Position numbers and translations under genes: made by a program. This document shows, piece by piece, positions 1 to 64,000 of a DNA stretch of 64,000 bases; position 1 is the first letter of the stretch, and the number at the start of each line of letters is the position of its first letter. The DNA comes from Miltoncostaea oceani (GTDB lineage Bacteria; Actinomycetota; Thermoleophilia; Miltoncostaeales; Miltoncostaeaceae). The notes beneath the pieces are model-generated. The model had not been told where the DNA came from. It saw only the letters and a list, made by a program, of their open reading frames with translations, and ran no database searches. The DNA is taken from positions 1,240,001-1,304,000 of the forward strand of contig NZ_CP064356.1 of assembly GCF_018141545.1 (NCBI RefSeq), given 5' to 3'.

Positions 1-525
1 CGCGGCGAGGGCCTCGAGCAGCATCGCCGTGTCGGCGACGGGCACGCCGGTGAGGTGGGCGTCGCGGCCCTCGAAGTCGGTCACCACCGCCGCCACCGCC
101 GCGCCGTACGCGGCGGTGTCGCGCGCCGCCAGGGCTGCGAGGGCGGCCGCGGCGCGGGCGAAGGCGTCGCCCCCGCCGGCCATGGTCGCCGCCGCCTCGG
201 CGGCGCCGGCGTCGTCGCCCTCGATCAGCGCCGTCACGGCGAGTGCGTACGCCGAGGTGGGGGAGTCGGCCGTCCCGCCGAGCGCCGCCCGCACGTAGCC
301 CGCCGCCTCCCTGCCGTCCCCCGCCAGCACCGCCGACTTCAGGTACGCCACGAGGCGCCCGTAGCTGCGGGGCGGGGCGGCCTCCCACGACGCGCGGTAG
401 AGGCCGGCGGCCGTCCGCAGGGCCGCCCGGGCGTCGTCGGCGCGCCCGTCGAACAGGGCCCGGAACGCCGCGCCGTCGGCCGCGACCCCCTCGGTCAGCA
501 GGTCCGCGTGCCGCCCCTCCATCAT
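1..525 (-). CDS. Hypothetical protein, truncated by window edge
   Basis: An open frame enters from the left edge and begins at ATG 525. It overlaps the stop of the upstream membrane-protein gene in an ATGA arrangement, so the two are probably translationally coupled. The visible 175 residues are strongly alanine-rich and helical, with stretches such as YGRLVAYLKSAVLAGDG and YALAVTALIEGDDAG spaced like TPR-type helix pairs. I do not recognise a family. The true C-terminus lies outside the window. The opposite-strand frames here have the low-complexity Arg/Ala/Pro composition of shadows. Confidence 0.6.
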   Translation of the reverse strand, partial: MMEGRHADLLTEGVAADGAAFRALFDGRADDARAALRTAAGLYRASWEAAPPRSYGRLVAYLKSAVLAGDGREAAGYVRAALGGTADSPTSAYALAVTALIEGDDAGAAEAAATMAGGGDAFARAAAALAALAARDTAAYGAAVAAVVTDFEGRDAHLTGVPVADTAMLLEALAA

Positions 526-1013
526 CCCCCGGGACGACCCCGGCGGGCGCCCGGGCGGGCCAGCATGGCGTCGATGTGGAGCGCCGTGTCGACCGCCGAC
601 AGCTTGACGTCGCCGCCGACCCGGTCGGCCACGTTCCAGGCCTCGCGCTGGAGGTACGCGAGCCGGGCGGGCGCGTCGGGCATCCGCTCCACGCGGTCGG
701 CCTCGGCGACGAGGTACGCGAGGATCTCCCGCGCCTCCCGCTCGCTCCACTTCGGGGGCCGCACCGGCCACTCCGTGTTCCGCAGGATGAACCAGAACGC
801 GAGGCTGACCAGCGGGAACTTCAGCATGAAGACCGAGAACAGCACCCAGAGGGTCTGCACCCCCTCGTGGTCGCCGAGCAGGGGCGTCAGCACCAGCAGG
901 AAGCTACCGAAGAGGGCGAACGCGATGCAGGTCGCCACGAGGCCGATCATGTGGCGGACGCGCACGCGCCCGTCGGCGGTGTAGAGGAACCGCTCGAGCA
1001 TCCTGCCGATCAT
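522..1013 (-). CDS. Two-TM membrane protein of unknown function
   Basis: About 163 residues starting MIGRMLERFLYTADGR. Two hydrophobic segments are visible, around residues 22-42 (HMIGLVATCIAFALFG) and 52-75 (LWVLFSVFMLKFPLVSLAFW). An Arg-rich cytoplasmic helix follows (WSEREAREILAYLVAEADRV). ATG 1013 is preferred over an upstream ATG because the extra eight residues are unlike an N-terminus. The stop overlaps the next gene as ATGA. The family is not recognised; a membrane role is inferred from hydropathy alone. Confidence 0.6.
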   Translation of the reverse strand: MIGRMLERFLYTADGRVRVRHMIGLVATCIAFALFGSFLLVLTPLLGDHEGVQTLWVLFSVFMLKFPLVSLAFWFILRNTEWPVRPPKWSEREAREILAYLVAEADRVERMPDAPARLAYLQREAWNVADRVGGDVKLSAVDTALHIDAMLARPGARRGRPGG

Positions 1014-1074
1014 CGCCCCGTCACCCGGCGGCCACAACCCCGTCGGCGGACCCGTCCACTAGCATCCCCTCCCG

Positions 1075-2982
1075 ATGAACGTGTTCCTCCCCGACGGCAG
1101 CCGTCTGGAGTTGCCCGAGGGCGCCAGCGGGTACGACGCCGCCGCCGCGATCGGGCCCGGCCTCGCGAAGGCCGCGGTCGCCGTGCGCGTCGGCGACGAC
1201 ATACGCGACCTCGCCCTCCCGCTCCACGAGGGCGACCACCTCCAGATCGTCACGCCGAAGAGCGGCGACGACTACCTCTACGTGATGCGCCACTCGGCGG
1301 CCCACGTCATGGCGGAGGCCGTCCAGACCGTCGTCCCCGGCACGAAGCTCGGCTTCGGCCCGCCGATCGCCGACGGCTTCTACTACGACTTCGACCCGCC
1401 GCGTCCCCTCACCGAGGGCGACTTCGCGGCCATCGAGGCCGAGGTCAACCGGATCCGCAAGGCGAAGGCGCCGTTCCAGCGCAGCGTGATGAGCGTCGCC
1501 GACGCCCACGCCTACTTCTCCGAGCGCGGCGACCCGTACAAGGTCGACCAGGTCGAGGAGCTGACCCGGCAGGGCGAGACCGAGGTCTCCCTCTACCGCC
1601 AGCGCGACTTCGTGGACCTCTGCCGCGGCCCGCACGTCCAGGACACCGGGCGCCTCGGCCCCGTCAAGCTGCTGTCGGTGGCGGGCGCCTACTGGCGCGG
1701 CAGCGAGAAGAACCCGCAGCTCACCCGGGTCTACGCGACGGGGTTCACGTCGAAGGCCGACCTCGACGCCCACCTCGAGCGACTCGAGACGGCGCGGGCC
1801 CGCGACCACCGCCGCGTCGGCCGCGACCTCGACCTGTTCCACTTCGACGACTTCGGCCCCGGGTTCCCGTTCTTCCTGCCGCGCGGCATGACGATCGTCA
1901 ACGCGATCACCGCCGCGGTGCGCGAGGAGCTCGACCGGATGGAGTACGGCGAGATCCAGACGCCGACGATGCTCTCGTCGCAGCTGTGGGACATCAGCGG
2001 CCACAACGAGCACTACCGCGACAACATGTACTTCAGCGAGGTCGACGGGCAGGAGTTCGCGATCAAGCCGATGAACTGCCCGGGCGCCTGCCTGGTGTAC
2101 CGCAGTCGCCGGCACAGCTACCGCGACCTCCCCCTGCGGTACGCCGAGTTCGGGCACGTCCACCGGCACGAGCTGTCGGGCGTGCTGCACGGGCTCTTCC
2201 GGGTGCGGGCGTTCACGCAGGACGACGCGCACGTGTTCTGCCGGCTCGACCAGGTGAAGGACGAGGTCAACGCGATCCTCGACCTGACCGACCGCTTCTA
2301 CGCGCGCTTCGGCTTCGACACGGTCGAGCTGAAGCTGTCGACCCGCCCCGAGAAGGCGACCGGCACCCCCGAGATGTGGGACCAGGCCGAGGCGGCCCTG
2401 CGCGACGCCCTCGGCGACCGCGAGTACGGCCTCAAGGTCGGCGACGGCGCGTTCTACGGGCCGAAGATCGACTTCCAGGTCACGGACACGATGGGCCGGC
2501 CGTGGCAGCTCGGCACCTGCCAGCTCGACTTCAACTTCCCCGAGCGCTTCGACCTCGTCTACACGTCGGCCGACGACACCGAGGAGCGGCCGGTGATGAT
2601 CCACCGGGCGATCACCGGGTCGATCGAGCGCTTCCTCGGGATCCTCATCGAGAACACCGGCGGCGACTTCCCGCTGTGGCTCGCGCCGGAGCAGGCCCGG
2701 GTGCTGCCGATCTCCGACCGCCACGCCGACTACGCGGCGAGCGTGCGCGAGGGCCTGCGCAGCGCCGGCCTGCGGGTCGAGGTCGACGGGCGCTCCGAGT
2801 CGGTCGGCAAGCGGATCCGCGACGGCGAGCTCGCCAAGATCCCCTATCTGCTGGTGGTGGGCGACGCCGAGCAGGAGGCGGGGACGGTGGCGGTCCGCGC
2901 CCGGCGCGGAGGCGACCGCGGCACGCCGACGATCGCCGAGCTCGCCCGCCTCCTCGCCACCGAGGCGGCGGAGGGCGGGTGA
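1075..2982 (+). CDS. thrS: Threonyl-tRNA synthetase
   Basis: Charges tRNA-Thr in the cytoplasm. The 635-residue length is normal for a full bacterial ThrRS. The order is an N-terminal TGS domain (about 1-60), the editing domain with its HxxxH signature (RHSAAHVMAEAVQ, about 65-77) and Cys/His partner site (DLCRGPHV), the class II catalytic core (motif 2 near HRHELSGVLHGLFRVR, motif 3 around ITGSIERFLGILIE), and the anticodon-binding domain after LPISDRHADYA. ATG 1075 gives a standard TGS start (MNVFLPDGS). The small membrane gene that follows overlaps its stop by four bases. Confidence 0.97.
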   Translation: MNVFLPDGSRLELPEGASGYDAAAAIGPGLAKAAVAVRVGDDIRDLALPLHEGDHLQIVTPKSGDDYLYVMRHSAAHVMAEAVQTVVPGTKLGFGPPIADGFYYDFDPPRPLTEGDFAAIEAEVNRIRKAKAPFQRSVMSVADAHAYFSERGDPYKVDQVEELTRQGETEVSLYRQRDFVDLCRGPHVQDTGRLGPVKLLSVAGAYWRGSEKNPQLTRVYATGFTSKADLDAHLERLETARARDHRRVGRDLDLFHFDDFGPGFPFFLPRGMTIVNAITAAVREELDRMEYGEIQTPTMLSSQLWDISGHNEHYRDNMYFSEVDGQEFAIKPMNCPGACLVYRSRRHSYRDLPLRYAEFGHVHRHELSGVLHGLFRVRAFTQDDAHVFCRLDQVKDEVNAILDLTDRFYARFGFDTVELKLSTRPEKATGTPEMWDQAEAALRDALGDREYGLKVGDGAFYGPKIDFQVTDTMGRPWQLGTCQLDFNFPERFDLVYTSADDTEERPVMIHRAITGSIERFLGILIENTGGDFPLWLAPEQARVLPISDRHADYAASVREGLRSAGLRVEVDGRSESVGKRIRDGELAKIPYLLVVGDAEQEAGTVAVRARRGGDRGTPTIAELARLLATEAAEGG

Positions 2983-3350
2983 ACCGGGTCAACTGGGTCG
3001 GCGTCAGGAACTTCCTGATCATCGCCGCCGCGGCGGGGCTGGTGTTCGTGTCGCAGGAGGGCTTCGGCCTGACGACGGGGACGGCGTCGCTGATCATCCA
3101 GGTGCTGTTCCTGGCCGCGATCATCGCGTTCGCCTACAACTACTTCCGGCAGAACGAGCTGGCGTGGCTCGTGCTGAAGCCGTGGCAGCGGTACGTGATC
3201 ATCGCGTGCGCCATCGGCATCGTGCTGCTCCTCCTCGTCGGCTTCCCGTTGCTCGGCGACCGGCTGACGCCGCTCGGCGTGCTGGCGCTGATCGCCGTCC
3301 TGGTGCTGGTCATCGTCTGGGTGATACGCGAGAGCCGCCGCTTCCGCTGA
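2979..3350 (+). CDS. Small multi-pass membrane protein
   Basis: A 123-residue protein whose GTG start overlaps the thrS stop (GTGA), so it is probably co-translated with thrS. Four hydrophobic segments are visible: FLIIAAAAGLVFV, ASLIIQVLFLAAIIAFAY, YVIIACAIGIVLLLLVGFPLL and LGVLALIAVLVLVIVWV. Between the second and third lies a basic loop (RQNELAWLVLKPWQR). The family is not recognised. Coupling to thrS is a positional fact and does not show a shared function. Confidence 0.7.
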   Translation: MNRVNWVGVRNFLIIAAAAGLVFVSQEGFGLTTGTASLIIQVLFLAAIIAFAYNYFRQNELAWLVLKPWQRYVIIACAIGIVLLLLVGFPLLGDRLTPLGVLALIAVLVLVIVWVIRESRRFR

Positions 3351-3437
3351 CCCCGCGCGCCATCCGGCACGCACCCGGCACGATCCCGTGACACCCCGGC
3401 GGTGACCCGTGACGGGCCGCCGCCGCACGATGTCCCC

Positions 3438-3776
3438 GTGCCCCGCCGTCCACCACCCCGCGGCCAGGCGACGGTCGAGCTCGTCGCCCTCCTCCCGGCC
3501 CTCGCCCTGCTGGTCCTCGTCTGCGGCTGGCTCGTGGCGGGTGCGTACGCGTGGAGCCTCGCGGGGGGTGCCGCCCGGGCGGGGGCGCGGGCCGCCGAGG
3601 TGGGCGCGCCGGTCGGGGCCGCGGCGCGCGCCGTCCTGCCCGGGGGTCACGCCCGCCGGGCGCGGGTCACCGTCGACGACGGCGGCCGCCGGGTGCGGGT
3701 GCGCCTCGACGTCCCGCGGCCCCTCCCGTTCCTGCCCGTCGCCCGGGTCACGGGCGAGGCGGAGGTCGCGCGATGA
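3438..3776 (+). CDS. TadE-like pseudopilin
   Basis: A minor pilin-like protein of the Tad/Flp secretion type. The N-terminus has the family pattern: a short basic leader, then GQATVELVALLPALALLVLVCGWLVAG, meaning a Glu at the +5-like position followed by a single long hydrophobic helix, then a small beta-rich extracytoplasmic domain. I prefer GTG 3438, which puts the leader right before the pilin motif; GTG 3402 is an in-frame alternative and neither has a clear ribosome site. It overlaps the next TadE-like gene by four bases. No TadA/B/C machinery is in the window. Confidence 0.75.
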   Translation: MPRRPPPRGQATVELVALLPALALLVLVCGWLVAGAYAWSLAGGAARAGARAAEVGAPVGAAARAVLPGGHARRARVTVDDGGRRVRVRLDVPRPLPFLPVARVTGEAEVAR

Positions 3777-4042
3777 CGCGGCGCCCCCCCCACGGGCAGG
3801 CGGCCGTCGAGCTGATCGCCGCCGTGCCGGTGCTGATCGCGGCGGCCCTCGTCGCCTGGCAGCTCGTCGCGGTGCTGGGGGCGGGGCAGGAGGCCGAGCG
3901 GCGGGTGCGGGCCGACGCCATCCGCGCCGCCGCGTCCCCGGGCGGCACGGCGACGACACGGGCGACGGTCGCCGTCCCGGCGGTCCTGCCCGGCATGGCC
4001 GGGCTGCGGGTCACGGCGCGCGCCACGGTGCGCACGCCGTGA
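3773..4042 (+). CDS. Second TadE-like pseudopilin
   Basis: An 89-residue paralogue of the preceding gene with the same layout: basic leader, HGQAAVELIAAVPVLIAAALVAWQLVAV helix carrying the conserved Glu, then a short C-terminal domain. The ATG at 3773 overlaps the previous stop (ATGA). Its own stop overlaps a GTG at 4039 that would start a third pilin-type gene; that frame is interrupted shortly afterwards. Confidence 0.75.
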   Translation: MTRRPPHGQAAVELIAAVPVLIAAALVAWQLVAVLGAGQEAERRVRADAIRAAASPGGTATTRATVAVPAVLPGMAGLRVTARATVRTP

Positions 4043-4090
4043 GCCGGCGTCACGGACCGATCGGTCAGGCGATGCCGCTCGTCCCGGCCG
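4039..4090 (+). pseudogene. Detached 5' end of the TadG-like gene
   Basis: GTG 4039 overlaps the previous stop (GTGA) and encodes MSRRHGPIGQAMPLV, the typical leader of TadE/TadG-type proteins. The frame then runs into the 3' end of the oppositely oriented YdeI-family gene. The same GQAMPLV coding sequence recurs at 4880-4898, where the rest of the TadG-like gene begins. I infer that this is the original start, separated from its gene by an insertion of about 0.8 kb. Confidence 0.55.
4066..4084 (+). repeat. 19-bp direct repeat, left copy
   Basis: CAGGCGATGCCGCTCGTCC occurs here and again at 4880-4898, in the same orientation and the same coding frame (QAMPLV). The two copies bracket the segment carrying the opposite-strand YdeI-family gene, which looks like an insertion or duplication scar. 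Confidence 0.85.
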
Positions 4091-4648
4091 TCAGTGGGGC
4101 GTCTCGCCGTCCGCGAGCATCCCGACGTACTTCGCGATCCTGCGCGCGCGTGTCTCGGCCGTCCGGGCCGTCTGCACGCGGTGGAGGATCGCGTAGCGGT
4201 TCTGGCCGCCGAGCGCCGAGAACGCGTCGGTGAGGCCCGCCGCCTCGAGCGCCGCGGCGAGGTCATCGGGCACCGTGGAGGTGGCCATGCCGTCGTACGC
4301 GGCCTCCCAGCGGCCGTCGGCCTTGGCCCGTTCGACCTCGGCCAGGCCGGCGGGCCGCATCCGGCCCGCCGCGATCAGCGCCTCGACCTTCCGGCGGTTG
4401 ACCTTCGACCACGTGCTCCGTGGGCGACGCGGCGTGAAGCGCTGCACGAACCAGTCGTCGTCGATGCGCTTCGAGCGCCCGTCGATCCAGCCGAAGCACA
4501 GCGCCACGTCGACCGCGCCGGCCCAGTCGAGCGACGCGACACCGGTGTGCTTCTTGGCCATCCGGACGAGCACCTCGTCGGCGTCGGCGCCGTTGGCCTC
4601 GAGCCAGGCTTCGAACTCGTCGGCGCTCGCGAAGAACTCCCCGTCCAC
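4091..4648 (-). CDS. YdeI/OmpD-associated family protein
   Basis: About 185 residues matching the YdeI-like family (often annotated bacteriocin-protection/OmdA). Recognisable parts are an N-terminal FASADEFEAWLEANGADADEVLVRMAKKHTG, the WAGAVDVALCFGWIDGRSKRID block, and the RRPRSTWSKVNRRKVEALIAAGRM helix, followed by the C-terminal helical domain. GTG 4648 puts the start just before the conserved region. ATG 4783 is an in-frame alternative but its extra sequence looks non-coding. It lies antisense inside a Tad-type cluster between two 19-bp direct repeats, so it is probably an insert. Its biochemical role is not established. Confidence 0.8.
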   Translation of the reverse strand: MDGEFFASADEFEAWLEANGADADEVLVRMAKKHTGVASLDWAGAVDVALCFGWIDGRSKRIDDDWFVQRFTPRRPRSTWSKVNRRKVEALIAAGRMRPAGLAEVERAKADGRWEAAYDGMATSTVPDDLAAALEAAGLTDAFSALGGQNRYAILHRVQTARTAETRARRIAKYVGMLADGETPH

Positions 4649-4879
4649 CCCACGGAGTTCAACGGCCGGGGCGCCCGGTCCTGCCGTCGGCCGCACGGCA
4701 GACGGCACCGTCGCGACGCACTTCTGGCACAGAGCGGCGATGTACCGCGTGCGGCCCGGGGTCACCGTGGGGGAGTGACCCATCCCCGGACAGCCACGGC
4801 ATCCGTCTGCCGAGGACGCGGCACGGTCCGGTCCGTATGTCACCCCGTCTCGGGGCGGAGAGCGCGACCCCAGGCTGGC

Positions 4880-4898
4880 CAGGCGATGCCGCTCGTCC
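4880..4898 (+). repeat. 19-bp direct repeat, right copy
   Basis: Identical to 4066-4084. It supplies the ATG (4886) from which the displaced TadG-like fusion gene can still be translated. Confidence 0.85.
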
Positions 4899-6157
4899 TC
4901 GTCGCGGGGGTGCTGGTGCTGCTCGCGGCGGTCGCGGCGTTCGCCCTGGGGAGGGTCCCGCTGGCGGCGGCCCGGGCCCAGACCGCCGCCGACCTCGCGG
5001 CCCTGTCGGGGGCGCGGGAGCTGTGGGCGGGCCTCGGCGCCGCGGACGCGCAGGGGCCGGCGGAGCGGGCGGCGGTGGCGGCCCGCATCCGCCGGGTGGC
5101 GGGTGCGGCGGCGGCGGGGTCCGGCGGGCGCCTCGAGTCGGTGGCCCTCGGCGACGGGGTGTGGCCGCCGACGGCGGTGCAGGTGGTGGTGAGCGCCCCG
5201 GGGCCCCACGGCACCCGGGTGCGGGCGACGGCGCGGGCGGGGCTGGTGGTGGGGCGGGGTGCGGTGGCGTCACCGACGGGCTGGGCGACCGGCGGGGGCT
5301 ATTCGGGGCCCCTCGTCCACCGCGACGGCCGCCCCATGTGCCCCGCCGTGGCGGCGGCGTTCGACCTGATGGACGCGGCGGCGCGGGCGGAGGGCATCGA
5401 CCTGGTGGTGACCAGCGGCTTCCGCAGCGACGCCGAGCAGGCGGTCCTGTTCGCGCGGCACCCCGACCCGCGGTGGGTCGCGCCGCCGGGGCGCAGCCGC
5501 CACCGCGACGCCACCGAGCTCGACCTCAACATGGCGGGCGGCGACGGCGCTCACGCGTGGCTCGCGGTGAACGGCGGGCGGTTCGGGTTCGTGCAGCGGT
5601 ACTCCTGGGAGCCCTGGCACTGGGGCTACGTCCCGGGGTGCGGGGCGGCGGGGGAACGGGACGGCGGGGACGACGCGACGGCGGCAGCCGGGGGCGCGGC
5701 GGCGCTGCCCGAGTGGGTGCCCGCCGCCTACCGCGAGCCGATCGTGGAGTCGGCGACCCGCGAGGGCCTCGCGCCGGTCCTGCTCGCGGCGCTGCTGCGG
5801 TCCGAGTCGGGGTTCGACCCCCGCGCGGTCAGCCCGGCGGGGGCGCAGGGGATCGCCCAGTTCATGCCCGCCACGGCGGCGGGGATGGGCCTGCGCGACC
5901 CGTTCGACCCGGCGCAGGCGATCCCGGCGGCGGCGCGGCTGCTGGCCGGCCACATGCGTGCCTTCGGCTCCATCCCGCCGGCCCTCGCGGCGTACAACGC
6001 GGGGCCCGGCGCGGTCAGCCGGTACGGCGGGGTTCCGCCGTACCCCGAGACGCAGGCCTACGTCGCGCGCATCCTCGCCCTCGCCGGTGGGGCGGCGATG
6101 CTCACCGGGGGCGGGGGAGGGGTCGCCCTGCTCCGCGTCGAGGGGAGGTTCGTCTAG
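4886..6157 (+). CDS. TadG-like anchor fused to VanY peptidase and SLT transglycosylase
   Basis: A 423-residue three-part protein. Residues 1-30 (MPLVLVAGVLVLLAAVAAFALG) are a TadG/pilin-type membrane helix, followed by a Tad-like region with AAARAQTAADLAALSGA. Residues about 135-255 are a VanY/M15B D-Ala-D-Ala carboxypeptidase domain with SGFRSDAEQAVLFA, the SRHRDATELDLN zinc motif and the PWHWGY motif. Residues about 275-395 are a lytic transglycosylase domain with catalytic Glu in LLRSESGFDPRAVSP, GAQGIAQFMPATA and ALAAYNAGPGAV. It would be anchored outside the membrane and cut both peptide and glycan of the wall. It sits in a Tad-type cluster, so making room for a pilus is a reasonable inference. 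The original GTG start (4039) appears displaced; ATG 4886 is the present start. Confidence 0.85.
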   Translation: MPLVLVAGVLVLLAAVAAFALGRVPLAAARAQTAADLAALSGARELWAGLGAADAQGPAERAAVAARIRRVAGAAAAGSGGRLESVALGDGVWPPTAVQVVVSAPGPHGTRVRATARAGLVVGRGAVASPTGWATGGGYSGPLVHRDGRPMCPAVAAAFDLMDAAARAEGIDLVVTSGFRSDAEQAVLFARHPDPRWVAPPGRSRHRDATELDLNMAGGDGAHAWLAVNGGRFGFVQRYSWEPWHWGYVPGCGAAGERDGGDDATAAAGGAAALPEWVPAAYREPIVESATREGLAPVLLAALLRSESGFDPRAVSPAGAQGIAQFMPATAAGMGLRDPFDPAQAIPAAARLLAGHMRAFGSIPPALAAYNAGPGAVSRYGGVPPYPETQAYVARILALAGGAAMLTGGGGGVALLRVEGRFV

Positions 6158-6169
6158 CGGCGCGGCGGG

Positions 6170-6505
6170 CTACGACGGTCCGAGCGGCGGGGTGCCCTCC
6201 GGCGGCGGGCCGGCACCCTCCTTCAACTCGACGAAGATGGCGTGGCTCGGCGTGTCGCCGATGTTCTCGCCCCGGTGCTCCTGCGCATCGAGCCAGCGCA
6301 CCTCGTGCGGCTCGAGGGTCACGTCCCGGGTCGCGTCGCCCATGATCAGCCGCCGGCGGAACCCGGCGAGGGTGATCATCACGCTGTCGGGGTGGGAGTG
6401 GAGATGCGTCGCGTCGCCGGGGACGTCGGTGTAGGCCAGCACCCGCACGCGGTCGTTCTCGAACAGGCAGACGTACTTTCCGGGGTCCGTGACGGTGGGG
6501 TCCAT
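6170..6505 (-). CDS. Cupin-domain protein
   Basis: A 111-residue single-domain cupin. The first cupin motif is visible as DATHLHSHPDSVMITLAG (metal-ligand His residues) and the second as the LEPHEVRWLDAQEHRGENIG stretch. The N-terminus MDPTVTDPGKYVCLFENDRVRVL is common in small stand-alone cupins of soil actinobacteria. The substrate cannot be read from sequence. It is convergent with the TadG-like gene and divergent from uvrC. Confidence 0.8.
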   Translation of the reverse strand: MDPTVTDPGKYVCLFENDRVRVLAYTDVPGDATHLHSHPDSVMITLAGFRRRLIMGDATRDVTLEPHEVRWLDAQEHRGENIGDTPSHAIFVELKEGAGPPPEGTPPLGPS

Positions 6506-6637
6506 GTCCCTGCTCCCGCGTCGGGTGGGGTCGTCGCCCCGCATCGTCCTCCCCGCGCCCGGCGGGCGCCACCGGTCGGCGGTCGCGCGTCGCCGCCGGG
6601 GAGGCTCCGGCTTGAGCCCCCGCCTATCCTGGGGGGA

Positions 6638-8581
6638 GTGAGCGACTCGACGACCCTGCGCGCCCAGCTGGCGGCACTCCCGACCGGGCCGGGGGTCTAC
6701 ATCTACCGCGACGACGCCGACCGCGTGCTCTACGTCGGCAAGGCGAAGTCCCTGCGCAAGCGCGTCCTCTCGTACTTCCAGGCGCCGCTGCGCCCCGGTG
6801 AGGACGTGTCGGGCTGGCCGATGACGGTGCGGTCCGGGCTCCACCCGAAGACCGGTGACCTCGTCGGGCGCATCGCGAGCGTCGAGACGTTCGTGACCGG
6901 CTCCGAGAGCGAGGCGCTGATCCTCGAGGCGAACCTCGTGAAGCGCCACCGCCCGCCGTTCAACGTGCGGCTCCGCGACGACAAGAGCTACCCCTACATC
7001 GGGATCAGCCTCGACGAGGACTACCCGCGCGTCTACTTCACCCGCGAGAAGCACCGCCGCGACCGCCTCTACTTCGGGCCGTTCTCCAACGCGTACAAGG
7101 TCCGGGAGACGCTGAACCTGATCGGCAAGATCTTCCCGAGCCGCCCGTGCGAGGGGCGGGAGCCGGGCCGGCCGTCCGGCGTGCCGTGCCTCGACTACCA
7201 CATCAAGCGGTGCCTGGCGCCGTGCGTCGGCTACATCTCGAAGGACGAGTACCGGGCGCTGATCGACAAGATCATCGCGTTCCTGTCGGGCCGGTACCGG
7301 GGGCTCGAACGGGAGCTCGAGGCGGAGATGCGCGGGGCCGCCGTCGCCCAGGAGTTCGAGCGCGCCGCGGCGATCCGCAACCGACTGCAGGCGATGCGCC
7401 ACCTGATGGAGCGCCAGTTCGCGACCGCCGGGTCGGTGGGGACGGCCGACGTCCTCGGCATCGCGGTCGACGGCGAGTCCGCGAACGTCCAGGTGCTGCA
7501 GGTCCGCGACGGCGTCCTCCAGGACCGCCAGTCCTTCTTCCTCGACGTCGCCGGCGAGGAGGACGAGGCCGAGGTGCTCGTCCAGTTCGCCTACGAGTAC
7601 TACGCGATGGCGCTCGCGATCCCGACGCTGGTGGTGCTCCCGCAGGACAGCGCGGCGGGACCCGACCTCGAGGCGCTGCTCTCCGACCGGCGCGGCAGCC
7701 GGGTGGAGGCGCGGGCGGCGTCCCGCGGCGACAAGCGCAAGCTCGCGGAGCTCGCGACGCGCAACGCCCGGTTCGCCCTCGACCAGGACCAGCGCCGCCA
7801 CGAGCAGGCGCGCGGGCGGCGGCGCGAGGCCCTCGCCGACCTGCGGGAGCGCCTCGACCTGCCGGCGCCGCCCCTGCGGATCGAGTGCTACGACATCTCC
7901 AACCTCGGCGAGACGTACGCGGTCGCGTCGATGGTCGTCTTCGAGGACGGCGCCCCCGCGAAGTCGCACTACCGCACGTTCACGATGCGCTACGACGGCG
8001 GTCCCGACGACTTCACCCGGATGCAGGAGGCGCTGCGCCGCCGGTTCGCCCGCCTGCTCGACCCCGAGGACGACCCGTCGTTCGCGGCGCGCCCCGGCCT
8101 GGTGGTGATCGACGGCGGCAAGGGCCAGCTCGCCGCGGCGATGGAGGGGATGCGCGAGGCCGGCGTGTCGGGCGTGCCGATCGTGAGCCTCGCGAAGAAG
8201 CGGGAGGAGGTGTTCCGCCCCGGCCGCTCCGACCCGCTCCTCCTCGACGAGGGGTCGTCGGCGCTGCGGGTGCTCCAGCACATCCGCGACGAGGCGCACC
8301 GGTTCGCCCTGCGCCACCACCGCAACAGGCGCGGCCGCGGCATGACGGAGAGCGTCCTCGACGCCCTCCCCGGGGTGGGGCCGGCGCGGAAGGCGGCGAT
8401 CCTGCGCCACTTCGGCTCGACGGACCGGTTCCTGTCGGCGAGCCGCGAGGAGCTGGAGGCCGTGCCCGGGGTGCCGTCGAAGGTGGCACGTGACGTCTAC
8501 GACCGCCTGCACCGCACGGCGGGGCCCCGCGAGGCGGCCCCGGTGGCGGGCGGGCGCGGGGAGGGGACCGCGTGGAGCTGA
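6638..8581 (+). CDS. uvrC: Excinuclease ABC subunit C
   Basis: Makes the dual incisions in nucleotide excision repair. The 647 residues contain the N-terminal GIY-YIG nuclease (GPGVYIYRD..LYVGKAKSLRKRV), the Cys-containing linker (CLAPCVGYI), a UVR domain for UvrB contact (EFERAAAIRNRLQAM), the RNase H-like C-terminal nuclease (IECYDISNLGETYAVASMVVFEDG, VVIDGGKGQL) and tandem helix-hairpin-helix motifs (LDALPGVGPARKAAIL). GTG 6638 follows a GGGGGGA ribosome site. rapZ starts ten bases before its stop, the usual uvrC-rapZ-yvcK arrangement of Gram-positives. Confidence 0.97.
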   Translation: MSDSTTLRAQLAALPTGPGVYIYRDDADRVLYVGKAKSLRKRVLSYFQAPLRPGEDVSGWPMTVRSGLHPKTGDLVGRIASVETFVTGSESEALILEANLVKRHRPPFNVRLRDDKSYPYIGISLDEDYPRVYFTREKHRRDRLYFGPFSNAYKVRETLNLIGKIFPSRPCEGREPGRPSGVPCLDYHIKRCLAPCVGYISKDEYRALIDKIIAFLSGRYRGLERELEAEMRGAAVAQEFERAAAIRNRLQAMRHLMERQFATAGSVGTADVLGIAVDGESANVQVLQVRDGVLQDRQSFFLDVAGEEDEAEVLVQFAYEYYAMALAIPTLVVLPQDSAAGPDLEALLSDRRGSRVEARAASRGDKRKLAELATRNARFALDQDQRRHEQARGRRREALADLRERLDLPAPPLRIECYDISNLGETYAVASMVVFEDGAPAKSHYRTFTMRYDGGPDDFTRMQEALRRRFARLLDPEDDPSFAARPGLVVIDGGKGQLAAAMEGMREAGVSGVPIVSLAKKREEVFRPGRSDPLLLDEGSSALRVLQHIRDEAHRFALRHHRNRRGRGMTESVLDALPGVGPARKAAILRHFGSTDRFLSASREELEAVPGVPSKVARDVYDRLHRTAGPREAAPVAGGRGEGTAWS

Positions 8582-9441
8582 CGATCATCACCGGCATGAG
8601 CGGCGCCGGGAAGAGCAAGGCCATGGGGACGTTCGAGGACGCCGGGTGGTTCTGCGTCGACAACCTCCCGCCGGGCCTGCTGCCGGCCCTCGCCGACCTG
8701 GTGCTGCTGGAGGGGTCGAGCGTCGACCGGGCCGCGGTGGTGTGCGACGTGCGCGGCGGCGTCTGGTTCAAGGAGCTCGAGCCGGTGCTGGGACGGGTGG
8801 AGGGCGCGACCGGCGTCCGGCCGCGCGTCGTCTTCCTGGAGGCGTCCGACGACGCCCTCCTCAACCGCTTCCGCGAGACGCGGCGCCCGCACCCCCTCGG
8901 GGGGAGCGTGGCGGAGGGCATCGCCCGTGAGCGGTCGGAGCTCGGCGACGTCCGCGAGCGGGCCGACGTGGTCATCGACACCACGGGGCTGTCGATCTGG
9001 GATCTGCGGCGACGGGTGACGGAGGCCCTGATGGCCCCCGAGGGCCGGCGGCGGATGCACGTCCAGTTCGCGTCGTTCGGCTACAAGCACGGCGTCCCCC
9101 GCGACGCCGACCTCCTCTTCGACGTCCGCTTCCTCCAGAACCCCCACTACGTCCCGGCGTTGAAGCCCCTCACCGGCCTCGACGCCCCCGTCGCGCAGTT
9201 CGTGGCCGCCGCCCCCGGGATGGACGACTTCCGCGAGCGCCTCGAATCGCTCCTCGACTTCCTGCTGCCCGCCTATGCGCAGGAGGGGAAGGCGTCGGTG
9301 GTGATCGGGATCGGCTGCACGGGGGGCCGCCACCGGAGCGTCGCGATCTCGGAGATGCTCGCCCGACGGTACGCCCGCGACCACGAGGTCAGCACGTCCC
9401 ACCGCCACATCGAGCGTCCCTCGGCGGACCCGACCACGTGA
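8572..9441 (+). CDS. rapZ: RapZ/YvcJ-family nucleotide-binding protein
   Basis: A 289-residue P-loop protein of the RapZ (YvcJ) family. Walker A is GMSGAGKS at residues 8-15, the AGWFCVDNLPPGLLP block follows, and the C-terminal domain has FASFGYKHGVPRDADLLFDVRFLQNP and IGCTGGRHRSVAISE. In E. coli RapZ is an RNA-binding adapter for RNase E control of GlmS; in Gram-positives it binds nucleotides and its target is less clear. It overlaps uvrC by ten bases and yvcK by four (GTGA). Confidence 0.95.
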   Translation: MELTIITGMSGAGKSKAMGTFEDAGWFCVDNLPPGLLPALADLVLLEGSSVDRAAVVCDVRGGVWFKELEPVLGRVEGATGVRPRVVFLEASDDALLNRFRETRRPHPLGGSVAEGIARERSELGDVRERADVVIDTTGLSIWDLRRRVTEALMAPEGRRRMHVQFASFGYKHGVPRDADLLFDVRFLQNPHYVPALKPLTGLDAPVAQFVAAAPGMDDFRERLESLLDFLLPAYAQEGKASVVIGIGCTGGRHRSVAISEMLARRYARDHEVSTSHRHIERPSADPTT

Positions 9442-10391
9442 GCCGGCTGCCCCGCATCGCGGCCCTCGGCGGCGGGACCGGGCTGGCGTCGCTGCTGCGG
9501 GGGCTGAAGCGGGCGCCGCTCGACATCACCGCGATCGTGACGGTGGCGGACGACGGGGGGTCGTCGGGGCGCCTGCGGCGCGACCTGAACATCCTGCCGC
9601 CGGGCGACATCCGCAACTGCCTGGTGGCGCTCGCCGACGACGAGTCGCTGATGGGGCGTCTCTTCCAGCATCGCTTCGCGGACGGCGACCTGTCGGGGCA
9701 CCCGTTCGGGAACCTGTTCCTGGCGGCGTTGTCGGAGGTGACGGGGAACTTCGACCTGGCGATCCAGGAGTGCAGCCGGGTCCTGAAGATCCGCGGTCGG
9801 GTGCTGCCGACGACGCTGGAGGACGTGGCGTTGTGGGCGGAGCGGGAGGACGGCACCCGCGAGTGCGGCGAGACCCGGATCGCGTCGGGGAGCGGGGCGT
9901 GCCGCCGGGTGTGGCTGGAGCCGGAGCCGGGCGCCCACCCCCCGGCGGTGACGGCGATCGACAACGCCGACGTTGTCCTGCTGGGGCCGGGGAGCCTGTT
10001 CACGAGCGTCCTCCCGCACTTCGCGGTGCCGGAGATCGCGGCGGCGGTCGCGCGGAGCACCGCGCCGCGGGTCTACATCTGCAACGTGATGACCCAGCCG
10101 GGGGAGACGGACGGCATGGACGCCGCCGACCACGTGTCGCGGGTGCTGGAGGCCGTCCCCGGGGGCGTCGACGTCGTCCTGGTGCACGACGGCCCGCTCG
10201 ACGCGGTGGCGCTGGAGGCGTACGCCCGCCTCGGGCAGGAGCCGGTCCGGGCGGACGCGGCGGCCCTCGAGGCGCTGGGGGTGCGGGTCGTGGCGCGTCC
10301 GTTCGCGGAGGAGGGCTCCGCCGTGCGGCACTCGCCGGCGGCCCTGGCGGCCGCGCTGATCGACCTGGTGCGGGAGACCGCGACGCGCTGA
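9438..10391 (+). CDS. yvcK: YvcK/CofD-like gluconeogenesis factor
   Basis: A 317-residue CofD-like protein with the nucleotide-sugar-binding loop ALGGGTGLASLLRGLK near the N-terminus, IVTVADDGGSSGRLRRD, PPGDIRNCLVALAD and LFQHRF. In Bacillus and mycobacteria YvcK/CuvA homologues bind UDP-sugars and are needed for cell-wall homeostasis during gluconeogenic growth. The GTG start overlaps rapZ by four bases. whiA, which normally follows in Actinobacteria and Firmicutes, is absent here. Confidence 0.95.
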   Translation: MSRLPRIAALGGGTGLASLLRGLKRAPLDITAIVTVADDGGSSGRLRRDLNILPPGDIRNCLVALADDESLMGRLFQHRFADGDLSGHPFGNLFLAALSEVTGNFDLAIQECSRVLKIRGRVLPTTLEDVALWAEREDGTRECGETRIASGSGACRRVWLEPEPGAHPPAVTAIDNADVVLLGPGSLFTSVLPHFAVPEIAAAVARSTAPRVYICNVMTQPGETDGMDAADHVSRVLEAVPGGVDVVLVHDGPLDAVALEAYARLGQEPVRADAAALEALGVRVVARPFAEEGSAVRHSPAALAAALIDLVRETATR

Positions 10392-10432
10392 GCGGCCGTT
10401 CCCTTACGCGGTCGCGAGAGGACATGCAACGG

Positions 10433-10462
10433 TTGCCACGAACACTCAGGCGGCCGTACACT
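10433..10462 (+). promoter_or_regulatory. Candidate sigma-A-type promoter
   Basis: TTGCCA (10433-10438) and TACACT (10457-10462) are separated by 18 bp, upstream of the membrane-protein gene at 10569. This implies an untranslated leader of about 100 bases, ending in an AAGGAG ribosome site. Confidence 0.5.
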
Positions 10463-10568
10463 GGCCGCGCGACGGGGGCCCGGCCTCCGTCGTGGTTGCG
10501 TCGTCACCACTCGTCTTCTTTTCCGGCGGCGCGCCCTCCCGTACTTCTCACAAGGAGCAAACGCCTCA

Positions 10569-11291
10569 ATGAGCGCACGCGCTAAGGCGATCGCGCCCCT
10601 GGCGATCGTCATCGGTGTTCTGTCCTTCCTCTGGACGGAGCTCTCGCTCAACTTCACGTTCAACTGGGTCACCTCGGGCGACGGCGACTTCGTCGGCTTC
10701 GGTGTTCCCCAGAACTTCCACCTGATCCTCCCGATCGCGTTCATCTCGTGGGGCCTGTTCTTCGCGGCGGGTGGCGACAACGCCGCCTTCGGCAAGATCT
10801 TCCTCGCCTGCGTGTTCGGCACGGTTGCCGCCCTCATCACGATGCCGCTGTCGTTCAAGACGGCTGACTCGAACATCTCCGAGTACATCGCCGGCACGGA
10901 CACCAGTGGTCCGGAGTTCTGGGGCATCGCCCTGTGGGTGGGCATCTTCGCCTTCATCCTGGTCATGATCCTCGTGGCGGGTGACTGGTACTACGTCGCG
11001 GGCACCTTCCCGGCGTTCGCGTCGGTCTTCGTCTGGTGGATCGCGACGGGCCTCGACGGCTACGTCCCCGAGCCGGTGTCCGGTTCGGCCCTGTCCGGCG
11101 ACGAGTTCCTCGCCGCCGCCCCGGGTACCGGTGGCACGGGTGCCGCCGGCGGGCTGCTCAGCACGCCCTGGCCGTGGGTCTGGTTCTCCGTGTTCGTCAC
11201 GCTGGTCTGCGGCGTCATCCTCGGGCTCGTGTCCGCCAAGATCACGGCGGCCGTCACCCCGAAGCCGAAGGCCACCACCGCCGAGGCCTAG
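10569..11291 (+). CDS. Multi-pass membrane protein, DUF1097-like
   Basis: A 240-residue protein with about six hydrophobic segments, beginning IAPLAIVIGVLSFLWTELSL, then LILPIAFISWGLFFAAGG, IFLACVFGTVAALITMPL, FWGIALWVGIFAFILVMILV, FASVFVWWIATGL and VWFSVFVTLVCGVILGL. The layout and the short Gly-rich loops resemble DUF1097 membrane proteins, but I assign that only tentatively. The gene has its own promoter, a clear ribosome site and a strong terminator, and its codons are visibly less GC3-extreme than its neighbours, which could mean high expression or transfer. It occupies the position where whiA is expected. Confidence 0.65.
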   Translation: MSARAKAIAPLAIVIGVLSFLWTELSLNFTFNWVTSGDGDFVGFGVPQNFHLILPIAFISWGLFFAAGGDNAAFGKIFLACVFGTVAALITMPLSFKTADSNISEYIAGTDTSGPEFWGIALWVGIFAFILVMILVAGDWYYVAGTFPAFASVFVWWIATGLDGYVPEPVSGSALSGDEFLAAAPGTGGTGAAGGLLSTPWPWVWFSVFVTLVCGVILGLVSAKITAAVTPKPKATTAEA

Positions 11292-11319
11292 GCCTCAGCA
11301 CCGCGAACATCGCGTCACC

Positions 11320-11345
11320 GTCGGGGGGCCTCCGGGCCCCCCGAC
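11320..11345 (+). terminator. Strong intrinsic-type hairpin
   Basis: A perfect 11-bp stem (GTCGGGGGGCC / GGCCCCCCGAC) with a 4-base TCCG loop lies 28 bases after the membrane-protein stop. The following bases (GTCGTTAACG) are only weakly T-rich, as is common in high-GC actinobacteria. Confidence 0.7.
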
Positions 11346-11447
11346 GTCGTTAACGCCCCGACCCGGTCCCCGAGCGTTCCCGGGGAACACCCTCCGGTCG
11401 AACGCCTCCCGGATCCGCCCCTCCGGGGCGACCGCCGCCCCTCGTGC

Positions 11448-11632
11448 CGCCGCGGCCGAATGGACCTCCGCCCCACGGTCAATTGACCAACGCCCCCGTG
11501 GCAAATGGACCTCCGCCCCACGGTCAATCGACCGGCGACCCCGTGGCCAATTGACCGGCGACCCCGCGGCCAATCGACCGTCGACCCCCGTGGCCAATTG
11601 ACCGGCGACCCCGCGGCCAATTGGACCCGACC
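11448..11632. repeat. Tandem minisatellite, about eight 22-24-bp units
   Basis: About eight imperfect head-to-tail copies with approximate consensus CCCGYGGCCAATYGACCGGC plus two to four bases. Several units contain the palindrome GGTCAATTGACC or its near-form GGCCAATTGACC. There are no spacers, so this is not a CRISPR array. It fills the 370-bp gap between two convergent genes (membrane protein and nuclease). The frames across it give repetitive Trp/Arg/Asp strings, not a protein. Confidence 0.85.
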
Positions 11633-11661
11633 CGCGAACGCTGCGGACCTCGGCGCTTCCC

Positions 11662-12258
11662 TCAGCGCCGGCAGGACCCCCAGAGGCCCCGGCGGGCGTC
11701 GCGGGCGTCGCGTTCGGCGGAGCGGAGGGTGGGTTGGAGCCGCCCGCGGCCGTCACCGCGGAAGACCTCGGCGAAGCCCTCGGCGACGAGTTGGACGTTG
11801 ACGGTCGTGGCGGCGCCCTCGCGGGTGACCTCGGCGAGGAGGCGGCCGAAGCGGTCCTCGCGTCCCTGGGAGGGGTCGACGGCGAGGAGGACGGGCGTGC
11901 CCTCCGGCAGGAGCCTCCGCAGCTCGGCGGCGGCCTGGGGGCCGAAGCACTCGACGGGGCGGTCGGGGGTGACGCTCTCCGGCGCGTCCACGCCGAGCAG
12001 GCGCACCCGCTCCTCGCCGCCCCCGCCGCCCCCGCCGCCCGGACCGGCCCCGCCGAGGCGGGCGATGAGGGTGTCGCCGTCGACGACGCGCACCACCCGC
12101 GCCCCCGTCACGCCGTCACCGGACGCACCGTCGCCGGAGCCGCCTCCGCCCGCCGCGGCACCCCCTCCGCCACCCCCGTCCGGGGACCCGTCACCCGTCC
12201 CGCACCCGGCGAGCGCGACGAGCAGCAGGGCGCACGCGGCGAGGTGGCGTCGGGTCAC
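11662..12258 (-). CDS. Thermonuclease-family lipoprotein
   Basis: A 198-residue secreted nuclease. The N-terminus is a lipoprotein signal (MTRRHLAACALLLVALAGC, lipobox LAGC), followed by a Gly/Ser-rich linker and a staphylococcal-nuclease (TNase) domain: VVRVVDGDTLIARL, the VRLLGVDAPESV substrate loop, the DRFGRLLAEV segment and the C-terminal RSAERDARDARRGLW. It would act outside the membrane on DNA or RNA. The second Gly-rich insert inside the domain (GGAGPGGGGGGGGEE) is unusual. Confidence 0.9.
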   Translation of the reverse strand: MTRRHLAACALLLVALAGCGTGDGSPDGGGGGGAAAGGGGSGDGASGDGVTGARVVRVVDGDTLIARLGGAGPGGGGGGGGEERVRLLGVDAPESVTPDRPVECFGPQAAAELRRLLPEGTPVLLAVDPSQGREDRFGRLLAEVTREGAATTVNVQLVAEGFAEVFRGDGRGRLQPTLRSAERDARDARRGLWGSCRR

Positions 12259-12296
12259 GGGGGGCTCCTGCCCGGGGCCGGGCGGTTGACTGGTAG

Positions 12297-13337
<1,041 letters not shown>

Positions 13338-13347
13338 CGGCGCGCCG

Positions 13348-14544
13348 GTGACGCGTCCGCTCGGAATCGACGACCCGGGGGTCGACTGGTCGGGTGCGCG
13401 CGTCCTCGTGCGCGCCGACCTCAACGCCCCCCTTGACGACGGGCGCGTCACCGACGACGCCCGCATCCGCGCCTCGGTGCCGACGCTGGAGCGGCTCCTC
13501 GCCGCCGGCGCCGGCGTCGCGGTGTGCTCCCACCTCGGCCGGCCCAAGGGGAAGCCGGTCGAGGAGCTGTCGCTCCGCCCCTGCGCCGAGAAGCTCGGGG
13601 AGCTGATGGGCCGCACCGTCGAGCTGCTGCCCGACTGCGTCGGCGACGACGTGCGGGCACGCGCCGAGGCCCTCCGGCCCGGCGAGCTCGTCATGCTGGA
13701 GAACCTCCGCTTCCACCCGGAGGAGGAGGCCAACGACCCCGCCTTCGCCGACCGCCTCGCCGCCGGCTTCACGCACTACGTCAACGACGCGTTCGGCGCC
13801 GCCCACCGCGCCCACGCATCCACGGAGGGCGTCGCACGCCGGCTCCCCGCCCGCGCCGGGCTGCTCCTCTCCCGCGAGGTCGAGGTCCTCGAGGGGCTCC
13901 TCACATCCCCCCGCCACCCGTTCGTCGCCGTGCTCGGCGGGTCGAAGGTGAGCGACAAGCTGCCGCTCATCAACAGCCTCCTCGAACGGTGCGACCGGGT
14001 CCTCATCGGCGGCGCCATGTGCTTCACGTTCCTCGCCGCCCAGGGCGAGAGCGTCGGCGCCTCCCTGCACGAGGGCCCCGACGGGCAGGCCCAGGCCACC
14101 GAGCTGATGGAGACCGCCGTCCGCCTCAACTGCGCCCTGCAGCTCCCCGTCGACGTCCTCGTCGCCGACCGCTTCGCCGCGGACGCCGCGCTCGAGGTCG
14201 TCCCCACCGACGACATCGCGGACGGGTGGATGGGCGTCGACATCGGCCCCCGCACCTCGTCCTCCTACCGTGAGGCCATCATGGGCGCACAGACCGTGTT
14301 CTGGAACGGACCGATGGGGGCCTTCGAGATCGAGCCGTTCGTGGACGGCACCCGTGCCGTCGCCGAGGCGATGGCGGCATGCTTCGGCTCCACCGTCGCC
14401 GGCGGCGGCGACTCCGGCGCCGCCGTCGCGCAGTTCGGCCTCGTCGACGACTTCACCCACGTCTCGACGGGCGGCGGCGCCGCCCTCGAGATGCTCGAGG
14501 GCAGGACCCTCCCCGGCGTCGCCGCCCTGCCGAGCACGTCATGA
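13348..14544 (+). CDS. pgk: Phosphoglycerate kinase
   Basis: Converts 1,3-bisphosphoglycerate to 3-phosphoglycerate with ATP synthesis. The 398 residues include RVLVRADLNAPLDDGRV, the substrate-binding SHLGRPKG, LLENLRFHP-like MLENLRFHPEEEAND, FVAVLGGSKVSDKL, and the nucleotide site GPMGAFEIEPF plus GGGDSGAAVAQFG. Its stop overlaps the tpiA ATG (ATGA). Confidence 0.97.
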   Translation: MTRPLGIDDPGVDWSGARVLVRADLNAPLDDGRVTDDARIRASVPTLERLLAAGAGVAVCSHLGRPKGKPVEELSLRPCAEKLGELMGRTVELLPDCVGDDVRARAEALRPGELVMLENLRFHPEEEANDPAFADRLAAGFTHYVNDAFGAAHRAHASTEGVARRLPARAGLLLSREVEVLEGLLTSPRHPFVAVLGGSKVSDKLPLINSLLERCDRVLIGGAMCFTFLAAQGESVGASLHEGPDGQAQATELMETAVRLNCALQLPVDVLVADRFAADAALEVVPTDDIADGWMGVDIGPRTSSSYREAIMGAQTVFWNGPMGAFEIEPFVDGTRAVAEAMAACFGSTVAGGGDSGAAVAQFGLVDDFTHVSTGGGAALEMLEGRTLPGVAALPSTS

Positions 14545-15290
14545 GCGAGCGCCGCCCGCTCGTCGCGGGGAACTGGAAGATGAACAAGACCGGCGTCGAG
14601 GCCCGCGAGACCGTCGCGCGCCTCCGGGCCCTCCTCGGCGACGGCGAGCTGCCCGTCGACGTCGCCGTCTGCCCGCCGGCGACGGCGCTCGAGGCGACCG
14701 CCCGCGCGGCGTCCGGCAGCCACATCCGCGTCTACGCCCAGGCCGTCCACGAGAAGGCCTCCGGCGCGCACACCGGCGAGATCTCCGCGGCGATGATCGC
14801 CGCGACCGGCGCCGACGGCACCCTGATCGGGCACTCCGAGCGCCGGGCCGCGGGGGAGACCGACGACCAGGTCGCCGCCCGCGTGCGCGCCGCCCTCGAC
14901 GGCGGCCTCTCCGTGATCCTCTGCTGCGGCGAGTCGCTGGAGCAGCGCGAGGCGGGGGAGACGGAGGAGTGGCTCGCCGGGCAGGTCCGCGCCGGCCTCG
15001 CCGACGTGGCGGCCGACGAGGTCGGCCGCCTCGCCATCGCCTACGAGCCCATCTGGGCGATCGGGACGGGCCGCACCGCGACACCCGAGATCGCCCAGGA
15101 GGCCTGCGCGCACGTCCGCTCGGTCGCCGCCGGCACCCTCGACGGCGCCGCCCTGCGCGTCCTCTACGGCGGCAGCGTCACCCCCGACACCGCCGGTGAG
15201 CTGATGTCCCAGCCGGACATCGACGGCGCCCTCGTCGGCGGGGCGAGCCTCGACCCCGAGGCGTTCGCCGCCATCGTGCGGGGGGCCTGA
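14541..15290 (+). CDS. tpiA: Triosephosphate isomerase
   Basis: Interconverts dihydroxyacetone phosphate and glyceraldehyde 3-phosphate. The 249 residues show the phosphate/active-site lysine in AGNWKMNKT, the catalytic His in LIGHSERR, the catalytic Glu loop AYEPIWAIGTGRTA and LYGGSVTPDTA. The ATG overlapping pgk is chosen because it places NWKMN at the normal distance from the start. Confidence 0.97.
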   Translation: MSERRPLVAGNWKMNKTGVEARETVARLRALLGDGELPVDVAVCPPATALEATARAASGSHIRVYAQAVHEKASGAHTGEISAAMIAATGADGTLIGHSERRAAGETDDQVAARVRAALDGGLSVILCCGESLEQREAGETEEWLAGQVRAGLADVAADEVGRLAIAYEPIWAIGTGRTATPEIAQEACAHVRSVAAGTLDGAALRVLYGGSVTPDTAGELMSQPDIDGALVGGASLDPEAFAAIVRGA

Positions 15291-15297
15291 GGCCGCG

Positions 15298-16806
15298 ATG
15301 GCCACGACGCCCTCGGGACCGCTCGTGCTGGTGGTCATCGACGGCTTCGGCATCGGTCCGCCGGGGCCCGGCAACGCCGTCAGCCTCGCCCGGACGCCCG
15401 CCCTCGACGCCCTCGCGCGGACGGGTTCCGCCACGCGCATCGCCGCGTCCGGCCTGCCCGTCGGCCTGCCCGACGGCCAGCAGGGCAACAGCGAGGTCGG
15501 CCACCTCAACATCGGCGCCGGGCGGCGGGTGCCGCAGATGCTGGTGCGCGTCGACGAGGCCGTCGCCGACGGCTCCATCGAACGCCTCCCCGCCATGCAG
15601 GCCCTCCTGGCGCGCGGACGGGCGGCCACCCTCCACCTCGTCGGCCTCGTCGGCGACGGCGGCGTCCACGCCAGCCAGCGCCACATGCTCGCCATGATCC
15701 GGATCGCCCGCGCGAACGGCGTCGAGCGCGTCGTGGTCCACGCCCTCACCGACGGCCGCGACACCCGCCCCGACAGCGGCCTCGCCGCCGTCGAGGAGAT
15801 CGAGGCGACGGGGGCGTTCGTCGGCACCGTCTGCGGGCGGTACTGGGCGATGGACCGCGACCGCCGGTGGGACCGCACCCGCCGCGCCTACGACGCCATG
15901 GTCCACGGCGTCGGCACGCCCCGCGCCACGGGGGCCGAGGCCGTCCGCGCCTCCTACGACCTGGGCACCAGCGACGAGTTCCTCGAGCCGGCGGTCATCG
16001 GCCCGCCCCACGAGAACCGCGTCCGGACCGAGGACGCCCTGCTCTACGTCAACTTCCGTCCCGACCGCGCGCGGCAGCTCACCCTCGCGTTCACGGAGCC
16101 CGACTTCGACGGCTTCGACCGCGGGCCCGACCCGCCGCTGCCGTTCGTGACGACGATGACCCGGTACAAGGCCGAGTTCCGCGCGGAGGTGCTGTTCGAG
16201 GCGCAGGACGTGCGCCAGGGCCTCTCCGAGACCGTGTCCGCCGCGGGACGCACCCAGCTCCACGTCGCCGAGACCGAGAAGTACGCCCACGTCACGTTCT
16301 TCTTCAACGGCGGGCGCGAGGAGCCGTTCGACGGGGAGCGCCGCGTCCTCGTCCCGTCACCCCAGCACGTCGCGACCTACGACCAGGCGCCCGAGATGAG
16401 CGCCACCGGTGTCCGCGACGCCGTGGTGCAGGCGCTCGCCGAGGGCTCCGACCAGCTCATCGTCGTGAACTTCGCGAACGCCGACATGGTCGGGCACACC
16501 GGCGTCGTCCCCGCCGCCGTCTCCGCCATCGAGACCGTCGACGGGTGCATGGCGACGGTGCGGGAGGCGGTCGCCGCCGCCGGGGGGCTGCTGTGCGTCA
16601 CGGCCGACCACGGCAACAGCGAGCACATGATCGAGCCGGACGGGAGCCCCAACACCGCCCACACCAGCAACCCGGTGCCGTTGTGGATCGACCGGCCCGG
16701 CCTCACCCTGCGCGAGGGCGGCAGCCTCGGCGACATCGCGCCGACGCTCTGCGGGCTGATGGGGTGGGACCCGGGCCCCGCCATGACCGGGACGCCGCTG
16801 ATCTGA
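15298..16806 (+). CDS. gpmI: 2,3-bisphosphoglycerate-independent phosphoglycerate mutase
   Basis: Interconverts 3- and 2-phosphoglycerate using a phosphoserine intermediate and two metal ions. At 502 residues it is full-length. It shows VVIDGFGIG, the catalytic Ser65 in GQQGNSEVGHLNIGAGR, LTDGRDTRPDSG, FRPDRARQLTLAF, NFANADMVGHTG and the C-terminal metal site TADHGNSEHM. It lies 7 bases after tpiA, so one transcript probably supplies four consecutive glycolytic enzymes. Confidence 0.97.
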   Translation: MATTPSGPLVLVVIDGFGIGPPGPGNAVSLARTPALDALARTGSATRIAASGLPVGLPDGQQGNSEVGHLNIGAGRRVPQMLVRVDEAVADGSIERLPAMQALLARGRAATLHLVGLVGDGGVHASQRHMLAMIRIARANGVERVVVHALTDGRDTRPDSGLAAVEEIEATGAFVGTVCGRYWAMDRDRRWDRTRRAYDAMVHGVGTPRATGAEAVRASYDLGTSDEFLEPAVIGPPHENRVRTEDALLYVNFRPDRARQLTLAFTEPDFDGFDRGPDPPLPFVTTMTRYKAEFRAEVLFEAQDVRQGLSETVSAAGRTQLHVAETEKYAHVTFFFNGGREEPFDGERRVLVPSPQHVATYDQAPEMSATGVRDAVVQALAEGSDQLIVVNFANADMVGHTGVVPAAVSAIETVDGCMATVREAVAAAGGLLCVTADHGNSEHMIEPDGSPNTAHTSNPVPLWIDRPGLTLREGGSLGDIAPTLCGLMGWDPGPAMTGTPLI

Positions 16807-16823
16807 CGCGCGCGGCGGCGGCG

Positions 16824-17213
16824 TCAGCCGCCGTCGCCGAAGGCCTTCTCGATCCGGTCGCGTAGCCGGTCGATCCGCTCCTCGGCGTCGCGGCGGAGCG
16901 CGTCGACCTCCTCCTGCGTCCGGCCCGAGGCACGGGCCTCGTCGATCGCGTCCTCGGCCTCGGCCCGCGCGTCGGCGACGGCCTCCTCGGCGCGCCGCCG
17001 GGCGGCCGCGACGTCCGGGCCGGCGTCGTCGATCGCCGCGTCGACCTCGGCGCGCGCCCGGTCGAGATCGTCCGAGAGCTGCGCGCGGGCGTCGCTGAGG
17101 GCGGACCTCACCTCCGGCGGGACGGCGTCGCCGGCATCGTCGCCGCATCCCACCCCGGCCCCGGTGGCGGCGATGGCGATCGCGGCGACCGCCGCGGCGA
17201 CCCGGGTGCGCAT
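16824..17213 (-). CDS. Coiled-coil lipoprotein
   Basis: A 129-residue protein: a signal peptide with lipobox (ATGAGVGC), then one long charged helix full of heptad-like Ala/Glu/Arg/Asp repeats (ARRRAEEAVADARAEAEDAIDEA). It would be tethered to the outer face of the membrane. No family is recognised. It is convergent with gpmI (17 bases between stops). Confidence 0.75.
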   Translation of the reverse strand: MRTRVAAAVAAIAIAATGAGVGCGDDAGDAVPPEVRSALSDARAQLSDDLDRARAEVDAAIDDAGPDVAAARRRAEEAVADARAEAEDAIDEARASGRTQEEVDALRRDAEERIDRLRDRIEKAFGDGG

Positions 17214-17249
17214 CGCGCGATCCTATACGCGGCCGTCGCGGGCGGGCAC

Positions 17250-17279
17250 TTGCGGCGTTCCCGCGCCCGGGGGTATCCT
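17250..17279 (+). promoter_or_regulatory. Candidate promoter upstream of rsgA
   Basis: TTGCGG (17250-17255) and TATCCT (17274-17279), 18-bp spacing. It would transcribe the small 29-codon frame at 17330 and then rsgA. Confidence 0.45.
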
Positions 17280-17329
17280 CGCCGCGATCCGGGAGAACGT
17301 CGTCCCGGCGCGGAGGGAGGGCCAGCGCA

Positions 17330-17419
17330 ATGGACATCGCGATGACGCTCCGGACGGCCACGTCGCCGTCCGTCGAGCCCGTGTCCGTCGTGGGCGCCCC
17401 CCTGCACCACCCCCGCTAG
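17330..17419 (+). CDS. Candidate 29-residue leader or small protein
   Basis: A GGAGGG ribosome site lies about 7 bases before an ATG opening a 29-codon frame (MDIAMTLRTATSPSVEPVSV... ending LHHPR). It sits 50 bases before rsgA and behind a plausible promoter. It could be a leader peptide or a short secreted or signalling peptide. No homologue is recognised, so coding status rests on the ribosome site and position only. Confidence 0.35.
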   Translation: MDIAMTLRTATSPSVEPVSVVGAPLHHPR

Positions 17420-17468
17420 CACCGGGACCGATCGCAGGCCGGGCGCCCCCCTCGAAGGGAGCCCCGGA

Positions 17469-18506
17469 GTGCATGAAGGTGACGTGCGGGCGGCGCTGGC
17501 GCCGCTCGGGTGGGATGACGCGAGACAGGATGAGCGGGACGCGCTCGGGATCGACGACGCCGACGTGGGACGGGTCGTCCGGGTCGACCGCGGCGGAGGC
17601 GCCGTCGCGACGGCCGCCGGGACGGTCGGCGTCGCCGGCCCCGGCCTCGCGGTCGGCGACTGGGTCGCGCTGCGCGACGGGCGGGTGGCGGCGGTGATGG
17701 AGCGCCGGACGGTGATCTCGCGCCGGGCCGCCGGCCGCGCCGACGTCGAGCAGGTGATCGCCGCCAACGTCGACGTCGTCGTCGCCGTACAGGCGATGGA
17801 CCGGCCGCTGCGGATGCGGCGGCTGCACCGCGCCCTCGCCCTCGGCTGGGAGTCGGGCGCGGTGCCGGTGGTGGTGCTCGCCAAGTGCGACGTCGGGGAC
17901 GCCCGCGACGCGGCCCTGCGGGTGGGGGAGCTCGGCGTCGACGTGATCGCGGTGAGCGCCCGCACCGGCGAGGGCCTCGCCGACGTCGCGGCGCTCGCCC
18001 GGCCGGCGCGCACCGTGGTGCTGCTCGGCGAGTCGGGCGCGGGCAAGTCGACCCTCGCCAACGCGCTCATCGGCGACGCCCACCTGCCGACCGCCGCGGT
18101 GCGCGCCGGCGACGGGAAGGGGCGTCACACGACGACGGCCCGCCACCTGCTGGCCCTGCCCGGCGGGGGCGCGCTGATCGACACGCCGGGCGTGCGCGAG
18201 CTCGGGTTGTGGAGCGACGCCGCGGGCGGCATCGGCATCACGTTCGCCGACGTCGAGGAGCTCGCCCCCGGCTGCCGGTTCGCCGACTGCCGGCACGACA
18301 CGGAACCCGGGTGCGCGGTGCGCGCCGCCGTCGAGCGCGGCGACCTGGCGGTGGACCGCCTCGAGAGCTGGCGGGAGCTCGCCCGCGAGGTGGCCGCCCA
18401 GGCGCGACGCGCCGACGCCCGCGCCGCCCGGGCCCACGCGCGGGCCGGGTCGCTGATGGCGCGCGGCGCGGTCCGCCGCGCCGGCCGTGACCGCGGGAGG
18501 CGGTGA
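17469..18506 (+). CDS. rsgA: Ribosome small-subunit-dependent GTPase A
   Basis: A circularly permuted GTPase assisting 30S maturation. The 345 residues contain an N-terminal OB-fold (AVGDWVALRDG), G4 (VLAKCD) before G1 (LLGESGAGKSTLAN), G2/G3 (GRHTTTARHLLAL, LIDTPGVRELGL) and the C-terminal zinc-binding segment GCRFADCRHDTEPGC. The GTG start follows AAGGGAG. It is convergent with the radical SAM gene (10 bases between stops). Confidence 0.95.
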   Translation: MHEGDVRAALAPLGWDDARQDERDALGIDDADVGRVVRVDRGGGAVATAAGTVGVAGPGLAVGDWVALRDGRVAAVMERRTVISRRAAGRADVEQVIAANVDVVVAVQAMDRPLRMRRLHRALALGWESGAVPVVVLAKCDVGDARDAALRVGELGVDVIAVSARTGEGLADVAALARPARTVVLLGESGAGKSTLANALIGDAHLPTAAVRAGDGKGRHTTTARHLLALPGGGALIDTPGVRELGLWSDAAGGIGITFADVEELAPGCRFADCRHDTEPGCAVRAAVERGDLAVDRLESWRELAREVAAQARRADARAARAHARAGSLMARGAVRRAGRDRGRR

Positions 18507-18516
18507 CGGCCGGCGG

Positions 18517-19563
18517 TCAGAGCAGCCGGAGCTGGGGGTCCGGCCGCCCGGCCCGCGCCGCGGCGGCCGGGCGGCGGCCGAACGGCGTCTCGCGGCGAGG
18601 CTCCGGGCCGCCGTGCGCGCGGATCATGGCGCGCACCCGGCGGGCCAGCGCGTCGCGTTCGGCCGACGGCCCGTAGGCGCGTCGGTACCTGCGTTCGGCG
18701 TCGGCCACCAGCTCCGGCCGGTGCGCCCGGAGCCAGCCCAGGTAGTGCTCCCGCACGCCGGCGCGCAGGTACAGCATCACCGGGGTGATCCAGGTGGCCC
18801 CGGCGCCGCAGACGGCGGCGACGACCTCCTCGAGCTGGTCGTCCGCGTCGGACATGCCGGGGATGATCGGGGCGATGAACACACCGCACGGCACGCCCGC
18901 GGCCCGCAGGCGCGCGAGGGTCTCGACGCGGCGCCGGGGGTTCGGCGTGTTCGGCTCGGTGGCGCGCCAGACGTCCTCGTCGAGGGTGCCGATCGACAAC
19001 CCCGTCTCGACGGGCATCCGCGTCGCCGCGTCCGCGAGCAGGTCGACGTCGCGCCCGATCAGGGTCGACTTGGTGAGGATCGAGAACGGGTTGCGCGCCT
19101 CGGCGAGCGCCTCGATGACCCCGCGGGTCAGGCGGTAGCGGCCCTCGACGGGCTGGTACGGGTCGGTGTTCGTGCCCATCGCGATCGTCTCGCCGCCCCA
19201 GCGCGGCGTGCGCAGCTCGGCGCGGAGGCACTCGACGGCGTTGACCTTCACGACGATCCGCCGGTCGAAGTCCTCCCCGATCCCGAGGCCGAGGTACTCG
19301 TGGGTGGGGCGCGCGAAGCAGTAGACGCACCCGTGGCTGCACCCGCGGTACACGTTGACCGTCCAGCGGAACGGCATGCCCGACGTCTCGGGTACCCGGT
19401 TGACGATCGACCGCGCGCGGACGTGCAGCAGCTCGAGGCCCGCCAGCTCCCCGCGTCCCTCGTGGCTCTCGGCGGTCTCGAGCAGGGCGGGGCGGGCGGG
19501 GTCCGCGCCGGCGAGGCGCCAGCGGAGGTGCGCGTGACCGTCGGCGGGGGCGGGGCGTCCCAT
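18517..19563 (-). CDS. Rv2578c-family radical SAM protein
   Basis: A 348-residue radical SAM protein of the Rv2578c/SplB-like group. The cluster motif is CSHGCVYC (Cys75, Cys79, Cys82; CX3CX2C), preceded by RSIVNRVPETSGMPFRWTVNVYRG and followed by FARPTHEYLGL. MGTNTDPYQPVEGRYRLTR and FSILTKSTLIGRD are also characteristic. It is related to spore photoproduct lyase, but the reaction of this subgroup is not established. No partner gene is obvious. Confidence 0.88.
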   Translation of the reverse strand: MGRPAPADGHAHLRWRLAGADPARPALLETAESHEGRGELAGLELLHVRARSIVNRVPETSGMPFRWTVNVYRGCSHGCVYCFARPTHEYLGLGIGEDFDRRIVVKVNAVECLRAELRTPRWGGETIAMGTNTDPYQPVEGRYRLTRGVIEALAEARNPFSILTKSTLIGRDVDLLADAATRMPVETGLSIGTLDEDVWRATEPNTPNPRRRVETLARLRAAGVPCGVFIAPIIPGMSDADDQLEEVVAAVCGAGATWITPVMLYLRAGVREHYLGWLRAHRPELVADAERRYRRAYGPSAERDALARRVRAMIRAHGGPEPRRETPFGRRPAAAARAGRPDPQLRLL

Positions 19564-19611
19564 CGTCCGACCCTAGCGAACACCTGTTCGTGTTGCGAGC
19601 GCCGCCGGCGA

Positions 19612-20514
19612 TCAGGCGGCGAGGCGCAGCAGGACCGCGTTGGCGGCCGGCAGCAGCACCGCGCAGGCGAGCCCGGCGAGGGCGATCGTCCGGGCGCCGG
19701 CCTCCGGCGGGGACGGCGGGACCGCCCCGTGCGCCGCCCGTGCGACGGCCCAGGCGAGGGCGACGCAGGCGCCGCCCACGACGGCGTCCAGCACGAAGTG
19801 GTTGGCGGTCGCGACGACGATCCACAGCATCGCGGCCGGGTAGAGGACCGTCGCCCACGCCAGCCGCGAGGACGGGCGCATCCAGATCGCCGCGACCGCC
19901 AGCAGCACGGGGATGCCGACGTGCAGGCTGACCGCCGCGGCCGTCTGGTTGAGGAGGTCGGCCGACAGGTCCACGGGCGGGGTGGTGCCACCGGGCCACC
20001 CCGGCAGCCACTTCGGCGGGGCCATCGGGTGCAGGGCGAGCACCATCAGCGCGGGGACGTGGACCAGGACGAACGCGGTCCGGACCGTCGGGTAGCGCCG
20101 TGGGTCGAGCAGCCGGAGGGTGGCGAGGACCGCGAAGACGAGCGCCGCGTCGAGGCGCTGGTAGACGACGAGCGCCACGTCGCGCAGGTCGGGACGGGCG
20201 GCCAGCGCACCCGCGACGCGCCGTTCGACGGCGATGCCGAGGTCCTGCTCGAGGGCGAGCCACCGGCGCGCGTTGGCGATCGCCCGGTCGGCGGGGACCT
20301 CGAAGGGGATGCGCAGGAGCTGCCAGACGAGCACGACGCCGACGAGGAACGCCATCTCGCCGACGAGCGGGTAGGGGCGGCGGAACCGCCCGAGGGCGGG
20401 CGCGGGCGCCGGCCCGGCCGTCCCCGCGCCACCGGTCCCCGGGGGATCCGGCCCCGACTGCCGCACTCCGACGCTCCCTCCGCTCGCCGTCCGCCACCGA
20501 CGATTACCGCGCAC
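19612..20514 (-). CDS. PAP2-superfamily membrane phosphatase
   Basis: About 300 residues with roughly six membrane segments. PAP2-type motifs are visible: the HPMAPPKWLP segment, SLHVGIPVLLAVAA (central His) and NHFVLDAVVGGACVALAWAVA (catalytic His and Asp), matching the inositol-phosphotransferase-like PAP2_3 branch. It would act on lipid phosphates at the membrane surface. ATG 20514 gives a long basic Gly/Pro-rich N-terminus, so a later start around the first helix is possible. Confidence 0.8.
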   Translation of the reverse strand: MRGNRRWRTASGGSVGVRQSGPDPPGTGGAGTAGPAPAPALGRFRRPYPLVGEMAFLVGVVLVWQLLRIPFEVPADRAIANARRWLALEQDLGIAVERRVAGALAARPDLRDVALVVYQRLDAALVFAVLATLRLLDPRRYPTVRTAFVLVHVPALMVLALHPMAPPKWLPGWPGGTTPPVDLSADLLNQTAAAVSLHVGIPVLLAVAAIWMRPSSRLAWATVLYPAAMLWIVVATANHFVLDAVVGGACVALAWAVARAAHGAVPPSPPEAGARTIALAGLACAVLLPAANAVLLRLAA

Positions 20515-20601
20515 CGCGCCGCGGGGATCAACCCCGGTGGCGACCGGCGGGCGGCGCGCCCGCCGCGGAGCGGCGGACGGTGGACCGGTTGCGGCTCAGA
20601 A

Positions 20602-20642
20602 GTGGACCAGATGTAGTGTCAGTGGTGGACCTTATGTAGTGT
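20602..20642 (+). repeat. Two 18-bp direct repeats abutting a start codon
   Basis: GTGGACCAGATGTAGTGT (20602-20619) and GTGGACCTTATGTAGTGT (20625-20642) are spaced 23 bp apart. The second copy runs into the GTG start of the DUF4143 gene. They may form a two-site operator. Confidence 0.6.
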
Positions 20643-21924
20643 GCGCCGCGTGACGCCGCCCTACCGACCCCGCGTCGTCGACGAGGAACTCGACGAGCTG
20701 CTGCCCGCCCTGGCGGCCGTCGCGCTGGAGGGGGCGAAGGGCGTCGGCAAGACGGCCTCCGCCGGGCGGCGGGCCGCGACGGTGCGTCAGCTCGACGACC
20801 CGGTCCAGCTCGCGCTCGCCGCCGCCGAGCCCGCGCGGATGCTCGACGGCGCCCCGCCGGTGCTCATCGACGAGTGGCAGCGCGTCCCGGCGGTGTGGGA
20901 CCTGGTGCGCCGCGCGGTCGACCGCGGAGCGCCGCCCGGCAGCTTCCTGCTGACCGGGTCGGCGGCCCCGGGCGACGCACCCGCCCACTCGGGCGCCGGG
21001 CGCATCCCGACGCTGCGCATGCGGCCCCTCGCGCTCGCCGAGCGCGGCCTCGGCGCGCCGTCGGTGAGCCTCGCGGCCCTGCTGCGCGGGGACCGCCGCG
21101 ACCTGTCGGGCGGCACCGGTCTGCGCCTCGCCGACTACGCCGACGAGGTCGTCCGGTCGGGGTTCCCCGGCTTGCGGGGCCTCCGCGGCCGCGCCCACCG
21201 CCTGCAGCTCGACGCGTACCTCTCCCGCCTCGCCGAGCGGGACGTCGAGGAGGCCGGGCACCGGGTGCGCGCCCCCGCGACGCTGCTGCGCTGGCTGGCG
21301 GCGTACGCGGCGGCGACGGCGACGACCGCGACCTTCGAGACCATCCGCCGCGCCGCGACGCCGGGGGAGGGGACCGAGCCGTCGCGCGCCACGGTGCAGC
21401 CCTACCGGGACGCCCTGGAGCGGCTGTTCCTGCTCGACCCGGTCCCCGGCTGGGCGCCGAGCCGCAACCGCATCGCGCGCCTCGCGCTGCCCCCGAAGCA
21501 CCACCTGGCCGACCCGGCGCTCGCGGCGCGGCTGCTGGGGGTCGACGCCGGGGACCTGCTCGCCGGCCGTGAGGGGGGTCCGCCGATCCCGCGCGACGGC
21601 GTGCTGCTCGGCGCCCTGTTCGAGTCGCTCGTGACCCTGTCGGTGCGGGTCTACGCCCAGGCCGCGGAGGCGACCGTCGGTCACCTGCGCACGAAGGGCG
21701 GCCGCCAGGAGGTCGACCTCGTGGTGGAGCGGGCCGGCCGGGTGGTGGCGATCGAGGTGAAGCTGGCGCAGACGGTGACCGACGGAGACGTCCGCCACCT
21801 CCACTGGCTGGCGGACCGCCTCGGCGACGACCTCGCCGACGCGATCGTGGTCACCACCGGCCCCGACGCCTACCGGCGCCCCGACGGCGTCGGCGTGGTC
21901 CCCGCGGCGCTGCTGGGACCCTGA
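20641..21924 (+). CDS. AAA ATPase with DUF4143 C-terminal domain
   Basis: A 427-residue P-loop protein. Walker A is GAKGVGKT (residues 31-38), Walker B is PVLIDEWQRVP, LLTGSA is sensor 1, and the C-terminal DUF4143 portion ends in a PD-(D/E)xK-like block, KGGRQEVDLVVE..VVAIEVKLA. Such proteins are common in bacteria and archaea, often in mobile or toxin-like contexts, with unknown function. Translation appears nearly leaderless, starting right at the upstream repeats. Confidence 0.88.
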   Translation: MRRVTPPYRPRVVDEELDELLPALAAVALEGAKGVGKTASAGRRAATVRQLDDPVQLALAAAEPARMLDGAPPVLIDEWQRVPAVWDLVRRAVDRGAPPGSFLLTGSAAPGDAPAHSGAGRIPTLRMRPLALAERGLGAPSVSLAALLRGDRRDLSGGTGLRLADYADEVVRSGFPGLRGLRGRAHRLQLDAYLSRLAERDVEEAGHRVRAPATLLRWLAAYAAATATTATFETIRRAATPGEGTEPSRATVQPYRDALERLFLLDPVPGWAPSRNRIARLALPPKHHLADPALAARLLGVDAGDLLAGREGGPPIPRDGVLLGALFESLVTLSVRVYAQAAEATVGHLRTKGGRQEVDLVVERAGRVVAIEVKLAQTVTDGDVRHLHWLADRLGDDLADAIVVTTGPDAYRRPDGVGVVPAALLGP

Positions 21925-21931
21925 CCGGAGG

Positions 21932-22627
21932 TCAGCCGACCGGCTCGGCCCGGGGGATGCCGGCGGTGCGCCAGAAGCGGTCGAGGGCGCCGAAGCGCTC
22001 GGCGCGCGCGAACGCGAGGATGTTGGCCTTCTCGACGCTGGTGACGAACCAGATCTCGCCGCCGCCGCGGAAGCACATCACGCGCCCCTCGCTCGGCGCC
22101 TCCGCCCCGAACCCCCAGGGCGCCTCGCCGGGCACGTGGCCGCCGCCGCCGGGGGGGACGCACTGGCCGCTGGCGACGGGGACGTCGTTCGCGTCGCGGT
22201 ACCGCCCGTAGGCGGTCTCCATGTCGACCCGGTTGCGGAACAGCTCGAAGTAGGAGCGCACCCCGTACACCGACGTGGTCTCGCAGGTGATGCCGGCGAT
22301 CGCGTCGTCGCTGCGGTCCTCGGGCGCCTCGCGGGTGCACCGGCGGGCGATGTCGGGGTCGATGCGGGCCAGCAGGAAGCGCTCGCCCGTGGTCGGGAAG
22401 CCGGCGGGGCGCTCGGTGAGGGGCGTGTCGGGCGCGCCGGTGGTCGTGGCGGGGGGCGTCGTCGCGGCCGGGGCGGTCGTCGCGGCGGCGGCGGCGGTCG
22501 CGGCGACGGGGTCGGTGACGGTCACCGTGCGCTCCGACGACGGCTCGTCGTCGCAGGCCGCCACCCCCAGGCAGAGGACCGCGAGGGCGACCGCCCACGC
22601 CATCCGTGCCGCCGTCCCACCTCGCAT
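21932..22627 (-). CDS. Secreted lipoprotein of unknown function
   Basis: A 231-residue protein with a lipoprotein signal (ALAVLCLGVAAC), a Thr/Ala/Pro-rich linker, then a compact domain with paired cysteines (ARRCTREAPED, GITCETTS, SGQCVPP, RVMCFRGG). The domain contains FELFRNRVDMETAYGRYRD and ends ALDRFWRTAGI. This is a common pattern among uncharacterised actinobacterial exported proteins. It is convergent with the DUF4143 gene. Confidence 0.75.
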   Translation of the reverse strand: MRGGTAARMAWAVALAVLCLGVAACDDEPSSERTVTVTDPVAATAAAAATTAPAATTPPATTTGAPDTPLTERPAGFPTTGERFLLARIDPDIARRCTREAPEDRSDDAIAGITCETTSVYGVRSYFELFRNRVDMETAYGRYRDANDVPVASGQCVPPGGGGHVPGEAPWGFGAEAPSEGRVMCFRGGGEIWFVTSVEKANILAFARAERFGALDRFWRTAGIPRAEPVG

Positions 22628-22659
22628 CCCGCGCCCCCCCGGCCGTGGTCCGCGCGATT

Positions 22660-22905
22660 CTAGACGTCGCGCCCGCGCGCCCCGCCGACGGTCACCACGC
22701 CCACCCACGAGCCGCCCTCGTCGCGCAGGTCGGTGAGCGCGTTGCCGGACGTGTGGCACCAGGCGGGGAGGTCCACGGCGATGAGGGGGTCGTCGGCGAG
22801 CAGCTCGATCACGTCGCCGGGGGCGGCGCGGGCGGCGGCCCGGGCGACGAGGTGGATCGGCACCGGGCACCACGTGCCGAGGGCGTCGACCACCCGGGTC
22901 GTCAC
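22660..22905 (-). CDS. TusA-family sulfur carrier
   Basis: An 81-residue TusA/SirA-like protein. The catalytic Cys is in VVDALGTWCPVPIHLVARA (Cys13, the CPxP motif), followed by PGDVIELLADDPLIAVDLPAWCHTSGN with the usual DDP and WC. It would accept persulfide sulfur from a desulfurase for tRNA thiolation or cofactor synthesis. The GTG start overlaps the upstream desulfurase-like stop (GTGA), so the two are coupled. Confidence 0.9.
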   Translation of the reverse strand: MTTRVVDALGTWCPVPIHLVARAAARAAPGDVIELLADDPLIAVDLPAWCHTSGNALTDLRDEGGSWVGVVTVGGARGRDV

Positions 22906-24074
22906 GGCGTCAGGGGGCTCATCGCGCGGAGCGCCGCGACGGCGTCGGCGAACGCGGCGACGGCGTGGTCGACCTCCTCCTCGGTGGTGGTCGCCCGCAG
23001 CGTGAGGAGGATCGCCGAGTGCGTCCACGGCGCGGTCAGGCCGATCGCCTCCAGCGCGGGCGCGGCCTTGCCGGCGTCGGCCGTGCACGCCGACCCGGGC
23101 GACACCGCGACGCCGCGGGCGGCGAGGGCGAGGCAGAGGCTCTCCCCCTCGACCCACCCGGCGGAGACCTGGACGTGCCCGGGGATGCGTCCCGCCGGGT
23201 CGGGGTCGCCGTTCAGGCGGACATCGGGCACCCGCAGCAGGCCCTCCGCCAGGCGCGCCGCCAGAGCGCGCTCGCGCGCCGCCGCGGCCACCATCCCCTC
23301 CGCCGCGACGGCGGCGGCCGCCCCGAGCCCGGCGATGCCGGGGACGTCCTCCGCCCCGGCCCGCTTGCCGGACTCCTGCAGCCCGCCCTCGATGAGCGGG
23401 TGCAGGCGCGCGCCGGGGCGGACCACGAGCGCCCCGGTCCACGGCGGGCCGCCGATCGCGCCGCCCCCGAGGACGACCGCGTCGGCGCCGAGGGCCGCGA
23501 CGTCCAGCGGGACCCGACCGGCCGTCTCGCCCGCGTCGACGACGATCCGCGCCTCGGGGCGGGCGCCGCGGGCCGCGGCGATCAGGGCCGGGAGGTCCTG
23601 GAGGGTCCCGATGTCGGGCTGGCCGTGGACGACGCAGACGAGCGCGGTGGCGTCGTCGACCGCCGCCGCGAGGGCCCCGGCGTCGATGCGGCCGACCGCG
23701 TCGACGGGGACGATGCGCAGGCGTGCGCCCGCCCGCTCGGCGCTGCGGCACGCCGAGAGGGTGGCGGGGTGCTCGACGGCGCTCGCGACGATGCCGTCGC
23801 CGAGGGCGGCGTTCGCCGCACGGAGCCCCTTCACCGCGAGGTTGCGCGCCTCGGTGGCGCCGGAGGTGAAGACGACGTGGTCGGGGTCGGCCCCCACGAG
23901 GGCGGCGACCTGGCCGCGGGCCCGCGCGAGCGCCGCGGCGGGGGCACGCCCCCACTCGTGCAGGCTCGACGGGCTGCCGAAGTCCGCGTCGAGGTAGGGC
24001 AGCATCGCCGCCCGCACCCGCGGGTCGAGCGGGGACGCGGCGGCGTGGTCGAGGTAGGCGGCCGGCGCCGTCAG
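22902..24074 (-). CDS. Cysteine desulfurase-like protein lacking the PLP lysine
   Basis: A 390-residue NifS/IscS-like class V aminotransferase fold. It keeps AYLDHAAASPLDP, FTSGATEARNLAVKG, VEHPATL, the phosphate-site Asp (VVDAGETAG) and the catalytic Cys loop GSACTADAG. However, the segment that normally reads S-H-K-x-x-GP is LGGGAIGGPPWTGAL, so the lysine that binds PLP is replaced. The bases at 23450-23480 confirm this. No ATG/GTG/TTG precedes AYLDH; a CTG at 24074 overlapping the upstream stop (CTGA) is the likely start. It is coupled to a TusA-like carrier, so a sulfur role is expected but catalysis is doubtful. Confidence 0.85.
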   Translation of the reverse strand: MTAPAAYLDHAAASPLDPRVRAAMLPYLDADFGSPSSLHEWGRAPAAALARARGQVAALVGADPDHVVFTSGATEARNLAVKGLRAANAALGDGIVASAVEHPATLSACRSAERAGARLRIVPVDAVGRIDAGALAAAVDDATALVCVVHGQPDIGTLQDLPALIAAARGARPEARIVVDAGETAGRVPLDVAALGADAVVLGGGAIGGPPWTGALVVRPGARLHPLIEGGLQESGKRAGAEDVPGIAGLGAAAAVAAEGMVAAAARERALAARLAEGLLRVPDVRLNGDPDPAGRIPGHVQVSAGWVEGESLCLALAARGVAVSPGSACTADAGKAAPALEAIGLTAPWTHSAILLTLRATTTEEEVDHAVAAFADAVAALRAMSPLTP

Positions 24075-24796
24075 CGCCCCTCGGCCAGCCGGTGGGCGAG
24101 CACGGACGGCAGGCCCGCCTCGAGGATCGCGTTCTGCGCGGCGGCGACGTCGTAGGGGGTGCGGCGGAACTCGACGGTCCGGGCCTCCGGGTCGTAGAGG
24201 GCCCACGCGGCGCGGGCGTCGTGGTCGCGCGGCTGCCCGACCGACCCGGGGTTGACGAGCCAGCGGCCCTCGGTCAGCTCCATCGGGCCGCTCGGCACCG
24301 GGATGTGGGTCTCCATCGCGCCGTCCGGTGTCAGCCGCCACGCCGACGGCAGGTGCGTGTGGCCGACGAACGTCAGGGGGCAGCGGCGGTCCTCCAGCGC
24401 CTCCCGTGCCTGCTCGACCTGCAGCACGTACTCCCAGACCGGGTCGCGCGGGCTGCCGTGGAACATCGGCACCTCGTGGTCCGGGTCGGCGGGGGAGAGG
24501 CGCTGCAGCGTCTTGCGGCCCGCCGGGCCGAGGGCCTCGCGGGTCCACACGACGGCGTCGCGGGCGAGGTCGGCGAAGACGTCGAGGGACACCTCGCCGG
24601 TCACGCCGAGGTCGTGGTTGCCGCCGAGGCACCGTTCCGACCGGGCGAGGATGGTGCTCAGGCAGTAGGAGGGGTCCGCGCCGTACCCGACGACGTCCCC
24701 CACGCACCAGATCGTCGCGGCGCCCGCCTCCCGGACCGCCCGCAGCGTGGCGTCGAGCGCCTGCCGGTTCGCGTGGATGTCGCTGAGGATGGCGAT
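24071..24796 (-). CDS. Metallophosphoesterase, non-canonical start
   Basis: A YfcE/MJ0936-like calcineurin-fold phosphoesterase of about 241 residues. The metal motifs are ILSDIHANRQAL (DxH), VGDVVGYGADP (GDxxxYG), LGGNHDLGV (GNHD), FVGHTHLPS (GHTH) and LVNPGSVGQPRD. Between an in-frame TAG and the DxH motif there is no ATG, GTG, TTG or CTG. ATC 24796 would give MAILSDIHAN, the family's normal N-terminus. Starting at the first GTG (24703) would remove the first metal ligands. The stop overlaps the desulfurase-like CTG. Confidence 0.82.
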   Translation of the reverse strand: MAILSDIHANRQALDATLRAVREAGAATIWCVGDVVGYGADPSYCLSTILARSERCLGGNHDLGVTGEVSLDVFADLARDAVVWTREALGPAGRKTLQRLSPADPDHEVPMFHGSPRDPVWEYVLQVEQAREALEDRRCPLTFVGHTHLPSAWRLTPDGAMETHIPVPSGPMELTEGRWLVNPGSVGQPRDHDARAAWALYDPEARTVEFRRTPYDVAAAQNAILEAGLPSVLAHRLAEGR

Positions 24797-24852
24797 GCTC
24801 GGCGTGGCGGGCCCTTCGCGGTGTCGGGAGGTCGGCCGCTACGATACGCCGC

Positions 24853-26154
24853 GTGCGAGGACGGCGGCGCATGCCGATCGGCGGGCTGCCCGGGGGACAC
24901 GGCGGCCGCGCCGCCGGGATCGCGGCGATCGCCGTCGTCGGGGCCGGCGGGATCGTCGCGTTGCTGAGGTGGCGGCTCTGGAGCTCGGGCGTGCCGGACG
25001 TCGACCCGGCCCCCCTCACCGACTGGTTCGACCCGGCCGAGCTCGCCGGCAACCGCGAGTACCGGCGGGGCGTGTGGACGATGGCGGCGATCGGGGCGCC
25101 GCTCGGCGCGGCGACACTGGTGGGGGTCGCGCTGCTCGGCGGCCGGTGGCGCCCCACCGTGGTGCGCGCCGCCCGGGCGCGCCCGTGGCGGGCGGGGCTG
25201 ATCACCGGCGCCGGCCTGGCCGTCGTCACGACCGCCGTCGCGCTGCCCCTGTCGGTCGCCCGCTACGCCTGGGGCCGCGACTACGGCATCGTCACGCAAC
25301 CGGTCCCGGCGTGGCTGCTCGACCTGGCGAAGGGCCTCGGGATCTCGATCGTCCTGACGGGGGCGCTCGGCGCGGGCGCGGCCGCCCTGATCGCGCGCCT
25401 GCCGCGGGCGTGGTGGGTGGTGCTCGCGGGGTTCGTCGGTGCGTTCGTCTACCTGATGTCGCTGCTGTCGCCGATCGTGCTGGAGCCGATCTTCCAGCGG
25501 ACCGAGCCCCTCCGCGACCCGGCGCTGTCCGCGCAGATCCTCGAGCTGGCCGACCGAGCGGGCGTGGAGGCCGAGGACGTGAAGGTCAACGACGCGAGCG
25601 TCCGCACCACCGCCGCCAACGCCTACGTCTCGGGTCTCGGCGGCAGCCGCCACATCGTGCTCTACGACACCCTGCTGCGGGACTTCCCGCGGGACCAGGT
25701 GCGCATGGTGGTGGCCCACGAGCTCGCCCACGTCGAGAGGCGCCACGTGCTGAAGGGCTCCACGTGGGGCGCCGCGCTCGCGGTGCCGGGATGCCTGCTG
25801 GTGTTCGCCGTCGTCGGCTGGCGCACCGGCTTCGCCCACGCCGGCCGCGGCCCCGAGGGCTGCGACCTCGTCGTGCGGCGCCTCGCCGTCACGGCGGCCG
25901 CGGCCGCGGTGATCTCGTTCGCGAGCGCCCCCCTCGGCACGTGGGTCAGCCGCGCGTTCGAGCGCGAGGCGGAGTGGCGCGGGCTGCAGCTCTCCCGGGA
26001 CCCGGAGGCCGCGATCGGCCTGCAGCAGGGGCTCGTGGAGCGGAGCCTCGGGGTGCCCGACCCGCCCGCCCCCGTGAGCTTCTGGTTCGGCACCCACCCG
26101 ACGGCGCTGGAGCGGATCGGGATGGCGCTGCGCTACCGGGACGGGGGGAGCTGA
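24853..26154 (+). CDS. M48-family (Ste24-like) membrane metalloprotease
   Basis: A 433-residue integral membrane protease. It has about five N-terminal membrane helices, SLLSPIVLEPIFQRTEPL, then the zinc motif VAHELAHVERRHVLKG (HELAH at about 289-293), two further helices, and the third ligand in FEREAEWRGLQLSRDP. VNDASVRTTAANAYVSGLGGSRHIVLYDTLL is typical of CAAX-protease-type M48 enzymes. It probably takes part in membrane protein quality control. GTG 24853 is the start; its leader faces the divergent phosphoesterase gene. Confidence 0.92.
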   Translation: MRGRRRMPIGGLPGGHGGRAAGIAAIAVVGAGGIVALLRWRLWSSGVPDVDPAPLTDWFDPAELAGNREYRRGVWTMAAIGAPLGAATLVGVALLGGRWRPTVVRAARARPWRAGLITGAGLAVVTTAVALPLSVARYAWGRDYGIVTQPVPAWLLDLAKGLGISIVLTGALGAGAAALIARLPRAWWVVLAGFVGAFVYLMSLLSPIVLEPIFQRTEPLRDPALSAQILELADRAGVEAEDVKVNDASVRTTAANAYVSGLGGSRHIVLYDTLLRDFPRDQVRMVVAHELAHVERRHVLKGSTWGAALAVPGCLLVFAVVGWRTGFAHAGRGPEGCDLVVRRLAVTAAAAAVISFASAPLGTWVSRAFEREAEWRGLQLSRDPEAAIGLQQGLVERSLGVPDPPAPVSFWFGTHPTALERIGMALRYRDGGS

Positions 26155-26155
26155 G

Positions 26156-26629
26156 CTGGGGCGCCGCGCGCCGCGGCTGCAGATCGCCTGCGTCGGCCGG
26201 CTGCGGCCGCCCCTCGACGCCGCCGGCGGGCTCTACGAGGAGCGGGTCGACCGCATCGCCGGGTTGCGCGTCGACGAGGTCGCCGCCGAGGCGCTCCAGA
26301 AGGGGGAGGAGCGCGCCCGCGCCGCCGAGGCGGAGCGCCTGCGGGCGCGGCTGCTGCCGCGCGCGCTGCGGGTGGCGCTCGACCCCGGGGGCCCGGTGCC
26401 GGCGTCGAGCCCGGCGTTCGCGGCGTGGCTGGAGCGGCGGATGCAGGACCGCCCCGTGGCGTTCGTGGTGGGTGGCGCGGTGGGGATCTCGTCCGACCTT
26501 CTCGCCGAGTGCGACGAGCGGCTGTCCCTCGGCCCCCTGACGATGCCCCACCAGCTCGCGCGGGTGGTGCTCGCCGAGCAGCTCTACCGGGCGCTCTGCA
26601 TCAGCTCGGGGCACCCCTACCCGCACTAG
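26156..26629 (+). CDS. rlmH: 23S rRNA (pseudouridine-1915-N3) methyltransferase
   Basis: A SPOUT-class methyltransferase of about 157 residues that modifies helix 69 of 23S rRNA. It shows QIACVGRLRPPLDAAGGLYEERV at the N-terminus, LDPGGPVPASSPAFAAWLE, FVVGGAVGISSDLL and the C-terminal knot SLGPLTMPHQLARVVLAEQLYRALCI. No ATG/GTG/TTG lies before the conserved start. CTG 26156, five bases after GGGGGAG, or CTG 26177 are the only candidates. It is two bases downstream of the M48 stop. The last residues (HPYPH) differ slightly from the usual HPYHK/R. Confidence 0.9.
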   Translation: MGRRAPRLQIACVGRLRPPLDAAGGLYEERVDRIAGLRVDEVAAEALQKGEERARAAEAERLRARLLPRALRVALDPGGPVPASSPAFAAWLERRMQDRPVAFVVGGAVGISSDLLAECDERLSLGPLTMPHQLARVVLAEQLYRALCISSGHPYPH

Positions 26630-27293
26630 GCCCGCCGCCGGGGGCCGCGCCGACCCCGACGAGCAGCGTGCGGACCATGAGGGCGGGGGCCTCGGCGCGG
26701 TCGAGCTCGCCCCGGGCGACCAGCTCGAGGGCGGCGCGCAGCACCCCGCCGAGCACCGCGCCCGCCCACTCGACCGTGACGCCGGGGTCGATGACCCCCT
26801 CCTCGCGGCCCCGTGCGATGAGGGCGACCACCGGGGCGAAGCGCTCCTGCACCGCGGCCCGCTTCTCGGGCGAGTCGACGGCGTGCGGGCGCTCCGCGAG
26901 GAACCGGTACCGGTCGCCGACGGCGAGGATCGCCTCGAGGGCCCGGTGGAGGGCGTCGACGACGTCGCCCTCGTCCAGGCGGCTCTGCTCCAGGGTGACG
27001 CCGAGCTCGGAGAACGCGGCGAGGGTGATGGCGGCCATCAGGTCCTCGCGCGTCGCGAAGTGGCGGTAGACCGTCGCCCGCCCGAGGCCCGCGGCGTCGG
27101 CGATCTCCTGCATCGTCGCCTCGGGGGAGTCGGCTAGCACGCGGGTGGCCACCTCGACCACCCGCGCGACGGTGCGCTGGGCGTCCTGCCGCAGCGGCCG
27201 GGTGGCCGGGGGGTCGTCGCCCCCCGGCCCGGACGCGCCCGGTGCGGTCGTCGCGGCCATCGCCGCCACGATAACCGGGCAGCCGTGGTTCAT
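26601..27293 (-). CDS. TetR-family transcriptional regulator
   Basis: A 230-residue regulator. The N-terminal helix-turn-helix is VVEVATRVLADSPEATMQEIADAAGLGRATVYRHFATREDLMAAI, followed by a helical ligand domain. ATG 27293 overlaps the MMPL transporter stop (ATGA), so the two are co-translated. It probably represses the transporter operon through the palindromes upstream of that gene. Its 3' end overlaps the end of rlmH on the other strand by 29 bases. Confidence 0.9.
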   Translation of the reverse strand: MNHGCPVIVAAMAATTAPGASGPGGDDPPATRPLRQDAQRTVARVVEVATRVLADSPEATMQEIADAAGLGRATVYRHFATREDLMAAITLAAFSELGVTLEQSRLDEGDVVDALHRALEAILAVGDRYRFLAERPHAVDSPEKRAAVQERFAPVVALIARGREEGVIDPGVTVEWAGAVLGGVLRAALELVARGELDRAEAPALMVRTLLVGVGAAPGGGPSAGRGAPS

Positions 27294-29518
27294 CGCGCCT
27301 CCGGTGCGGGGTCGCCGATCGGCGCCGGCGTCGACGCGACCCGCTCCTCCGGCGGCTCGATGGTGATGCGGGGCAGGACCCGGTCGAGCCACCGCGGCAT
27401 GTACCAGGCGCGGTCGCCGAGGATCTGCATCACCGCCGGCACGATCACGAGCCGCACCACGAACGCGTCGATCGCGATGGCGGCGCCGAGCCCGAGGCCG
27501 AACTCCTTGATCGCGCGTTCGTCGCCCAGCAGGAAGCTGAAGAACACGGCGCACATGATCAGGGCGCACGCCACGACGACGCGGCCGATGGCGGCGATGC
27601 CGTGGCCGATGGCGTCGCGGGACGAGCGGCCGGCGACGTACTCCTCGCGGATCCGGCTCATGAGGAAGACCTCGTAGTCGGTCGAGAGGCCGAACAGGAT
27701 CGCGAAGACGATGACCGGCAGGAACGACTCGATGGGGCCGGTGCTGTCCACGCCGAGGAGGCCGGCGCCCCAGCCGTGCTGGAACACGGCGACCAGCACG
27801 CCGAAGGCGGCGAGGGCCGACAGCAGCGTCGTGAGGGCCGCCTTGGCGGCGACGACGACGGAGCGGAACGCCATCGTGATGAGCACGAAGATGATCCCGA
27901 TGACCGTCAGCAGGAAGACCGGCTGGCGGCCCTCGAGGATCGACGCGATGTCCTCGTAGGCGGCGGTCTGGCCGCCGACGAACGCGCTCGCCCCGCCGTC
28001 GCCGAGCGCGGCGGGCACGACCCGGTCGCGCAGGTCGTGCACGAGGGCGGCGGTCTCCTCCGACTGGGGGGAGGTGGTGGGGTAGGCGGTGATGACGGCG
28101 GTGTCGCCGGCCTCGTTGACGGCGGGCTCCGACACCGACGCGACACCCTCGGTTCCCCGCACGGCGGCGGCGACGGCCTCGGCGGCGCCGGGGTCGGCGC
28201 GCTGGTCGACGGCGACGAGCAGCGGCCCGTTGAAGCCGGGCCCGAAGCCCTCGGCGAGCAGGTCGTACGCCGCGCGGGTGGTGCTGCCGACCGGGTTGGA
28301 GCCGGCGTCGCTCGACCCGAGCTGCACGGTCGCGGCGGGGAGGGCGAGGGCGATCAGCACCAGCACGGCGGTGCCGCCGGTCACCCAGGGGCGGCGGGTG
28401 ACGAACCGGCCGAAGCGCGCGACGGCCGAGTTCTCGCGGGTGGCCTCCGAGTCGTCGCGGTGGCGCATGAACGGCAGGCGGCCGCTGTCGATGCGGTGGC
28501 CGAGCAGGCCGAGGATCGCGGGCAGCAGGGTGACGGCGGCGATGACGGCGACGCCGACGGTGATCGCCGCGCCGAGGCCCATCTTGGTGATGAAGTCGAG
28601 GCCGAGGATCGCGAGTGCCGAGATCGAGATCGCGACGGTGACGCCGGCGAAGATGACGGCGCGGCCGGCGGTCGTCGCGGCGATGGTCGCGGCGTCGAGC
28701 GGGGAGCGCCCGTCGTGGAGGGCCTGGCGGAAGCGGGTGACGATGAAGAGCGAGTAGTCGATGCCGACGCCGAGGCCGATCATCGTCGCGAGGGTCGGCG
28801 TGATGCTGTTGAACGTCCACACGCCGGCGGCGATGGTGATGAGCGAGATCCCGACGCCCACGGAGGAGATGGCGAGGGCGATGGGGAGGCTCATGGCGAC
28901 GGCGCTGCCGAGCATCACGAGCAGGATCACCATCGCCACGAGGATCCCGATGAGCTCGCTGACGCCGGTCGACGGGGGTTCGGCGTTGGCGATGACGGCG
29001 CCGCCGAACTCCACCTGGACGCCCCCGGCCGCGGCGGCGGCCCGGGCGTCGTCCTGCAGCTGCGTCGCCGATGCCGTGTCGACGTCGACGGCGGGGGCCG
29101 AGAAGCGCACGTCGGCGAGGGCGATGCGCCCGTCGTCGCTGAGGGCCCCGCCCTCGGCGAGGGGGTCGCTGACGGCGACGACGCCGGGGACCTCCTCGGC
29201 GGCGGCGATGGCGGCGGCGACGGCGGTGCGCGCCTCGCCGCGGTCGAGCCGTCCGGAGTCGATGGCGAAGACCATGTCCGCGGAGTCACCGGAGCGGGCG
29301 GGGAAGCGGGACTCGAGCAGGTCGGTGGCGCGCTGGGTGTCGGAGCCGGGGAGGTTGAAGTCGTCGACGAGGGAGCCGCCGACGGTCTGGGCGGCGCCGG
29401 CGATGGCGACGACGGCCACCACCCAGATGGCGATGGTCCGCCAGCCGTGGGCGGCGCAGGCGCGGGCGAGGCGGGCGAGCGCCCCGCGGTGCGCGGCGGG
29501 GGACGGGGTCGGGCTCAT
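27290..29518 (-). CDS. MMPL/RND-family membrane transporter
   Basis: A 742-residue MMPL-family exporter with 12 predicted membrane helices in two repeated halves. Each half has a large loop after helix 1 and a cluster of helices containing family motifs (TMIGLGVGIDYSLFIVTRFRQAL in the first half, FAILFGLSTDYEVFLMSRIREEY in the second). In mycobacteria this family exports lipids and siderophores; the substrate here cannot be read. ATG 29518 is chosen because it leads straight into helix 1; an upstream ATG would read through the operators. Confidence 0.92.
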   Translation of the reverse strand: MSPTPSPAAHRGALARLARACAAHGWRTIAIWVVAVVAIAGAAQTVGGSLVDDFNLPGSDTQRATDLLESRFPARSGDSADMVFAIDSGRLDRGEARTAVAAAIAAAEEVPGVVAVSDPLAEGGALSDDGRIALADVRFSAPAVDVDTASATQLQDDARAAAAAGGVQVEFGGAVIANAEPPSTGVSELIGILVAMVILLVMLGSAVAMSLPIALAISSVGVGISLITIAAGVWTFNSITPTLATMIGLGVGIDYSLFIVTRFRQALHDGRSPLDAATIAATTAGRAVIFAGVTVAISISALAILGLDFITKMGLGAAITVGVAVIAAVTLLPAILGLLGHRIDSGRLPFMRHRDDSEATRENSAVARFGRFVTRRPWVTGGTAVLVLIALALPAATVQLGSSDAGSNPVGSTTRAAYDLLAEGFGPGFNGPLLVAVDQRADPGAAEAVAAAVRGTEGVASVSEPAVNEAGDTAVITAYPTTSPQSEETAALVHDLRDRVVPAALGDGGASAFVGGQTAAYEDIASILEGRQPVFLLTVIGIIFVLITMAFRSVVVAAKAALTTLLSALAAFGVLVAVFQHGWGAGLLGVDSTGPIESFLPVIVFAILFGLSTDYEVFLMSRIREEYVAGRSSRDAIGHGIAAIGRVVVACALIMCAVFFSFLLGDERAIKEFGLGLGAAIAIDAFVVRLVIVPAVMQILGDRAWYMPRWLDRVLPRITIEPPEERVASTPAPIGDPAPEAR

Positions 29519-29547
29519 CGGCGACGGTCCTTGTGCGGGGGTGATGC

Positions 29548-29595
29548 GAGACGGGCATGTCTCACCTCGGCGGCGGAAGTAAGACATCCATGTCT
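29548..29595. promoter_or_regulatory. Paired palindromic operators, probable TetR sites
   Basis: GAGACGGGCATGTCTC (29548-29563) and AAGACATCCATGTCTC (29581-29596) share the arms AGAC..GTCT and a CATGTCTC right half. Their centres are 33 bp apart, about three helical turns, directly upstream of the MMPL gene. Such paired sites suit autoregulation by the downstream TetR protein. Confidence 0.65.
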
Positions 29596-29653
29596 CGCCC
29601 GCGCAACGGCGCGACGGTTAATCCCCGGTGAAGGGACCCCCGGAGTGCCGGGG

Positions 29654-30076
29654 TCAGGGCTCGAGCGGCGGGTCCCCGAGGGCGTCGCGGAGCTGGTCGA
29701 AGCGGGCGATGTTGCAGCCGTTCGCGCGGGTCACCTCGATCGCGACGGGCTCACCGCCGACGGTCCCCTCCACCGTGTACCGCTGCGGCCCTCCGTAGAT
29801 GAGGGTGCACGCCTCCTCCGGGTCGGGCCGGAGGGTGGGGAGCAGGTCGATGACGCCGGCGCAGACCGCGGCGCCGGGCGCGCAGTCGAGGGTGCGGGCC
29901 CCGACGAGCCGCTCCCCGTCGTACTCGGTCACGGTGAGGGCGTCGGCGGGGGTCGTGGCGGCGGGCGCGGCGTCGTCGTCGCCGCACGCCGCGGCGAACA
30001 GGGCGAGGGCGGCGGCGAGGGCCGCCGCCGCCGCGCGATAGGCTCCGCGGCCGTGCCTGACGCCCCCCTCCTCCAG
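29654..30076 (-). CDS. Small lipoprotein, start uncertain
   Basis: A protein of about 115-140 residues with an Ala-rich signal and lipobox (LALFAAAC followed by GDDDAAP), then a domain with cysteines (RTLDCAPGAAVCAG, EEACTLIYGG, NGCNIARFD). No ATG/GTG/TTG lies immediately before the signal. A CTG at 30076 (MEEGGVRHGRGAYRAAAAAL) is the best in-frame candidate and would make the gene overlap the 5' end of argS on the opposite strand. Confidence 0.65.
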   Translation of the reverse strand: MEEGGVRHGRGAYRAAAAALAAALALFAAACGDDDAAPAATTPADALTVTEYDGERLVGARTLDCAPGAAVCAGVIDLLPTLRPDPEEACTLIYGGPQRYTVEGTVGGEPVAIEVTRANGCNIARFDQLRDALGDPPLEP

Positions 30077-31717
30077 CCGATCCGGGACGCCCTCGCGGCG
30101 GCGGCCACCGCCGTCGCCGGCGCCGCCCCGCCCGTCGTCCCGCTCGCCCCGCCGGCGTCGCCGGAGATGGGCGACATCGCGAGCCCCGTCGCCATGACCC
30201 TCGCGAAGGCCGCCCGCCGCCCGCCCCGCGAGATCGCCGAGGCCATCGCCGCCGAGCTCCGCGGCGACGCGGGCGCCGCCGGTTGGCTGGCGGGTGTCGA
30301 GGTGGCGGGTCCGGGCTTCCTGAACATGTCCCTCGCCCCCGGCTGGTTCGCCGGCGCGGTCGCCGCGGTCGAGGCGGCGGGCGACCGGCACGGCGCCGGC
30401 CAGGTGGACGCACCGCTCGACATCCTGCTGGAGTTCGTGTCGGTGAACCCGACGGGTCCCGTGCACGTGGGCCACGCCCGCCAGGCCGCCTACGGCGACT
30501 CCCTCGCGCGGCTGCTGACCTTCGCGGGGCACACGGTGACCCGCGAGTACTACGCGAACGACCACGGGCGCCAGATGCGGCTGTTCGGGGCGTCGGTCGC
30601 GGCCCGGTACGCGCAGCTGTGCGGCCGTGACGTCGCGGTGCCGGAGGACGGGTACCAGGGCGACTACGTCGTGGCGATCGCGGAGGCGGTGCGGTCCGAG
30701 ATCGGCGACGTCCACGCCGACGACGCCCTCACGGCCCCCGCCGCGCTCGACGTCTTCACGCGGCGCGGCGAGGAGCTGATGCTCGCCGCGATCTTCGGGG
30801 AGCTCGACCGCTTCCGGGTGTCGTTCGACCGCGTCTTCTCGGAGCGTGGCCTCCACGAGGCGGGCCGCGTGACGGCCGGCATCCGCGCCCTGCAGGAGGC
30901 GGGTGACGCCTACGAGGGCGACGGGGCGGTGTGGTTCCGCACCACCGACTACGGGGACACGAAGGACCGGGTGCTGGTCCGCTCGGACGGGGACAGCACC
31001 TACCTCGCCGCGGACGTCGCGTACCACCTCGACAAGGCCGGCCGCGGGCACGACCGCCTGATCGACGTGCTGGGGGCGGACCACCACGGGTACATCGCGC
31101 GGCTGCGGGCGGTGCTGGAGGCCGGCGGGCACGACCCGGCGTCGCTGGAGGTCATGATCATCCAGCTGGTGAGCCTGCTGGAGCGGGGCGAGGCGCGGAA
31201 GATGAGCAAGCGCGCGGGGACCCTCGTGACGCTGGGGGACCTGCTCGACGACATCGGCGTCGACGCCGCCCGGTTCTTCCTCGTCCATCGCAGCCACGAG
31301 ACCCCCCTCGACCTCGACCTGGACCTGGCGCGTGAGCAGAGCCAGGAGAACCCGGTCTACTACGTCCAGTACGCACATGCGCGCGTCCACAGCATCCTGG
31401 CCCAGGCGCCGGACCGCACGGGCTCCGCGCCCACCGCGCCGCCCGCCGCGCTCGACGCCTCCGAGCGTGCGCTGGTGATGCGCCTCGCGGACTGGCCGAC
31501 GGCCCTCGACGAGGCCGAGTCCCGCCGCGCCCCCCACCGCGTCGCCGCCTACCTCATCGACCTCGCCCGCGACTTCCACGGCTTCTACCACCGGTGCCGG
31601 GTGGTGGGGGAGGCCCCCGACGTCGAGGCCTTCCGCCTCTCCCTCTGCCGCGCCACCGGCGGCACGATCCGGGCGGGCCTCGGCCTGCTCGGGGTGGAGG
31701 CGCCCGAGCGGATGTAG
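30053..31717 (+). CDS. argS: Arginyl-tRNA synthetase
   Basis: Charges tRNA-Arg. The 554-residue class I synthetase contains the N-terminal Add-1 domain, SVNPTGPVHVGHARQAAYGD (HVGH variant of HIGH), EYYANDHGRQM, VLGADHHGYI, the catalytic MSKRAGTLVTL (KMSKR-type) and the C-terminal DALR domain (SQENPVYYVQYAHARVHSIL; FHGFYHRCRV). The GTG start at 30053 is the first that keeps the Add-1 helix. Confidence 0.96.
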   Translation: MPDAPLLQPIRDALAAAATAVAGAAPPVVPLAPPASPEMGDIASPVAMTLAKAARRPPREIAEAIAAELRGDAGAAGWLAGVEVAGPGFLNMSLAPGWFAGAVAAVEAAGDRHGAGQVDAPLDILLEFVSVNPTGPVHVGHARQAAYGDSLARLLTFAGHTVTREYYANDHGRQMRLFGASVAARYAQLCGRDVAVPEDGYQGDYVVAIAEAVRSEIGDVHADDALTAPAALDVFTRRGEELMLAAIFGELDRFRVSFDRVFSERGLHEAGRVTAGIRALQEAGDAYEGDGAVWFRTTDYGDTKDRVLVRSDGDSTYLAADVAYHLDKAGRGHDRLIDVLGADHHGYIARLRAVLEAGGHDPASLEVMIIQLVSLLERGEARKMSKRAGTLVTLGDLLDDIGVDAARFFLVHRSHETPLDLDLDLAREQSQENPVYYVQYAHARVHSILAQAPDRTGSAPTAPPAALDASERALVMRLADWPTALDEAESRRAPHRVAAYLIDLARDFHGFYHRCRVVGEAPDVEAFRLSLCRATGGTIRAGLGLLGVEAPERM

Positions 31718-31770
31718 GCCCCGTCCGGGGGCGGAGCAGCCGTTCCCGCCGTGGTACCGTTGACCCCAGC

Positions 31771-31843
31771 GCGGATGTAGCTCAGTTGGTAGAGCGTCGG
31801 CTTCCCAAGCCGAAGGTCGCGGGTTCGAACCCCGTCGTCCGCT
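31771..31843 (+). tRNA. tRNA-Gly (anticodon CCC)
   Basis: A 73-base cloverleaf: acceptor GCGGATG pairs with CGTCCGC (one G-U), D-arm with AGCTCAGTTGGTAGAGC, anticodon loop TTCCCAA (CCC), and T-arm GCGGGTTCGAACCCCGT. CCA is not encoded. The integrase gene begins 100 bases downstream, which marks this tRNA's 3' end as the likely prophage attachment site. Confidence 0.97.
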
Positions 31844-31892
31844 TCCCACAGCCAAGGCGTTCTCGACCGCTCCGCCCTCGCCGATCCTAGAG

Positions 31893-31914
31893 AGTGCCGC
31901 ACGAAGTGCCGCAC
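31893..31914 (+). repeat. Two 10-bp direct repeats, possible integrase arm sites
   Basis: AGTGCCGCAC occurs at 31893-31902 and 31905-31914 between the tRNA and the integrase gene. Closely spaced direct repeats beside the crossover site are where tyrosine integrases usually place arm-binding sites. Confidence 0.45.
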
Positions 31915-31945
31915 CCGGGTCCGAAACCGGGCTATCCTCGGGCAC

Positions 31946-33028
31946 ATGGCCTCCATCATCCGGGAGCGTCACCGGCCCCTGAAGCCGTGGCGCGTCGACT
32001 ACTCCGAGCGGGGCAACCGACGGACCCGCCGCTTCGCCACCCGCAAGGAGGCCCAGGCGTTCGCCGGCGACGTTGCGCAGGGCAAACGGCAGTCGAGCGC
32101 GGAGCGGATCACGCTGGAGCGGTGGCTCGGCCAGTGGGTCACGACCCACGGCATCGAGTGGGAGCCCCGGACGCGCCGCGACCGCGGCCGCTACGCCGAC
32201 AACTGGATCGTCCCCGGCCTCGGGAAGATGCTGCTCCGGGACCTGAGCCGCCGGGACATCCGGGCGTGGCGTGCGGAGATGCTCGCCCGCGGCGCGACCC
32301 CCTACGTCGCGAACGCCGCGGTCCGTGTCCTGTCGGCCGCCCTCGGCGACGCCGTCCACGACGAGCTCATCGTCGGGAACCCGTGCCGCGGCCTCGAGCC
32401 CCTGAAGCGCCAGGGTGTGCAGCGCCGGGAGCCGGCGACCCTCGCCGAGGTCGAGGGGATCCGTGCGGTGCTCGAGCGTCCCCGTGACCGGGCGATGGTC
32501 GCCCTCATGGCGTACGCGGGCCTCCGGCCGTCGGAACGTCCGTCGCTGCGGTGGGCTGACGTCCGGGCGGCGACGCTCGTCATCCGCTCGGCCACTGCTT
32601 CCGACGGCCGGGAGAAGGGGACGAAGACCGAGGGCACCCGGACCGTCCCGATCATCCCGGCGCTCGCGGAGGACCTCGAGGCCCTGGAGCGTCGAGACGA
32701 TGGCCTGGTCGTCGGTCCGGTGGACCACGACAACTGGTCGATGCGGGTGTGGCGTCCGGCGCGTGAGCGGGTCGGCTGCACGCGGACGCCGTACAGCCTG
32801 CGCCACACGTTCGCGTCGCTCCTCATCGCGGAGGGCAAGTCGGTCCATGAGGTCGCGCGGCTCCTCGGCCACTCGACACCGGCCCTGACGCTCTCCACCT
32901 ACGGCCACCTCTTCGACGAGGCGCAGCTCGCGGGGGACGAGTCGATGGCGGAGGCCGTCGCTCGTGCACGTCACGAGGCGGCCTCCATGTCGGCGACGAT
33001 GCGGCCGATGGAGCCGGAGGGGCGGTAG
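31946..33028 (+). CDS. int: Tyrosine-type phage integrase
   Basis: A 360-residue site-specific recombinase. It has an AP2-like N-terminal arm-binding region (PWRVDYSERGNRRTRRFATRKEAQAFA), a SAM-like core-binding domain (LERWLGQWVTTHG..), and the catalytic domain: Arg in YAGLRPSERPSLRWADV, H-x-x-R-type YSLRHTFASLLIAEG, LLGHSTPALTLSTYGHL with the Tyr nucleophile. A TATCCT -10-like box sits only 8 bases before ATG, suggesting a very short leader. The 3' end overlaps the excisionase gene by 58 bases on the opposite strand. Confidence 0.95.
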   Translation: MASIIRERHRPLKPWRVDYSERGNRRTRRFATRKEAQAFAGDVAQGKRQSSAERITLERWLGQWVTTHGIEWEPRTRRDRGRYADNWIVPGLGKMLLRDLSRRDIRAWRAEMLARGATPYVANAAVRVLSAALGDAVHDELIVGNPCRGLEPLKRQGVQRREPATLAEVEGIRAVLERPRDRAMVALMAYAGLRPSERPSLRWADVRAATLVIRSATASDGREKGTKTEGTRTVPIIPALAEDLEALERRDDGLVVGPVDHDNWSMRVWRPARERVGCTRTPYSLRHTFASLLIAEGKSVHEVARLLGHSTPALTLSTYGHLFDEAQLAGDESMAEAVARARHEAASMSATMRPMEPEGR

Positions 33029-33210
33029 CGCCGCTTCGGCGGGTTCGGGCGCGGACGGGGCGCGGTCGGGAGTTCGTCGGCGCGGATGCGGTAGCCCTTG
33101 CCGACCTTCACGCCCCGGAGGTCGCCGCGGGCAATCATCCGGAGGACCGTGCGCTCGTGGACGCGCATCGCGGCGGCCGCCTCGGCGGTCGTGAGGATCT
33201 CGTCGTTCAC
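32971..33210 (-). CDS. xis: Excisionase-type MerR/HTH protein
   Basis: A 79-residue helix-turn-helix protein: EILTTAEAAAAMRVHERTVLRMIARGDLRGVKVGKGYRIRADEL matches the excisionase/MerR-like HTH_17 family. A basic, proline-rich tail follows. It lies antisense against the integrase end and is the last gene of the leftward early operon, as expected for an excision factor made on induction. The GTG start overlaps the upstream gene (GTGA). Confidence 0.85.
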   Translation of the reverse strand: MNDEILTTAEAAAAMRVHERTVLRMIARGDLRGVKVGKGYRIRADELPTAPRPRPNPPKRRYRPSGSIGRIVADMEAAS

Positions 33211-33629
33211 GCCGCCATCCGGCGTGACGCCCAGCGCCACGGGGTCTGCCACTTCGCCGTCGGCGGCCCAGCGTGGCGCCGCGGGGGGACGATGTACCCG
33301 GGGCGGCGCTCGGCGTCGCGGAGGCACTCAGCGAGGTCGTCGCTCACCATGTTCAGCCGCCCGGAGAGGAACGCCTCGACGATGCCCCGCCACCCGGCCG
33401 GGAGCGCGAACCACTCCCCGTGCTGGCGGTAGCTCGCGAAGATAAAGTGGAGGTGGCGCTCGACCATCTCGTCGCCCGGGACGACCAAGGCGATCGACAG
33501 CAGGACGGGGCTCCCCGTCTGGAGCATCGCGAGGCGGTGCGCGACGGATGAAGCGACGCCGATCTTGACCAGCCCGGCTCCGGCGATGAAGTAGACACCG
33601 CCGCCGAGGGGTGCGGTACGCTCACCCAT
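33207..33629 (-). CDS. GIY-YIG (T5orf172/MUG113-type) protein
   Basis: A 140-residue protein with GGGVYFIAGAGLVKIGVASSVAHRLAMLQTGSPVLLSIALVVPG, the abbreviated GIY-YIG-like nuclease fold found in phage T5 orf172 proteins. EMVERHLHFIFASYRQHGEWFAL (ExxLH/F...GEWF) follows. The role in phages is not known; a nuclease activity is inferred from fold only. ATG 33629 is the start, and the stop overlaps xis. Confidence 0.8.
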   Translation of the reverse strand: MGERTAPLGGGVYFIAGAGLVKIGVASSVAHRLAMLQTGSPVLLSIALVVPGDEMVERHLHFIFASYRQHGEWFALPAGWRGIVEAFLSGRLNMVSDDLAECLRDAERRPGYIVPPRRHAGPPTAKWQTPWRWASRRMAA

Positions 33630-33721
33630 GTCGGTCCCCTCTCGTGGGATCGGCCCAGGGCCCGGACGCTCCAACGTCGCGGGCCCTCTATTTCCCTGCA
33701 TTTTACGGGGATCCGCGGACG
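33630..33721. other. Intergenic gap inside the early operon
   Basis: This 92-bp gap is one of the few breaks in the otherwise overlapping early operon. It contains a short AT-richer stretch (CTATTTCCCTGCATTTTACG) that may hold an internal promoter for the GIY-YIG and excisionase genes. I cannot identify clear boxes. Confidence 0.3.
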
Positions 33722-34048
33722 TCACGCTGCGGCCTCCGTGTCGTCGGCGAGCATGTAGCGCCGAAGGCCGGTCGCTCCGTCCTTCGGCCCCCGCTGGACG
33801 CGGCCGGCTTCGATGAGGTCGAAGATCATCCGGCGGGCGTGGAGCTCCGTGCACCCGACGGCCGTCGCGACTTCGGGGGCGGTTGCCTGGACGTTCGCGA
33901 GGATCCGGAGGACGCGGTCCTGGTTGGCCGTGGTCCTCTTGACGAGCCGGTCGACGGCGGCGGCGCGGCAGGCGTTGCACGTCGTCTCGCCGTTGTACCG
34001 GCTGAGGATCGTCCCGCACCCCTTGGTCTCGCAGACGCGGGTGCTCAT
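33722..34048 (-). CDS. Zinc-ribbon plus winged-helix protein
   Basis: A 108-residue protein beginning MSTRVCETKGCGTILSRYNGETTCNACRAA, a four-cysteine zinc ribbon. A winged-helix-like domain follows (RVLRILANVQATAPEVATAVGCTELHARRMIFDLIEAGRVQRGP). It is probably a small DNA-binding regulator of the phage. The ATG overlaps the upstream stop (ATGA). Confidence 0.75.
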   Translation of the reverse strand: MSTRVCETKGCGTILSRYNGETTCNACRAAAVDRLVKRTTANQDRVLRILANVQATAPEVATAVGCTELHARRMIFDLIEAGRVQRGPKDGATGLRRYMLADDTEAAA

Positions 34049-34560
34049 GACCAGCACCCGCTCGACGCGAGCCACGGTGACGCGTCGTTCCCCGTGTTGT
34101 GGAGGTGGCGCATGATCGCGAAGACGCCGGCGACGGGGTCGAAGCGGCTGAGGCCCGCCTGCCCCTCGGGCGTCGACCGCCAGGTGGTGTCGAGGTACTG
34201 GGCGCGGCCGCCGGCGCTCGACGTCGGGTTCTGGGCGGTGGCGCTCGGCGTGCCGCGGCCAGGGCCGGACTCGCACCGCATGATGCGGTCGGCGAGGCGC
34301 GGGTCGGCGCGGGGGTAGACGATCGAGGCGAGGGTGAGGGTCGCCTGGTAGTCCTCGGTGTGGCTGAGGAGGCGGGCGAGGCGGTCGGCGCGGCGGGCCT
34401 CACGGCGCATCACCTCGACGGCGCGCTCGAACTTCACGCGCGGCACGACCTCGCGGACGGGCGGTGTGGGGGCCGGGGTCGGCGCCGTCGCGTCCGCACC
34501 GAGGGCGACGGCAGCGGCAGCAGCCAGCGCGACGAGCGCGGTGGGGACGATCGGCTTCAG
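34045..34560 (-). CDS. Exported lysozyme-like/transglycosylase protein
   Basis: About 171 residues. It has a signal-like start (KPIVPTALVALAAAAAVALGA), a Pro/Thr linker, a coiled helix, then an SLT/lysozyme-like domain with Glu in RIMRCESGPGRG followed by SSAGGRAQYLDTTW and FDPVAGVFAIMRHLHNTG. No ATG/GTG/TTG is available; CTG 34560 overlapping the upstream stop (CTGA) is the likely start. It lies in the early operon, away from the lysis cassette, so it may serve DNA entry or another wall-related step. Confidence 0.7.
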   Translation of the reverse strand: MKPIVPTALVALAAAAAVALGADATAPTPAPTPPVREVVPRVKFERAVEVMRREARRADRLARLLSHTEDYQATLTLASIVYPRADPRLADRIMRCESGPGRGTPSATAQNPTSSAGGRAQYLDTTWRSTPEGQAGLSRFDPVAGVFAIMRHLHNTGNDASPWLASSGCWS

Positions 34561-35543
34561 CGGTCCGGCCCCAGCCCGGCGGCCTCGAGCGCCGCGCCCC
34601 ACGATCCGAAGGTGGCGCGCACCGCGGCGATCTGCGGTCGGGAGGTCGGGTCCGCGGCGGCGTGCGACCACTCCGCCGACCTCGGCGGCCGGCCGTGCTC
34701 GGCCTGGTGCCCCTTCAGGGCGGCGATGATGGTCTCCCGGGTCCATCGGCGTCGGCGGCCCGCGGCGACGGGCTCCAGGCCGGCGGCGCGGATCCCCTCG
34801 AGCCACGTCCCGAAGACGCGGATGGTCGTCGCGAAGCTCGGGTGGGTTCGGTTCGGGCAGGCGTGCGACCAGTCTCCAGTCGAGGGTGCGTGGCCGTGCT
34901 CGGCCGCCCAGGCCTTCATCGCGTCGATCACCATCGCCCGCGACCAGATGAAGCGGCCGGCGCCGGTGGGTCGCCGGTTGGGGGCGGCGCCCGCTGCCCG
35001 CGTCGCCGCCCCCTCCCGGACCGCGCGTCCGTCCCGGTCGGCGCGCGGCGCTGGCGGCGGGGTGGCTCCACCCGCCGCCGTCTTCCCCGAGGGGGCCTGC
35101 GGACCCCGTCGGGGGGCCTGCGCGGGAGTGCCGTCGACCGCGCTGGCCGTGGTGGTGCCGACGTCGTCGATCGCGCACCCGCTGTCGGCGTGCGGGTGAG
35201 AGGCCCGTGAAGTGAGGCCGGCGCTCGGCTCGAACGACTCACCGTTGGTGCTGGCCGGACCACTCGCCGGCCTCGTGTCGCGGTGGCTCGGGCAGTACGG
35301 CCCGTCCCACCGCGGGTTGGAGCACCCCGCCACCTCGCAGGCGGGCATCGCCGGCGCCAGGTCGGGGGCGAGGCGCCGGAGGGGGACGTACGCGACGCAC
35401 CCGCACGCGAAGCGCACCAGGGCGACGGGTGCGACCTCGACGAGTTCGAGGACGCGGCCGCGGGGCGTGTGGGGCCCGTCGTCGGGGGCGCGCACCAGCG
35501 CGCCGACCCGCTCGACGGACTCCCGGTCGAGGGCGGTGGTCAC
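34557..35543 (-). CDS. Protein with two homing-endonuclease-associated repeats
   Basis: A 328-residue protein. The N-terminus has a small cysteine-containing module (ACGCVAYVPL, ACEVAGCSNPRWDGPYCPSH) and a long low-complexity middle. The C-terminus has two tandem copies of the roughly 55-residue repeat found beside HNH nucleases: WSRAMVIDAMKAWAAEHGHAP..FGTWLEGIRAAGL and WTRETIIAALKGHQAEHGRPP..FGSWGAALEAAGL. These repeats probably bind DNA. There is no nuclease domain in the protein itself. GTG start, GTGA overlap with the next gene. Confidence 0.75.
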   Translation of the reverse strand: MTTALDRESVERVGALVRAPDDGPHTPRGRVLELVEVAPVALVRFACGCVAYVPLRRLAPDLAPAMPACEVAGCSNPRWDGPYCPSHRDTRPASGPASTNGESFEPSAGLTSRASHPHADSGCAIDDVGTTTASAVDGTPAQAPRRGPQAPSGKTAAGGATPPPAPRADRDGRAVREGAATRAAGAAPNRRPTGAGRFIWSRAMVIDAMKAWAAEHGHAPSTGDWSHACPNRTHPSFATTIRVFGTWLEGIRAAGLEPVAAGRRRRWTRETIIAALKGHQAEHGRPPRSAEWSHAAADPTSRPQIAAVRATFGSWGAALEAAGLGPDR

Positions 35544-36595
35544 GCGTCACCCGGGGCGGCGCCCTGGCGGGCGTCTTCGAGGGGCAGGGACGCCTGGTCG
35601 CGGTCGATCGCCGCCTGGTACGCGGCCTCGACGGCGGGGTCCTCGTCGCCGTCGTCGGGCGGGATGACCTCCCCGGACTCTGCCGGTGGCTCGTCTGCCG
35701 CGGCGGTCACCGGCGGCAGGTCGACGCGGGGGACCTCGCGGGGCGGGGGCTCGCGGTCGCCGAGCTGCGGGCCGACCGGCTCGATCGCCGCGCCCGGGCC
35801 GAGCTGGGGGCGCTCGCCGCGGGCGAGCTGGCGCGGGGCGGGCGCGGGGATCTGCGCCATGGTCTCGCCCCGCTCGAGGAGCATGACCTCGTCCACCATG
35901 AACGGCGCCTCGACGACGATCACGGGGAAGCGCTTCGTCGTCGGCTTGTCGACCCCGGCCTTCTCGTCCCAGACCATCACCGACCGCGACCTCGGCTCCA
36001 TCCGCAGCCACGCGGCGCGGCCGGAGGCCTGCAGCATCGCGAGGGTGGCCGGCACCTCCTGCGCGGCGTAGAACGACTTCGTGTCCACCCGGGCGCGCCC
36101 GAGGATCTCGATGCCGAGGATGCAGAACGACAGGCGGGTCGTCAGCTTGCACGGCCGCTCGTAGTCCTCGTCTCGGGCGGCGGCCTCCGCCTCCCGCTGG
36201 GCGCACACGCACGCCCGCTCGGTCCACCGACCCCGGACCCGGAACTGGCAGGCGTCGCCGTCGCAGCGGACGGTGTTGATGCCGCCCGCCCACTGCTCGT
36301 AGGCGGAGGTGAAGGGCGGCTCGCCGGGGGGCACCGCGATCGCGAGGCCCTCCGGCTTGGTGATCGTCACCTCGAACTGCGGCGCTGCCTTGTCGTCGGG
36401 GCGCCAGTCGAGGACGTCGCCCCCGTAGACCGCGGCGACCTGCTCAACGACCTCGCGGCTCTGGGAGGTGACGCGGGGGAGGAGCATCGGCCGGCCCGGG
36501 CGGTTCGCGCCCTTGCGCTCGCCGAAGCGGACGCGCGCGATCTCGCGGAGGGCGTGCTGCTGGTCGAGCACGGTGGTGATGCGGCGGCGGGCCAT
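35540..36595 (-). CDS. Gp3-like recombination directionality factor domain protein
   Basis: 351 residues. The first 230 match the phiC31-Gp3-type family: LREIARVRFGERKGANRPGRP, SREVVEQVAAVYGGDVLDW, AVPPGEPPFTSAYEQWAGG, RCDGDACQF, CVCAQ and RPCKLTTRLSFCILGI. The C-terminal third is a Pro/Glu-rich tail. In phiC31 this protein switches a serine integrase to excision; in other actinophages homologues sit in replication modules and their role is less clear. Here the integrase is a tyrosine recombinase. It overlaps the upstream nuclease as TGATG. Confidence 0.78.
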   Translation of the reverse strand: MARRRITTVLDQQHALREIARVRFGERKGANRPGRPMLLPRVTSQSREVVEQVAAVYGGDVLDWRPDDKAAPQFEVTITKPEGLAIAVPPGEPPFTSAYEQWAGGINTVRCDGDACQFRVRGRWTERACVCAQREAEAAARDEDYERPCKLTTRLSFCILGIEILGRARVDTKSFYAAQEVPATLAMLQASGRAAWLRMEPRSRSVMVWDEKAGVDKPTTKRFPVIVVEAPFMVDEVMLLERGETMAQIPAPAPRQLARGERPQLGPGAAIEPVGPQLGDREPPPREVPRVDLPPVTAAADEPPAESGEVIPPDDGDEDPAVEAAYQAAIDRDQASLPLEDARQGAAPGDA

Positions 36596-37854
36596 CAGGC
36601 GTCGGCCCCTTCGCCGCCGATCGGCAGCGACTCGGCCTGGGGGACTGCGACCGGCATCGCCTCGTAGTGGGCGACGACCTCGTCGTAGATCCGGCCGGCG
36701 GGGATCTTCTTCGTCGAGTCGATCGGCGGGTCGAGGCTCGCCAGGTGCCGCTTCACCGCGTGGTGGTCGTGGCCTCGCTTCGACGCGATCCCGAGGAGGC
36801 GCTTGCGCTGCTGCTCCGAGCAGTAGCGGGGCGGCGCATCCTCCTGCGGCACGTCGACGGCGTCGGCGGGGCGCTCCGGACCGGGGTCGGCGTCGAGGTG
36901 CCCGGCGTCCTCGGCTGCCGGCGGCGGCGCCAGCGTGAACACCCGGACCGCGGCGGCCTGCTCGGTCGTCGCCTCTACGGGCGGCACCCCGAACTGGCTG
37001 GAGGCGCGCGGCCCGAGGATCGACCGCTTCCCCGGACCGTCCATGTACCGGAAGATCTCGGCGGCGACCCGGAACGCCCGGTACGTCGCCTCGCTGATGT
37101 CCACCTCGACGAGCTCGTAGCGCTCGGTGTTCAGCCAGAGGACGGCGCCCCACTGGACGGGCGGCATTGGGACGGGCTCCGCCCACGCTCCCCGGATCGG
37201 GACGATCTCCGTCGCGTGGGCGTACGCGGCGACCTGGAGGGGGTGCTCGACGTAGACGCCGGGCTTGCCGCCCTTCCCCTCCTTCGTGCACTTCACGTCG
37301 ATGAGCCCGAGGCCGCGCTCCCCGATCTCGGCGAGCATGTCGAGCGTGCCGGCCCACCCGTGCTCGGGGTTCACGACCGTCATCTCCGCGCCGCCGTACT
37401 TCGGCCGCCACTCCTGCTCGAAGCGCAGGAACTGCTGGAGGCGGGGGAGGACCTCGTGGGCGAGGTCCGGCGGGACGGGGGGCCGCTCAGCGCCGCGGAC
37501 GATGGCGTCGATCTGCTCGTGCACCGCCGTCCCGATCTCGGCGGCGCGGCTCTTCGACTTGTAGGGGGCCTGGGACAGCTGGTATCGAACCTCCTTCGGC
37601 CCGAACCGCTCGAGGTCCTGGGCGAGGTAGCCGGCGTTCTCGACGACGTGCTCGGCGACCGCGGCGGCCGCCCACCGGGGGAGGGCCGGCTTGTCGAGCG
37701 CCTTCAGCAGCGTGGTCACGGACCAGAGGGGCTCCGTCCACGACCGCTCGCCGTCGAACACCTCGAGCGAATAGATGCGGGAGTCGCGGTTGGTCTCCTG
37801 GTGGATCCGAACGGCGCGGACGCCGGGCTCGGTCGCCTTCGCGGCGGTCGTCAT
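36595..37854 (-). CDS. RecB/Cas4-type PD-(D/E)XK nuclease
   Basis: A 419-residue protein. The nuclease core is visible as GTAVHEQIDAIVRG (motif I His/Glu helix), GWAGTLDMLAEIGERGLGLIDVKCTKEG (Asp ... D-x-K), and VEHPLQVAAYAHATEI (Q-x-x-x-Y). A C-terminal acidic linker and a helical region (CSEQQRKRLLGIASKRGHDHHAVKRHLASL) follow; the latter resembles the C-terminal domain of phage recombination proteins. It probably processes DNA ends for recombination or replication. ATG 37854 overlaps the HNH stop (ATGA). Confidence 0.82.
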   Translation of the reverse strand: MTTAAKATEPGVRAVRIHQETNRDSRIYSLEVFDGERSWTEPLWSVTTLLKALDKPALPRWAAAAVAEHVVENAGYLAQDLERFGPKEVRYQLSQAPYKSKSRAAEIGTAVHEQIDAIVRGAERPPVPPDLAHEVLPRLQQFLRFEQEWRPKYGGAEMTVVNPEHGWAGTLDMLAEIGERGLGLIDVKCTKEGKGGKPGVYVEHPLQVAAYAHATEIVPIRGAWAEPVPMPPVQWGAVLWLNTERYELVEVDISEATYRAFRVAAEIFRYMDGPGKRSILGPRASSQFGVPPVEATTEQAAAVRVFTLAPPPAAEDAGHLDADPGPERPADAVDVPQEDAPPRYCSEQQRKRLLGIASKRGHDHHAVKRHLASLDPPIDSTKKIPAGRIYDEVVAHYEAMPVAVPQAESLPIGGEGADA

Positions 37855-38279
37855 CGACGCGCCCCCGCGTGGTGCAGACGGTGCTGTGAGGCTGACATGG
37901 GCGTCAGGTGCTCGGGGTTGAAGCAGCGGCGCACCCGGCACTCGTGGTGCAGGTGGTGGCCGGGGGGGATCGACCCGTTCACGTGCTCATAGACGACGCG
38001 ATGGACGTAGGTCTCGTCCATTCGCCCGTAGCCCTGGCGGGTCACTGCACCGGTCCAGAGCCAGCATCCCCCGGGCGTCACGGGGATCACCCGGAGGCCG
38101 ATGCGCTCCATCTTCGGACGGACGGTGCGGCCGTTACCGGCGGCAGACGACGAACCGGCACGCGGGCCCCTCTTGGCGGTCCGCGTCGGGTCCCCGTGGG
38201 TCAGCCACCGCTGGTAGTGCATGCGGCACCAACCGCGCGCGAAGTGGCGTCGATCGCACGCGTCGACCGAGCAGCTCAT
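37851..38279 (-). CDS. HNH endonuclease
   Basis: A 142-residue HNH_3-type nuclease. A zinc-knuckle-like start (MSCSVDACDRRHFARGWCRMHYQRW) is followed by GGCWLWTGAVTRQGYGRM, YVHRVVYEHVNGSIPPGHHLHHECRVRRCFNPEHLTPMS (paired Cys and the HNH His/Asn/His). This layout is common among free-standing phage HNH homing-type enzymes. It overlaps genes on both sides by four bases, so it is part of the operon and not a disruptive insert. Confidence 0.88.
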   Translation of the reverse strand: MSCSVDACDRRHFARGWCRMHYQRWLTHGDPTRTAKRGPRAGSSSAAGNGRTVRPKMERIGLRVIPVTPGGCWLWTGAVTRQGYGRMDETYVHRVVYEHVNGSIPPGHHLHHECRVRRCFNPEHLTPMSASQHRLHHAGARR

Positions 38280-38467
38280 CGGAGGCCGCCCGCGGCGTAG
38301 ATCGCGTCGGCTGCCCACGCCGCGGCGCGGCTGACGACCAGGAACGCGACGACCGTGACCGCGGCGTAGAGCAGCAGGCCGGCGCACGCGCGACGCAGGC
38401 GGGAGTGGGAGGCGTGGCGGCCCGACACGATCGGGGTCGGCAGCTCGCCGAGGTGGGGGTCGCTCAC
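38276..38467 (-). CDS. Small single-TM phage protein
   Basis: 63 residues with one membrane segment (CAGLLLYAAVTVVAFLVVSRAAAWAAD). GTG 38467 overlaps the upstream stop (GTGA), and its own stop overlaps the HNH start (ATGA). Function unknown. Confidence 0.65.
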   Translation of the reverse strand: MSDPHLGELPTPIVSGRHASHSRLRRACAGLLLYAAVTVVAFLVVSRAAAWAADAIYAAGGLR

Positions 38468-38718
38468 GCGACACCGACCGCGCCGAGGATGGACTCGCGG
38501 ACGTGGTCCTCGTCGGCCTGCCGGGCGACGGGGTCCGCGATCTCGATCACGACGCGGGTCATCCCGACGACGATCGCGGCGTCCAACGCCGCCGCCAGCA
38601 GCTCGAGGTGGGTCCGCTCGGCGGGCGTCTCGTCGTGCTCCCTCCCGTCAAGGGAACGGGTGAGCGCACGGCCCGCGAGGTGCGCCGAGAGGGGGGAGAG
38701 GGAGACGTGGCCCGTCAC
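38464..38718 (-). CDS. Hypothetical early phage protein
   Basis: 84 residues starting VTGHVSLSPLSAHLAGRAL, with a helical middle (TPAERTHLELLAAALDAAIVVGM). GTG 38718 overlaps the upstream stop (GTGA). No family recognised; coding status rests on the 4-base overlaps at both ends. Confidence 0.55.
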   Translation of the reverse strand: MTGHVSLSPLSAHLAGRALTRSLDGREHDETPAERTHLELLAAALDAAIVVGMTRVVIEIADPVARQADEDHVRESILGAVGVA

Positions 38719-38939
38719 GACCGCGCCCCCCCGACCCCCGGCACCGCGACGTAGTCCTCGCCGTCCTCGTCGTCGAGGCGGATCTCGTCGCGGAGCAGAG
38801 ACCGGGTCGCGTTCACGGCGCAGAGGTAGCCCTCGAGCCACGCCTCTCCCGCCGGCGTCGCCGGCTTCGGCGCCGGCTCCGTCGCGAGCCCGTCGAGGAC
38901 GCCGAGGAGGAGCCGCTCGCGCTTCGTCGCCGGCATCAC
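38715..38939 (-). CDS. Hypothetical early phage protein
   Basis: 73-74 residues; the GTG at 38939 and ATG at 38936 are adjacent start options overlapping the upstream stop. It contains a helical LLLGVLDGLATEP and EAWLEGYLCAVNATRSLL, and an acidic tail. No family recognised. Confidence 0.55.
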   Translation of the reverse strand: MMPATKRERLLLGVLDGLATEPAPKPATPAGEAWLEGYLCAVNATRSLLRDEIRLDDEDGEDYVAVPGVGGARS

Positions 38940-39241
38940 GCGGCCTCGGCGAGCGTCGTGCGGGTGGCCGCGATCTCGGCCGCGGCGGGCCCCGCCGGGA
39001 CGGGGGGCGGAGCGACCGACAGGAGGCGGCGGCGGGCGCGGAGGCGGGCAAGAGCCTCCGCAGCGACGACGACCTGGCTGTCGATGACCCGCTCCGCGCG
39101 CTCGGCGCGGCTCGCGTGGTACCGCTCGAGGCGGCGGTGGTCGGCGGCGGTGGCGCGCGCCTGCTCGATGTCGGCGACGGCGTCGATCGCGTCGTCGAGC
39201 ACGATCGGCGCGGTCCTCTGGGGGGCAGCGGGGGGTCGCAT
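38936..39241 (-). CDS. Hypothetical helical early phage protein
   Basis: 101 residues, mostly one long charged helix (AVADIEQARATAADHRRLERYHASRAERAERVIDS). It lies five bases after the XRE gene, so it is in the same operon. No family recognised. Confidence 0.55.
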   Translation of the reverse strand: MRPPAAPQRTAPIVLDDAIDAVADIEQARATAADHRRLERYHASRAERAERVIDSQVVVAAEALARLRARRRLLSVAPPPVPAGPAAAEIAATRTTLAEAA

Positions 39242-39246
39242 GTGGT

Positions 39247-39576
39247 CTACTCCTCGGTGGGCGCGCCCCCCTGGCTCCCGGAGTTCACCGCTCCGGGAAC
39301 GACAGCCAGGGGGGCGTCGTCGTTTGCAGGGGAAACGCTGGTGGCGACGCTGCTGACCGCGTCAGCTGTGGCACCGTCCGGGACATGGACGTAGAGGTCA
39401 TCCAGCGGGACGCCGAGCGCGCGAGCCATCTGGCCCGCCGAGCCGATAGGGGGCTCGGAGCGGCCCGTCTCCCAGCGGTAGACGGTCGCGGGGGAGACGT
39501 TGATCAGCGACGCCAACTTGGCCTGGCTGATCCCGCGCGTCTCACGGGCCTGACGGATGCGCTCTGCCGTGGTCAT
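39247..39576 (-). CDS. XRE-family HTH regulator (Cro-like, leftward)
   Basis: 109 residues. An N-terminal HTH_3 domain (ERIRQARETRGISQAKLASLINVSPATVYRWETGRSEPP) is followed by a short tail. It is the first gene of the leftward early operon, divergent from a second XRE gene, the usual place of a Cro-like regulator. It probably binds the inverted repeat in the intervening 95 bp. Confidence 0.85.
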   Translation of the reverse strand: MTTAERIRQARETRGISQAKLASLINVSPATVYRWETGRSEPPIGSAGQMARALGVPLDDLYVHVPDGATADAVSSVATSVSPANDDAPLAVVPGAVNSGSQGGAPTEE

Positions 39577-39604
39577 GTCCAGCAGGTTGACATATGCAGA
39601 TATA

Positions 39605-39666
39605 CATAGTCAAGACCACAGCGGCACATGCGCCGATTGCGCCTTTGATCGGCACTCTTGACTATG
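39605..39666. promoter_or_regulatory. Operator: perfect 10-bp inverted repeat between divergent XRE genes
   Basis: CATAGTCAAG (39605-39614) and its exact reverse complement CTTGACTATG (39657-39666) lie in the intergenic region. A further TTGACA (39587-39592) pairs with the left copy to form TTGAC..GTCAA arms. The boxes also look like -35 elements, so regulator binding would block both promoters. Confidence 0.65.
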
Positions 39667-39671
39667 CGTCT

Positions 39672-40004
39672 ATGCCGGACCTGGGCTCAGTACTCCGACG
39701 TCGCCGCGAGGAGGCCAAGCTGACGCGGCGCGTGGTCGCGGAGTCCATTGGCGAGACCGAGAACAAGCTGTACCGGTGGGAGACCGGCTTGAACAAGCCG
39801 GAGGCTCTCGCTCTCCTGCGGATGCTCGTGCTCTACGAGAGCTCGCCGGCGGACATCATCGGAGAGGTGGAAGCAGACGCAGAAGGGGCGGCTGCACGAC
39901 CCGACCCCGAGACGGCGACCCAGAAGGCGCGACAGCTCGGAGAGAAGGTCGCTGGTCGTACAGCTGGCCGATCTCGTCCAGGTCGGCGAAGTGCGGGTGG
40001 CTGA
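39672..40004 (+). CDS. XRE-family HTH regulator (repressor-like, rightward)
   Basis: 110 residues from ATG 39672, five bases after the right operator arm. The HTH (LGSVLRRRREEAKLTRRVVAESIGETENKLYRWETGLNKPE) is followed by VLYESSPADIIGEVEADAE and an odd basic tail. An upstream in-frame ATG (39594) would run through the operator and is less likely. It is probably the immunity repressor, but it lacks the C-terminal peptidase domain of LexA/CI-type proteins. Its last 149 bases overlap an opposite-strand gene. Confidence 0.75.
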   Translation: MPDLGSVLRRRREEAKLTRRVVAESIGETENKLYRWETGLNKPEALALLRMLVLYESSPADIIGEVEADAEGAAARPDPETATQKARQLGEKVAGRTAGRSRPGRRSAGG

Positions 40005-40110
40005 CACCTAGCAGCGCCGCGGCGCGGAAGGCTGCTTCCGCCATCAGCTGGTAGGCGACCGTCTCGCGGTGCTCAACGGACAGAGACGCCAGAGGCTCCG
40101 GATCGTGCAC
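39856..40110 (-). CDS. Small protein antisense to the repressor 3' end
   Basis: 84 residues from GTG 40110, preceded by an excellent ribosome site (AAAGGAGGGCGA). The first 55 residues look protein-like (LSVEHRETVAYQLMAEAAFRAAALLGVSHPHFADLDEIGQLYDQ); the rest, which overlaps the repressor gene, is low-complexity. It may influence repressor expression by convergent transcription. No family recognised. Confidence 0.5.
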   Translation of the reverse strand: MHDPEPLASLSVEHRETVAYQLMAEAAFRAAALLGVSHPHFADLDEIGQLYDQRPSLRAVAPSGSPSRGRVVQPPLLRLLPPLR

Positions 40111-40282
40111 TCGCCCTCCTTTCCGGGGGATGGGCGCGGCACGATAGAACACCCGTTCGGACGCATCGGGGCCGGGTCCCCTAGGCCATGCGGAAGACCT
40201 AGAGCGCCCCTTACGCGGTCAGGTGATTCGAGTCCGGGACGCGGGATAGGGTCGCGCCGGCGTCGAGTGAGAGGAGAGGCGA

Positions 40283-40564
40283 GTGGGCCTCCGCGACAAG
40301 TTCACCCAGGGGGCACCGGACCCAGCTGATCTCGTGGCGCCGCCCGCCGGTGGGCAGCCCCGCCGCTTCGAGTACAAGGCGGAGACGATCCGCTCGAAGC
40401 TGATCGGCGACAAGATGGACGGCAGCCAGGTCGAGCAGCTGCTGAACCAGCGAGCCGGTGACGGGTGGCAGCTGCGGTCGATCACCGAGACTGAGGTCAA
40501 AGGAAGGGTCGGTCCCGGCGGCACGATGGGGCTGCTCCTAGTGTTCGAGCGGCCGGTCGCCTGA
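40283..40564 (+). CDS. DUF4177-like protein
   Basis: 93 residues. RRFEYKAETIRSKLIGDKMDGSQVEQLLNQRAGDGWQLRSITETEVKGRVGPGGTMGLLLVFERPV follows the small DUF4177 pattern (aromatic strand, helix ending GWEL/GWQL, then a strand ending in ..VFER). The GTG start follows GAGAGG. It is the first gene of a rightward four-gene accessory unit that leads to the protease gene. Confidence 0.75.
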   Translation: MGLRDKFTQGAPDPADLVAPPAGGQPRRFEYKAETIRSKLIGDKMDGSQVEQLLNQRAGDGWQLRSITETEVKGRVGPGGTMGLLLVFERPVA

Positions 40565-41059
40565 ATGGGGCTGCTCGACCGTCTCCGCCGCCGACCCGAG
40601 CCCGAGCCTCCCAACGTGCTCGACGGCTGGCGGGATCAGGACAGCTGGCTGAAGTCCTGGGAGGCGCCGCGGAACGTCGCGGTTGAGAGCCACCACCAGG
40701 AAGCTCTGACGAGGGCATGCGGGCCCGTCTGCGACGCTGGCTACCTCGTCCCGGTCGAGGTCGAGCTGGGCCCTCGAACTCGGCGGCCCGGATGGAGGGG
40801 TGAACGGGCAAGAGGTCGATATACGGTTAGGACCATCCGAGCGAGGGGGGCCAAGATGGAAACCAGGGACGACGGACGGACCGGACCGACATCGAGAGGG
40901 ACGGAGCCGATGTCACCATCCGACATCCAGAAGGTCTTCGACGTCATGGGTCTCAGCGGCGCCGGTTCGTCCGTGCCGGCCGTGGGCGTGCAGCAGTCGC
41001 GCGGGCCGCTCATGGACTTCCCGATCTCCGGCAGCACGAGCCCGCGCAAGCCGGCGTAG
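40565..41059 (+). CDS. Hypothetical protein, possibly composite
   Basis: An open frame of 164 residues starting right at the DUF4177 stop. The N-terminus (MGLLDRLRRRPEPEPPNVLDGW, then VAVESHHQEALTRACG..GYLVPVEVEL) looks like a lipid-anchor-free HIRAN-domain beginning, but the expected EPDNPxDPNAV part is missing and an Arg-rich stretch follows. The last 49 residues (from ATG 40911, behind GGAG) look like a separate small protein adjoining the protease gene. It may be a decayed gene fused to a small one. Confidence 0.4.
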   Translation: MGLLDRLRRRPEPEPPNVLDGWRDQDSWLKSWEAPRNVAVESHHQEALTRACGPVCDAGYLVPVEVELGPRTRRPGWRGERARGRYTVRTIRARGAKMETRDDGRTGPTSRGTEPMSPSDIQKVFDVMGLSGAGSSVPAVGVQQSRGPLMDFPISGSTSPRKPA

Positions 41060-41983
41060 ATGCCGACCTGGAACCAGCTGCTCGCCGAGGTCCAAAGGGC
41101 AGGGAACGTCCACGATCTCACCCGCCGCAAATACCTCCAGCAGCTCAGCAACCTGACCGGCCGCAACACGATCATCTACTACTCGGCGTGGCTCCAGAAG
41201 GGCCCCATCATGGCCCAGTGGCCCGAGCCATTCCTCGTCAACGACAATGACAAGAACGGCTTTATGGCTGCCATCCACGGCATGGACCGGAGCCGGGGCC
41301 TCGACCTCATCCTGCACACACCGGGGGGCGACGTCGCGGCCGCGGAGTCCCTCGTGGGCTACCTGCGCGCAATGTTCGGACGAGACATCCGCGCGATCGT
41401 CCCTCAGCTCGCGATGTCGGCAGGCACCATGATCGCCTGCGGGTGCAAGGAGATCGTGATGGGGCGCCACTCGAGCCTCGGCCCGATTGACCCTCAGATG
41501 GGCGGTATCGCTGCCCATGGCATCGTCGAGGAGTTCAAGCAGGCGTTCGACGACATCGCAAGGAACCCGGCATCTATCCCCCTGTGGCAGCCGATCATCG
41601 CCAAGTACCACCCGACGCTGATCGGCGAGTGTCAGAAGGCCATCAAGTGGTCGCGAGACATGACCACCGAGTGGCTCAAGACTGGGATGTTCGCTGACGA
41701 CATGCCGAACAACGTCCGCGCGGCGAAGGCCATGAAAGTTGTGGACGAGCTGGCGGATCACGCGCTCACCTTGTCGCACGCTCGCCACATAGACATCGAC
41801 CGGGCGAAGGATCTCGGTTTGAACATCACAACGCTTGAGGACGACGACGATCTGCAGGACGCGGTCCTGACGGTCCATCACCTCACGGTCCAGACGCTGT
41901 CGGACACGGCGTCGGTCAAGATCATCGAGAACGACCAAGGCGTGGCATTCATCCAGTCCGCCGGCCAGGTCATCCAACCGTAG
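41060..41983 (+). CDS. ClpP/SppA-class serine protease (SDH proteinase family)
   Basis: 307 residues resembling serine dehydrogenase proteinases (SDH_protease). The oxyanion/strand region is LDLILHTPGGDVAAAESLVGYLRA, the catalytic Ser120 is in AIVPQLAMSAGTMIACGCKEIVMGRHSSLGPIDPQ, and the C-terminal half is helical. The family contains cytosolic ClpP-like proteases of poorly known substrate. ATG directly follows the previous stop. The surrounding DNA is visibly lower in GC than the phage late genes, consistent with an acquired accessory gene. Confidence 0.85.
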   Translation: MPTWNQLLAEVQRAGNVHDLTRRKYLQQLSNLTGRNTIIYYSAWLQKGPIMAQWPEPFLVNDNDKNGFMAAIHGMDRSRGLDLILHTPGGDVAAAESLVGYLRAMFGRDIRAIVPQLAMSAGTMIACGCKEIVMGRHSSLGPIDPQMGGIAAHGIVEEFKQAFDDIARNPASIPLWQPIIAKYHPTLIGECQKAIKWSRDMTTEWLKTGMFADDMPNNVRAAKAMKVVDELADHALTLSHARHIDIDRAKDLGLNITTLEDDDDLQDAVLTVHHLTVQTLSDTASVKIIENDQGVAFIQSAGQVIQP

Positions 41984-42017
41984 GGAACCTGGTCGTCTGG
42001 CTGGACTGGGCCTGGCC

Positions 42018-42353
42018 GTGACCGTGACGAGAGGTGGCGCGACGACCTGGGAGATAGCAGGGAGGGGGGAACAGATCGAAGTCCCTCCCGGGGAGGATGT
42101 CGGCGCGATTTGGCGGTGGTATCTCCGGACCGCGACGGATCAGGCCTTCGTCGACATACGGATCACGCGGAACGCGCAGCAGGAGTTCGACGACGACGTT
42201 CTTCCTCCCGGTCGCGCCTGGGAGGCGATCCGGGCGGCGGGGCGTCCAGAGGTGGAGCGCCTTCTCGAGCTGAGCAAGCCGCCGCGCTACGTCCACGTCA
42301 GCACGCGCGGCTGTACGACCTCTGAGAGCCGTTCGCCGACCGACCAAGAGTGA
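42018..42353 (+). CDS. Hypothetical protein downstream of the protease
   Basis: 111 residues (GGATTWEIAGRGEQIEVPPGEDVGAIWRWYLRTATDQAFVDIRITR...) from GTG 42018, 34 bases after the protease. It reads like a compact alpha/beta protein. No family recognised. It probably belongs to the same transcript as the protease. Confidence 0.5.
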   Translation: MTVTRGGATTWEIAGRGEQIEVPPGEDVGAIWRWYLRTATDQAFVDIRITRNAQQEFDDDVLPPGRAWEAIRAAGRPEVERLLELSKPPRYVHVSTRGCTTSESRSPTDQE

Positions 42354-42397
42354 CCCGCTGCGGACCGCAGCGGGATGAGCGAGTTGCGCCCGGGTCG

Positions 42398-42658
42398 CTA
42401 CCCCGGCAGGCGCAGCGCCGGAGACTCGACACGCAGCGTGAACCGCTCGCCCGGCAGCACCTCGGGGTCGTTGGTGTAGCCGGCGGCCTCGGTCAGCCCG
42501 CGCGCCCCGATGACGGTGAAGCGGCGGGGCACGCACCAGCTGGCGGCGGCCAGCCGGTGAGCGACGTCCCAGCCGAGGAAGGGGACGCGCCAGAGCTCGG
42601 CGCCGGCGGAGCGCCCGCCGTCTTCCTCGAGGTCTCCGGTGACGATGAGCGTCCCCAC
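42398..42658 (-). CDS. Hypothetical protein, paralogue A
   Basis: 86 residues: GTLIVTGDLEEDGG..GAELWRVPFLGWDVAHRL..WCVPRRFTVIG..VLPGERFTLRVES. It aligns along its whole length with the next gene upstream (42674-42964), sharing GDLE, ELWR, FLGW, WCVPRR and the LPGE/VPGE turn. It probably has a small beta-barrel fold. GTG start. Function unknown. Confidence 0.65.
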   Translation of the reverse strand: MGTLIVTGDLEEDGGRSAGAELWRVPFLGWDVAHRLAAASWCVPRRFTVIGARGLTEAAGYTNDPEVLPGERFTLRVESPALRLPG

Positions 42659-42673
42659 CGCACCGAAGGTATC

Positions 42674-42964
42674 TCAGGAGCCGGGCGCCCCCTCGTGGGG
42701 GTCGCTGGGGATCCAGTCGGTCTCGACGTTCTCCCGCACGATGAGGCGGTAGATCTCGCCGGGCACCAGGTAGGGCCCGTGGGTTTCTCCGGTCGCGAGG
42801 ATCCGTCCCTCGTCGATGACGACGTAGCGGCGAGGAACGCACCACGTGTCGGTGAGGAACCGGTGCGTGACGCCCCAGCCGAGGAACTCGGTCCGCCACA
42901 GCTCAACGCCTCGGACGAGGTCGCCTCTCTGCTCGAGGTCGCCCATGACCATGAGGAGTGACAC
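42674..42964 (-). CDS. Hypothetical protein, paralogue B
   Basis: 96 residues: SLLMVMGDLEQRGD..GVELWRTEFLGWGVTHRFLTDTWCVPRRYVVID..YLVPGEIYRLIVREN, a tandem paralogue of the gene at 42398. It carries an extra C-terminal extension ending WIPSDPHEGAPGS, encoded by a 25-bp sequence found again at the end of the holin-like gene (45186-45210). Confidence 0.65.
   Translation of the reverse strand: MSLLMVMGDLEQRGDLVRGVELWRTEFLGWGVTHRFLTDTWCVPRRYVVIDEGRILATGETHGPYLVPGEIYRLIVRENVETDWIPSDPHEGAPGS
42688..42712 (-). repeat. 25-bp sequence shared with 45186-45210, copy 1
   Basis: The identical 25 bp include CCCCCTCGTGGGGG, a short hairpin (5-bp stem, TCGT loop), followed by TCGCTGGGGAT. On the minus strand it encodes IPSDPHEG at a C-terminus in both places. 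Confidence 0.8.
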
Positions 42965-42973
42965 CTGGCGAGC

Positions 42974-43177
42974 CTACGAGGTCTCGCCCGAGCCGCCCAG
43001 GGGGCCCGTCGCCGCCCGGGTGATGCAGGTGTAGACGATCGCCCGCTGGCGGTCGGTGAGCGACGACAGCCGCTTCCAGAGTTCGGTGCTGTCGGTGTGG
43101 GAGAGGTCCCGCCTGAGGCCCTCGTAGGTCGAGAGCGCGACGTCCCTCTCCCACACCTCGAGCGGTGGGGAGTCCAT
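42974..43177 (-). CDS. Hypothetical protein
   Basis: 67 residues (MDSPPLEVWERDVALSTYEGL..STELWKRLSSLTDRQRAIVYTCITRAATG) from ATG 43177, preceded by AAGGAGGG. It is probably helical. It lies 9 bases before paralogue B and forms a three-gene leftward unit. No family recognised. Confidence 0.6.
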   Translation of the reverse strand: MDSPPLEVWERDVALSTYEGLRRDLSHTDSTELWKRLSSLTDRQRAIVYTCITRAATGPLGGSGETS

Positions 43178-43411
43178 TCCCGTTGCCCTCCTTGGCTCGC
43201 TCGTCGCGGGATCCGTCCCGTCGCCCTGCTCACCTCACCCCAGCATGGAGGCCCTGGGGGAAGGGAGGCAGTGGTGCCTGCATCGGCCGGTTGATCGGTG
43301 GTTCGCGTGCCGGGGTCGCGCGTGTCATTCCGACCGTCGCGGCGGAACCTCGAAGTTTTGCAGCATTGAAGAAAGGGCATCTCCCCTAGTTCGCAGAGGA
43401 GGTTGGTTCAG
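43178..43411. other. Non-coding spacer between divergent units
   Basis: This 234-bp segment separates the leftward three-gene unit from the rightward gene at 43412. It contains an AT-richer patch near 43350-43375 (GAAGTTTTGCAGCATTGAAG) that probably holds a promoter. No conserved gene is seen; frames crossing it on both strands have shadow-type composition. Confidence 0.45.
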
Positions 43412-43723
43412 GTGTGGTCGAAGAGGGCTCTGCGCAGACGGCGGACATCCCTCTTCCTGGTGTCCACCAGGGCGTACAAGGGGGCGGCGGCGCCTGCGCT
43501 GCTGGAGCGTGCGGTCGAGCGTCGGCGGGTGGCCCATGCGGCTGAACCCCTCGGCTTCGGAGTGCGGTTCGATGGGGAATCCCTCGGCGTCCTCATCGAA
43601 GTCCCCGGTCGAGGTCGGCTTGCCCTCAGTCGCGCAGAGGCCGCGTTTGCCGAGGTCTGGTACGACGCGTTCGGGGACCGCGGCATCGGGCACTGCGTTG
43701 CTGAGGTCGGCCCGGAGGGATGA
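43412..43723 (+). CDS. Hypothetical small basic protein
   Basis: 103 residues from GTG 43412, with AGAGGAGG about 11 bases upstream. It starts WSKRALRRRRTSLFLVSTRAYKGAAAPALLERAV and continues GFGVRFDGESLGVLIEVPGRGRLALSRAEAAFAEVWYDAFG. No family recognised. An overlapping opposite-strand frame exists but lacks a ribosome site. Confidence 0.45.
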   Translation: MWSKRALRRRRTSLFLVSTRAYKGAAAPALLERAVERRRVAHAAEPLGFGVRFDGESLGVLIEVPGRGRLALSRAEAAFAEVWYDAFGDRGIGHCVAEVGPEG

Positions 43724-43920
43724 GACGCCCAGCCGCCGGCTCGAGGCGGCACCCCTCGATTCCTCGTGCGACGGGTCCAGCCCCGCTCTTGCCTCGATTC
43801 GTCTGGTAGCGATAGCGCCTCGAGGGTCGGTCGAGGGTCCGTCCCTTCGCGTCCCCCGCTGCGCTTAGGGTCGCCTGACGCGCGGACGACAGGGCCCGCG
43901 CCGGACAGGGAGGCTGAGAC

Positions 43921-44427
43921 GTGCGCGTGACAAGGGGTGTGGCGGGTGTCATCGCCGGGCTGGTCCTCGCTGGGGGCGCGGGCGTCGCCCACGGTGAGAC
44001 GATCACGGCGGCCGGGACGGGTCAGGCGCGGGTCCTGGCGGCGGCGCCGCTGACCAACGCGAAGATCACCCGCGCCGTCACGATCGCGCGGAAGGTGGCC
44101 GTCGCGGACGCCTTCGACGCCGCCCGGAACCAGGCGACACGGTTCGCGATCGTCGGCGGCTTCAACCTCGGCGCGATCCAGGCGATCGAGGAACCCGGCA
44201 GCCCCTACGGCTACTTCGGCGGCGGCCCCTTCACCACCGGCCGGTTCGGTCCGGGCCAGTACTGCGGCAAGATCATGCAGGTGCGTCGCGGCCCCAGGGT
44301 CAACGGGCGGCGAGGGCCGATCATCTCCCAGCGCCAGGTGACCCGCTGCTTCAAGCCGCCGTTCGTCTCGGTCACCGTCTCGGTGACGTACGACGCGACT
44401 CCGATCCCCCCGCCGCCGACCTTGTGA
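43921..44427 (+). CDS. Exported SIMPL-like protein
   Basis: 168 residues with a Sec-type signal (GVAGVIAGLVLAGGAGVAHG). A region resembling SIMPL/DUF541 domains follows: ITAAGTGQARVLAAAPLTNAKITRAVTIARKVAVADAFDAARNQATRFA..GAIQAIEE. The C-terminus is SVTVSVTYDATPIPPPPTL. It would be secreted; family assignment is tentative. As an exported accessory gene in a prophage it may be a lysogenic-conversion factor. Confidence 0.6.
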   Translation: MRVTRGVAGVIAGLVLAGGAGVAHGETITAAGTGQARVLAAAPLTNAKITRAVTIARKVAVADAFDAARNQATRFAIVGGFNLGAIQAIEEPGSPYGYFGGGPFTTGRFGPGQYCGKIMQVRRGPRVNGRRGPIISQRQVTRCFKPPFVSVTVSVTYDATPIPPPPTL

Positions 44428-44511
44428 CCGACGCGGGGAGGCCGGGGCGTCCAGGGAAGGACTGATGATGCGGATCTGGCGGTCTTATGACCCGACCTCC
44501 TCCGGCGGGGG

Positions 44512-44542
44512 TTGACTCACCACGGTGGGGTGCGGGTATGTT
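44512..44542 (+). promoter_or_regulatory. Promoter for the structured RNA
   Basis: TTGACT (44512-44517) and TATGTT (44537-44542) with 19-bp spacing. Transcription would start near 44549, exactly where the first RNA hairpin begins. Confidence 0.55.
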
Positions 44543-44548
44543 CGGCAC

Positions 44549-44733
44549 GAGCGCAGCAGTTCGCTCCGCGGTGTTGGGGAACACCGCGCAGGGGAAAGCG
44601 GCGGCGCCGGATGGCGGGTAGGTCATCCGGCGCTGCGCGCCCCGCGCCGTGCAGCGTTCCGTCCGAGGGGCGTGGAAAGATGCCCGTGTCGCGTTCCCCA
44701 CGCGGCGTTACCTACCCAACGGGCACCCCGGAC
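44549..44733 (+). ncRNA. Structured RNA candidate with pseudoknot
   Basis: Several perfect helices lie in one 185-base stretch: 44549-44553/44562-44566 (5 bp), 44567-44575/44580-44588 (9 bp, GGGG loop), 44604-44613/44624-44633 (10 bp), 44661-44670/44726-44733 (GTCC+GGGG with CCCC+GGAC), 44681-44687/44719-44725 (7 bp, stacked on the last), and 44690-44694/44700-44704 (5 bp). The 10-base loop of the third hairpin contains GGGTAGGT (44616-44623), the exact complement of ACCTACCC at 44710-44717, giving an 8-bp long-range pseudoknot. It has its own promoter. It could be a stand-alone small RNA or a leader of the DUF1508 gene 40 bases downstream. I do not recognise it as a known class. Confidence 0.7.
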
Positions 44734-44773
44734 CGCGTGTGGAGGGGGCGCCCCCGGTCGATCGGAGATCGAC

Positions 44774-44947
44774 GTGTACTTCGAGATCGTGACCGCCAGC
44801 GGCGGCTACCGCGTCCGCATCCGCGGTGGCAACCACGAGATCATGTTTACCAGCGAGGTGTACGTGGCGAAGGCGAGCGCGTACAACGCGATCGCCGTGG
44901 TGAAGGCCGGAGCCGCCAGCGCGTCGGTGTACGACCGGACGCTCTAG
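44774..44947 (+). CDS. YegP/DUF1508-family small protein
   Basis: 57 residues: YFEIVTASGGYRVRIRGGNHEIMFTSEVYVAKASAYNAIAVVKAGAASASVYD, one full DUF1508 (YegP) repeat. GTG 44774 has GGAG six bases upstream; that ribosome site lies in the loop of a perfect 5-bp hairpin (CGATC-GGA-GATCG, 44759-44771), which could limit translation. Its TAG stop overlaps the TAG of the convergent gene (shared CTAG). Confidence 0.78.
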   Translation: MYFEIVTASGGYRVRIRGGNHEIMFTSEVYVAKASAYNAIAVVKAGAASASVYDRTL

Positions 44948-45141
44948 GCGTCCGAGCCGACGACCTCCACCGGCGGCTTCTCGGCCGCGTGGTGGAGGAT
45001 GCAGTCCCAGCTGCAGAAGTGCAGCGCGTTGCGCCCGCCCTCGGTCACTGACAGGAAGGTCTGCGGTGGCCGAGGAGCGGCCGTCCGCTGGTGCCCTTCG
45101 CAGTCACGCCAGTCGCAGTGGTAGACGCGTTCGATGCTCAT
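44944..45141 (-). CDS. Small zinc-ribbon-like protein
   Basis: 65 residues with paired cysteines and histidines (VYHCDWRDCEGHQ ... LHFCSWDCILHHAAEK), probably binding one zinc. It is the last gene of the leftward late operon. Function unknown; similar small proteins occur widely in actinophages. Confidence 0.65.
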   Translation of the reverse strand: MSIERVYHCDWRDCEGHQRTAAPRPPQTFLSVTEGGRNALHFCSWDCILHHAAEKPPVEVVGSDA

Positions 45142-45174
45142 GGGCTGTGGACTTCGACGGTCGTCCGTCGATCC

Positions 45175-45447
45175 CTACGACGTGCCCCCCTCGTGGGGGT
45201 CGCTGGGGATGCCGTCGATCTCGACGTTGACCGGCGCGGCCGCCGCGGCGGCGGCCTTCGCGCGGCCGTTGCGGATGACGGCGTCGCCGCCGATGACGGT
45301 GGGTGCGAGGACGGTGACGAGCAGGATGATGGCGTCCCGGAGGTCGTCCGAGATGTCGAGGCCCGCGGCGAGGAGCACGCCGAGGATCGCGCCGACGACG
45401 GCGACGACCTGGGCGGGGGTGATGTCGGGCGTCTTGAGTCCGAGCAT
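45175..45447 (-). CDS. Holin-like membrane protein
   Basis: 90 residues with two hydrophobic segments (PAQVVAVVGAILGVLLAAGLD and AIILLVTVLAPTVIGGDAV) and a polar C-terminus ending IPSDPHEGGTS. Its place right after the amidase endolysin suggests a holin or antiholin. The stop-proximal 25 bp match a sequence at 42688-42712. Confidence 0.7.
   Translation of the reverse strand: MLGLKTPDITPAQVVAVVGAILGVLLAAGLDISDDLRDAIILLVTVLAPTVIGGDAVIRNGRAKAAAAAAAPVNVEIDGIPSDPHEGGTS
45186..45210 (-). repeat. 25-bp sequence shared with 42688-42712, copy 2
   Basis: Exact second copy, again at the 3' end of a coding frame and again encoding PSDPHEG. Confidence 0.8.
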
Positions 45448-45449
45448 GG

Positions 45450-46190
45450 TCAGCCTCCGGTTCGTTTGAGGATCTCCCGCGCGACGGCGGGGAGCTTGTC
45501 GTGCTGGTCGAAGCGGCCGCCGCGCCACGTGAGCACGGTCCCGGGCTTCGCCGTCTTGCGGCGAGCGAGCCACCGGAGCGGTCCGAGCGCGGGCCCGTCG
45601 AAGCCGCCCGCCTCGGGCTTCGTCCACCCGCCGTAGGTCTTGCCGTTCGGGAGGGCGAGCCGCAGCGACCGGCCGTGGGGCCGGACCTTCGGCGCCGGAG
45701 GGGTGGGCGCGACGTTGAGGAACCTCCGGACTTGCTGGAGGTAGAAGTCGATCGGGAAGCCGGGGCCTGGGTCCCAGTGGTCGTTGCCGGGGAGCCCGGC
45801 GTGGGTGTGGTAGCCGCGGCTCGTGCCCTCCTGGAGGGGGATGCTGTAGACGCGGCACCAGCCGGCGTGGATCCGGGCGGCCTCGACGAGGCGCGGCTGG
45901 TGAGCCATCCACTCCTCCCGGGTCCACCTGGCGAAGCCGGCGATCTCCAGGCCGAGGCCGTTGGTGTTCGCGCCGCGGGCGTGCCAGGCGATCGCCATGT
46001 CGTCGACGCAGCGCCACACCTCGACATCGTCGACGACGACGTGAGCGGAGCCGCCGCTGCGGGGGTTCGCGAACCAGCGGGCCGCGCCCTCGGCGGTGCT
46101 CCCCTCGGTGCAGTGGATGACGACGAGCGTCGGCGGGGCAGGGCGGCGGCCGGACGTGTGCACGGCCGGGAGGGTGCGCCAGGTGTGCAT
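45450..46190 (-). CDS. N-acetylmuramoyl-L-alanine amidase endolysin
   Basis: 246 residues. The Amidase_2 (PGRP-like) domain fills the first 165 residues: zinc ligand His26 in LVVIHCTEGST, SAHVVVDDVEVWRCVDD, IAWHARGANTNGLGLEIAG, and the second ligand pair in YHTHAGLPGNDHWDPGPGFPID. A C-terminal region with a GKTYGGWTKPEAGGFDGP-type motif may bind the wall. There is no signal peptide, so release needs a holin; two holin-like genes flank it. Confidence 0.92.
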   Translation of the reverse strand: MHTWRTLPAVHTSGRRPAPPTLVVIHCTEGSTAEGAARWFANPRSGGSAHVVVDDVEVWRCVDDMAIAWHARGANTNGLGLEIAGFARWTREEWMAHQPRLVEAARIHAGWCRVYSIPLQEGTSRGYHTHAGLPGNDHWDPGPGFPIDFYLQQVRRFLNVAPTPPAPKVRPHGRSLRLALPNGKTYGGWTKPEAGGFDGPALGPLRWLARRKTAKPGTVLTWRGGRFDQHDKLPAVAREILKRTGG

Positions 46191-46525
46191 CAACGTGCGT
46201 CTCCTCTGGGGATGATCGGGCCGCAGCTGCGGCCGATGTCGCGGGCGAGGGTGGTGGAGGCGTCGAGCAGGACGGTGAGCTGGCGGTAGCTCTCCTGGTC
46301 CGTCGAGACCTCCTCGGGGGTCCCAATCCGCTGCTCGAAGCGGGCGCGCGCCCCGTCGAAGTAGTCGACGATCTCGCCGTTCCATGTGGCGACGGCGCAG
46401 GCGACGTCGCGGGTGGTCTGCTCCTGGCCGCGGTCGCGGAGGGTGCCGAAGAGGAAGACGCCGGCGACGAGGGCGAGGGCGACGACGCCGGCGACGCGGA
46501 GGAGGCGGTCGAAGGTGGTCAGCAC
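46190..46525 (-). CDS. Small membrane protein, lysis cassette (paralogue 1)
   Basis: 111 residues with an N-terminal membrane helix (FDRLLRVAGVVALALVAGVFLFGTL), then an extracytoplasmic helical part (RDVACAVATWNGEIVDYFDGARARFEQRIGTPEE). It shares DRLLRVA, a single helix and a cysteine soon after it with the next gene upstream, suggesting duplication. A spanin-like role is possible but unproven. GTG 46525 overlaps the upstream stop. Confidence 0.6.
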   Translation of the reverse strand: MLTTFDRLLRVAGVVALALVAGVFLFGTLRDRGQEQTTRDVACAVATWNGEIVDYFDGARARFEQRIGTPEEVSTDQESYRQLTVLLDASTTLARDIGRSCGPIIPRGDAR

Positions 46526-46830
46526 GGCGGCTCCTTCGTGTCGGCGACGCTGTCCTCGATGACGGCGCGCTGGTCCCGGAGCTCGGCGGCGCGGCCGGCG
46601 GGGAGGGTCAGGGTCCCGGCCGCCGCTTGGGCGAGTGCCGAGTCGATGCGGGTGAGCTCGTACCGCATGCCCCTGACGTTGCGGTCGGTGAGGTCGCGCA
46701 GCTGGGCGCAGACGGGCCCCTCGATGCGGCTGACGCGCTCCTGGGTCTGCCAGTAGAGGAGGGCGATCGTGGAGAGCGTCGCGATCGCCGCGACCCGCAG
46801 GAGACGGTCGATCCAGTGGTGGTCGCTCAC
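46519..46830 (-). CDS. Small membrane protein, lysis cassette (paralogue 2)
   Basis: 103 residues with an N-terminal helix (IDRLLRVAAIATLSTIALLYWQT), then a helical part (RIEGPVCAQLRDLTDRNVRGMRYELTRIDSAL..LRDQRAVIEDSV). GTG 46830 overlaps the preceding 26-residue gene (GTGA). Function unknown. Confidence 0.6.
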   Translation of the reverse strand: MSDHHWIDRLLRVAAIATLSTIALLYWQTQERVSRIEGPVCAQLRDLTDRNVRGMRYELTRIDSALAQAAAGTLTLPAGRAAELRDQRAVIEDSVADTKEPPC

Positions 46831-46907
46831 AGGTCACCCCTCGCTCGCATGACGGCCAGCGCGATCTGCCCGAGGACCATGAGCCCCGTGAAGACGGCGA
46901 TCCTCAC
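46827..46907 (-). CDS. 26-residue single-TM peptide gene
   Basis: VRIAVFTGLMVLGQIALAVM followed by RARGDL: one hydrophobic helix and a basic tail. Both ends are GTGA overlaps (start with the upstream holin-like stop, stop with the downstream start), which strongly suggests it is translated. It may modulate a holin. Confidence 0.6.
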   Translation of the reverse strand: MRIAVFTGLMVLGQIALAVMRARGDL

Positions 46908-47158
46908 TTCCCGTCGCCCCCAGCCTTCCCGGCGACGAACGGCACCCCCACGAGGAACGACACGAGCAGGAGGATGTTCGGGTCGGGTGGGCGTTCCCCG
47001 ACCTGGGAGAGGACGTACTCGACCACCCCGAGCCCCAGCCCGACTCCCTGGCTGATCCGCTTCCAGAGGACGTCGTACGTGGGCAGGCGTCGGCGGCGGC
47101 CAGTTGCGCCGCCACCACCCGTCCCGTCCTCTGGCTCGTGCGAGGTCTCGGCCACCAT
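46904..47158 (-). CDS. Holin-like membrane protein
   Basis: 84 residues: a polar N-terminus, then VGLGLGVVEYVLSQVG and NILLLVSFLVGVPFVAGKAG, two hydrophobic segments separated by a short loop. Size and position at the head of the lysis cassette suit a holin. Confidence 0.65.
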   Translation of the reverse strand: MVAETSHEPEDGTGGGGATGRRRRLPTYDVLWKRISQGVGLGLGVVEYVLSQVGERPPDPNILLLVSFLVGVPFVAGKAGGDGK

Positions 47159-47205
47159 TCACCGCTCGCCTCCTGCGCTCACCGCGCTCGTTGGGTGGAC
47201 GGGGG

Positions 47206-49902
47206 TCACCGGAGCACCTCGACGAGGAGCTGGAACTCGATCGCCGTCGTGACGCCGCCGTTGTTGCGCATCCGGACGTAGAGGCGGTTGTCCGTCGCGC
47301 TCACCTGGGTCGCGTACGCCGTCACGTCGACCTCGAGGGGGACGGTGCTCCAGCCGCCGCCGACGGAGGAGGTGCGGTCGGTGCCGTTGATCTCCATCCC
47401 GAGCGCCTGGGCGAAGTTGTTGAGCACGACCCGGACGTAGGCGCGGACGACGTGGTCGCCGGGCAGGAGGGGGACGTACGAGTACAGGGTGTAGGCGCCG
47501 GCGACGGGGGCGGAGCTGACGTAGTCGCCGAGGAGCGTGACCTTCTGCCCCTGGTAGCTGCGGCCACGGCTGATCGCGGAGCGCAGGAGGCCGCGCACCG
47601 ACCGCGCCGCAGACCGGGGCCGCTGGCGGAACGCGACGGAGGTCCCTGTTCGGCCGAGGGCGTTGAAGGTGCGGGTCACCTGGAGCAGCTGCCGGGGTGC
47701 GTCGTCCACGACGCCGACGTCGGGGACGTTGAGGCGGAGGCCGTCGCCGGGCTCCCACCGCATCGCCGACAGGGTCGCCGACAGCGGCCACGTGTCGGCG
47801 AGCTCCTTCTGGGCGAGTGGGGTACCCCGGACCTCCTCCCACGGCGTGCCGCGGAGGGCGAGCTCGGCGTTCATCCTCGCCTCGAGGAGCTGGACGAAGC
47901 CGATGTCGCCGGCGTCGACGACCCCCTCGAGGGCGAAGAGGGCGTCGTCGAGGTTCGCCAGGTCGGAGATCTCGGTGGTCACCTGGCTGCCGCGGCCGTC
48001 GGAGAGGCCGGCGCCCGACCCGATCAGCAGGAGCGTCTGGTCGGAGGCGTCGATCGTGACGCCGGGGGAGAGGACGGGGTCGGCGCGGTCGGTGTCGTCG
48101 ACCTCGAGGACCTTGTCGGTGTCGCGGCCGACGCGGCGGCGGGGGACGAGGCGGCCGGGGAACTCTCCCGACTCGAGGCTCATGGGCGCGCACCGCAGCT
48201 GGTAGCCGAACTGGGTGGCGGCGGCCTGGACGACGTCGAAGTGGGACTGGCCCTGGATGCGGCCGTCGTAGCAGCCGAGGGGACTGAGGCTCGTCGCCGG
48301 CACCGTCCGCTTCACGCCGGAGGTGATCGCGGTGCCCCCCGGGTCGGTGTAGCTCGACGAGGGCGTGTACTGGAGGTTGATGGCGGGGGCGCCGGTGTCG
48401 ATCCGGTACTCGAGGACGAGCGGGTACCAGCCCGACGCCGCCCCGACTGCCGAGTGGGTGAGGGTGCCGGTGAAGGTCCCGCCACCCGTCGAGAACCAGT
48501 TGTTGATGAGGGGTGCGGTGAACGCCGTCTTCCCGATCCAGAGGCGCGCGCGGCCGCCGACGGCGCCGAGGTCGAACGGCGTGGAGGCGCCGGCGCCGGC
48601 GTTGAGGTAGATCGCGCCGAACCACCGGACGGAGAAGTAGGTGGAGGCGGCGCCCGGCTGGAGGGGGAGGGCGAGGCCGCCGCCGGTGTTGATGACGGGG
48701 TCGAGGCGCTCCCCGTAGGAGGTCCGGTCGGGGGCGAGGATCCGCAGGGCGCGGACGTCGGTGCCGAGGCCCTGGTGGTCGGCGTCGTTGAAGTACCGGC
48801 CGCGGAGGCCCCCCGTCGGGTAGTCGCCGGGGAGGACCTGGTCGCCGACGTCGCTGCCGCGGGCGAGGAAGCCGCGCTGCTCGGTGACGTTGACGGAGTC
48901 CACGACCATGAGGTCGCCGGTGCCGGAGACGAGGCTGTTGAGGGCGACCGACAGGGTCCCCGTCATGCCCGAGGGGCACTCGAAGAACCCGATGAGCTGG
49001 CCGTTGACGAACCCGACGAGCCACCGGCCGCGGCGTTCGATCTGGAGGGTGAGGGGGAGGTTCCGGGCCGCCGCCGGGGCCTTCCCGATGTTGGCGGCGC
49101 TGCCGGTCGGGTCGTAGAAGGTCCAGAGGCCGTCGGCGATGTAGAGGAAAGCCCCGTTGGTGGAGCCCTGGATCCCGAAGAGGAGGTCGTCGCCGGGCGC
49201 GAACGTGCCGGCGGCGCGCACCACGGCGGTCGCCCGCCACGTGTCGCCGAGCGTCCCGAGGGACCGGGAGATCTGGGGGGCGCCGCCACCCGCGGTGGTG
49301 CGGATCGTCGCGGTGCCGTCGGCGACGGTGACGGTCGTGTTCGCGGCGACGGTCCAGCCGCTGAGGGCGACGCCGGGGAAGTCGTCGGCGACGACGGCGA
49401 CGGGGACCCGGGTGTAGGCGGTCGCGACCTCCTGGGGCGCCGCCGTCCACGTCCGGTCCCGTTCGTAGGCGCGGCGCAGGAGCGACCACGCGTCGGTGCC
49501 GCTCACGGTGACGCTGCCGCGGTCGATCTCGATGCGCTGGATGGAGCCGACGAACTCGAGGACGTCGTCGTCGTAGATCTCGATGAACTCGAGGGCGAGG
49601 TCCGCGGAGAAGCGCTCCCGCCAGAGGCCCTTCGCGCCGGCGGCGTTCGGGAAGGTGAGGGTGAACTCCCCGGCGTCGCCGAGGCGGCCGGTGTAGGCGC
49701 CCTCGACGAGGTCCGCGCCGGTGGGGGCGCGGGAGAGAGGGAGCTCGGTGAACCCGTACGACCGGCCGAGGACTGTGGTCGTCGCGCCCTCGGAGGCGAA
49801 CCGGCTCGTCGGGGCGATGTGGCGGAGGCGGGTGCCTGACCCGGCTGAGACCAGGCGGCGCCCTCCGGCGTTGCCGGTGCGGGATCCCACGGCGGTGGAC
49901 AT
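47206..49902 (-). CDS. Large tail protein with PA14-like domain
   Basis: 898 residues. The N-terminal region (ADLVEGAYTGRLGDAGEFTLTFPNAAG.. EIYDDDVLEFVGSIQRIEID) resembles a siphovirus baseplate/tail hub module. A carbohydrate-binding-type jelly roll follows (VVADDFPGVALSGWTV..GSTNGAFLYIADGLWTFYDP). A PA14-like domain spans roughly 350-500 (GLRGRYFNDADHQGLG..YFSVRWFGAIYLNAG..GWYPLVLEYR), then another hub-like part and a C-terminal beta domain. It probably binds host surface sugar. ATG 49902 is taken as start. Confidence 0.8.
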   Translation of the reverse strand: MSTAVGSRTGNAGGRRLVSAGSGTRLRHIAPTSRFASEGATTTVLGRSYGFTELPLSRAPTGADLVEGAYTGRLGDAGEFTLTFPNAAGAKGLWRERFSADLALEFIEIYDDDVLEFVGSIQRIEIDRGSVTVSGTDAWSLLRRAYERDRTWTAAPQEVATAYTRVPVAVVADDFPGVALSGWTVAANTTVTVADGTATIRTTAGGGAPQISRSLGTLGDTWRATAVVRAAGTFAPGDDLLFGIQGSTNGAFLYIADGLWTFYDPTGSAANIGKAPAAARNLPLTLQIERRGRWLVGFVNGQLIGFFECPSGMTGTLSVALNSLVSGTGDLMVVDSVNVTEQRGFLARGSDVGDQVLPGDYPTGGLRGRYFNDADHQGLGTDVRALRILAPDRTSYGERLDPVINTGGGLALPLQPGAASTYFSVRWFGAIYLNAGAGASTPFDLGAVGGRARLWIGKTAFTAPLINNWFSTGGGTFTGTLTHSAVGAASGWYPLVLEYRIDTGAPAINLQYTPSSSYTDPGGTAITSGVKRTVPATSLSPLGCYDGRIQGQSHFDVVQAAATQFGYQLRCAPMSLESGEFPGRLVPRRRVGRDTDKVLEVDDTDRADPVLSPGVTIDASDQTLLLIGSGAGLSDGRGSQVTTEISDLANLDDALFALEGVVDAGDIGFVQLLEARMNAELALRGTPWEEVRGTPLAQKELADTWPLSATLSAMRWEPGDGLRLNVPDVGVVDDAPRQLLQVTRTFNALGRTGTSVAFRQRPRSAARSVRGLLRSAISRGRSYQGQKVTLLGDYVSSAPVAGAYTLYSYVPLLPGDHVVRAYVRVVLNNFAQALGMEINGTDRTSSVGGGWSTVPLEVDVTAYATQVSATDNRLYVRMRNNGGVTTAIEFQLLVEVLR

Positions 49903-49905
49903 CGG

Positions 49906-50226
49906 CTACTCGCGCTCCAGGCGGCCGAGGACGAGGCGGCAGAGCGCGACGCTGACTCGGAGGACGAGCAGGAGGGCGGCGTCGCGCTGGGCGGCGGTGA
50001 AGGTCCCGCGGTCGATGTGGCTCTGCATCGCGTCGATCGCCTGGTCGGCGCGCGCCCGGATCGCGTCGCCGTTGACGTCTGCCTGGGAGCGTGGCCGCTC
50101 GGTGGCTCCGACCCACTCCGCCGCCGGGACGAGCCGCGATCCTGCGGGGAGGGTGATGGCCGCGACGCCGTCCCAGAGGACGACGCCCTCCGCGGAGCCG
50201 TCGACGACGAGGACGAAGCGGGCCAT
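49906..50226 (-). CDS. Small tail-region protein
   Basis: 106 residues: FVLVVDGSAEGVVLWDGVAAITLPAGSRLVPA then a helix (ADVNGDAIRARADQAIDAMQSHIDRGTFTAAQRDAALLLVLRVSVALCRLVLG). Such short fibre-adjacent proteins may cap or chaperone fibres. It overlaps the fibre gene (TGATG). Confidence 0.6.
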   Translation of the reverse strand: MARFVLVVDGSAEGVVLWDGVAAITLPAGSRLVPAAEWVGATERPRSQADVNGDAIRARADQAIDAMQSHIDRGTFTAAQRDAALLLVLRVSVALCRLVLGRLERE

Positions 50227-51923
50227 CACGAGGCCGTCGTGATGATCAGGGCGACCCCGGGGGCGCCGTCGCCGCCTTTGCCGCTGTTGCTTCCGTTCAG
50301 GGAGGCCCCGCCGCCGCCGCCCGCGGCACCGTAGTTCTGGCCGTTGCCGCCCGCGCCGGCGGCGCCCGCGACCGAGGCGCCGCCGCCACCGCCCCCGGCC
50401 CCGAGGGTGAACCCTGCGAAGGGCTCCGTGCCGTTCGTCGGGAGGGAGCCGACGCCGCCGGTGCCGCCGGTGTTGGCTCCCCCGGCCGGGGTGTTCTGGG
50501 AGCCCATCACGCGGTACCCGCCGACGCCGCCGGCGAACGCGGCCGGCGTCGCGCTGATGCTGCCCCCGCCGCCTCCCCCGGCGCCGGCGAACCCCGTCGC
50601 TGCACCCCCCGAGGAACCGTTTGCGCCGAGGGTGGTGTTGCCACCGTTCGCGCCGACCTGGGTGCCGCCGCCGCTGCCGCCGGGGGCGCCCATGTTCGAT
50701 GTCGAGCCGCCGGCGCCCGAGCCGCCACCGAAGCCGTTCCGGAGGACGACGCCGTCCGCCATGATCGCCGCCGACGTCACGCCGCCGCCGGATCCGTTCG
50801 TGCCGTTCGCGTTGTCGCTCGTGATCGCCGCCCCCCCGGCACCGCCGGCGCCGATCGTCACGGCACCCGTCGCGAGTCGCGACGTCGGGATGGTGACGTC
50901 GCAGACCCCGGCCCCCGAACCGCCGGTGCCGCCGCTGTTCGCCACGCCCGACGCGCGCCGCGACCCTGAACCGCCGCCGCCGCCACCACCGAGGAGGATC
51001 ACCCGGGTCTTCGCGGTCGGGACCGTCGCCGCCCACGCGGGCTTCGTCCACGTCCCGCTGGAGGTGAAGAGCTGGACGTCCTCGATCGCGGTGATCGGCC
51101 GCCACACGGCGGCCCCTGCGGTGTTGTCGAGGCAGATCCACTCGACCTGGGTCACCCGGTTCCAGACCTTCGAGCCGGGGAAGAAGCCGACGTAGAGGGG
51201 GTGCGCCCACCCCGTCATGTCGTAGGTGACGTCCCACGTCGCGTCGGGGTTGACGTCCGCGTAGTACCGGCTGGAGAGGCCGTACCAGGAGACGTACGCC
51301 TCGCTGACCACGTACCAGAGGGCGGCGCCGGGGGTGACGTCGTACGCCTGGTAGTGGATGAGGCTCTCGTCGTCGATCCAGACGTCGCCGACGACGTAGC
51401 CGTCGCCGCTGTCGTCGTTCTCGGTGGGGGTCCCGGTCCGGTGGTAGAGGCCGTGGACGCTGACGGCGCCAACGTGCGCGGCGAGCGCGCCGGCGGCCGT
51501 CGCCTCGGCTGCCGCCTGCGCGGCGTTCGCCTTCGCCTGGGCCCCGCTCGACGTCTCGAGGTTGGCGGTGCTTGCGATCCCGTGGACGCTTGTCGTGTCG
51601 GCCTCGTGCGCCGCGAGCTCGGCGTCGGTGGCGACGGTGGCGGCCAGCGCGGCGACCTTCGCCGCGGACCCGCTGACGGTCTCCAGGACGGACGTGTCGG
51701 CGATGCCGTGCACCGCGGTGGTGTCCGCCTCGTGGCTGGAGAGGGCGGCGGCGGCCGCTGCCGTGGCGGCGTTCGCCTTCGCCTGGGCGCCCGCTGCGGT
51801 CTCCAGGGCGGTGGTGTCCGCGATCCCGTGGACCGCGGAGGTGTCGGCGGCGTGGGCGGTGAGGTCGGCCTGGGTGATGTCCCCGCCGCCCCCGCCGCCC
51901 CCGCCCGGTGCCTGCGCCGGCAT
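50226..51923 (-). CDS. Tail fibre with glycine-rich adhesin domain
   Basis: 565 residues. After a Gly run, three repeats of about 37 residues follow (units of the form HEADTTxVHGIADTxxLETxSG with Ala-rich helices), probably a trimeric stalk. A globular middle follows (SLIHYQAYDVTPGAALWYVV), then VQLFTSSGTWTKPAW..TRVILLGGGGGGGSGS. The last 230 residues are extremely Gly-rich with evenly spaced GGxGG blocks, like the polyglycine-II sandwich of phage S16-type adhesins. It probably determines receptor specificity. Confidence 0.82.
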   Translation of the reverse strand: MPAQAPGGGGGGGGDITQADLTAHAADTSAVHGIADTTALETAAGAQAKANAATAAAAAALSSHEADTTAVHGIADTSVLETVSGSAAKVAALAATVATDAELAAHEADTTSVHGIASTANLETSSGAQAKANAAQAAAEATAAGALAAHVGAVSVHGLYHRTGTPTENDDSGDGYVVGDVWIDDESLIHYQAYDVTPGAALWYVVSEAYVSWYGLSSRYYADVNPDATWDVTYDMTGWAHPLYVGFFPGSKVWNRVTQVEWICLDNTAGAAVWRPITAIEDVQLFTSSGTWTKPAWAATVPTAKTRVILLGGGGGGGSGSRRASGVANSGGTGGSGAGVCDVTIPTSRLATGAVTIGAGGAGGAAITSDNANGTNGSGGGVTSAAIMADGVVLRNGFGGGSGAGGSTSNMGAPGGSGGGTQVGANGGNTTLGANGSSGGAATGFAGAGGGGGGSISATPAAFAGGVGGYRVMGSQNTPAGGANTGGTGGVGSLPTNGTEPFAGFTLGAGGGGGGASVAGAAGAGGNGQNYGAAGGGGGASLNGSNSGKGGDGAPGVALIITTAS

Positions 51924-51926
51924 CGG

Positions 51927-53405
51927 TCAGTCCTCCAGCGCGGCCCGGGCGCGGGCGATCCGCCCGAGGGCGTCGTCTCGCGCGGCCTCCGCGGCGAGGC
52001 GCGCCATCACCGCCGCGTCGCGCTCCGCCTTGATCCCGGCGCACGGGTCGGAGGGGTCGGGGGGCGGTGGCGGGGTGGGGGTGTTCGCGACCGTGACGGC
52101 GCGCGTGATGGTGGTCTCGTTCCCGACGGCGTCACGGGCCGTCGCCGTGAGCGTGTACGGACCGTCCGGGACCCGGGTCGTGTCGAAGGGCGTCTCACCC
52201 CAGGGGGCGGAGAGCTCGCGGAAGAGCAGCTGGTCGACGCCGGCCCCCTTCAGCCGGAACTCGACCCACGCGACCCCCGCCGGATCCGCGGCGGTCACGG
52301 TGTAGAGGAGCGGCCCGGCGAGGACCGCGCCCTCAGCGGGACGGACCCACGCCATGACGGGACCCGATGTGTCCTGCGACGGCGGCGGCGCCGGGTCGGG
52401 ACCCGGGTCGGGGGGAGGGGGGACGGCCCCGTCCACCAGCCAGACAGGGACCTTGTCGGCGGCGGGCGAGTCGGCGGGCACCCGGTAGTCCCCGATGCCG
52501 GTGTCCCGGTAGCGGGGATCGACGTCGAGGATCCGCGCCATCTGGACGTGCGGGGAGAGACCCCCCTCGAAGCGACCGCCCGGCTGGCCGCCGCGCCACA
52601 CGATCGCGTCCTCGAGGCGGCACGGGACGGCCGGAGTGTTCCCGCCGTCCCACTGCGACTCGACGAGGAAGTTCCCGGCGCGCGTCGCGCGGGTGATGCA
52701 GAGGTGGTGGGCATAGATTCCGGTGGTGCCGGGGTCCGCGACCCCCGTCGAGGCGTCGTCCTGCGACGAGCAGACGAGCCCGGCGCCGCAGAGGTCCACG
52801 ATGATCCGCTCGTACTCGGATCCGCGGGCGTCGGGGAAGGCGTGGAGCCCGAACATCGGACCGAGGCGGATGAGGCCGTTGCGGACCTTCGCGCCGCGGG
52901 TGAGCTTGTCGTAGACGCCCTGGTGCTTCACGTTGCCGGGGGTCCCGAACCGGACGATCTGGAAGGCGTCGAGGCTGAAGTCATGGGCGGGGCCGCGGCC
53001 ACCGAAGGTGGTGGGGACGCCGATCGTCAGCGCGATCGACCCGACCCCCGCGGCGTTCCGGTTCGTGATCCACAGGTCGCGGATGTGGTTCTCGTTGCCG
53101 TCGATCATCACGGACCCCGATGCGGCGAGCGCCTTCGAGGAGTCCACGCCGACCCCGTCGACGTCGCATGACGCACCGATGGTGAGGCGCCCCTCGATCA
53201 TCACCGGCAGGCCCCTGTCCGCGGACGGGAGGACCGACATGCCGTGCCGCCAGCCGCGGGCGCGGATCGTGACCTGGCTCGGCGTGACGAGCTGGGCGGT
53301 GCCGGCCGGGTAGCGGGCCGGGACGATCTCGATGTCGTCGCCCGGGCGGGCGTCCCCGAAGGCCTCGCGGACGCTGTCGCCGGGGTTGATGACGATCGGG
53401 GGCAC
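51927..53405 (-). CDS. Beta-helix tail spike-like protein
   Basis: 492 residues. The first 325 read as a right-handed parallel beta-helix of pectate-lyase type (GDSVREAFGDARPGDDIEIVPARYPAGTAQLVTPSQVTIRARGW, GNENHIRDLWITNRNAAG). A Pro-rich linker follows, then a bacterial Ig-like domain (PVMAWVRPAEGAVLAGPLLYTVTAADPAGVAWVEFRL..YTLTATARDAVGN) and a C-terminal coiled coil (CAGIKAERDAAVMARLAAEAARDDAL). It may degrade or bind surface polysaccharide. GTG 53405 follows a GAG site. Confidence 0.75.
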   Translation of the reverse strand: MPPIVINPGDSVREAFGDARPGDDIEIVPARYPAGTAQLVTPSQVTIRARGWRHGMSVLPSADRGLPVMIEGRLTIGASCDVDGVGVDSSKALAASGSVMIDGNENHIRDLWITNRNAAGVGSIALTIGVPTTFGGRGPAHDFSLDAFQIVRFGTPGNVKHQGVYDKLTRGAKVRNGLIRLGPMFGLHAFPDARGSEYERIIVDLCGAGLVCSSQDDASTGVADPGTTGIYAHHLCITRATRAGNFLVESQWDGGNTPAVPCRLEDAIVWRGGQPGGRFEGGLSPHVQMARILDVDPRYRDTGIGDYRVPADSPAADKVPVWLVDGAVPPPPDPGPDPAPPPSQDTSGPVMAWVRPAEGAVLAGPLLYTVTAADPAGVAWVEFRLKGAGVDQLLFRELSAPWGETPFDTTRVPDGPYTLTATARDAVGNETTITRAVTVANTPTPPPPPDPSDPCAGIKAERDAAVMARLAAEAARDDALGRIARARAALED

Positions 53406-53413
53406 GGGGGCTC

Positions 53414-54952
53414 CTATCTGCTGACGATGGTCTGGGGCGAGCGGGCGTCGTAGAGGACCTGCTTGCCGAGGTCCCGTGCCCCGTCGAGCTGGCCGTTGAC
53501 GGAGTCGTAGGCGTCGGTGCCGCTCGCGGCGTTCATGCCGAGGTGCGCGGAGACGTAGCCGGTGCCGGCGGCGGCGCGGATCGAGATCCCGTTGCGCGCC
53601 GATCCGTAGGCGCTCGAGCTGTTCTCGACGCGGCCAGCGGCGGCGGACTGGAGGGCGGCGAGGGCGATCGCGTTGACGCCGGTGCGGCGCATCACGATCC
53701 AGTTCTCGCCGGTGAACGACGCCGCGCCGACGGCGCCGGCGGCGAAGGACGGGACGCCGGTGACGGTCTGGAGGGAGGCGTCGAACTTGTTCGCGGTCTC
53801 GGTGCCGGCGGGGGCGCCCTGGCGGAAGACGTGGACACCGGCGCCGGCGGGTGTGCCGGCGGCGACGGGCCCCGGGTACACCTCGAAGCGCGGGCCCGTC
53901 CAGCCGGTCTGGAGGGTGATGTAGACCTCCTCGCGGCTGTAGACGTCGGAGGCGAGGCGCATCACCGCCCGGACGACGGCGCGGTCGGCGGTCCACTCCA
54001 CGACGTTCGCGGAGACGAGGGTGTCGCAGTAGGCGGTCGACGCGCCGACCCGCTCGACGAGGACCTTCCCCTGCTCCGCCCACGCGGCGCCGGTCCACCG
54101 GTCGATCGCGAAGCCGTCGGTGTTCGCGGCGTCGAAGCGGACGCGGCAGATCCCGTTGTCGAGGACGGGGACGTCGGCGCCGGCGCGCCAGTCGGCGGCG
54201 GGGTCGCACGGCCAGTCGGGGCCGTAGGCCTCCTCCCACTGGCTCGCGGGCCCCGACGTCGGGCCGGTGAGGGTGCCGCGGCGGTCGTAGACGACAACGT
54301 CGCCGAGGTTGCGGTTGGCGGCGGCCTGCTCGAAGTGGATGACGGCGAGGTCGGCGGGGGAGACGACCCCGACGATCGACGCCCCCCCGTACCCGGTCCG
54401 GGCGGTCGTCAGCGCCAGCGTCGAGAACGACGAGACGAGGGCGTCGGTGATGGTGCTCGGGAGCCACACGACGGCGGACGGCGTCATCCCGCTGAAGTTC
54501 GTCGAGTAGATCCGGCGGAGCTGGTCGCGGGCCTCCGTCGCGACCCGGCGGTCGCGGAGGTAGGCGACGACGGCCCGGCGGTGTGTGCGGGGCCGTCCGA
54601 CGAGGGCGAGGTCGATGGTGCCGAGCTTCCAGACGGCGGTGTCGAGGGCGACGCCCTCGAGGTCGAAGGTCGTCGCCCCTGGGACGTACCAGCCGTCGTG
54701 CTCGGGGTCGTCGGGCCACGAGAGGTAGACCGCGCGGTCGCGGGCGGGGAGGTTGTTGAGGAGGGACCGCAGCTGCCGGCGGATCCGCTCGCGCTCGGCG
54801 CTGGTGTCCGCCCACGTGGTGAGGGCGAGGGAGGAGGAGAGGCCCGACCGGGCGCCGGCGACGGGGGTCGCGCCGACGCGGGCGACGGCTTCACCGACGC
54901 CCTCGGCGAGGCTGTCGGGGGCGTCGAAGACGATGCGGCCGAGGGTCAGCAT
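53414..54952 (-). CDS. Baseplate/distal tail protein
   Basis: 512 residues beginning MLTLGRIVFDAPDSLAEGVGEAVARVGA, with YLSWPDDPEHDGWYVPGATTFDLEGVALDTAVWKLGTIDLALVGR typical of a distal-tail-type N-terminal barrel. A large carbohydrate-binding-like C-terminal region follows. It lies between the tape measure and fibres, the normal place of a Dit-like protein. The start overlaps the tape measure stop (TGATG). Confidence 0.68.
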   Translation of the reverse strand: MLTLGRIVFDAPDSLAEGVGEAVARVGATPVAGARSGLSSSLALTTWADTSAERERIRRQLRSLLNNLPARDRAVYLSWPDDPEHDGWYVPGATTFDLEGVALDTAVWKLGTIDLALVGRPRTHRRAVVAYLRDRRVATEARDQLRRIYSTNFSGMTPSAVVWLPSTITDALVSSFSTLALTTARTGYGGASIVGVVSPADLAVIHFEQAAANRNLGDVVVYDRRGTLTGPTSGPASQWEEAYGPDWPCDPAADWRAGADVPVLDNGICRVRFDAANTDGFAIDRWTGAAWAEQGKVLVERVGASTAYCDTLVSANVVEWTADRAVVRAVMRLASDVYSREEVYITLQTGWTGPRFEVYPGPVAAGTPAGAGVHVFRQGAPAGTETANKFDASLQTVTGVPSFAAGAVGAASFTGENWIVMRRTGVNAIALAALQSAAAGRVENSSSAYGSARNGISIRAAAGTGYVSAHLGMNAASGTDAYDSVNGQLDGARDLGKQVLYDARSPQTIVSR

Positions 54953-57225
54953 CAGATCCCGGTCTCCATCCCGACGAAGCGGTCGGAGGAGGAGGCGGTC
55001 AGCGACCGGAGGACCTCGAGCTGGCCGCGGTAGCCGAAGGCGACGGAGCCGCCGAACGACTGCTTAGTCGCCTCGGTGTTCTCCTTCAGCGCCTCGGTGT
55101 TCGCGTTCTGCGACTCGATCTGCTCACGGGCCGACCGGGCGGATGCGACGGCGCGGGCGGCGTCGGCGATGCGGCGGGGGTCGCCCGAGGCGCGCGCGGC
55201 GTCGAGCTCTGCCTGCGCGACGGCCTCGACGCCACGCGCCGCGGCCAGGTCGTCGTCGAGCCCTGGCGTCAGGGCGGCCTCCGCGACCGCGGCGTCGGCG
55301 AAGTCTCCGGTGGTGGGGCCGGCGTCGGCGGACGCGCTGCCGCCCTCGGTCCCCCGGTCGATCGCCGCCTGCTCCTCCCCGAGCTCAGCGGCCTCGACGA
55401 CCAGGTCAGCGTCCTCAGCGACGAGGGACTCGATCTCGTCCTGGATGTTGCTGATGGCCTGGGTCAGCGCGGCGCGCTGGTCGAGCGCCTTCTGTCGGCC
55501 GCCGCCTTTGTTCGGGACCTTGATCTTCGCTCGGCGGCGGCGCGCGTTGTTCATCGCCGTGACGAGCAGCCCGTGACGGCCGCGCATCTTCGAGCGCAGG
55601 GTCGCGATCGTCGAGAGCCGCGACGCGATCGCGGCCTTCTCCCCGGCGTCTCGGATCTGGTCGGGCGTGAAGCCGGCGCCGCGCGCCGCGCCCTCGGCCG
55701 CCCGCCGGGCGTTGCTCTCCGCCCTCCCGCCTGCCGCCCTGCTGCGGTCGAGGTCCAGTGGCGATCCGGCCGCCGCGCGCCGGAGGCCCCCGGTCAGGGG
55801 CCCGCTGGTCGCGTTCTCCGCGATGTTGGGCAGCAGCCCACCGAGGTTGGGCACCAGGCTGCTCGCGCTTGGGATCAGCCCGCGGATCCGGGAGCCGATA
55901 TCGCCGAGGCCCGAGACGATGCCGGACGCGATCGCGCGACCGATGGACTCCCCGGCCGCCAGAGCCGCACCCGCAAGCGACGAGACCGCGCTGACGACCG
56001 CGGTCGTGAGCCGTCCCGCGAGTCCCTTCACGCCGCTGATGATCCCAGACGCGATTGCCTTCCCCGCCGCGATCGCGAGCCGGAGGGCGATCGGCGCGAG
56101 GGTGCGGATGATGTCCACGATGTCCGCGATGACGTTCCGCACGATCGCCGTGAGCGACCGCCAGGCCGCGCCCCAGTCGCCGCGGATGACGGCCAGCACC
56201 AGCTCGATGGCCTCCCGGATGTTCGCCATGGCGCGCTGGACGACCCGGATGCCGAGGGCGAAGACCGTCTTGATGTCGTCGCCGAAGCGGTTCCAGAACG
56301 CCCGGGCGCCGGCGACGACCGCACGGATGGTGGGCAGGACGTTCGAGTCGAACCAAGCCATCGCGCGCGCGGCCGCGGCGCGGGCGCCGTCGAAGGCGCG
56401 TTGGGCGACGTCGCGGATCTGTGGCCAGTTGCGCTTGAAGGACTCGACGACGTTCATGACCTGCGGCAAGAGCCGCGCCGCCAGCCCCTCGGCGGCGTCC
56501 TCGGCGCCGCGCTGAAACTGCTGCAGCGCCTCGGTCGCCTCCCCTTCTGAGCGGGCCGCTCCACCGAATTGGGTCTCGAGCTCGGCGAGGATCAGCTTCT
56601 GGGCGCCGAGAATGTCGCCCGACTCCTGCATCGTGCGGATCTGGTCCTTCTGCTCCTGCGTGAAGGACACGCCCGCCCGGGTGAGAGCCGTGACGCCCTT
56701 GATCGGGTCGTTCAGCGCCTTGCCGACCTGAATCGACGCCGCCGACATGTCGGTCCCGAGGGCGACCGACAGGTCGTTGGCGGCCTCCACCCCGCGGTTG
56801 AAGATGTCGTTGTTCTTTCCGGCCTCGTTCCTGACCTTGGTGAACGTGAGGAGGAGGTTCGCGCCGGACTGGATCGCGTCGTCGGCGGTGCCGGTCTGCG
56901 ACTGCAGGGATGAGGCAAGGTCCTCGACGTCCTTCGCCGTGACGTTGGCGACGCCGCCGGTGGTCTCGAGGACGTTGGCCGTCCGCGCGCTCGCCTTCTC
57001 CTGGGCGAGCAGTTCGCGGGTGCCGAAGGCGAGGCCCGTCGCGAGCCCCCCCACGCCGACGGCGGCGCCCGTCGCGAGGGCCCGGGCGCCGAAGAGGGCG
57101 AGCCCGCGGCCGGCGCGGCCGACGCGGCTGTCCATCTGACCGGCGTCGCGGGACACCTGCCCGAAGGTGCGCTGCAGCGACCTCGCGTCGCCGGTGATGA
57201 CGACTTCGAGTCGTCGGGTGCTCAC
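54952..57225 (-). CDS. Tail tape measure protein
   Basis: 757 residues. N-terminal STRRLEVVITGDARSLQRTFGQVSRDAGQMD, TMP-family region with ANVLETTGGVANVTAKDVEDLASSLQSQTGTADDAIQSGANLLLTF and AASIQVGKALNDPIKGVTALTRAGVSFTQEQ, a hydrophobic segment set around 370-450 (IALRLAIAAGKAIASGIISGV; SSLAGAALAAGESIG), and a charged helical C-terminus. It sets tail length; at roughly 0.15 nm per residue this predicts about 110 nm. It follows the tail assembly chaperone by three bases. Confidence 0.92.
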   Translation of the reverse strand: MSTRRLEVVITGDARSLQRTFGQVSRDAGQMDSRVGRAGRGLALFGARALATGAAVGVGGLATGLAFGTRELLAQEKASARTANVLETTGGVANVTAKDVEDLASSLQSQTGTADDAIQSGANLLLTFTKVRNEAGKNNDIFNRGVEAANDLSVALGTDMSAASIQVGKALNDPIKGVTALTRAGVSFTQEQKDQIRTMQESGDILGAQKLILAELETQFGGAARSEGEATEALQQFQRGAEDAAEGLAARLLPQVMNVVESFKRNWPQIRDVAQRAFDGARAAAARAMAWFDSNVLPTIRAVVAGARAFWNRFGDDIKTVFALGIRVVQRAMANIREAIELVLAVIRGDWGAAWRSLTAIVRNVIADIVDIIRTLAPIALRLAIAAGKAIASGIISGVKGLAGRLTTAVVSAVSSLAGAALAAGESIGRAIASGIVSGLGDIGSRIRGLIPSASSLVPNLGGLLPNIAENATSGPLTGGLRRAAAGSPLDLDRSRAAGGRAESNARRAAEGAARGAGFTPDQIRDAGEKAAIASRLSTIATLRSKMRGRHGLLVTAMNNARRRRAKIKVPNKGGGRQKALDQRAALTQAISNIQDEIESLVAEDADLVVEAAELGEEQAAIDRGTEGGSASADAGPTTGDFADAAVAEAALTPGLDDDLAAARGVEAVAQAELDAARASGDPRRIADAARAVASARSAREQIESQNANTEALKENTEATKQSFGGSVAFGYRGQLEVLRSLTASSSDRFVGMETGI

Positions 57226-57228
57226 GTC

Positions 57229-57650
57229 CTAGCCCTCCGCCTGTGACGCTTGGGAGACGGCGTGGGCCATCAAATCGAGCTCACGGCGCGTCAGGAGCTC
57301 GAGGTCCCAGGGCCGGAGCCCGAAGACCTGGCCGTGGTACGGCCGCCACTCTTGCCGGACTTGCTCGCGCGCTTGCGCGAGCCGCTGGTAGGAGGGACCG
57401 CGGCCGCCTTCGCGTCCTCGGAGAGCGCGTCGAGCGTGATGGACGTGACGTCGTCGAGGGAGAGGTCCGGCTCCTCGTGGCGGCGGATGAGCCACACCAG
57501 CCAGCACACCGCCTTCATCGACTCGAAGTCGATGCGGACGAAGGCCTCGCCCCACTCCTCCTCCATCGCGATCATGTCGGCCGCCGTCAGCTGCGACTGG
57601 CGGTAGTCCACTCCGCCCCAGCGAACCGTCAGCTCGTTGTCGATGGGCAC
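57229..57650 (-). CDS. Tail assembly chaperone with -1 frameshift extension
   Basis: The zero frame (57291-57650, GTG start, 119 residues: ELTVRWGGVDYRQSQLTAADMIAMEEEWGEAF..) ends TTARSSGSGPGTSSS. The -1 frame stays open beyond it and ends at 57229 with QEWRPYHGQVFGLRPWDLELLTRRELDLMAHAV, the typical C-terminal extension of lambda G-GT-type chaperones. Both products would guide tape measure assembly. I see no canonical heptamer; the shift must occur upstream of 57291, probably between about 57380 and 57440. Confidence 0.8.
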
Positions 57651-58043
57651 TCAGCCCTCCCAGATCCGCGCGACGTCGCCGAGCGCGTCGTCCAGCCGCT
57701 CCACGACGTCGCGTCGCTTGGCTTCGAGCGCCGGGCCGATGAACGCCCGGCGCCCCCCGTTCTCGAACTCCAGCCGCCGCGGGTAGGGGTAGCCGCCCGG
57801 GTACCGGGCCGACACCCGGCGGGCGTTGGCGCGCACGCCCGCGCGGTTGCCGCTCGTGAAGCTGCGGATGCTGGTCCTCGTCCGGCCGGATCGGACCGGC
57901 GCCCGCCGCCGCGCCTCGCCCGCCACGAGCTCGGCCGCCTCTTTGAGCGCAACCCGGACGCCCTGAAGGAGCGCAGGGTCGATCCGCTTCAGGTCGCGCC
58001 GGAAGGCCGCGAGGCCCTCGATGCTGATCGCGGTGGTCGCCAC
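57651..58043 (-). CDS. HK97-gp10-like tail completion protein
   Basis: 130 residues: AISIEGLAAFRRDLKRIDPALLQGVRVALKEAAELVAGEARRRAPVRSGRTRTSIR followed by YPYPRRLEFENGGRRAFIGPALEAKRRDVVERL. This is the HK97 gp10 family pattern (long helix, RAPVxxGxLRxS, YxxxxEFG). It joins head and tail. Confidence 0.88.
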   Translation of the reverse strand: MATTAISIEGLAAFRRDLKRIDPALLQGVRVALKEAAELVAGEARRRAPVRSGRTRTSIRSFTSGNRAGVRANARRVSARYPGGYPYPRRLEFENGGRRAFIGPALEAKRRDVVERLDDALGDVARIWEG

Positions 58044-58046
58044 CGG

Positions 58047-59036
58047 CTACGAGGCGACGTCCGTCGTGAAGTAGTCGAGGGTCAGCTCCTCGTTGGTGCC
58101 GTCGTCGAGGACCTCGAAGGGCGCCGAGACGGTGAGAACGTCGGGGCCCTGGATGACGGGGATCTCACCGTCGAACCTCGCCTTCGGGATGATGACGTCG
58201 AGGCCGTAGTAGTTCGGAGCCGCGTCGATCTGGGATCCGCGGATAACCGCGCCGATCGGCACCTCGGCGCCCGGGGCGGCGTTGAGGAAGAAGTTGACCT
58301 GGGTCATCGACTCGAACTCGAAGGTCAGGGTCCCCGTCACCGCGCGGCGGGCGGCGATCACGGGGCGCTTCTTCAGCGCGCTGTTCTGCACGAAGAAGCG
58401 GTCGGTCTTCATCCCGTGGTCGACCGACAGCGTCATGCCCGTCGGGGTGACTCCGCCGGCGTTCACGGTGACCGCGGTCTGCTGGTAGGAGAAGAGCTCG
58501 TCCGCGGCCGGGTAGGCGGCCACGGCGAGCGCCTGGGCGGTGACCATGTCCTGGGCGTCGAAGGTCGGCGTGAACATCACGAGGCCGTCCACGTCGACGC
58601 CGAGCTCCCAACCGGTGACGACGCACCCGAGGAACGTGAATGGGTTCGTCGTCGCCCCGATGTCGGGGGCGCCCTTCTGGATCGTCAGGGACAGGTCGTC
58701 GAGGTCGCCGAAGACGTGGCGGTGCCGGCGCTGCAGCGTCGCGCCGCCCGGGGTGGTGATCGTCACGGCGCCCATCGCGTGCTTCAGCAGGAGGCCGAAG
58801 CCCTTCGACGCGAGCTCGAAGGTGACGGGGCCGCCGCCGCCCTTCTTGTTCACTGCCCACCGCGACGTCCGCTGGATGTTGGAGCCGCGGCGGATGCCGG
58901 CGCTCTGGATGGTCTCCCGGTTGAAGACGAGCCCCTCGGTGTTGAACTCGAGGAAGCGCGTCGGCACGACGAACGTGCCGTAGGTCGTCTCGGCGACGAA
59001 GCCGAGCTGACCCCCGATGCCGGATCGGTGGCCCAT
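58047..59036 (-). CDS. Major tail (tube) protein
   Basis: 329 residues: GIGGQLGFVAETTYGTFVVPTRFLEFNTEGL near the start, then a beta-rich tube domain (VTGWELGVDVDGLVMFTPTFDAQDM, VTGTLTFEFESMTQVNFFLNA). It forms the tail tube by hexamer stacking. A second product by frameshift is not evident. Confidence 0.86.
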   Translation of the reverse strand: MGHRSGIGGQLGFVAETTYGTFVVPTRFLEFNTEGLVFNRETIQSAGIRRGSNIQRTSRWAVNKKGGGGPVTFELASKGFGLLLKHAMGAVTITTPGGATLQRRHRHVFGDLDDLSLTIQKGAPDIGATTNPFTFLGCVVTGWELGVDVDGLVMFTPTFDAQDMVTAQALAVAAYPAADELFSYQQTAVTVNAGGVTPTGMTLSVDHGMKTDRFFVQNSALKKRPVIAARRAVTGTLTFEFESMTQVNFFLNAAPGAEVPIGAVIRGSQIDAAPNYYGLDVIIPKARFDGEIPVIQGPDVLTVSAPFEVLDDGTNEELTLDYFTTDVAS

Positions 59037-59039
59037 GGC

Positions 59040-59249
59040 CTAGTCCTCCTTCTTGTCGTCGGACTTGGCCGCGGGCTTCGCCTCGGTCCAGGTGTCCTGG
59101 TCGAGGAGGCTGCGGCCGAGGGCGGCGGCCTCCTTCGCCGTCATGTGGTCGGAGAGGTCGATGTCGTGGCCCTTCGCCACCTCGACGTGGCCGCCGTTGG
59201 GCAGGGGGAGAGAGACCCGGTCCACCGGGCCCGAGTAGTGCAGTCGCAT
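59040..59249 (-). CDS. Small head-tail region protein
   Basis: 69 residues: MRLHYSGPVDRVSLPLPNGGHVEVAKGHDIDLSDHMTAKEAAALG with a charged tail. AGGAGG lies 8 bases before ATG 59249. Similar short acidic/basic proteins next to the tail tube gene are common in actinophages; function unknown. Confidence 0.65.
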   Translation of the reverse strand: MRLHYSGPVDRVSLPLPNGGHVEVAKGHDIDLSDHMTAKEAAALGRSLLDQDTWTEAKPAAKSDDKKED

Positions 59250-59274
59250 CAGGGGGCCTCCTAGGCTCCGGTTC

Positions 59275-59700
59275 TCAGATCCGGGTCTCGCAGTTGACGT
59301 GCACGGTGACCTCGGCCCAGCGCTCGCCGCCGGCGACGCCCTCGGTGAGGTCGGTCTTCTCGACCCGCGCCCAGATGAGCCCGGGGAGACCGAGGGTCTC
59401 GTCGGCGCGCAGGAGGTCCTCGATGGCGCCAGCGAGCTCGTAGGCACGGTCGGCGATCGCCCGGGCGTCGTCGACGTCGGGTCGGACGATCGAGACGACG
59501 ATCTCGACGCGGAAGGTCTCCTTGCGCCGGCTGCGGCCGATGGCCGCCGCGGCCTGCGTCCCCGTGACGTCGCCGACGAAGACCCACTCGCGGTCCTTGT
59601 CCCCGCGGGGACTGCCCCACGTCACCTGGATCCCGGGCAGCGCGGCGGCGGTCGCGTCGACGAGGGCGCCCTTCACCGCGGGGACGAGGCTCTGGGCCAT
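59275..59700 (-). CDS. Tail terminator-like protein
   Basis: 141 residues: SLVPAVKGALVDATAAALPGIQVTWGSPRGDKDREWVFVGDVTGTQ then RVEIVVSIVRPDVDDARAIADRAYELAGAIEDLL and RWAEVTVHVNCETRI. This alpha/beta pattern matches lambda gpU/tail-terminator-type proteins. It overlaps the connector gene as TGATG. Confidence 0.72.
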   Translation of the reverse strand: MAQSLVPAVKGALVDATAAALPGIQVTWGSPRGDKDREWVFVGDVTGTQAAAAIGRSRRKETFRVEIVVSIVRPDVDDARAIADRAYELAGAIEDLLRADETLGLPGLIWARVEKTDLTEGVAGGERWAEVTVHVNCETRI

Positions 59701-60608
59701 CAGGCGACCACCGGCCACCGGTAGGGGGCGAGGAGCTGCCTCGCGGCCATCGGGAGCATCCAGCCGCCCTCGGGGGTGGACTGGATGACGCGGCCCTCCT
59801 CGAAGCCGTAGCCGGCGGCCGCGGCCGGCGCGCTGCGCATCCAGGACCGGACCGTGATGACGCAGGCCTGCTCGACGTCCGGGGGCACAGCGGGCCAGCC
59901 CCAGAGACCCGTGACGCGCACGATCTCGTCCCCCGTGAGGGACGGCTGCACCGTCGAGGCGAAGCGCAGGGTCGTGATCGGGTCGACGCCCGGTCTGCGA
60001 CCGACCGGGAGTGCGATGAGCTCGGCGGGGAGGGTGAGGGTCTGGAGGTCCAGCCCGTCGGCATCGAGCAGCACGGCCGCGGTCGGCATCTCGCGCATGG
60101 CGCCGACCTCGAGCTCCAGGCGGCCACGGGTCGACCATGGTGCGAAGGCGACGTCGCGGGTCTCTGGGTCGTCGGGACCGCGGAACTCGGTCCGGGTGTA
60201 CCGCTCGATGGCGGCGGACGCCGGCGGGATGAGCTTCTCGATGAGGTCGTCCGACGTCGTCGAGGTCGCCTCCATCTGCGCCTTCACCCTGGCGAGGGTC
60301 GTGAGTCCCGGACCTGCCGGCGCGATCGACGGCGGGGTGGAGGTGACGACCAGGTCCTCGGTCGTCCACGTGGCGGGGGAGACGACGCCGGTGTCCCATC
60401 CCACCGAGTACTGCCCCGCGACGGCGGGGGCGGTGAGCGTCGCGACGTAGCTCCCCGATCCTGCGACGAGCTCCGTCACCCCTGTCGTGCTGGGGCCCGA
60501 GATTGTCGCGCCGGCGTTGTCGAGGATCCGCGCGCGCACCGTCGTGAGGCCCGCGGCGTAGCCGTTGACGACGGCCTCGAACGTGGACCCCGGTCGGGCG
60601 TAGATCAT
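59700..60608 (-). CDS. Head-tail connector fused to an Ig-like domain
   Basis: 302 residues. Residues 1-90 form a beta-sandwich-like module (STFEAVVNGYAAGLTTVRARILDNAG..YVATLTAPAVAGQYSVGWDTG). Residues about 100-300 form a gp6/connector-like helical domain (LARVKAQMEATSTTSDDLIEKLIPPASAAIERYTRTEF..DVEQACVITVRSWMRS). The start ATG overlaps the stop of an 18-codon frame (ATGA). The Ig-like N-terminus would project from the neck, which is unusual for this family. Confidence 0.72.
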   Translation of the reverse strand: MIYARPGSTFEAVVNGYAAGLTTVRARILDNAGATISGPSTTGVTELVAGSGSYVATLTAPAVAGQYSVGWDTGVVSPATWTTEDLVVTSTPPSIAPAGPGLTTLARVKAQMEATSTTSDDLIEKLIPPASAAIERYTRTEFRGPDDPETRDVAFAPWSTRGRLELEVGAMREMPTAAVLLDADGLDLQTLTLPAELIALPVGRRPGVDPITTLRFASTVQPSLTGDEIVRVTGLWGWPAVPPDVEQACVITVRSWMRSAPAAAAGYGFEEGRVIQSTPEGGWMLPMAARQLLAPYRWPVVA

Positions 60609-60661
60609 GAGGCTGCCCCGCTTAACCCACGGGCGTGCACCCGTTCGGTGAAGTCAGACAT
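60605..60661 (-). CDS. 18-residue leader-type frame
   Basis: ATG 60661 follows GGAGAGACCACC. It encodes MSDFTERVHARGLSGAAS, and its TGA overlaps the connector ATG (ATGA). It probably couples translation into the connector gene; whether the peptide has its own role is unknown. Confidence 0.45.
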   Translation of the reverse strand: MSDFTERVHARGLSGAAS

Positions 60662-60683
60662 GGTGGTCTCTCCGAGCGATGCC

Positions 60684-60710
60684 CCGGGCCGCCCGCGAGG
60701 GACGGCCCGG
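60684..60710 (-). terminator. Hairpin downstream of the 57-residue gene
   Basis: A perfect 8-bp inverted repeat CCGGGCCG/CGGCCCGG with an 11-base loop, without a T-tract, in the intergenic gap between head and connector genes. It may be a partial terminator or RNA-processing site. Confidence 0.5.
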
Positions 60711-60725
60711 ACGGTCATCGGTCGG

Positions 60726-60899
60726 TCAGCTTCCCTGCTCGACGTTGAACGGCTTCGGCTCGCCCGGCGCGACGGACTTCACGTTCGACGTCTTGCTCTC
60801 GGCGAGCTTGCGCCACGTCTTCACGTCGTCGTCGTCCAGCGCCAGGTAGGCGGTGGTGCCGTCGTCGTAGGTGATCTTGTGGGACTTGGTGTCGGCCAC
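60726..60899 (-). CDS. 57-residue protein downstream of the capsid gene
   Basis: From GTG 60899 (GGAG nearby): ADTKSHKITYDDGTTAYLALD followed by DDDVKTWRKLAESKTSNVKSVAP and ending EPKPFNVEQGS. It is isolated by hairpins on both sides, so its dose may differ from the structural genes. It could be a capsid-associated or small decoration protein; no family recognised. Confidence 0.6.
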   Translation of the reverse strand: MADTKSHKITYDDGTTAYLALDDDDVKTWRKLAESKTSNVKSVAPGEPKPFNVEQGS

Positions 60900-60929
60900 G
60901 AGGGCTCCCTTCGGTCAGTCGCACGTGCG

Positions 60930-60952
60930 GGGCGCCGGGTCGTCCGGCGCCC
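60930..60952 (-). terminator. Hairpin after the major capsid gene
   Basis: A perfect 9-bp stem GGGCGCCGG/CCGGCGCCC with a 5-base GTCGT loop, 25 bases after the capsid stop. Partial termination after the capsid gene is a common way to raise capsid mRNA dose. Confidence 0.6.
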
Positions 60953-60977
60953 GCAGCGGCGGGGTGGGTTGGGGCGG

Positions 60978-62330
60978 CTACGCGGCCGACGTGACGGTCG
61001 AGAAGCCCTGCGGGCGGAAGACCGCCATCCCGAGGCGCTCCTCGGCCCGGAGCATCACCTTGTTCTCGGCGAAGAAGGTGCTGTGCGAGTCGCTCACGGC
61101 GAGCTCGATGCCGGACCGGCGGATGACCATCGCCGCCGTCCCGAACGCCCCGACGAGGACCGGCTTGTTCGCCGCGGCGACCGCCGGCATGTTCTCGTTG
61201 AGGACGCCGCGGAGGCCCCACAGGCGGACCTCGCCCTGCTCGGCGGGCGGGCCGAGGAGGTACTGGCGGTTGGCGTCCTTCGCGAGCCGCATGATCTCCC
61301 ACGTCGCGGCGCGCAGCACGAACGAGTCCGGCGCGAGGAACGACTCCCGGACGCGCATCGCCGCCTTGAAGACGCCGTCGATCAGCGCCTGGTCCGGGTT
61401 GGCGCCGGCGAGCGAGTAGGACGTCGCCGTGTTGATCCCCGACCGGCGGAGCAGGCCGATGATCTGCGGGGGCGTCGCGCCGCCGTTGCCGTCGAGAAGC
61501 TGGCGGTCCTCCTCCATCCGGACGAACAGGCCGAGGCGCGCGTTGATGTAGGACCTCAGGAACGCCTCGTCCTCGAGCGACTCGTCGGTGAGGGGGAGCA
61601 GGACGGCGATCTTGCGGATCGGCTCGTCCACCGCCGTGAACGACAGCTCGGCCTCGGGCTTCGTGCCGCCCTCGGCGACCGTGGCGGCGCCCCTCGAGGT
61701 GACGGTCTCCTTCGGGTAGCGGACCGTCGCGGCGCCCGTCGTGCCCTGAGGCATGAGCGGCGCGATGTTGTTCGGCTGGTACAGCGTCTCGACCGGCCCC
61801 GGCCGCCAGTCCGCCTGCGACGGGAAGTCCGCCGAGTCGAACAGCGCGGCGCCCGGCTCGCCGACGCCGCGGTAGCCCTTCCAGAGGGACGCGAGCGGCA
61901 CCGAGGACGCGATGCCCTTCGTGCCCTCCGCGCGGAACGACTGCCACGCGTCCGAGGCGAGGAACCGCCCGCCGATGTCCGACGGCTGGCCGTCGGCGCC
62001 GACGCCGGCGGCGTCGTCGCCGGGCCCGCTGTCGATCGGGAACGGCTTCACGTCCTGCCCGCGGGAGCGGAGGTCGTGGGCGCGGCGCTCCGCCGCCTCC
62101 AGCATCGCGTCCGCACCGGCGAGGGACTTCACCTCGTCGATGCGGGCGCCGAGCATGTTCGTGTCGGCCATGAGGTTGCGCACCTCGTCGGCCTCGGCGC
62201 CCTTGACGTTCACCAGCGACCCGCCGGCGCCGTCCCGGATGCTCCGGACGCGGTCCAGGCGCTCGCCGTACGCGCTCTCGAGCCGGTCGCGTGACCAGCC
62301 CGCGATGTCCTCAGCGACCAGCTGCGGCAT
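60978..62330 (-). CDS. HK97-fold major capsid protein
   Basis: 450 residues. The helical N-terminal delta-like region (to about 110) is followed by the capsid fold: TLYQPNNIAPLMPQGTTGAATVRYPKETVTSRGAATVAEGGTKPEAELSFTAVDEPIRKIAVLLPLTDESLED, RMEEDRQLLDGNGGATPPQIIGLL, and AMVIRRSGIELAVSDSHSTFFAENKVMLRAEERLGMAVFRPQ. The N-terminal part is probably removed by the S49 protease encoded next. Confidence 0.95.
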   Translation of the reverse strand: MPQLVAEDIAGWSRDRLESAYGERLDRVRSIRDGAGGSLVNVKGAEADEVRNLMADTNMLGARIDEVKSLAGADAMLEAAERRAHDLRSRGQDVKPFPIDSGPGDDAAGVGADGQPSDIGGRFLASDAWQSFRAEGTKGIASSVPLASLWKGYRGVGEPGAALFDSADFPSQADWRPGPVETLYQPNNIAPLMPQGTTGAATVRYPKETVTSRGAATVAEGGTKPEAELSFTAVDEPIRKIAVLLPLTDESLEDEAFLRSYINARLGLFVRMEEDRQLLDGNGGATPPQIIGLLRRSGINTATSYSLAGANPDQALIDGVFKAAMRVRESFLAPDSFVLRAATWEIMRLAKDANRQYLLGPPAEQGEVRLWGLRGVLNENMPAVAAANKPVLVGAFGTAAMVIRRSGIELAVSDSHSTFFAENKVMLRAEERLGMAVFRPQGFSTVTSAA

Positions 62331-62354
62331 CTTGATCTCCTCCTGTGCTCTGGC

Positions 62355-63428
62355 TTACGGAAGGCGCCGGAGCGCCAGGTGGTAGTCGAGGTCCCTCTCG
62401 AGTCCCTCGCCGTCCTGCTGGTCCTGCGGGTTCTGCTCGTCCGCCGGCGCGGCGGCCGGGTCGGGGTCGGAGTCGGGGTTGGCCAGAGGCGCGACGAGCT
62501 GCGCCTCGACGGTCGGGTCGTCGACGCCGTCGGCGGCGGCGCCCCCACCTCGGCGGCGAGGTCCGCCGCTCCGCGCGAGCCGCGCGAGCGTCGCCTCGAA
62601 GCTCTCGGTGCGGTCCGCCATCCCGTCGGTGACGGCGTGGCGGCCGAAGACGACGCGGCCCTCGCCGAACCCGCCGCGGACGGCCTGGCGGTCGACGCCC
62701 CGGCCCTTCGCGACGTCGGCGACGAACTGGCCGTAAAAGTCGTCGACCAGCGCCTGGATCGACGCCCGGGCCTCCTCGGTGAGGGGCTCGAAGGGGTTGC
62801 CCTCGGTCTTGAACCGGCCGGCGGAGATCAGGGTGGTGTGCACACCCTGCTGCTCCCACTTGCCGCTCTCGTCCTCGTGGGCGGAGAGGACGCCGATCGA
62901 GCCGACCGCGCCGCTCGGGCTGACGATGATCTCGTCGGCCTGCGACGCGAGCCAGTAGGCGGCGCTCGCCGCCATGGTGTTCGCGTGCGCGATGACCGGC
63001 TTCGACGCCCGCGCGGCGCGGATCTTCGCGGCGGTCTCCGGGACGAGCGACACGCTCCCGCCCGGCGAGTTGATGTCGAGGAGGATCGTCGAGACGGCGG
63101 GGTCCGCCGCCGCGGCGTCGAGCGCCCCGCCGAGCTTCTGGAGGGACGTGCCCCCCGAGATCTCGGTCATGAGGTTCGCCCGCGGGACGATCACGCCGTA
63201 GATCGGGAGGACGGCGATCCCACCGCCCACCTCGTACGGATCCCGCGAGCCGGGGCCGGCGGCGATCCGGTCGGCGACCTGGTCGTCGCTCAGGCGCACA
63301 CCGGCGAGGCGCAGCTCGAGGACCTCGCAGATCGCGGCGAACGCGGCCGGCTCGATCGCCCACGGGGTCGTGGCGACCGCGGCGAGCACCCGGTTGTAGG
63401 CACGCCGCGACGGGTCAGGCGTGGGCAT
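62355..63428 (-). CDS. S49-family capsid maturation protease
   Basis: 357 residues, SppA-like. VLPIYGVIVPRANL, LLDINSPGGSVSLV, the nucleophile Ser155 in ANTMAASAAYWLASQADEI, SGAVGSIGVL, and Lys207 in ISAGRFKTEGNPFEPLTEEA complete the Ser/Lys dyad. A C-terminal acidic/Pro-rich tail (PDSDPDPAAAPADEQNPQDQQDG) may be the scaffold part. It overlaps the portal gene by 14 bases. Confidence 0.93.
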   Translation of the reverse strand: MPTPDPSRRAYNRVLAAVATTPWAIEPAAFAAICEVLELRLAGVRLSDDQVADRIAAGPGSRDPYEVGGGIAVLPIYGVIVPRANLMTEISGGTSLQKLGGALDAAAADPAVSTILLDINSPGGSVSLVPETAAKIRAARASKPVIAHANTMAASAAYWLASQADEIIVSPSGAVGSIGVLSAHEDESGKWEQQGVHTTLISAGRFKTEGNPFEPLTEEARASIQALVDDFYGQFVADVAKGRGVDRQAVRGGFGEGRVVFGRHAVTDGMADRTESFEATLARLARSGGPRRRGGGAAADGVDDPTVEAQLVAPLANPDSDPDPAAAPADEQNPQDQQDGEGLERDLDYHLALRRLP

Positions 63429-64000
63429 GGAGACTCCCTCCGTTGGTCGTGGCGGCCGCGCGGGCGTCCGCTTCGGCGAGGAGGCGCGCCGCGGTCCGGT
63501 CGAGCGTCTCCATCGGGGCGGTGAGCTCGGGCGCCTCGGGCGGGAGGTTCTCGAGGCCGCGGACCTCCTCCCGACGCATCCAGCCGGTCGCGGGGTCGAG
63601 GGCGCGGGTGTAGACCTCGGCGCGGGTCTTCACGTCGGCGCGCAACATCGCGTCGGCGACGAACTCGGGGTACAGCGTCCGGCCGCGGCCGGGGAAGAGG
63701 TCGCGGTCGCGGGCGAGGGTCTGCTCGATCCGGACGAGCCACCGCCGCACCCCGTGGGTGAGGAAGTGCAGCGCCTGACCCTCGACGGTGGAGTAGGTGA
63801 GGCTCCCGCCCGACTCCCCGCCGATGAGCTCCGCCGGGACGTTGAAGATCCGCGCGACCTTCTGGACGCTGAGCTTCGCCTGCTCGACGAACTGGGCGTC
63901 CTCGAGGGGCATCGTGATCGGATGGAACTTCGTGCCGCCCTCGAGGACCGCGACCTTGTGCATGTTCTTCCCACCGGTCGCCGCGTCCCACTGCGCCTTC
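63415..64000 (-). CDS. HK97-family portal protein, truncated by window edge
   Basis: The C-terminal 194 residues of a portal: GGTKFHPITMPLEDAQFVEQAKLSVQKVARIFNVPAELIGGESGGSLTYSTVEGQALHFLTHGVRRWLVRIEQTL and ADVKTRAEVYTRALDPATGWMRREEVRGLENLPP. These are typical of HK97 gp3-type portals (ARIFNVP, TYSNVEQ-like). The N-terminus and the terminase should lie to the right of the window. Confidence 0.92.
   Translation of the reverse strand, partial: KAQWDAATGGKNMHKVAVLEGGTKFHPITMPLEDAQFVEQAKLSVQKVARIFNVPAELIGGESGGSLTYSTVEGQALHFLTHGVRRWLVRIEQTLARDRDLFPGRGRTLYPEFVADAMLRADVKTRAEVYTRALDPATGWMRREEVRGLENLPPEAPELTAPMETLDRTAARLLAEADARAAATTNGGSLHAHA

What the first reader, a model, noticed from the sequence alone, without database searches (positions are those of the whole stretch)
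40283..42353. Lysogen-expressed unit around a ClpP/SppA-class protease
A rightward unit (DUF4177-like, HIRAN-like/composite frame, SDH-type protease with Ser120, unknown protein) lies next to the repressor, in lower-GC DNA. This is the usual location of prophage genes expressed in the lysogen, including superinfection exclusion and defence genes. The combination is not one I recognise.
Basis: inference. Interest (0 to 1): 0.55.

Follow-up and report, generated by a model that had tools for sequence, protein, structure and literature searches.

The report
Two-gene protease cassette carried by prophages
Inside a prophage there is a pair of genes, a very small protein and a ClpP-like protease, that travel together across phages, bacteria and archaea and look like a defence cassette, although what they do has not been tested.

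Summary
Two genes do form a conserved pair: the protease (41060-41983, PF01972/phrog_11747) and a small gene directly before it. Of 71 non-redundant subfamily proteases (window included), 67 have the small ORF by script, two (window, L080) inside a longer frame, two just outside the scanned range by eye. The small proteins are mostly unalignable between lineages, but share an N-terminal motif far above shuffles, and 20 of 22 computable dN/dS values are 0.04-0.24. The pair is in 77 of 5426 complete E. coli genomes; the two opened are prophages with it between lysis and terminase genes and no annotated small gene. In host genomes, four of 19 loci have restriction-modification genes within 3 kb, more than density predicts, though the families were chosen post hoc. 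Best reading: a defence-type protease with a co-encoded regulator or substrate. The pairing is well supported; the function is inferred.

The parts
40856..41059 (+). Small partner gene (67 aa from ATG 40856, or 49 aa from ATG 40910). N-terminal motif DIQKVFDVMGL, C-terminal FPISGSTS. Its stop TAG directly abuts the protease ATG.
   Evidence: Synteny and motif in relatives. The 67-aa start has a GAGGGGGG stretch 5 bases upstream and parallels the N-terminal extension of the closest relative L017. The 49-aa form has no Pfam, PHROG or NCBIfam match at E<=1.
41060..41983 (+). SDH-type ClpP-fold serine protease, 307 aa, Ser120 as presumed nucleophile
   Evidence: PF01972 E 1.2e-21; phrog_11747 E 2.1e-94, residues 19-300; S120, D144, H240, H274, K287 in 85 of 85; AlphaFold2 of the fusion pLDDT 89, ClpP Z 13.6
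40283..40564 (+). DUF4177 protein, a neighbour, not part of the conserved pair
   Evidence: PF13783 E 1.4e-13; no convincing match in the other 163 loci
40565..40774 (+).
42018..42353 (+). 111-aa ORF without any family match, not part of the conserved pair
39594..40004 (+). Helix-turn-helix protein upstream of the unit
   Evidence: HTH_31 E 9.1e-11
39247..39576 (-). Helix-turn-helix (repressor-like) protein, divergent
   Evidence: HTH_3 E 1.4e-16

Best explanation
A two-gene cargo cassette: a fast-evolving small protein (mostly 54-73 aa: a predicted N-terminal helix, a poorly ordered rest and a C-terminal strand-like S/T-rich motif), followed by an SDH-type ClpP-fold serine protease without recognised membrane or secretion signals (by eye). 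In 59 of 69 subfamily loci scored the small gene ends within 35 nt of the protease start, overlapping it in 28. I think it most likely acts as a phage-defence or superinfection-immunity module. The protease would be the effector and the small protein its dedicated regulator (inhibitor, sensor, or cleaved activator). SHOWN: the pair, the conserved motifs, selection on the small gene, the predicted protease fold and conserved serine, prophage cargo positions, restriction-modification neighbours at some loci. INFERRED: proteolytic activity, that the two proteins interact, that the small protein restrains the protease, and that the output is defence.
For: Pair: of 71 proteases (window included; at least 45% identity, non-redundant at 95%, at least 230 nt upstream), 67 have an upstream ORF of 40-125 aa by script. 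The window and L080 have longer ORFs that contain it. L053 and L134 have it just outside the scanned range, read by eye. Spacing. Motif: 52 small proteins sharing at most 35% identity give N-terminal [ED]Ix[EKD]h[FY]xxLGL, log-likelihood 327 against 164±3.8 in 12 shuffled sets, and a C-terminal motif, 178 against 136±4.1 in 15 shuffled sets; shuffled sets had half as many random starts as the real set. Leave-one-out, 47 of 71 module loci score at least 8 bits against 1 of 179 control ORFs. Selection: of 35 pairs, dN/dS could be computed in 22; 20 lie at 0.04-0.24. Co-inheritance: Spearman 0.40, Mantel p 0.001, 70 loci. Cargo positions: integrase or lysis/antiterminator Q neighbours; two E. coli prophages with it between Rz-like gene and terminase. 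Host loci: C5-methylase+Vsr+GmrSD (L008), N6-methylase+DpnII (L013), REase_II+methylase (L015), EcoRI methylase+GmrSD+TIR NTPase (L020), SIR2_2 (L017). Three families give 93 matches in about 47.1 Mb of 16 of these genomes, so about 0.19 expected within 3 kb of 16 modules; 5 seen, at 4 loci.
Against: No phenotype or activity is known. PADLOC has no model for either gene. The AlphaFold fusions do not dock the small protein's C-terminal motif (pLDDT below 50). The three families were chosen after seeing the neighbours; of 19 host loci only five had neighbours scanned against libraries, and I saw nothing defence-like by eye at the other 14. In some phages the gene lies among or beside virion genes (Porphyromonas, Gordonia), which suits a lysogen-expressed defence gene less well. 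Two dN/dS values, including the window against L017, are 0.45 and 0.55, and synonymous sites are near saturation in many pairs.
Confidence: 0.4

Rival explanations
1. Counter-defence or host-takeover protease: the phage uses the small protein as an adaptor to send host restriction or other defence proteins to the protease, and host copies beside restriction genes are captured phage genes or control the restriction enzyme.
For: Found in phages near lysis and terminase genes, beside type II restriction operons in some hosts, and the small protein evolves faster than the enzyme.
Against: Counter-defence genes would be expected among early genes rather than at attachment or lysis edges (inference). 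No unfoldase is among the neighbour families listed, but those lists are capped at 25 families.
Confidence: 0.2
2. Lysogeny switch: the protease cleaves a phage regulator on a signal (as in ImmA/ImmR, recalled), with the small protein as sensor or substrate.
For: In the window it lies beside two HTH genes; small upstream partner; prophage setting.
Against: The window's upstream HTH gene finds no convincing counterpart in 163 loci (best E 0.037); no repressor family is among those listed for the neighbours of 37 viral loci (capped lists); the pair also occurs on contigs binned as archaea, Omnitrophota and CPR.
Confidence: 0.15
3. The small protein is simply the natural substrate or assembly partner of a protease with a maintenance role, as 1510-N cleaves the stomatin of its operon.
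For: 1510-N/PH1510 is the only sequence relative in the PDB at E<=0.001 (best E 3.2e-05), superposes with Z 13.4, and cleaves its operon partner's C-terminal stretch (passages of PMC3795559).
Against: Patchy distribution (17 of 396 genomes of the phylum at E<=1e-30, own included) argues against maintenance; the small protein has no resemblance to stomatin in length or in any family search.
Confidence: 0.15
4. Head maturation protease with a scaffold-like small protein.
For: Weak similarity to phrog_53 head maturation protease (E 5.8e-10); virion-gene neighbourhood in two phages.
Against: The window prophage and the two E. coli prophages opened carry a separate head protease; several host contigs show no phage-like neighbours by eye.
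Confidence: 0.04

Closest known systems
SDH_protease family PF01972 / PHROG phrog_11747 / NCBIfam NF047768
   Same: The protease belongs to PF01972 above the gathering score and matches phrog_11747 over nearly its full length; RefSeq names E. coli copies after the SDH family.
   Different: PHROG gives no function; the listings I saw mention no small partner. The window protein scores 91.9 against NF047768's cut-off of 250.
1510-N (NfeD/STOPP) stomatin-specific protease
   Same: ClpP/SppA fold (Z 13.4), aligned catalytic serine, acts on its operon partner.
   Different: Membrane-anchored with a large stomatin partner and a Ser-Lys dyad. Here the partner has mostly 54-73 aa and the catalytic base is unresolved.
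Toxin-antitoxin pairs with a small upstream antitoxin (recalled)
   Same: Small, fast-evolving upstream gene, coupled to a conserved enzyme on mobile elements.
   Different: Toxicity and neutralisation are untested; a ClpP-fold protease as toxin of such a pair is not one I know (recalled).
SppA signal peptide peptidase, ClpP
   Same: Fold: Foldseek best 4kwb SppA E 1e-4; ClpP Z 13.6 over 172 residues.
   Different: An invariant Asp144 stands 24 residues after Ser120, where by my recall ClpP has its histidine; no Clp ATPase in the cassette.

Membership tests
SDH_protease PF01972 | Pfam gathering score | tested here: met
   77.5 bits against 31.3
phrog_11747 | near full-length profile match | tested here: met
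   E 2.1e-94, residues 19-300 on profile 5-287 of 290
NCBIfam NF047768 Clp_like_SDH (equivalog) | curated cut-off 250 bits | tested here: not met
   91.9 bits; a relative outside the equivalog
ClpP (peptidase S14) | Ser-His-Asp triad with His about 24 residues after Ser | tested here: inconclusive
   Asp144 at that spacing in 85 of 85; the ClpP spacing is recalled, and no residue-level superposition was available
Ser-Lys proteases (SppA, 1510-N) | catalytic lysine | tested here: inconclusive
   K287 in 85 of 85, K182 in 72 of 85, H240 in 85 of 85; geometry not readable from the model output
Known defence systems (PADLOC-DB 2.0.0) | model match of either gene | tested here: not met
   no match at E<=1 for the protease or for the 164-aa ORF that contains the small protein
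Toxin-antitoxin system | toxicity of the enzyme neutralised by the partner | not testable with these tools
   gene order and spacing only
HIRAN domain (reader) | Pfam match | tested here: not met
   none at E<=1 for the 70-aa stretch or the 164-aa ORF
Phage head maturation protease | best family match and sole head protease of the phage | tested here: not met
   separate phrog_53 protease at 62355-63428, E 2.8e-99; this protein matches phrog_53 only at E 5.8e-10

The most novel reading that the evidence does not exclude
A previously undescribed phage-borne and host-borne immune system in which a hypervariable micro-protein holds or triggers a ClpP-fold protease. It would serve prophages as superinfection immunity and hosts as a back-up behind type II restriction, spread across bacteria and archaea, with the small gene left out of current annotation in at least some genomes.
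Probability: 0.35. Interest if true: 0.85.

Novelty: new variant of a known kind. Interest (0 to 1): 0.6.

Why it matters
The protease is filed as a lone 'SDH' enzyme of unknown role. Recognising a constant small partner turns it into a testable two-component system. It occurs in prophages of E. coli, so laboratory tests are easy. If it is defence, it adds a ClpP-fold protease effector to phage immunity and explains a recurrent cargo gene of prophages. It also shows a conserved micro-gene that annotation missed in the two E. coli records opened.

Tried and rejected
Four-gene conservation: rejected. tblastn of DUF4177, the N-terminal part of the 164-aa ORF and ORF4 against 163 loci gave no convincing match; the best was ORF2N against L167, E 6e-4 over 34 aa, a locus that had been fetched with that very query. 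HIRAN: no support. Pairwise tblastn of the window's 49-aa small protein against the same loci: nothing better than E 0.2; only synteny and the motif reveal it.

Docking of the small protein's C-terminal motif into the active site: AlphaFold2 of two fusions left it disordered. The idea is not supported; a monomer is a weak test. Mixed alignment A4 (small-only rows) misaligned and was dropped for A5. Promoter and terminator scan of window 39900-42500: none found, uninformative at this GC.

Motif caveats: starts of small ORFs were chosen by a rule of mine, which set 78 of 99 non-redundant loci; the window and L004 were then set by hand. Seven (L024, L025, L029, L086, L140-L142) were dropped before the EM, leaving 71, of which 52 share at most 35% identity. 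The real set had 60 and 120 random starts, the shuffled sets 30 and 60, which favours the real set slightly. The matrix was built from 35 of the 52 sites, picked for high scores, and leaving one out still keeps its cousins. The 71 loci are another set: all subfamily proteases with enough upstream DNA. The window counts as a miss there because its frame is 164 aa, and 24 of the 71 stayed below 8 bits or unscored. An ORF alone means little: 179 of 415 control genes also have one, and 87 of 93 loci include distant SDH genes whose upstream ORF looks unrelated. Contigs are mostly MAGs, so host names may be wrong.

Papers: no paper on this protease was found (search listings; open PMC library only). 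PMC8541194 and PMC3795559 were seen as passages. ImmA/ImmR, the ClpP His spacing and toxin-antitoxin generalities are recalled.

Full report
What is in the window. DUF4177 (PF13783) and the SDH-type protease (PF01972) are confirmed. The protease also matches phrog_11747 over nearly its full length (E 2.1e-94), a phage family of unknown function. The region is a prophage: integrase at 31946-33025, endolysin at 45450-46385, and tape measure, head protein and a separate head protease between 54952 and 63428. The kilobase with most of the protease has the lowest GC of the window, 0.634.

The four-gene unit does not recur. DUF4177, the N-terminal part of ORF2 and ORF4 have no convincing counterpart in the 163 other loci (1.4 Mb) fetched up to that point, nearly all of which hold relatives of the protease. 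DUF4177 matched 1 of 50,697 phage records at E<=0.01. ORF4 matched 1 of 61 genomes, the own one.

What does recur. Relatives of the protease of 48-68% identity come from contigs binned as Bacillota, Prevotella, Acidobacteria, Omnitrophota, CPR, Solirubrobacteraceae, Pseudomonas and several archaea (19 loci). Others come from IMG/VR contigs (237 confirmed among 240 stretches, 80 kept), from 7 of 50,697 phage records and from 37 of 72,556 plasmid records, 4 of them over at least 80% of the protein. Directly upstream there is nearly always a short ORF. After removing redundancy at 95% protease identity, 71 proteases of at least 45% identity with at least 230 nt upstream remain, window included. 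Of these, 67 have a 40-125 aa ORF ending between 70 nt before and 45 nt after the protease start. The window and L080 have it inside a longer frame. L053 ends about 50 nt inside the protease and L134 about 115 nt before it (by eye). In 59 of 69 scored subfamily loci the end lies within 35 nt of the protease start, and 28 overlap it. In the window this is the tail of ORF2: start ATG 40856 (67 aa) or 40910 (49 aa), stop TAG at 41057-41059, with the protease ATG at 41060.

The small ORF is a gene. An ORF upstream is no evidence by itself: 179 of 415 control genes have one. But 52 small proteins, none more than 35% identical to another, share [ED]Ix[EKD]h[FY]xxLGL near the N-terminus, with a log-likelihood of 327 against 164±3.8 (maximum 171) in 12 shuffled sets. 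The part after residue 22 shares a weaker hx[VI]xx[ST][GTDN][SN]T motif, 178 against 136±4.1 (maximum 146) in 15 shuffled sets. A leave-one-out matrix finds the first motif at 8 bits or more in 47 of 71 module loci and in 1 of 179 control ORFs. Among 35 pairs of relatives dN/dS of the small gene could be computed in 22; 20 lie at 0.04-0.24, two at 0.45 and 0.55 (the latter the window against L017, poorly alignable). The protease was more constrained wherever both values exist. Small and large genes are inherited together (Spearman 0.40, Mantel p 0.001, 70 loci). Several small proteins, such as those of L018, L022, L046, L050, L094 and L097, score below 8 bits and may be a second type.

Where the pair sits. 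In 37 viral loci with enough flank, 142 nearest long ORFs include 8 integrases, at least 4 endolysins, 3 antiterminators Q and 3 N6/N4 methylases (family lists capped at 25, ORFs not gene calls). In E. coli, 80 of 5426 complete genomes have a blastn match, 77 over at least 80% of the pair. The two records I opened show it between the Rz-like gene and the terminase genes. Both hold the 66-aa small ORF, and the RefSeq table lists no CDS there in either. In L156 it has a ribosome-binding site (aaaaggagctatcattatg), and the protease is followed by a hairpin-plus-T stretch (by eye). In host genomes, four loci carry restriction-modification genes within 3 kb: C5 methylase, Vsr and GmrSD in L008; N6 methylase and DpnII in L013, DpnII ending 8 nt before the small gene; restriction enzyme and methylase in L015; in L020 an EcoRI-type methylase whose longest ORF starts 2 nt after the protease, then GmrSD and a TIR NTPase. 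A fifth, L017, the closest relative of the window protease (68%), has a SIR2-like gene downstream. I chose these neighbours for scanning by eye. The other 14 of 19 loci showed nothing defence-like by eye and were not scanned. In 16 of these genomes three of the families have 93 matches in about 47.1 Mb, so about 0.19 are expected within 3 kb of 16 modules against 5 seen at 4 loci. The families were chosen after the neighbours were seen, so this is a guide, not a test.

The enzyme. Ser120, Asp144, His240, His274 and Lys287 are invariant in 85 sequences; Lys182 is in 72. Ser120 aligns with the serine of 1510-N (Ser97). AlphaFold2 of small protein plus protease gave pLDDT 89 and pTM 0.83; the fold is that of ClpP, SppA and 1510-N. 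The small protein's first ten residues, which hold its helix, have a mean pLDDT of 86; most of the rest is poorly ordered. In a second fusion (L122) the small protein was less confident still, about 69 for its helices and below 50 for its tail. No coordinates were available, so neither contacts nor catalytic geometry could be read.

How it may work. The order (small gene first, close to or overlapping the enzyme), the fast evolution of the small protein, cargo positions in prophages and restriction neighbours in some hosts fit a defence-type protease controlled by its partner. The rivals are counter-defence, a lysogeny switch, a substrate pair as in 1510-N/stomatin, and, least likely, head maturation. 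I put the defence reading at 0.4 and the existence of the two-gene module above 0.9.

What is known. The protease family is known, without a stated function in PHROGs. The wider family also rings in 3 of 14 control genomes (T. maritima, C. glutamicum, M. jannaschii). The pair is not in PADLOC-DB 2.0.0, and open-access full-text searches found no paper on it. One small-protein lineage is phrog_25714, function unknown. I therefore call it a new variant of a known kind: a known enzyme family in a new two-gene setting.

Noticed in passing
G000:C1:633482-634418 (L002, L003): The own genome holds a second, diverged SDH protease split over two frames, with a 63-aa stretch of another type just upstream.
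   Followed up: partly
L156 9006-9206 and L157 from 7006 (E. coli prophages): The RefSeq table lists no CDS for the conserved 66-aa small gene in front of the annotated SDH protease.
   Followed up: partly
L028, L031, L037: More distant SDH proteases of the same class follow a membrane protein that looks like a rhomboid (by eye), a different partner from the small gene.
   Followed up: no
L159 (G155:C50) 1513-4734: Next to the pair lies a large protein that looks like a GHKL ATPase of sacsin type (by eye), possibly a further defence locus.
   Followed up: no
viral loci of alignment A6: Three of 142 nearest neighbour ORFs match MutS domains I to V, unusual beside a phage cargo gene.
   Followed up: no
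L018, L022, L046, L050, L094, L097: Small partners that score below 8 bits for the N-terminal motif, perhaps a second type; whether they are homologous is open.
   Followed up: partly

Follow-up and report, generated by a model that had tools for sequence, protein, structure and literature searches.

A candidate structured RNA with two long-range loop pairings 5' of a prophage DUF1508 gene

A 64-kb stretch of DNA (the window) that holds most of an apparently complete prophage contains, directly 5' of a small cargo gene of the DUF1508 family, a plus-strand sequence that can form a compact RNA (~44545-44751 by minimum free energy (MFE) folding). Judging from the predicted fold and its position, we tentatively read this RNA as a structured 5' leader of the cargo gene. 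This is the simplest reading, because the candidate is co-oriented with the open reading frame, its end (44751) lies 22 nt 5' of the start codon, and a scan detected no terminator between the two. An earlier note on this DNA had described a pseudoknotted RNA candidate of a class that it did not recognise. That candidacy stands: no Rfam family matched, the pairings are rarer than in shuffled sequences, the plus strand is favoured and the sequence is non-coding. Overall the observation was largely correct, if somewhat understated, and is partly confirmed; the interpretation of the RNA is partly supported.

The predicted fold has two arms (Table 1). In the 5' domain the outer helix P1 closes a junction bearing two hairpins, H1 and H2. 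The H1 loop together with its closing bases reads TGGGGAAC (44575-44582), and the 10-nt loop of H2, for which the MFE model shifts the register of the outermost pairs slightly, includes GGGTAGGT (44616-44623). P1 competes with the first helix of the earlier note (GAGCG 44549-44553/CGCTC 44562-44566). In the 3' domain, helices A and B follow each other without a break on the 3' strand, and on the 5' strand CGTGGAAAGA (44671-44680) is bulged, in agreement with their proposed end-to-end stacking. The six helices reported at that time had all been called perfect; helix A is not, as it has a 2-nt bulge. The predicted fold of the fragment that ends at 44740 contains helix A; in models running past 44751 it is displaced by a competing closing helix, A', which pairs part of the GGAAAGA region. 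A and A' are mutually exclusive.

Two long-range pairings connect the same two arms of this fold. The first, PK1, joins the H2 loop to ACCTACCC (44710-44717); this 8-bp pairing had been reported before, and all the sequences named then lie at the coordinates given for them. The second, PK2, had been missed. It is also a perfect 8-bp loop-loop pairing, a kissing interaction of the H1 loop with GTTCCCCA in the loop of hairpin C (44693-44700), with an isolated-duplex energy of -12.9 kcal/mol; the full 8 bp require the closing pairs to open, and with both stems intact 5 bp remain (-7.7 kcal/mol).

Table 1. Predicted RNA elements and annotated features, in window coordinates
Feature	Coordinates	Strand	Basis or remark
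Outer helix P1, 5' domain	44545-44549/44648-44652 + 44551-44554/44644-44647	+	MFE, pair probability 0.99-1.0
Hairpin H1, 9 bp	44567-44575/44580-44588	+	Pair probability 0.98
Hairpin H2, 13 bp	44601-44613/44624-44636	+	G-U at 44603/44634
Helix A	44661-44664/44730-44733 + 44667-44670/44726-44729	+	MFE of fragment ending 44740
Helix B, 7 bp	44681-44687/44719-44725	+	Pair probability 0.92; runs straight into hairpin C
Hairpin C, 7 bp	44688-44694/44700-44706	+	Pair probability 0.97; loop TCCCC, U-G at 44689/44705
Competing closing helix A'	44654-44660/44745-44751, 44662-44664/44741-44743, 44670-44675/44733-44738	+	MFE, fragments past 44751
PK1, 8 bp (H2 loop)	44616-44623 with 44710-44717	+	-13.1 kcal/mol, isolated duplex
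PK2, kissing pairing (H1 loop, hairpin C loop)	44575-44582 with 44693-44700	+	
Proposed promoter TTGACT-N20-TATGTT	44512-44543	+	Weak; spacer outside usual range
Hairpin at DUF1508 ribosome site, GTCGATC-GGA-GATCGAC	44757-44763/44767-44773	+	-7.5 kcal/mol
DUF1508 (YegP/UPF0339), 57 aa, GTG start	44774-44947	+	Pfam PF07411 E 6e-13
Upstream co-oriented cargo gene, 168 aa	43921-44427	+	Apparent signal peptide
tRNA-Gly	31771-31843		Attachment site; integrase gene follows
Integrase	31946-33028		PHROG integrase E 1.5e-67
Repressor-like genes	near 39-40 kb		
DUF4177 cargo gene	40283		
SDH-type ClpP-like serine protease, prophage cargo	41060-41983		PF01972 E 1e-21, PHROG 11747 E 2e-94
Lysis, tail, head and portal genes	from 45 kb on	-	

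The combination of pairings was rare in controls. Among 5000 dinucleotide shuffles, 3 contained two or more hairpin loops that each had a distant, exactly complementary 8-mer. The loop-complementarity score of the candidate (6,4), computed on MFE loops, was attained by 3 of 4000 shuffles and by none of 2836 windows taken from both strands of the 64-kb region. The loop-pairing test was devised after the pairings had been seen, and the 64 kb offer ~600 chances; given such a search, the rarity is suggestive, not conclusive. The evidence is stronger if restricted to the long non-coding gaps of the window. The MFE of 44545-44775 was -131.7 kcal/mol, whereas shuffled versions averaged -117.2 (z -2.98). 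The plus strand was favoured, with z scores for 44545-44751/2 of -3.1 on the plus and -2.1 on the minus strand; eight G-U pairs of the plus-strand MFE structure become A-C mismatches on the other strand. At a GC content of 73% strong folds are common, and the energy is unusual rather than exceptional. It is not decisive alone, because z values of -2.9 or lower were also obtained for 4 of 216 randomly chosen windows on either strand of the 64 kb.

These figures bear directly on the possibility that there is no functional RNA here, and that a GC-rich spacer folds by chance, both pairings included, and was picked out of a 64-kb search. A rate of 3 in 5000 over ~600 window-and-strand positions would be expected to yield ~0.4 chance cases, the energy is matched elsewhere in the region at the frequency just given, and no collection searched held a homologue. 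We nevertheless consider a chance fold unlikely, since the loop-pairing score was not reached anywhere in the windows of the actual region, the pairings occupy hairpin loops and link the same two arms, folding is asymmetric between the strands, and the gap is among the few long non-coding stretches of the window.

That gap (44428-44773, 346 bp) separates two cargo genes, and its GC content by codon position is flat in all frames. Real genes of the region show values of ~0.6-0.7/0.4-0.6/0.86-0.97, and the DUF1508 gene follows this pattern (0.58/0.47/0.95) from 44774 on. A 140-aa open frame starting at 44525 was considered as a gene and rejected, as none of the frames of 44525-44773 shows a GC bias by codon position; the flat profile of the gap therefore marks this frame as a by-product of GC content. 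The gene upstream of the gap had no family match, and no relatives in IMG/VR or among phages. The protein downstream is a clear member of its family, scoring 48.9 bits against PF07411 (cut-off 22), and has relatives in the PDB (2k8e, 2k7i, 2k49 and 3bid). In the literature searched, DUF1508 is named without bearing on the candidate, UPF0339/YegP is mentioned only in passing, and no established function was found.

The Shine-Dalgarno sequence of the DUF1508 gene, GGAG (44764-44767), lies in a small hairpin, as had been noticed before, and its GGA occupies the loop. The stretch that leads from the RNA to the ribosome site contains a perfect 12-nt palindrome, GGGGGCGCCCCC (44744-44755); it could drive RNA dimers or compete with helix A'.

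The proposed start of the transcript is not supported. TTGACT and TATGTT had been taken as a promoter placing the first nucleotide at 44549, at the first helix. The two hexamers are 20 nt apart, and a scan for sigma-70-type sites, in which they are spaced 16-18 nt, called none at 44512-44543. The best outer helix uses 44545-44549, upstream of that start, which would therefore cut off most of P1.

If transcribed as a leader, the RNA would consist of a 5' junction, which P1 closes and from which H1 and H2 project, and a 3' arm built from A (or A'), B and C. The arms would be locked in three dimensions by the two contacts, one between the loops of H1 and C and the other between the H2 loop and the strand at 44710-44717. 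The 3' arm could close in two exclusive ways, of which A' would take up 44733-44751, just 5' of the ribosome-site hairpin. Such a leader would most likely act in cis, controlling how well the DUF1508 message is translated or how stable it is in the lysogen. In constrained folds the Shine-Dalgarno sequence was unpaired with a probability of 0.58-0.69 in every state tried, with no clear on/off effect. The computation therefore does not support a switch between A and A', despite an exclusivity that would suit one, and we accordingly advance the leader as a possible rather than a probable assignment. Also counted against it are the lack of a homologue and of a good promoter, DUF1508 genes in relatives that lack the element, and the 73% GC content.

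The prophage setting claimed for the candidate, an accessory zone, was borne out by the prophage borders. The attachment sites are an identical 43-bp repeat (31801-31843 and L009 8436-8478, window coordinate 72436-72478) corresponding to the 3' part of tRNA-Gly(CCC), and the recurrence of this tRNA piece gives a prophage length of ~40.6 kb. The tRNA-Gly is the only tRNA in the window, 12.7 kb from the folded RNA. The candidate lies on the plus strand amid cargo genes between the lysis genes and the repressor-like (immunity) genes; none of the cargo genes matched defence-system models. Two repeats occur nearby. A tandem 142-nt repeat (42508-42649 and 42814-42955, 70% identical) represents two paralogous small minus-strand cargo genes of 86 and 96 aa without known family. 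A 53-nt repeat (42688-42740 and 45186-45238, 87% identical) encodes in both copies the C-terminus SDPHEG, carried by a small cargo protein (42674-42964, minus strand) and a small membrane protein adjoining the endolysin. The corresponding gene in a related phage (L031 12831-13109) has the same SDPHEG end, and the repeat could be either a common C-terminal tag or a recombination seam.

Position among lysogeny-side cargo, together with a compact, self-contained fold and its two loop contacts, is also what one might expect of a stand-alone non-coding RNA of the phage, ~190-210 nt long, whose targets in trans would be RNA or protein of the host or the phage. Such an RNA might oligomerize through its kissing loops, and DUF1508 would be a mere neighbour. 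Phages and prophages do carry ornate kissing-loop RNAs such as ROOL and GOLLD (PMC12286853). The candidate, however, is unrelated to these by Rfam, is far shorter and adjoins no tRNA cluster, and scanning detected neither a terminator nor a promoter of its own. We regard a stand-alone RNA as a live but less likely alternative, on a par with a chance fold, both behind a leader.

Relatives of the candidate were sought along several routes. Comparison with Rfam 15, one of the checks that the earlier note had proposed, gave no match at the gathering threshold among 4227 models and nothing beyond chance at E values up to 10, the best sub-threshold matches being chance microRNA-type hits. The homologue search proposed alongside it likewise came back empty in the collections covered. 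DNA similarity searches of phages, plasmids and ~460 genomes recovered no homologue; matches in relatives were short GC-rich hairpins, and L002 was dismissed as chance. A covariance model built from the single sequence of the candidate (R1), which scores 229 bits against itself, gave only weak matches (≤29 bits) over 149 genomes of relatives, 399 of the class and 396 of the phylum. The five of these that were aligned (L030 and L041-L044) were rejected as partial; L042 and L043 lie inside long open reading frames and fit the fold in part. Pattern scans of IMG/VR and GTDB for the loop motifs returned only unrelated simple inverted repeats or chance matches.

Searching through neighbouring proteins gave a similar picture. 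The DUF1508 protein led to nothing in IMG/VR, GTDB contigs or phages; the few distant DUF1508 genes in relatives all lack such an RNA nearby. With the tail protein (47206-49902) as query, a related prophage turned up in G019 and a more distant one in G267, and an alignment of the protein led to four viral contigs; R1 scored above background in none of these. The related tail protein is 64% identical over its C-terminal part in the G019 prophage and 69% identical in an IMG/VR contig. Both retain the lysis genes and, further on, HTH genes, and differ in the cargo between, where neither DUF1508 nor such an RNA was seen. The slot beside the lysis genes of related phages holds a HicA-like short protein (by eye) and a bPH_3/SHOCT protein at L031 13110-14680, and a putative lipoprotein at L023 6885-7397. 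As related phages share the flanks with other cargo between them, the RNA belongs to exchangeable cargo. Its relatives are absent from the collections searched, and it is known from one copy.

A slot in which related phages carry different cargo, and the presence of inverted repeats, would also be compatible with an element acting as DNA, either a site of binding or recombination through which cargo modules are exchanged or a set of extruded hairpins. We consider this highly improbable. Several of the helices need G-U pairs, which are not stable in DNA; the edges of the module showed neither a flanking direct repeat nor a target duplication; and loop pairings play no part in how such sites are usually modelled.

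If real, the fold would represent a structured RNA that is in no library, from a prophage of a poorly studied bacterial group, attached to a widespread protein family of unknown function. It might even define a new phage RNA class of ~200 nt, in which a pair of parallel loop contacts locks two arms together. Such an RNA would either control a YegP-type gene by sensing something in the lysogen or act alone, and would have surfaced in one prophage so far because close relatives await sequencing; we hold this to be quite unlikely. With one known copy, the candidate also shows how far covariation-based RNA discovery reaches at present. Crossing loop pairings, of which there are two here, form a signal visible in a single sequence, and can be tested by mutation and countermutation.

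Among known systems, leaders with loop-loop contacts include the cobalamin riboswitch (kissing loops) and the purine riboswitch (L2-L3). Like these, the candidate lies 5' of a same-strand gene and has, in its predicted fold, loop-joined arms and two competing closing helices. Unlike these, it has no Rfam match, no known ligand-binding core and no homologues 5' of DUF1508 genes; in the YegP/UPF0339 family, to which its downstream gene clearly belongs, the genes of relatives show no structured leader. ROOL and GOLLD are RNAs of phages and prophages with several helices, kissing loops and unknown function; they measure several hundred nucleotides, form multi-chain cages and often lie near tRNA islands (PMC12286853). 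The candidate resembles them in being encoded in a prophage and in its several helices and predicted kissing loops. It differs in its length of ~200 nt, in matching no family model and in having no tRNA cluster, which places it outside both families, and we class it as an unassigned structured RNA candidate with one known copy.
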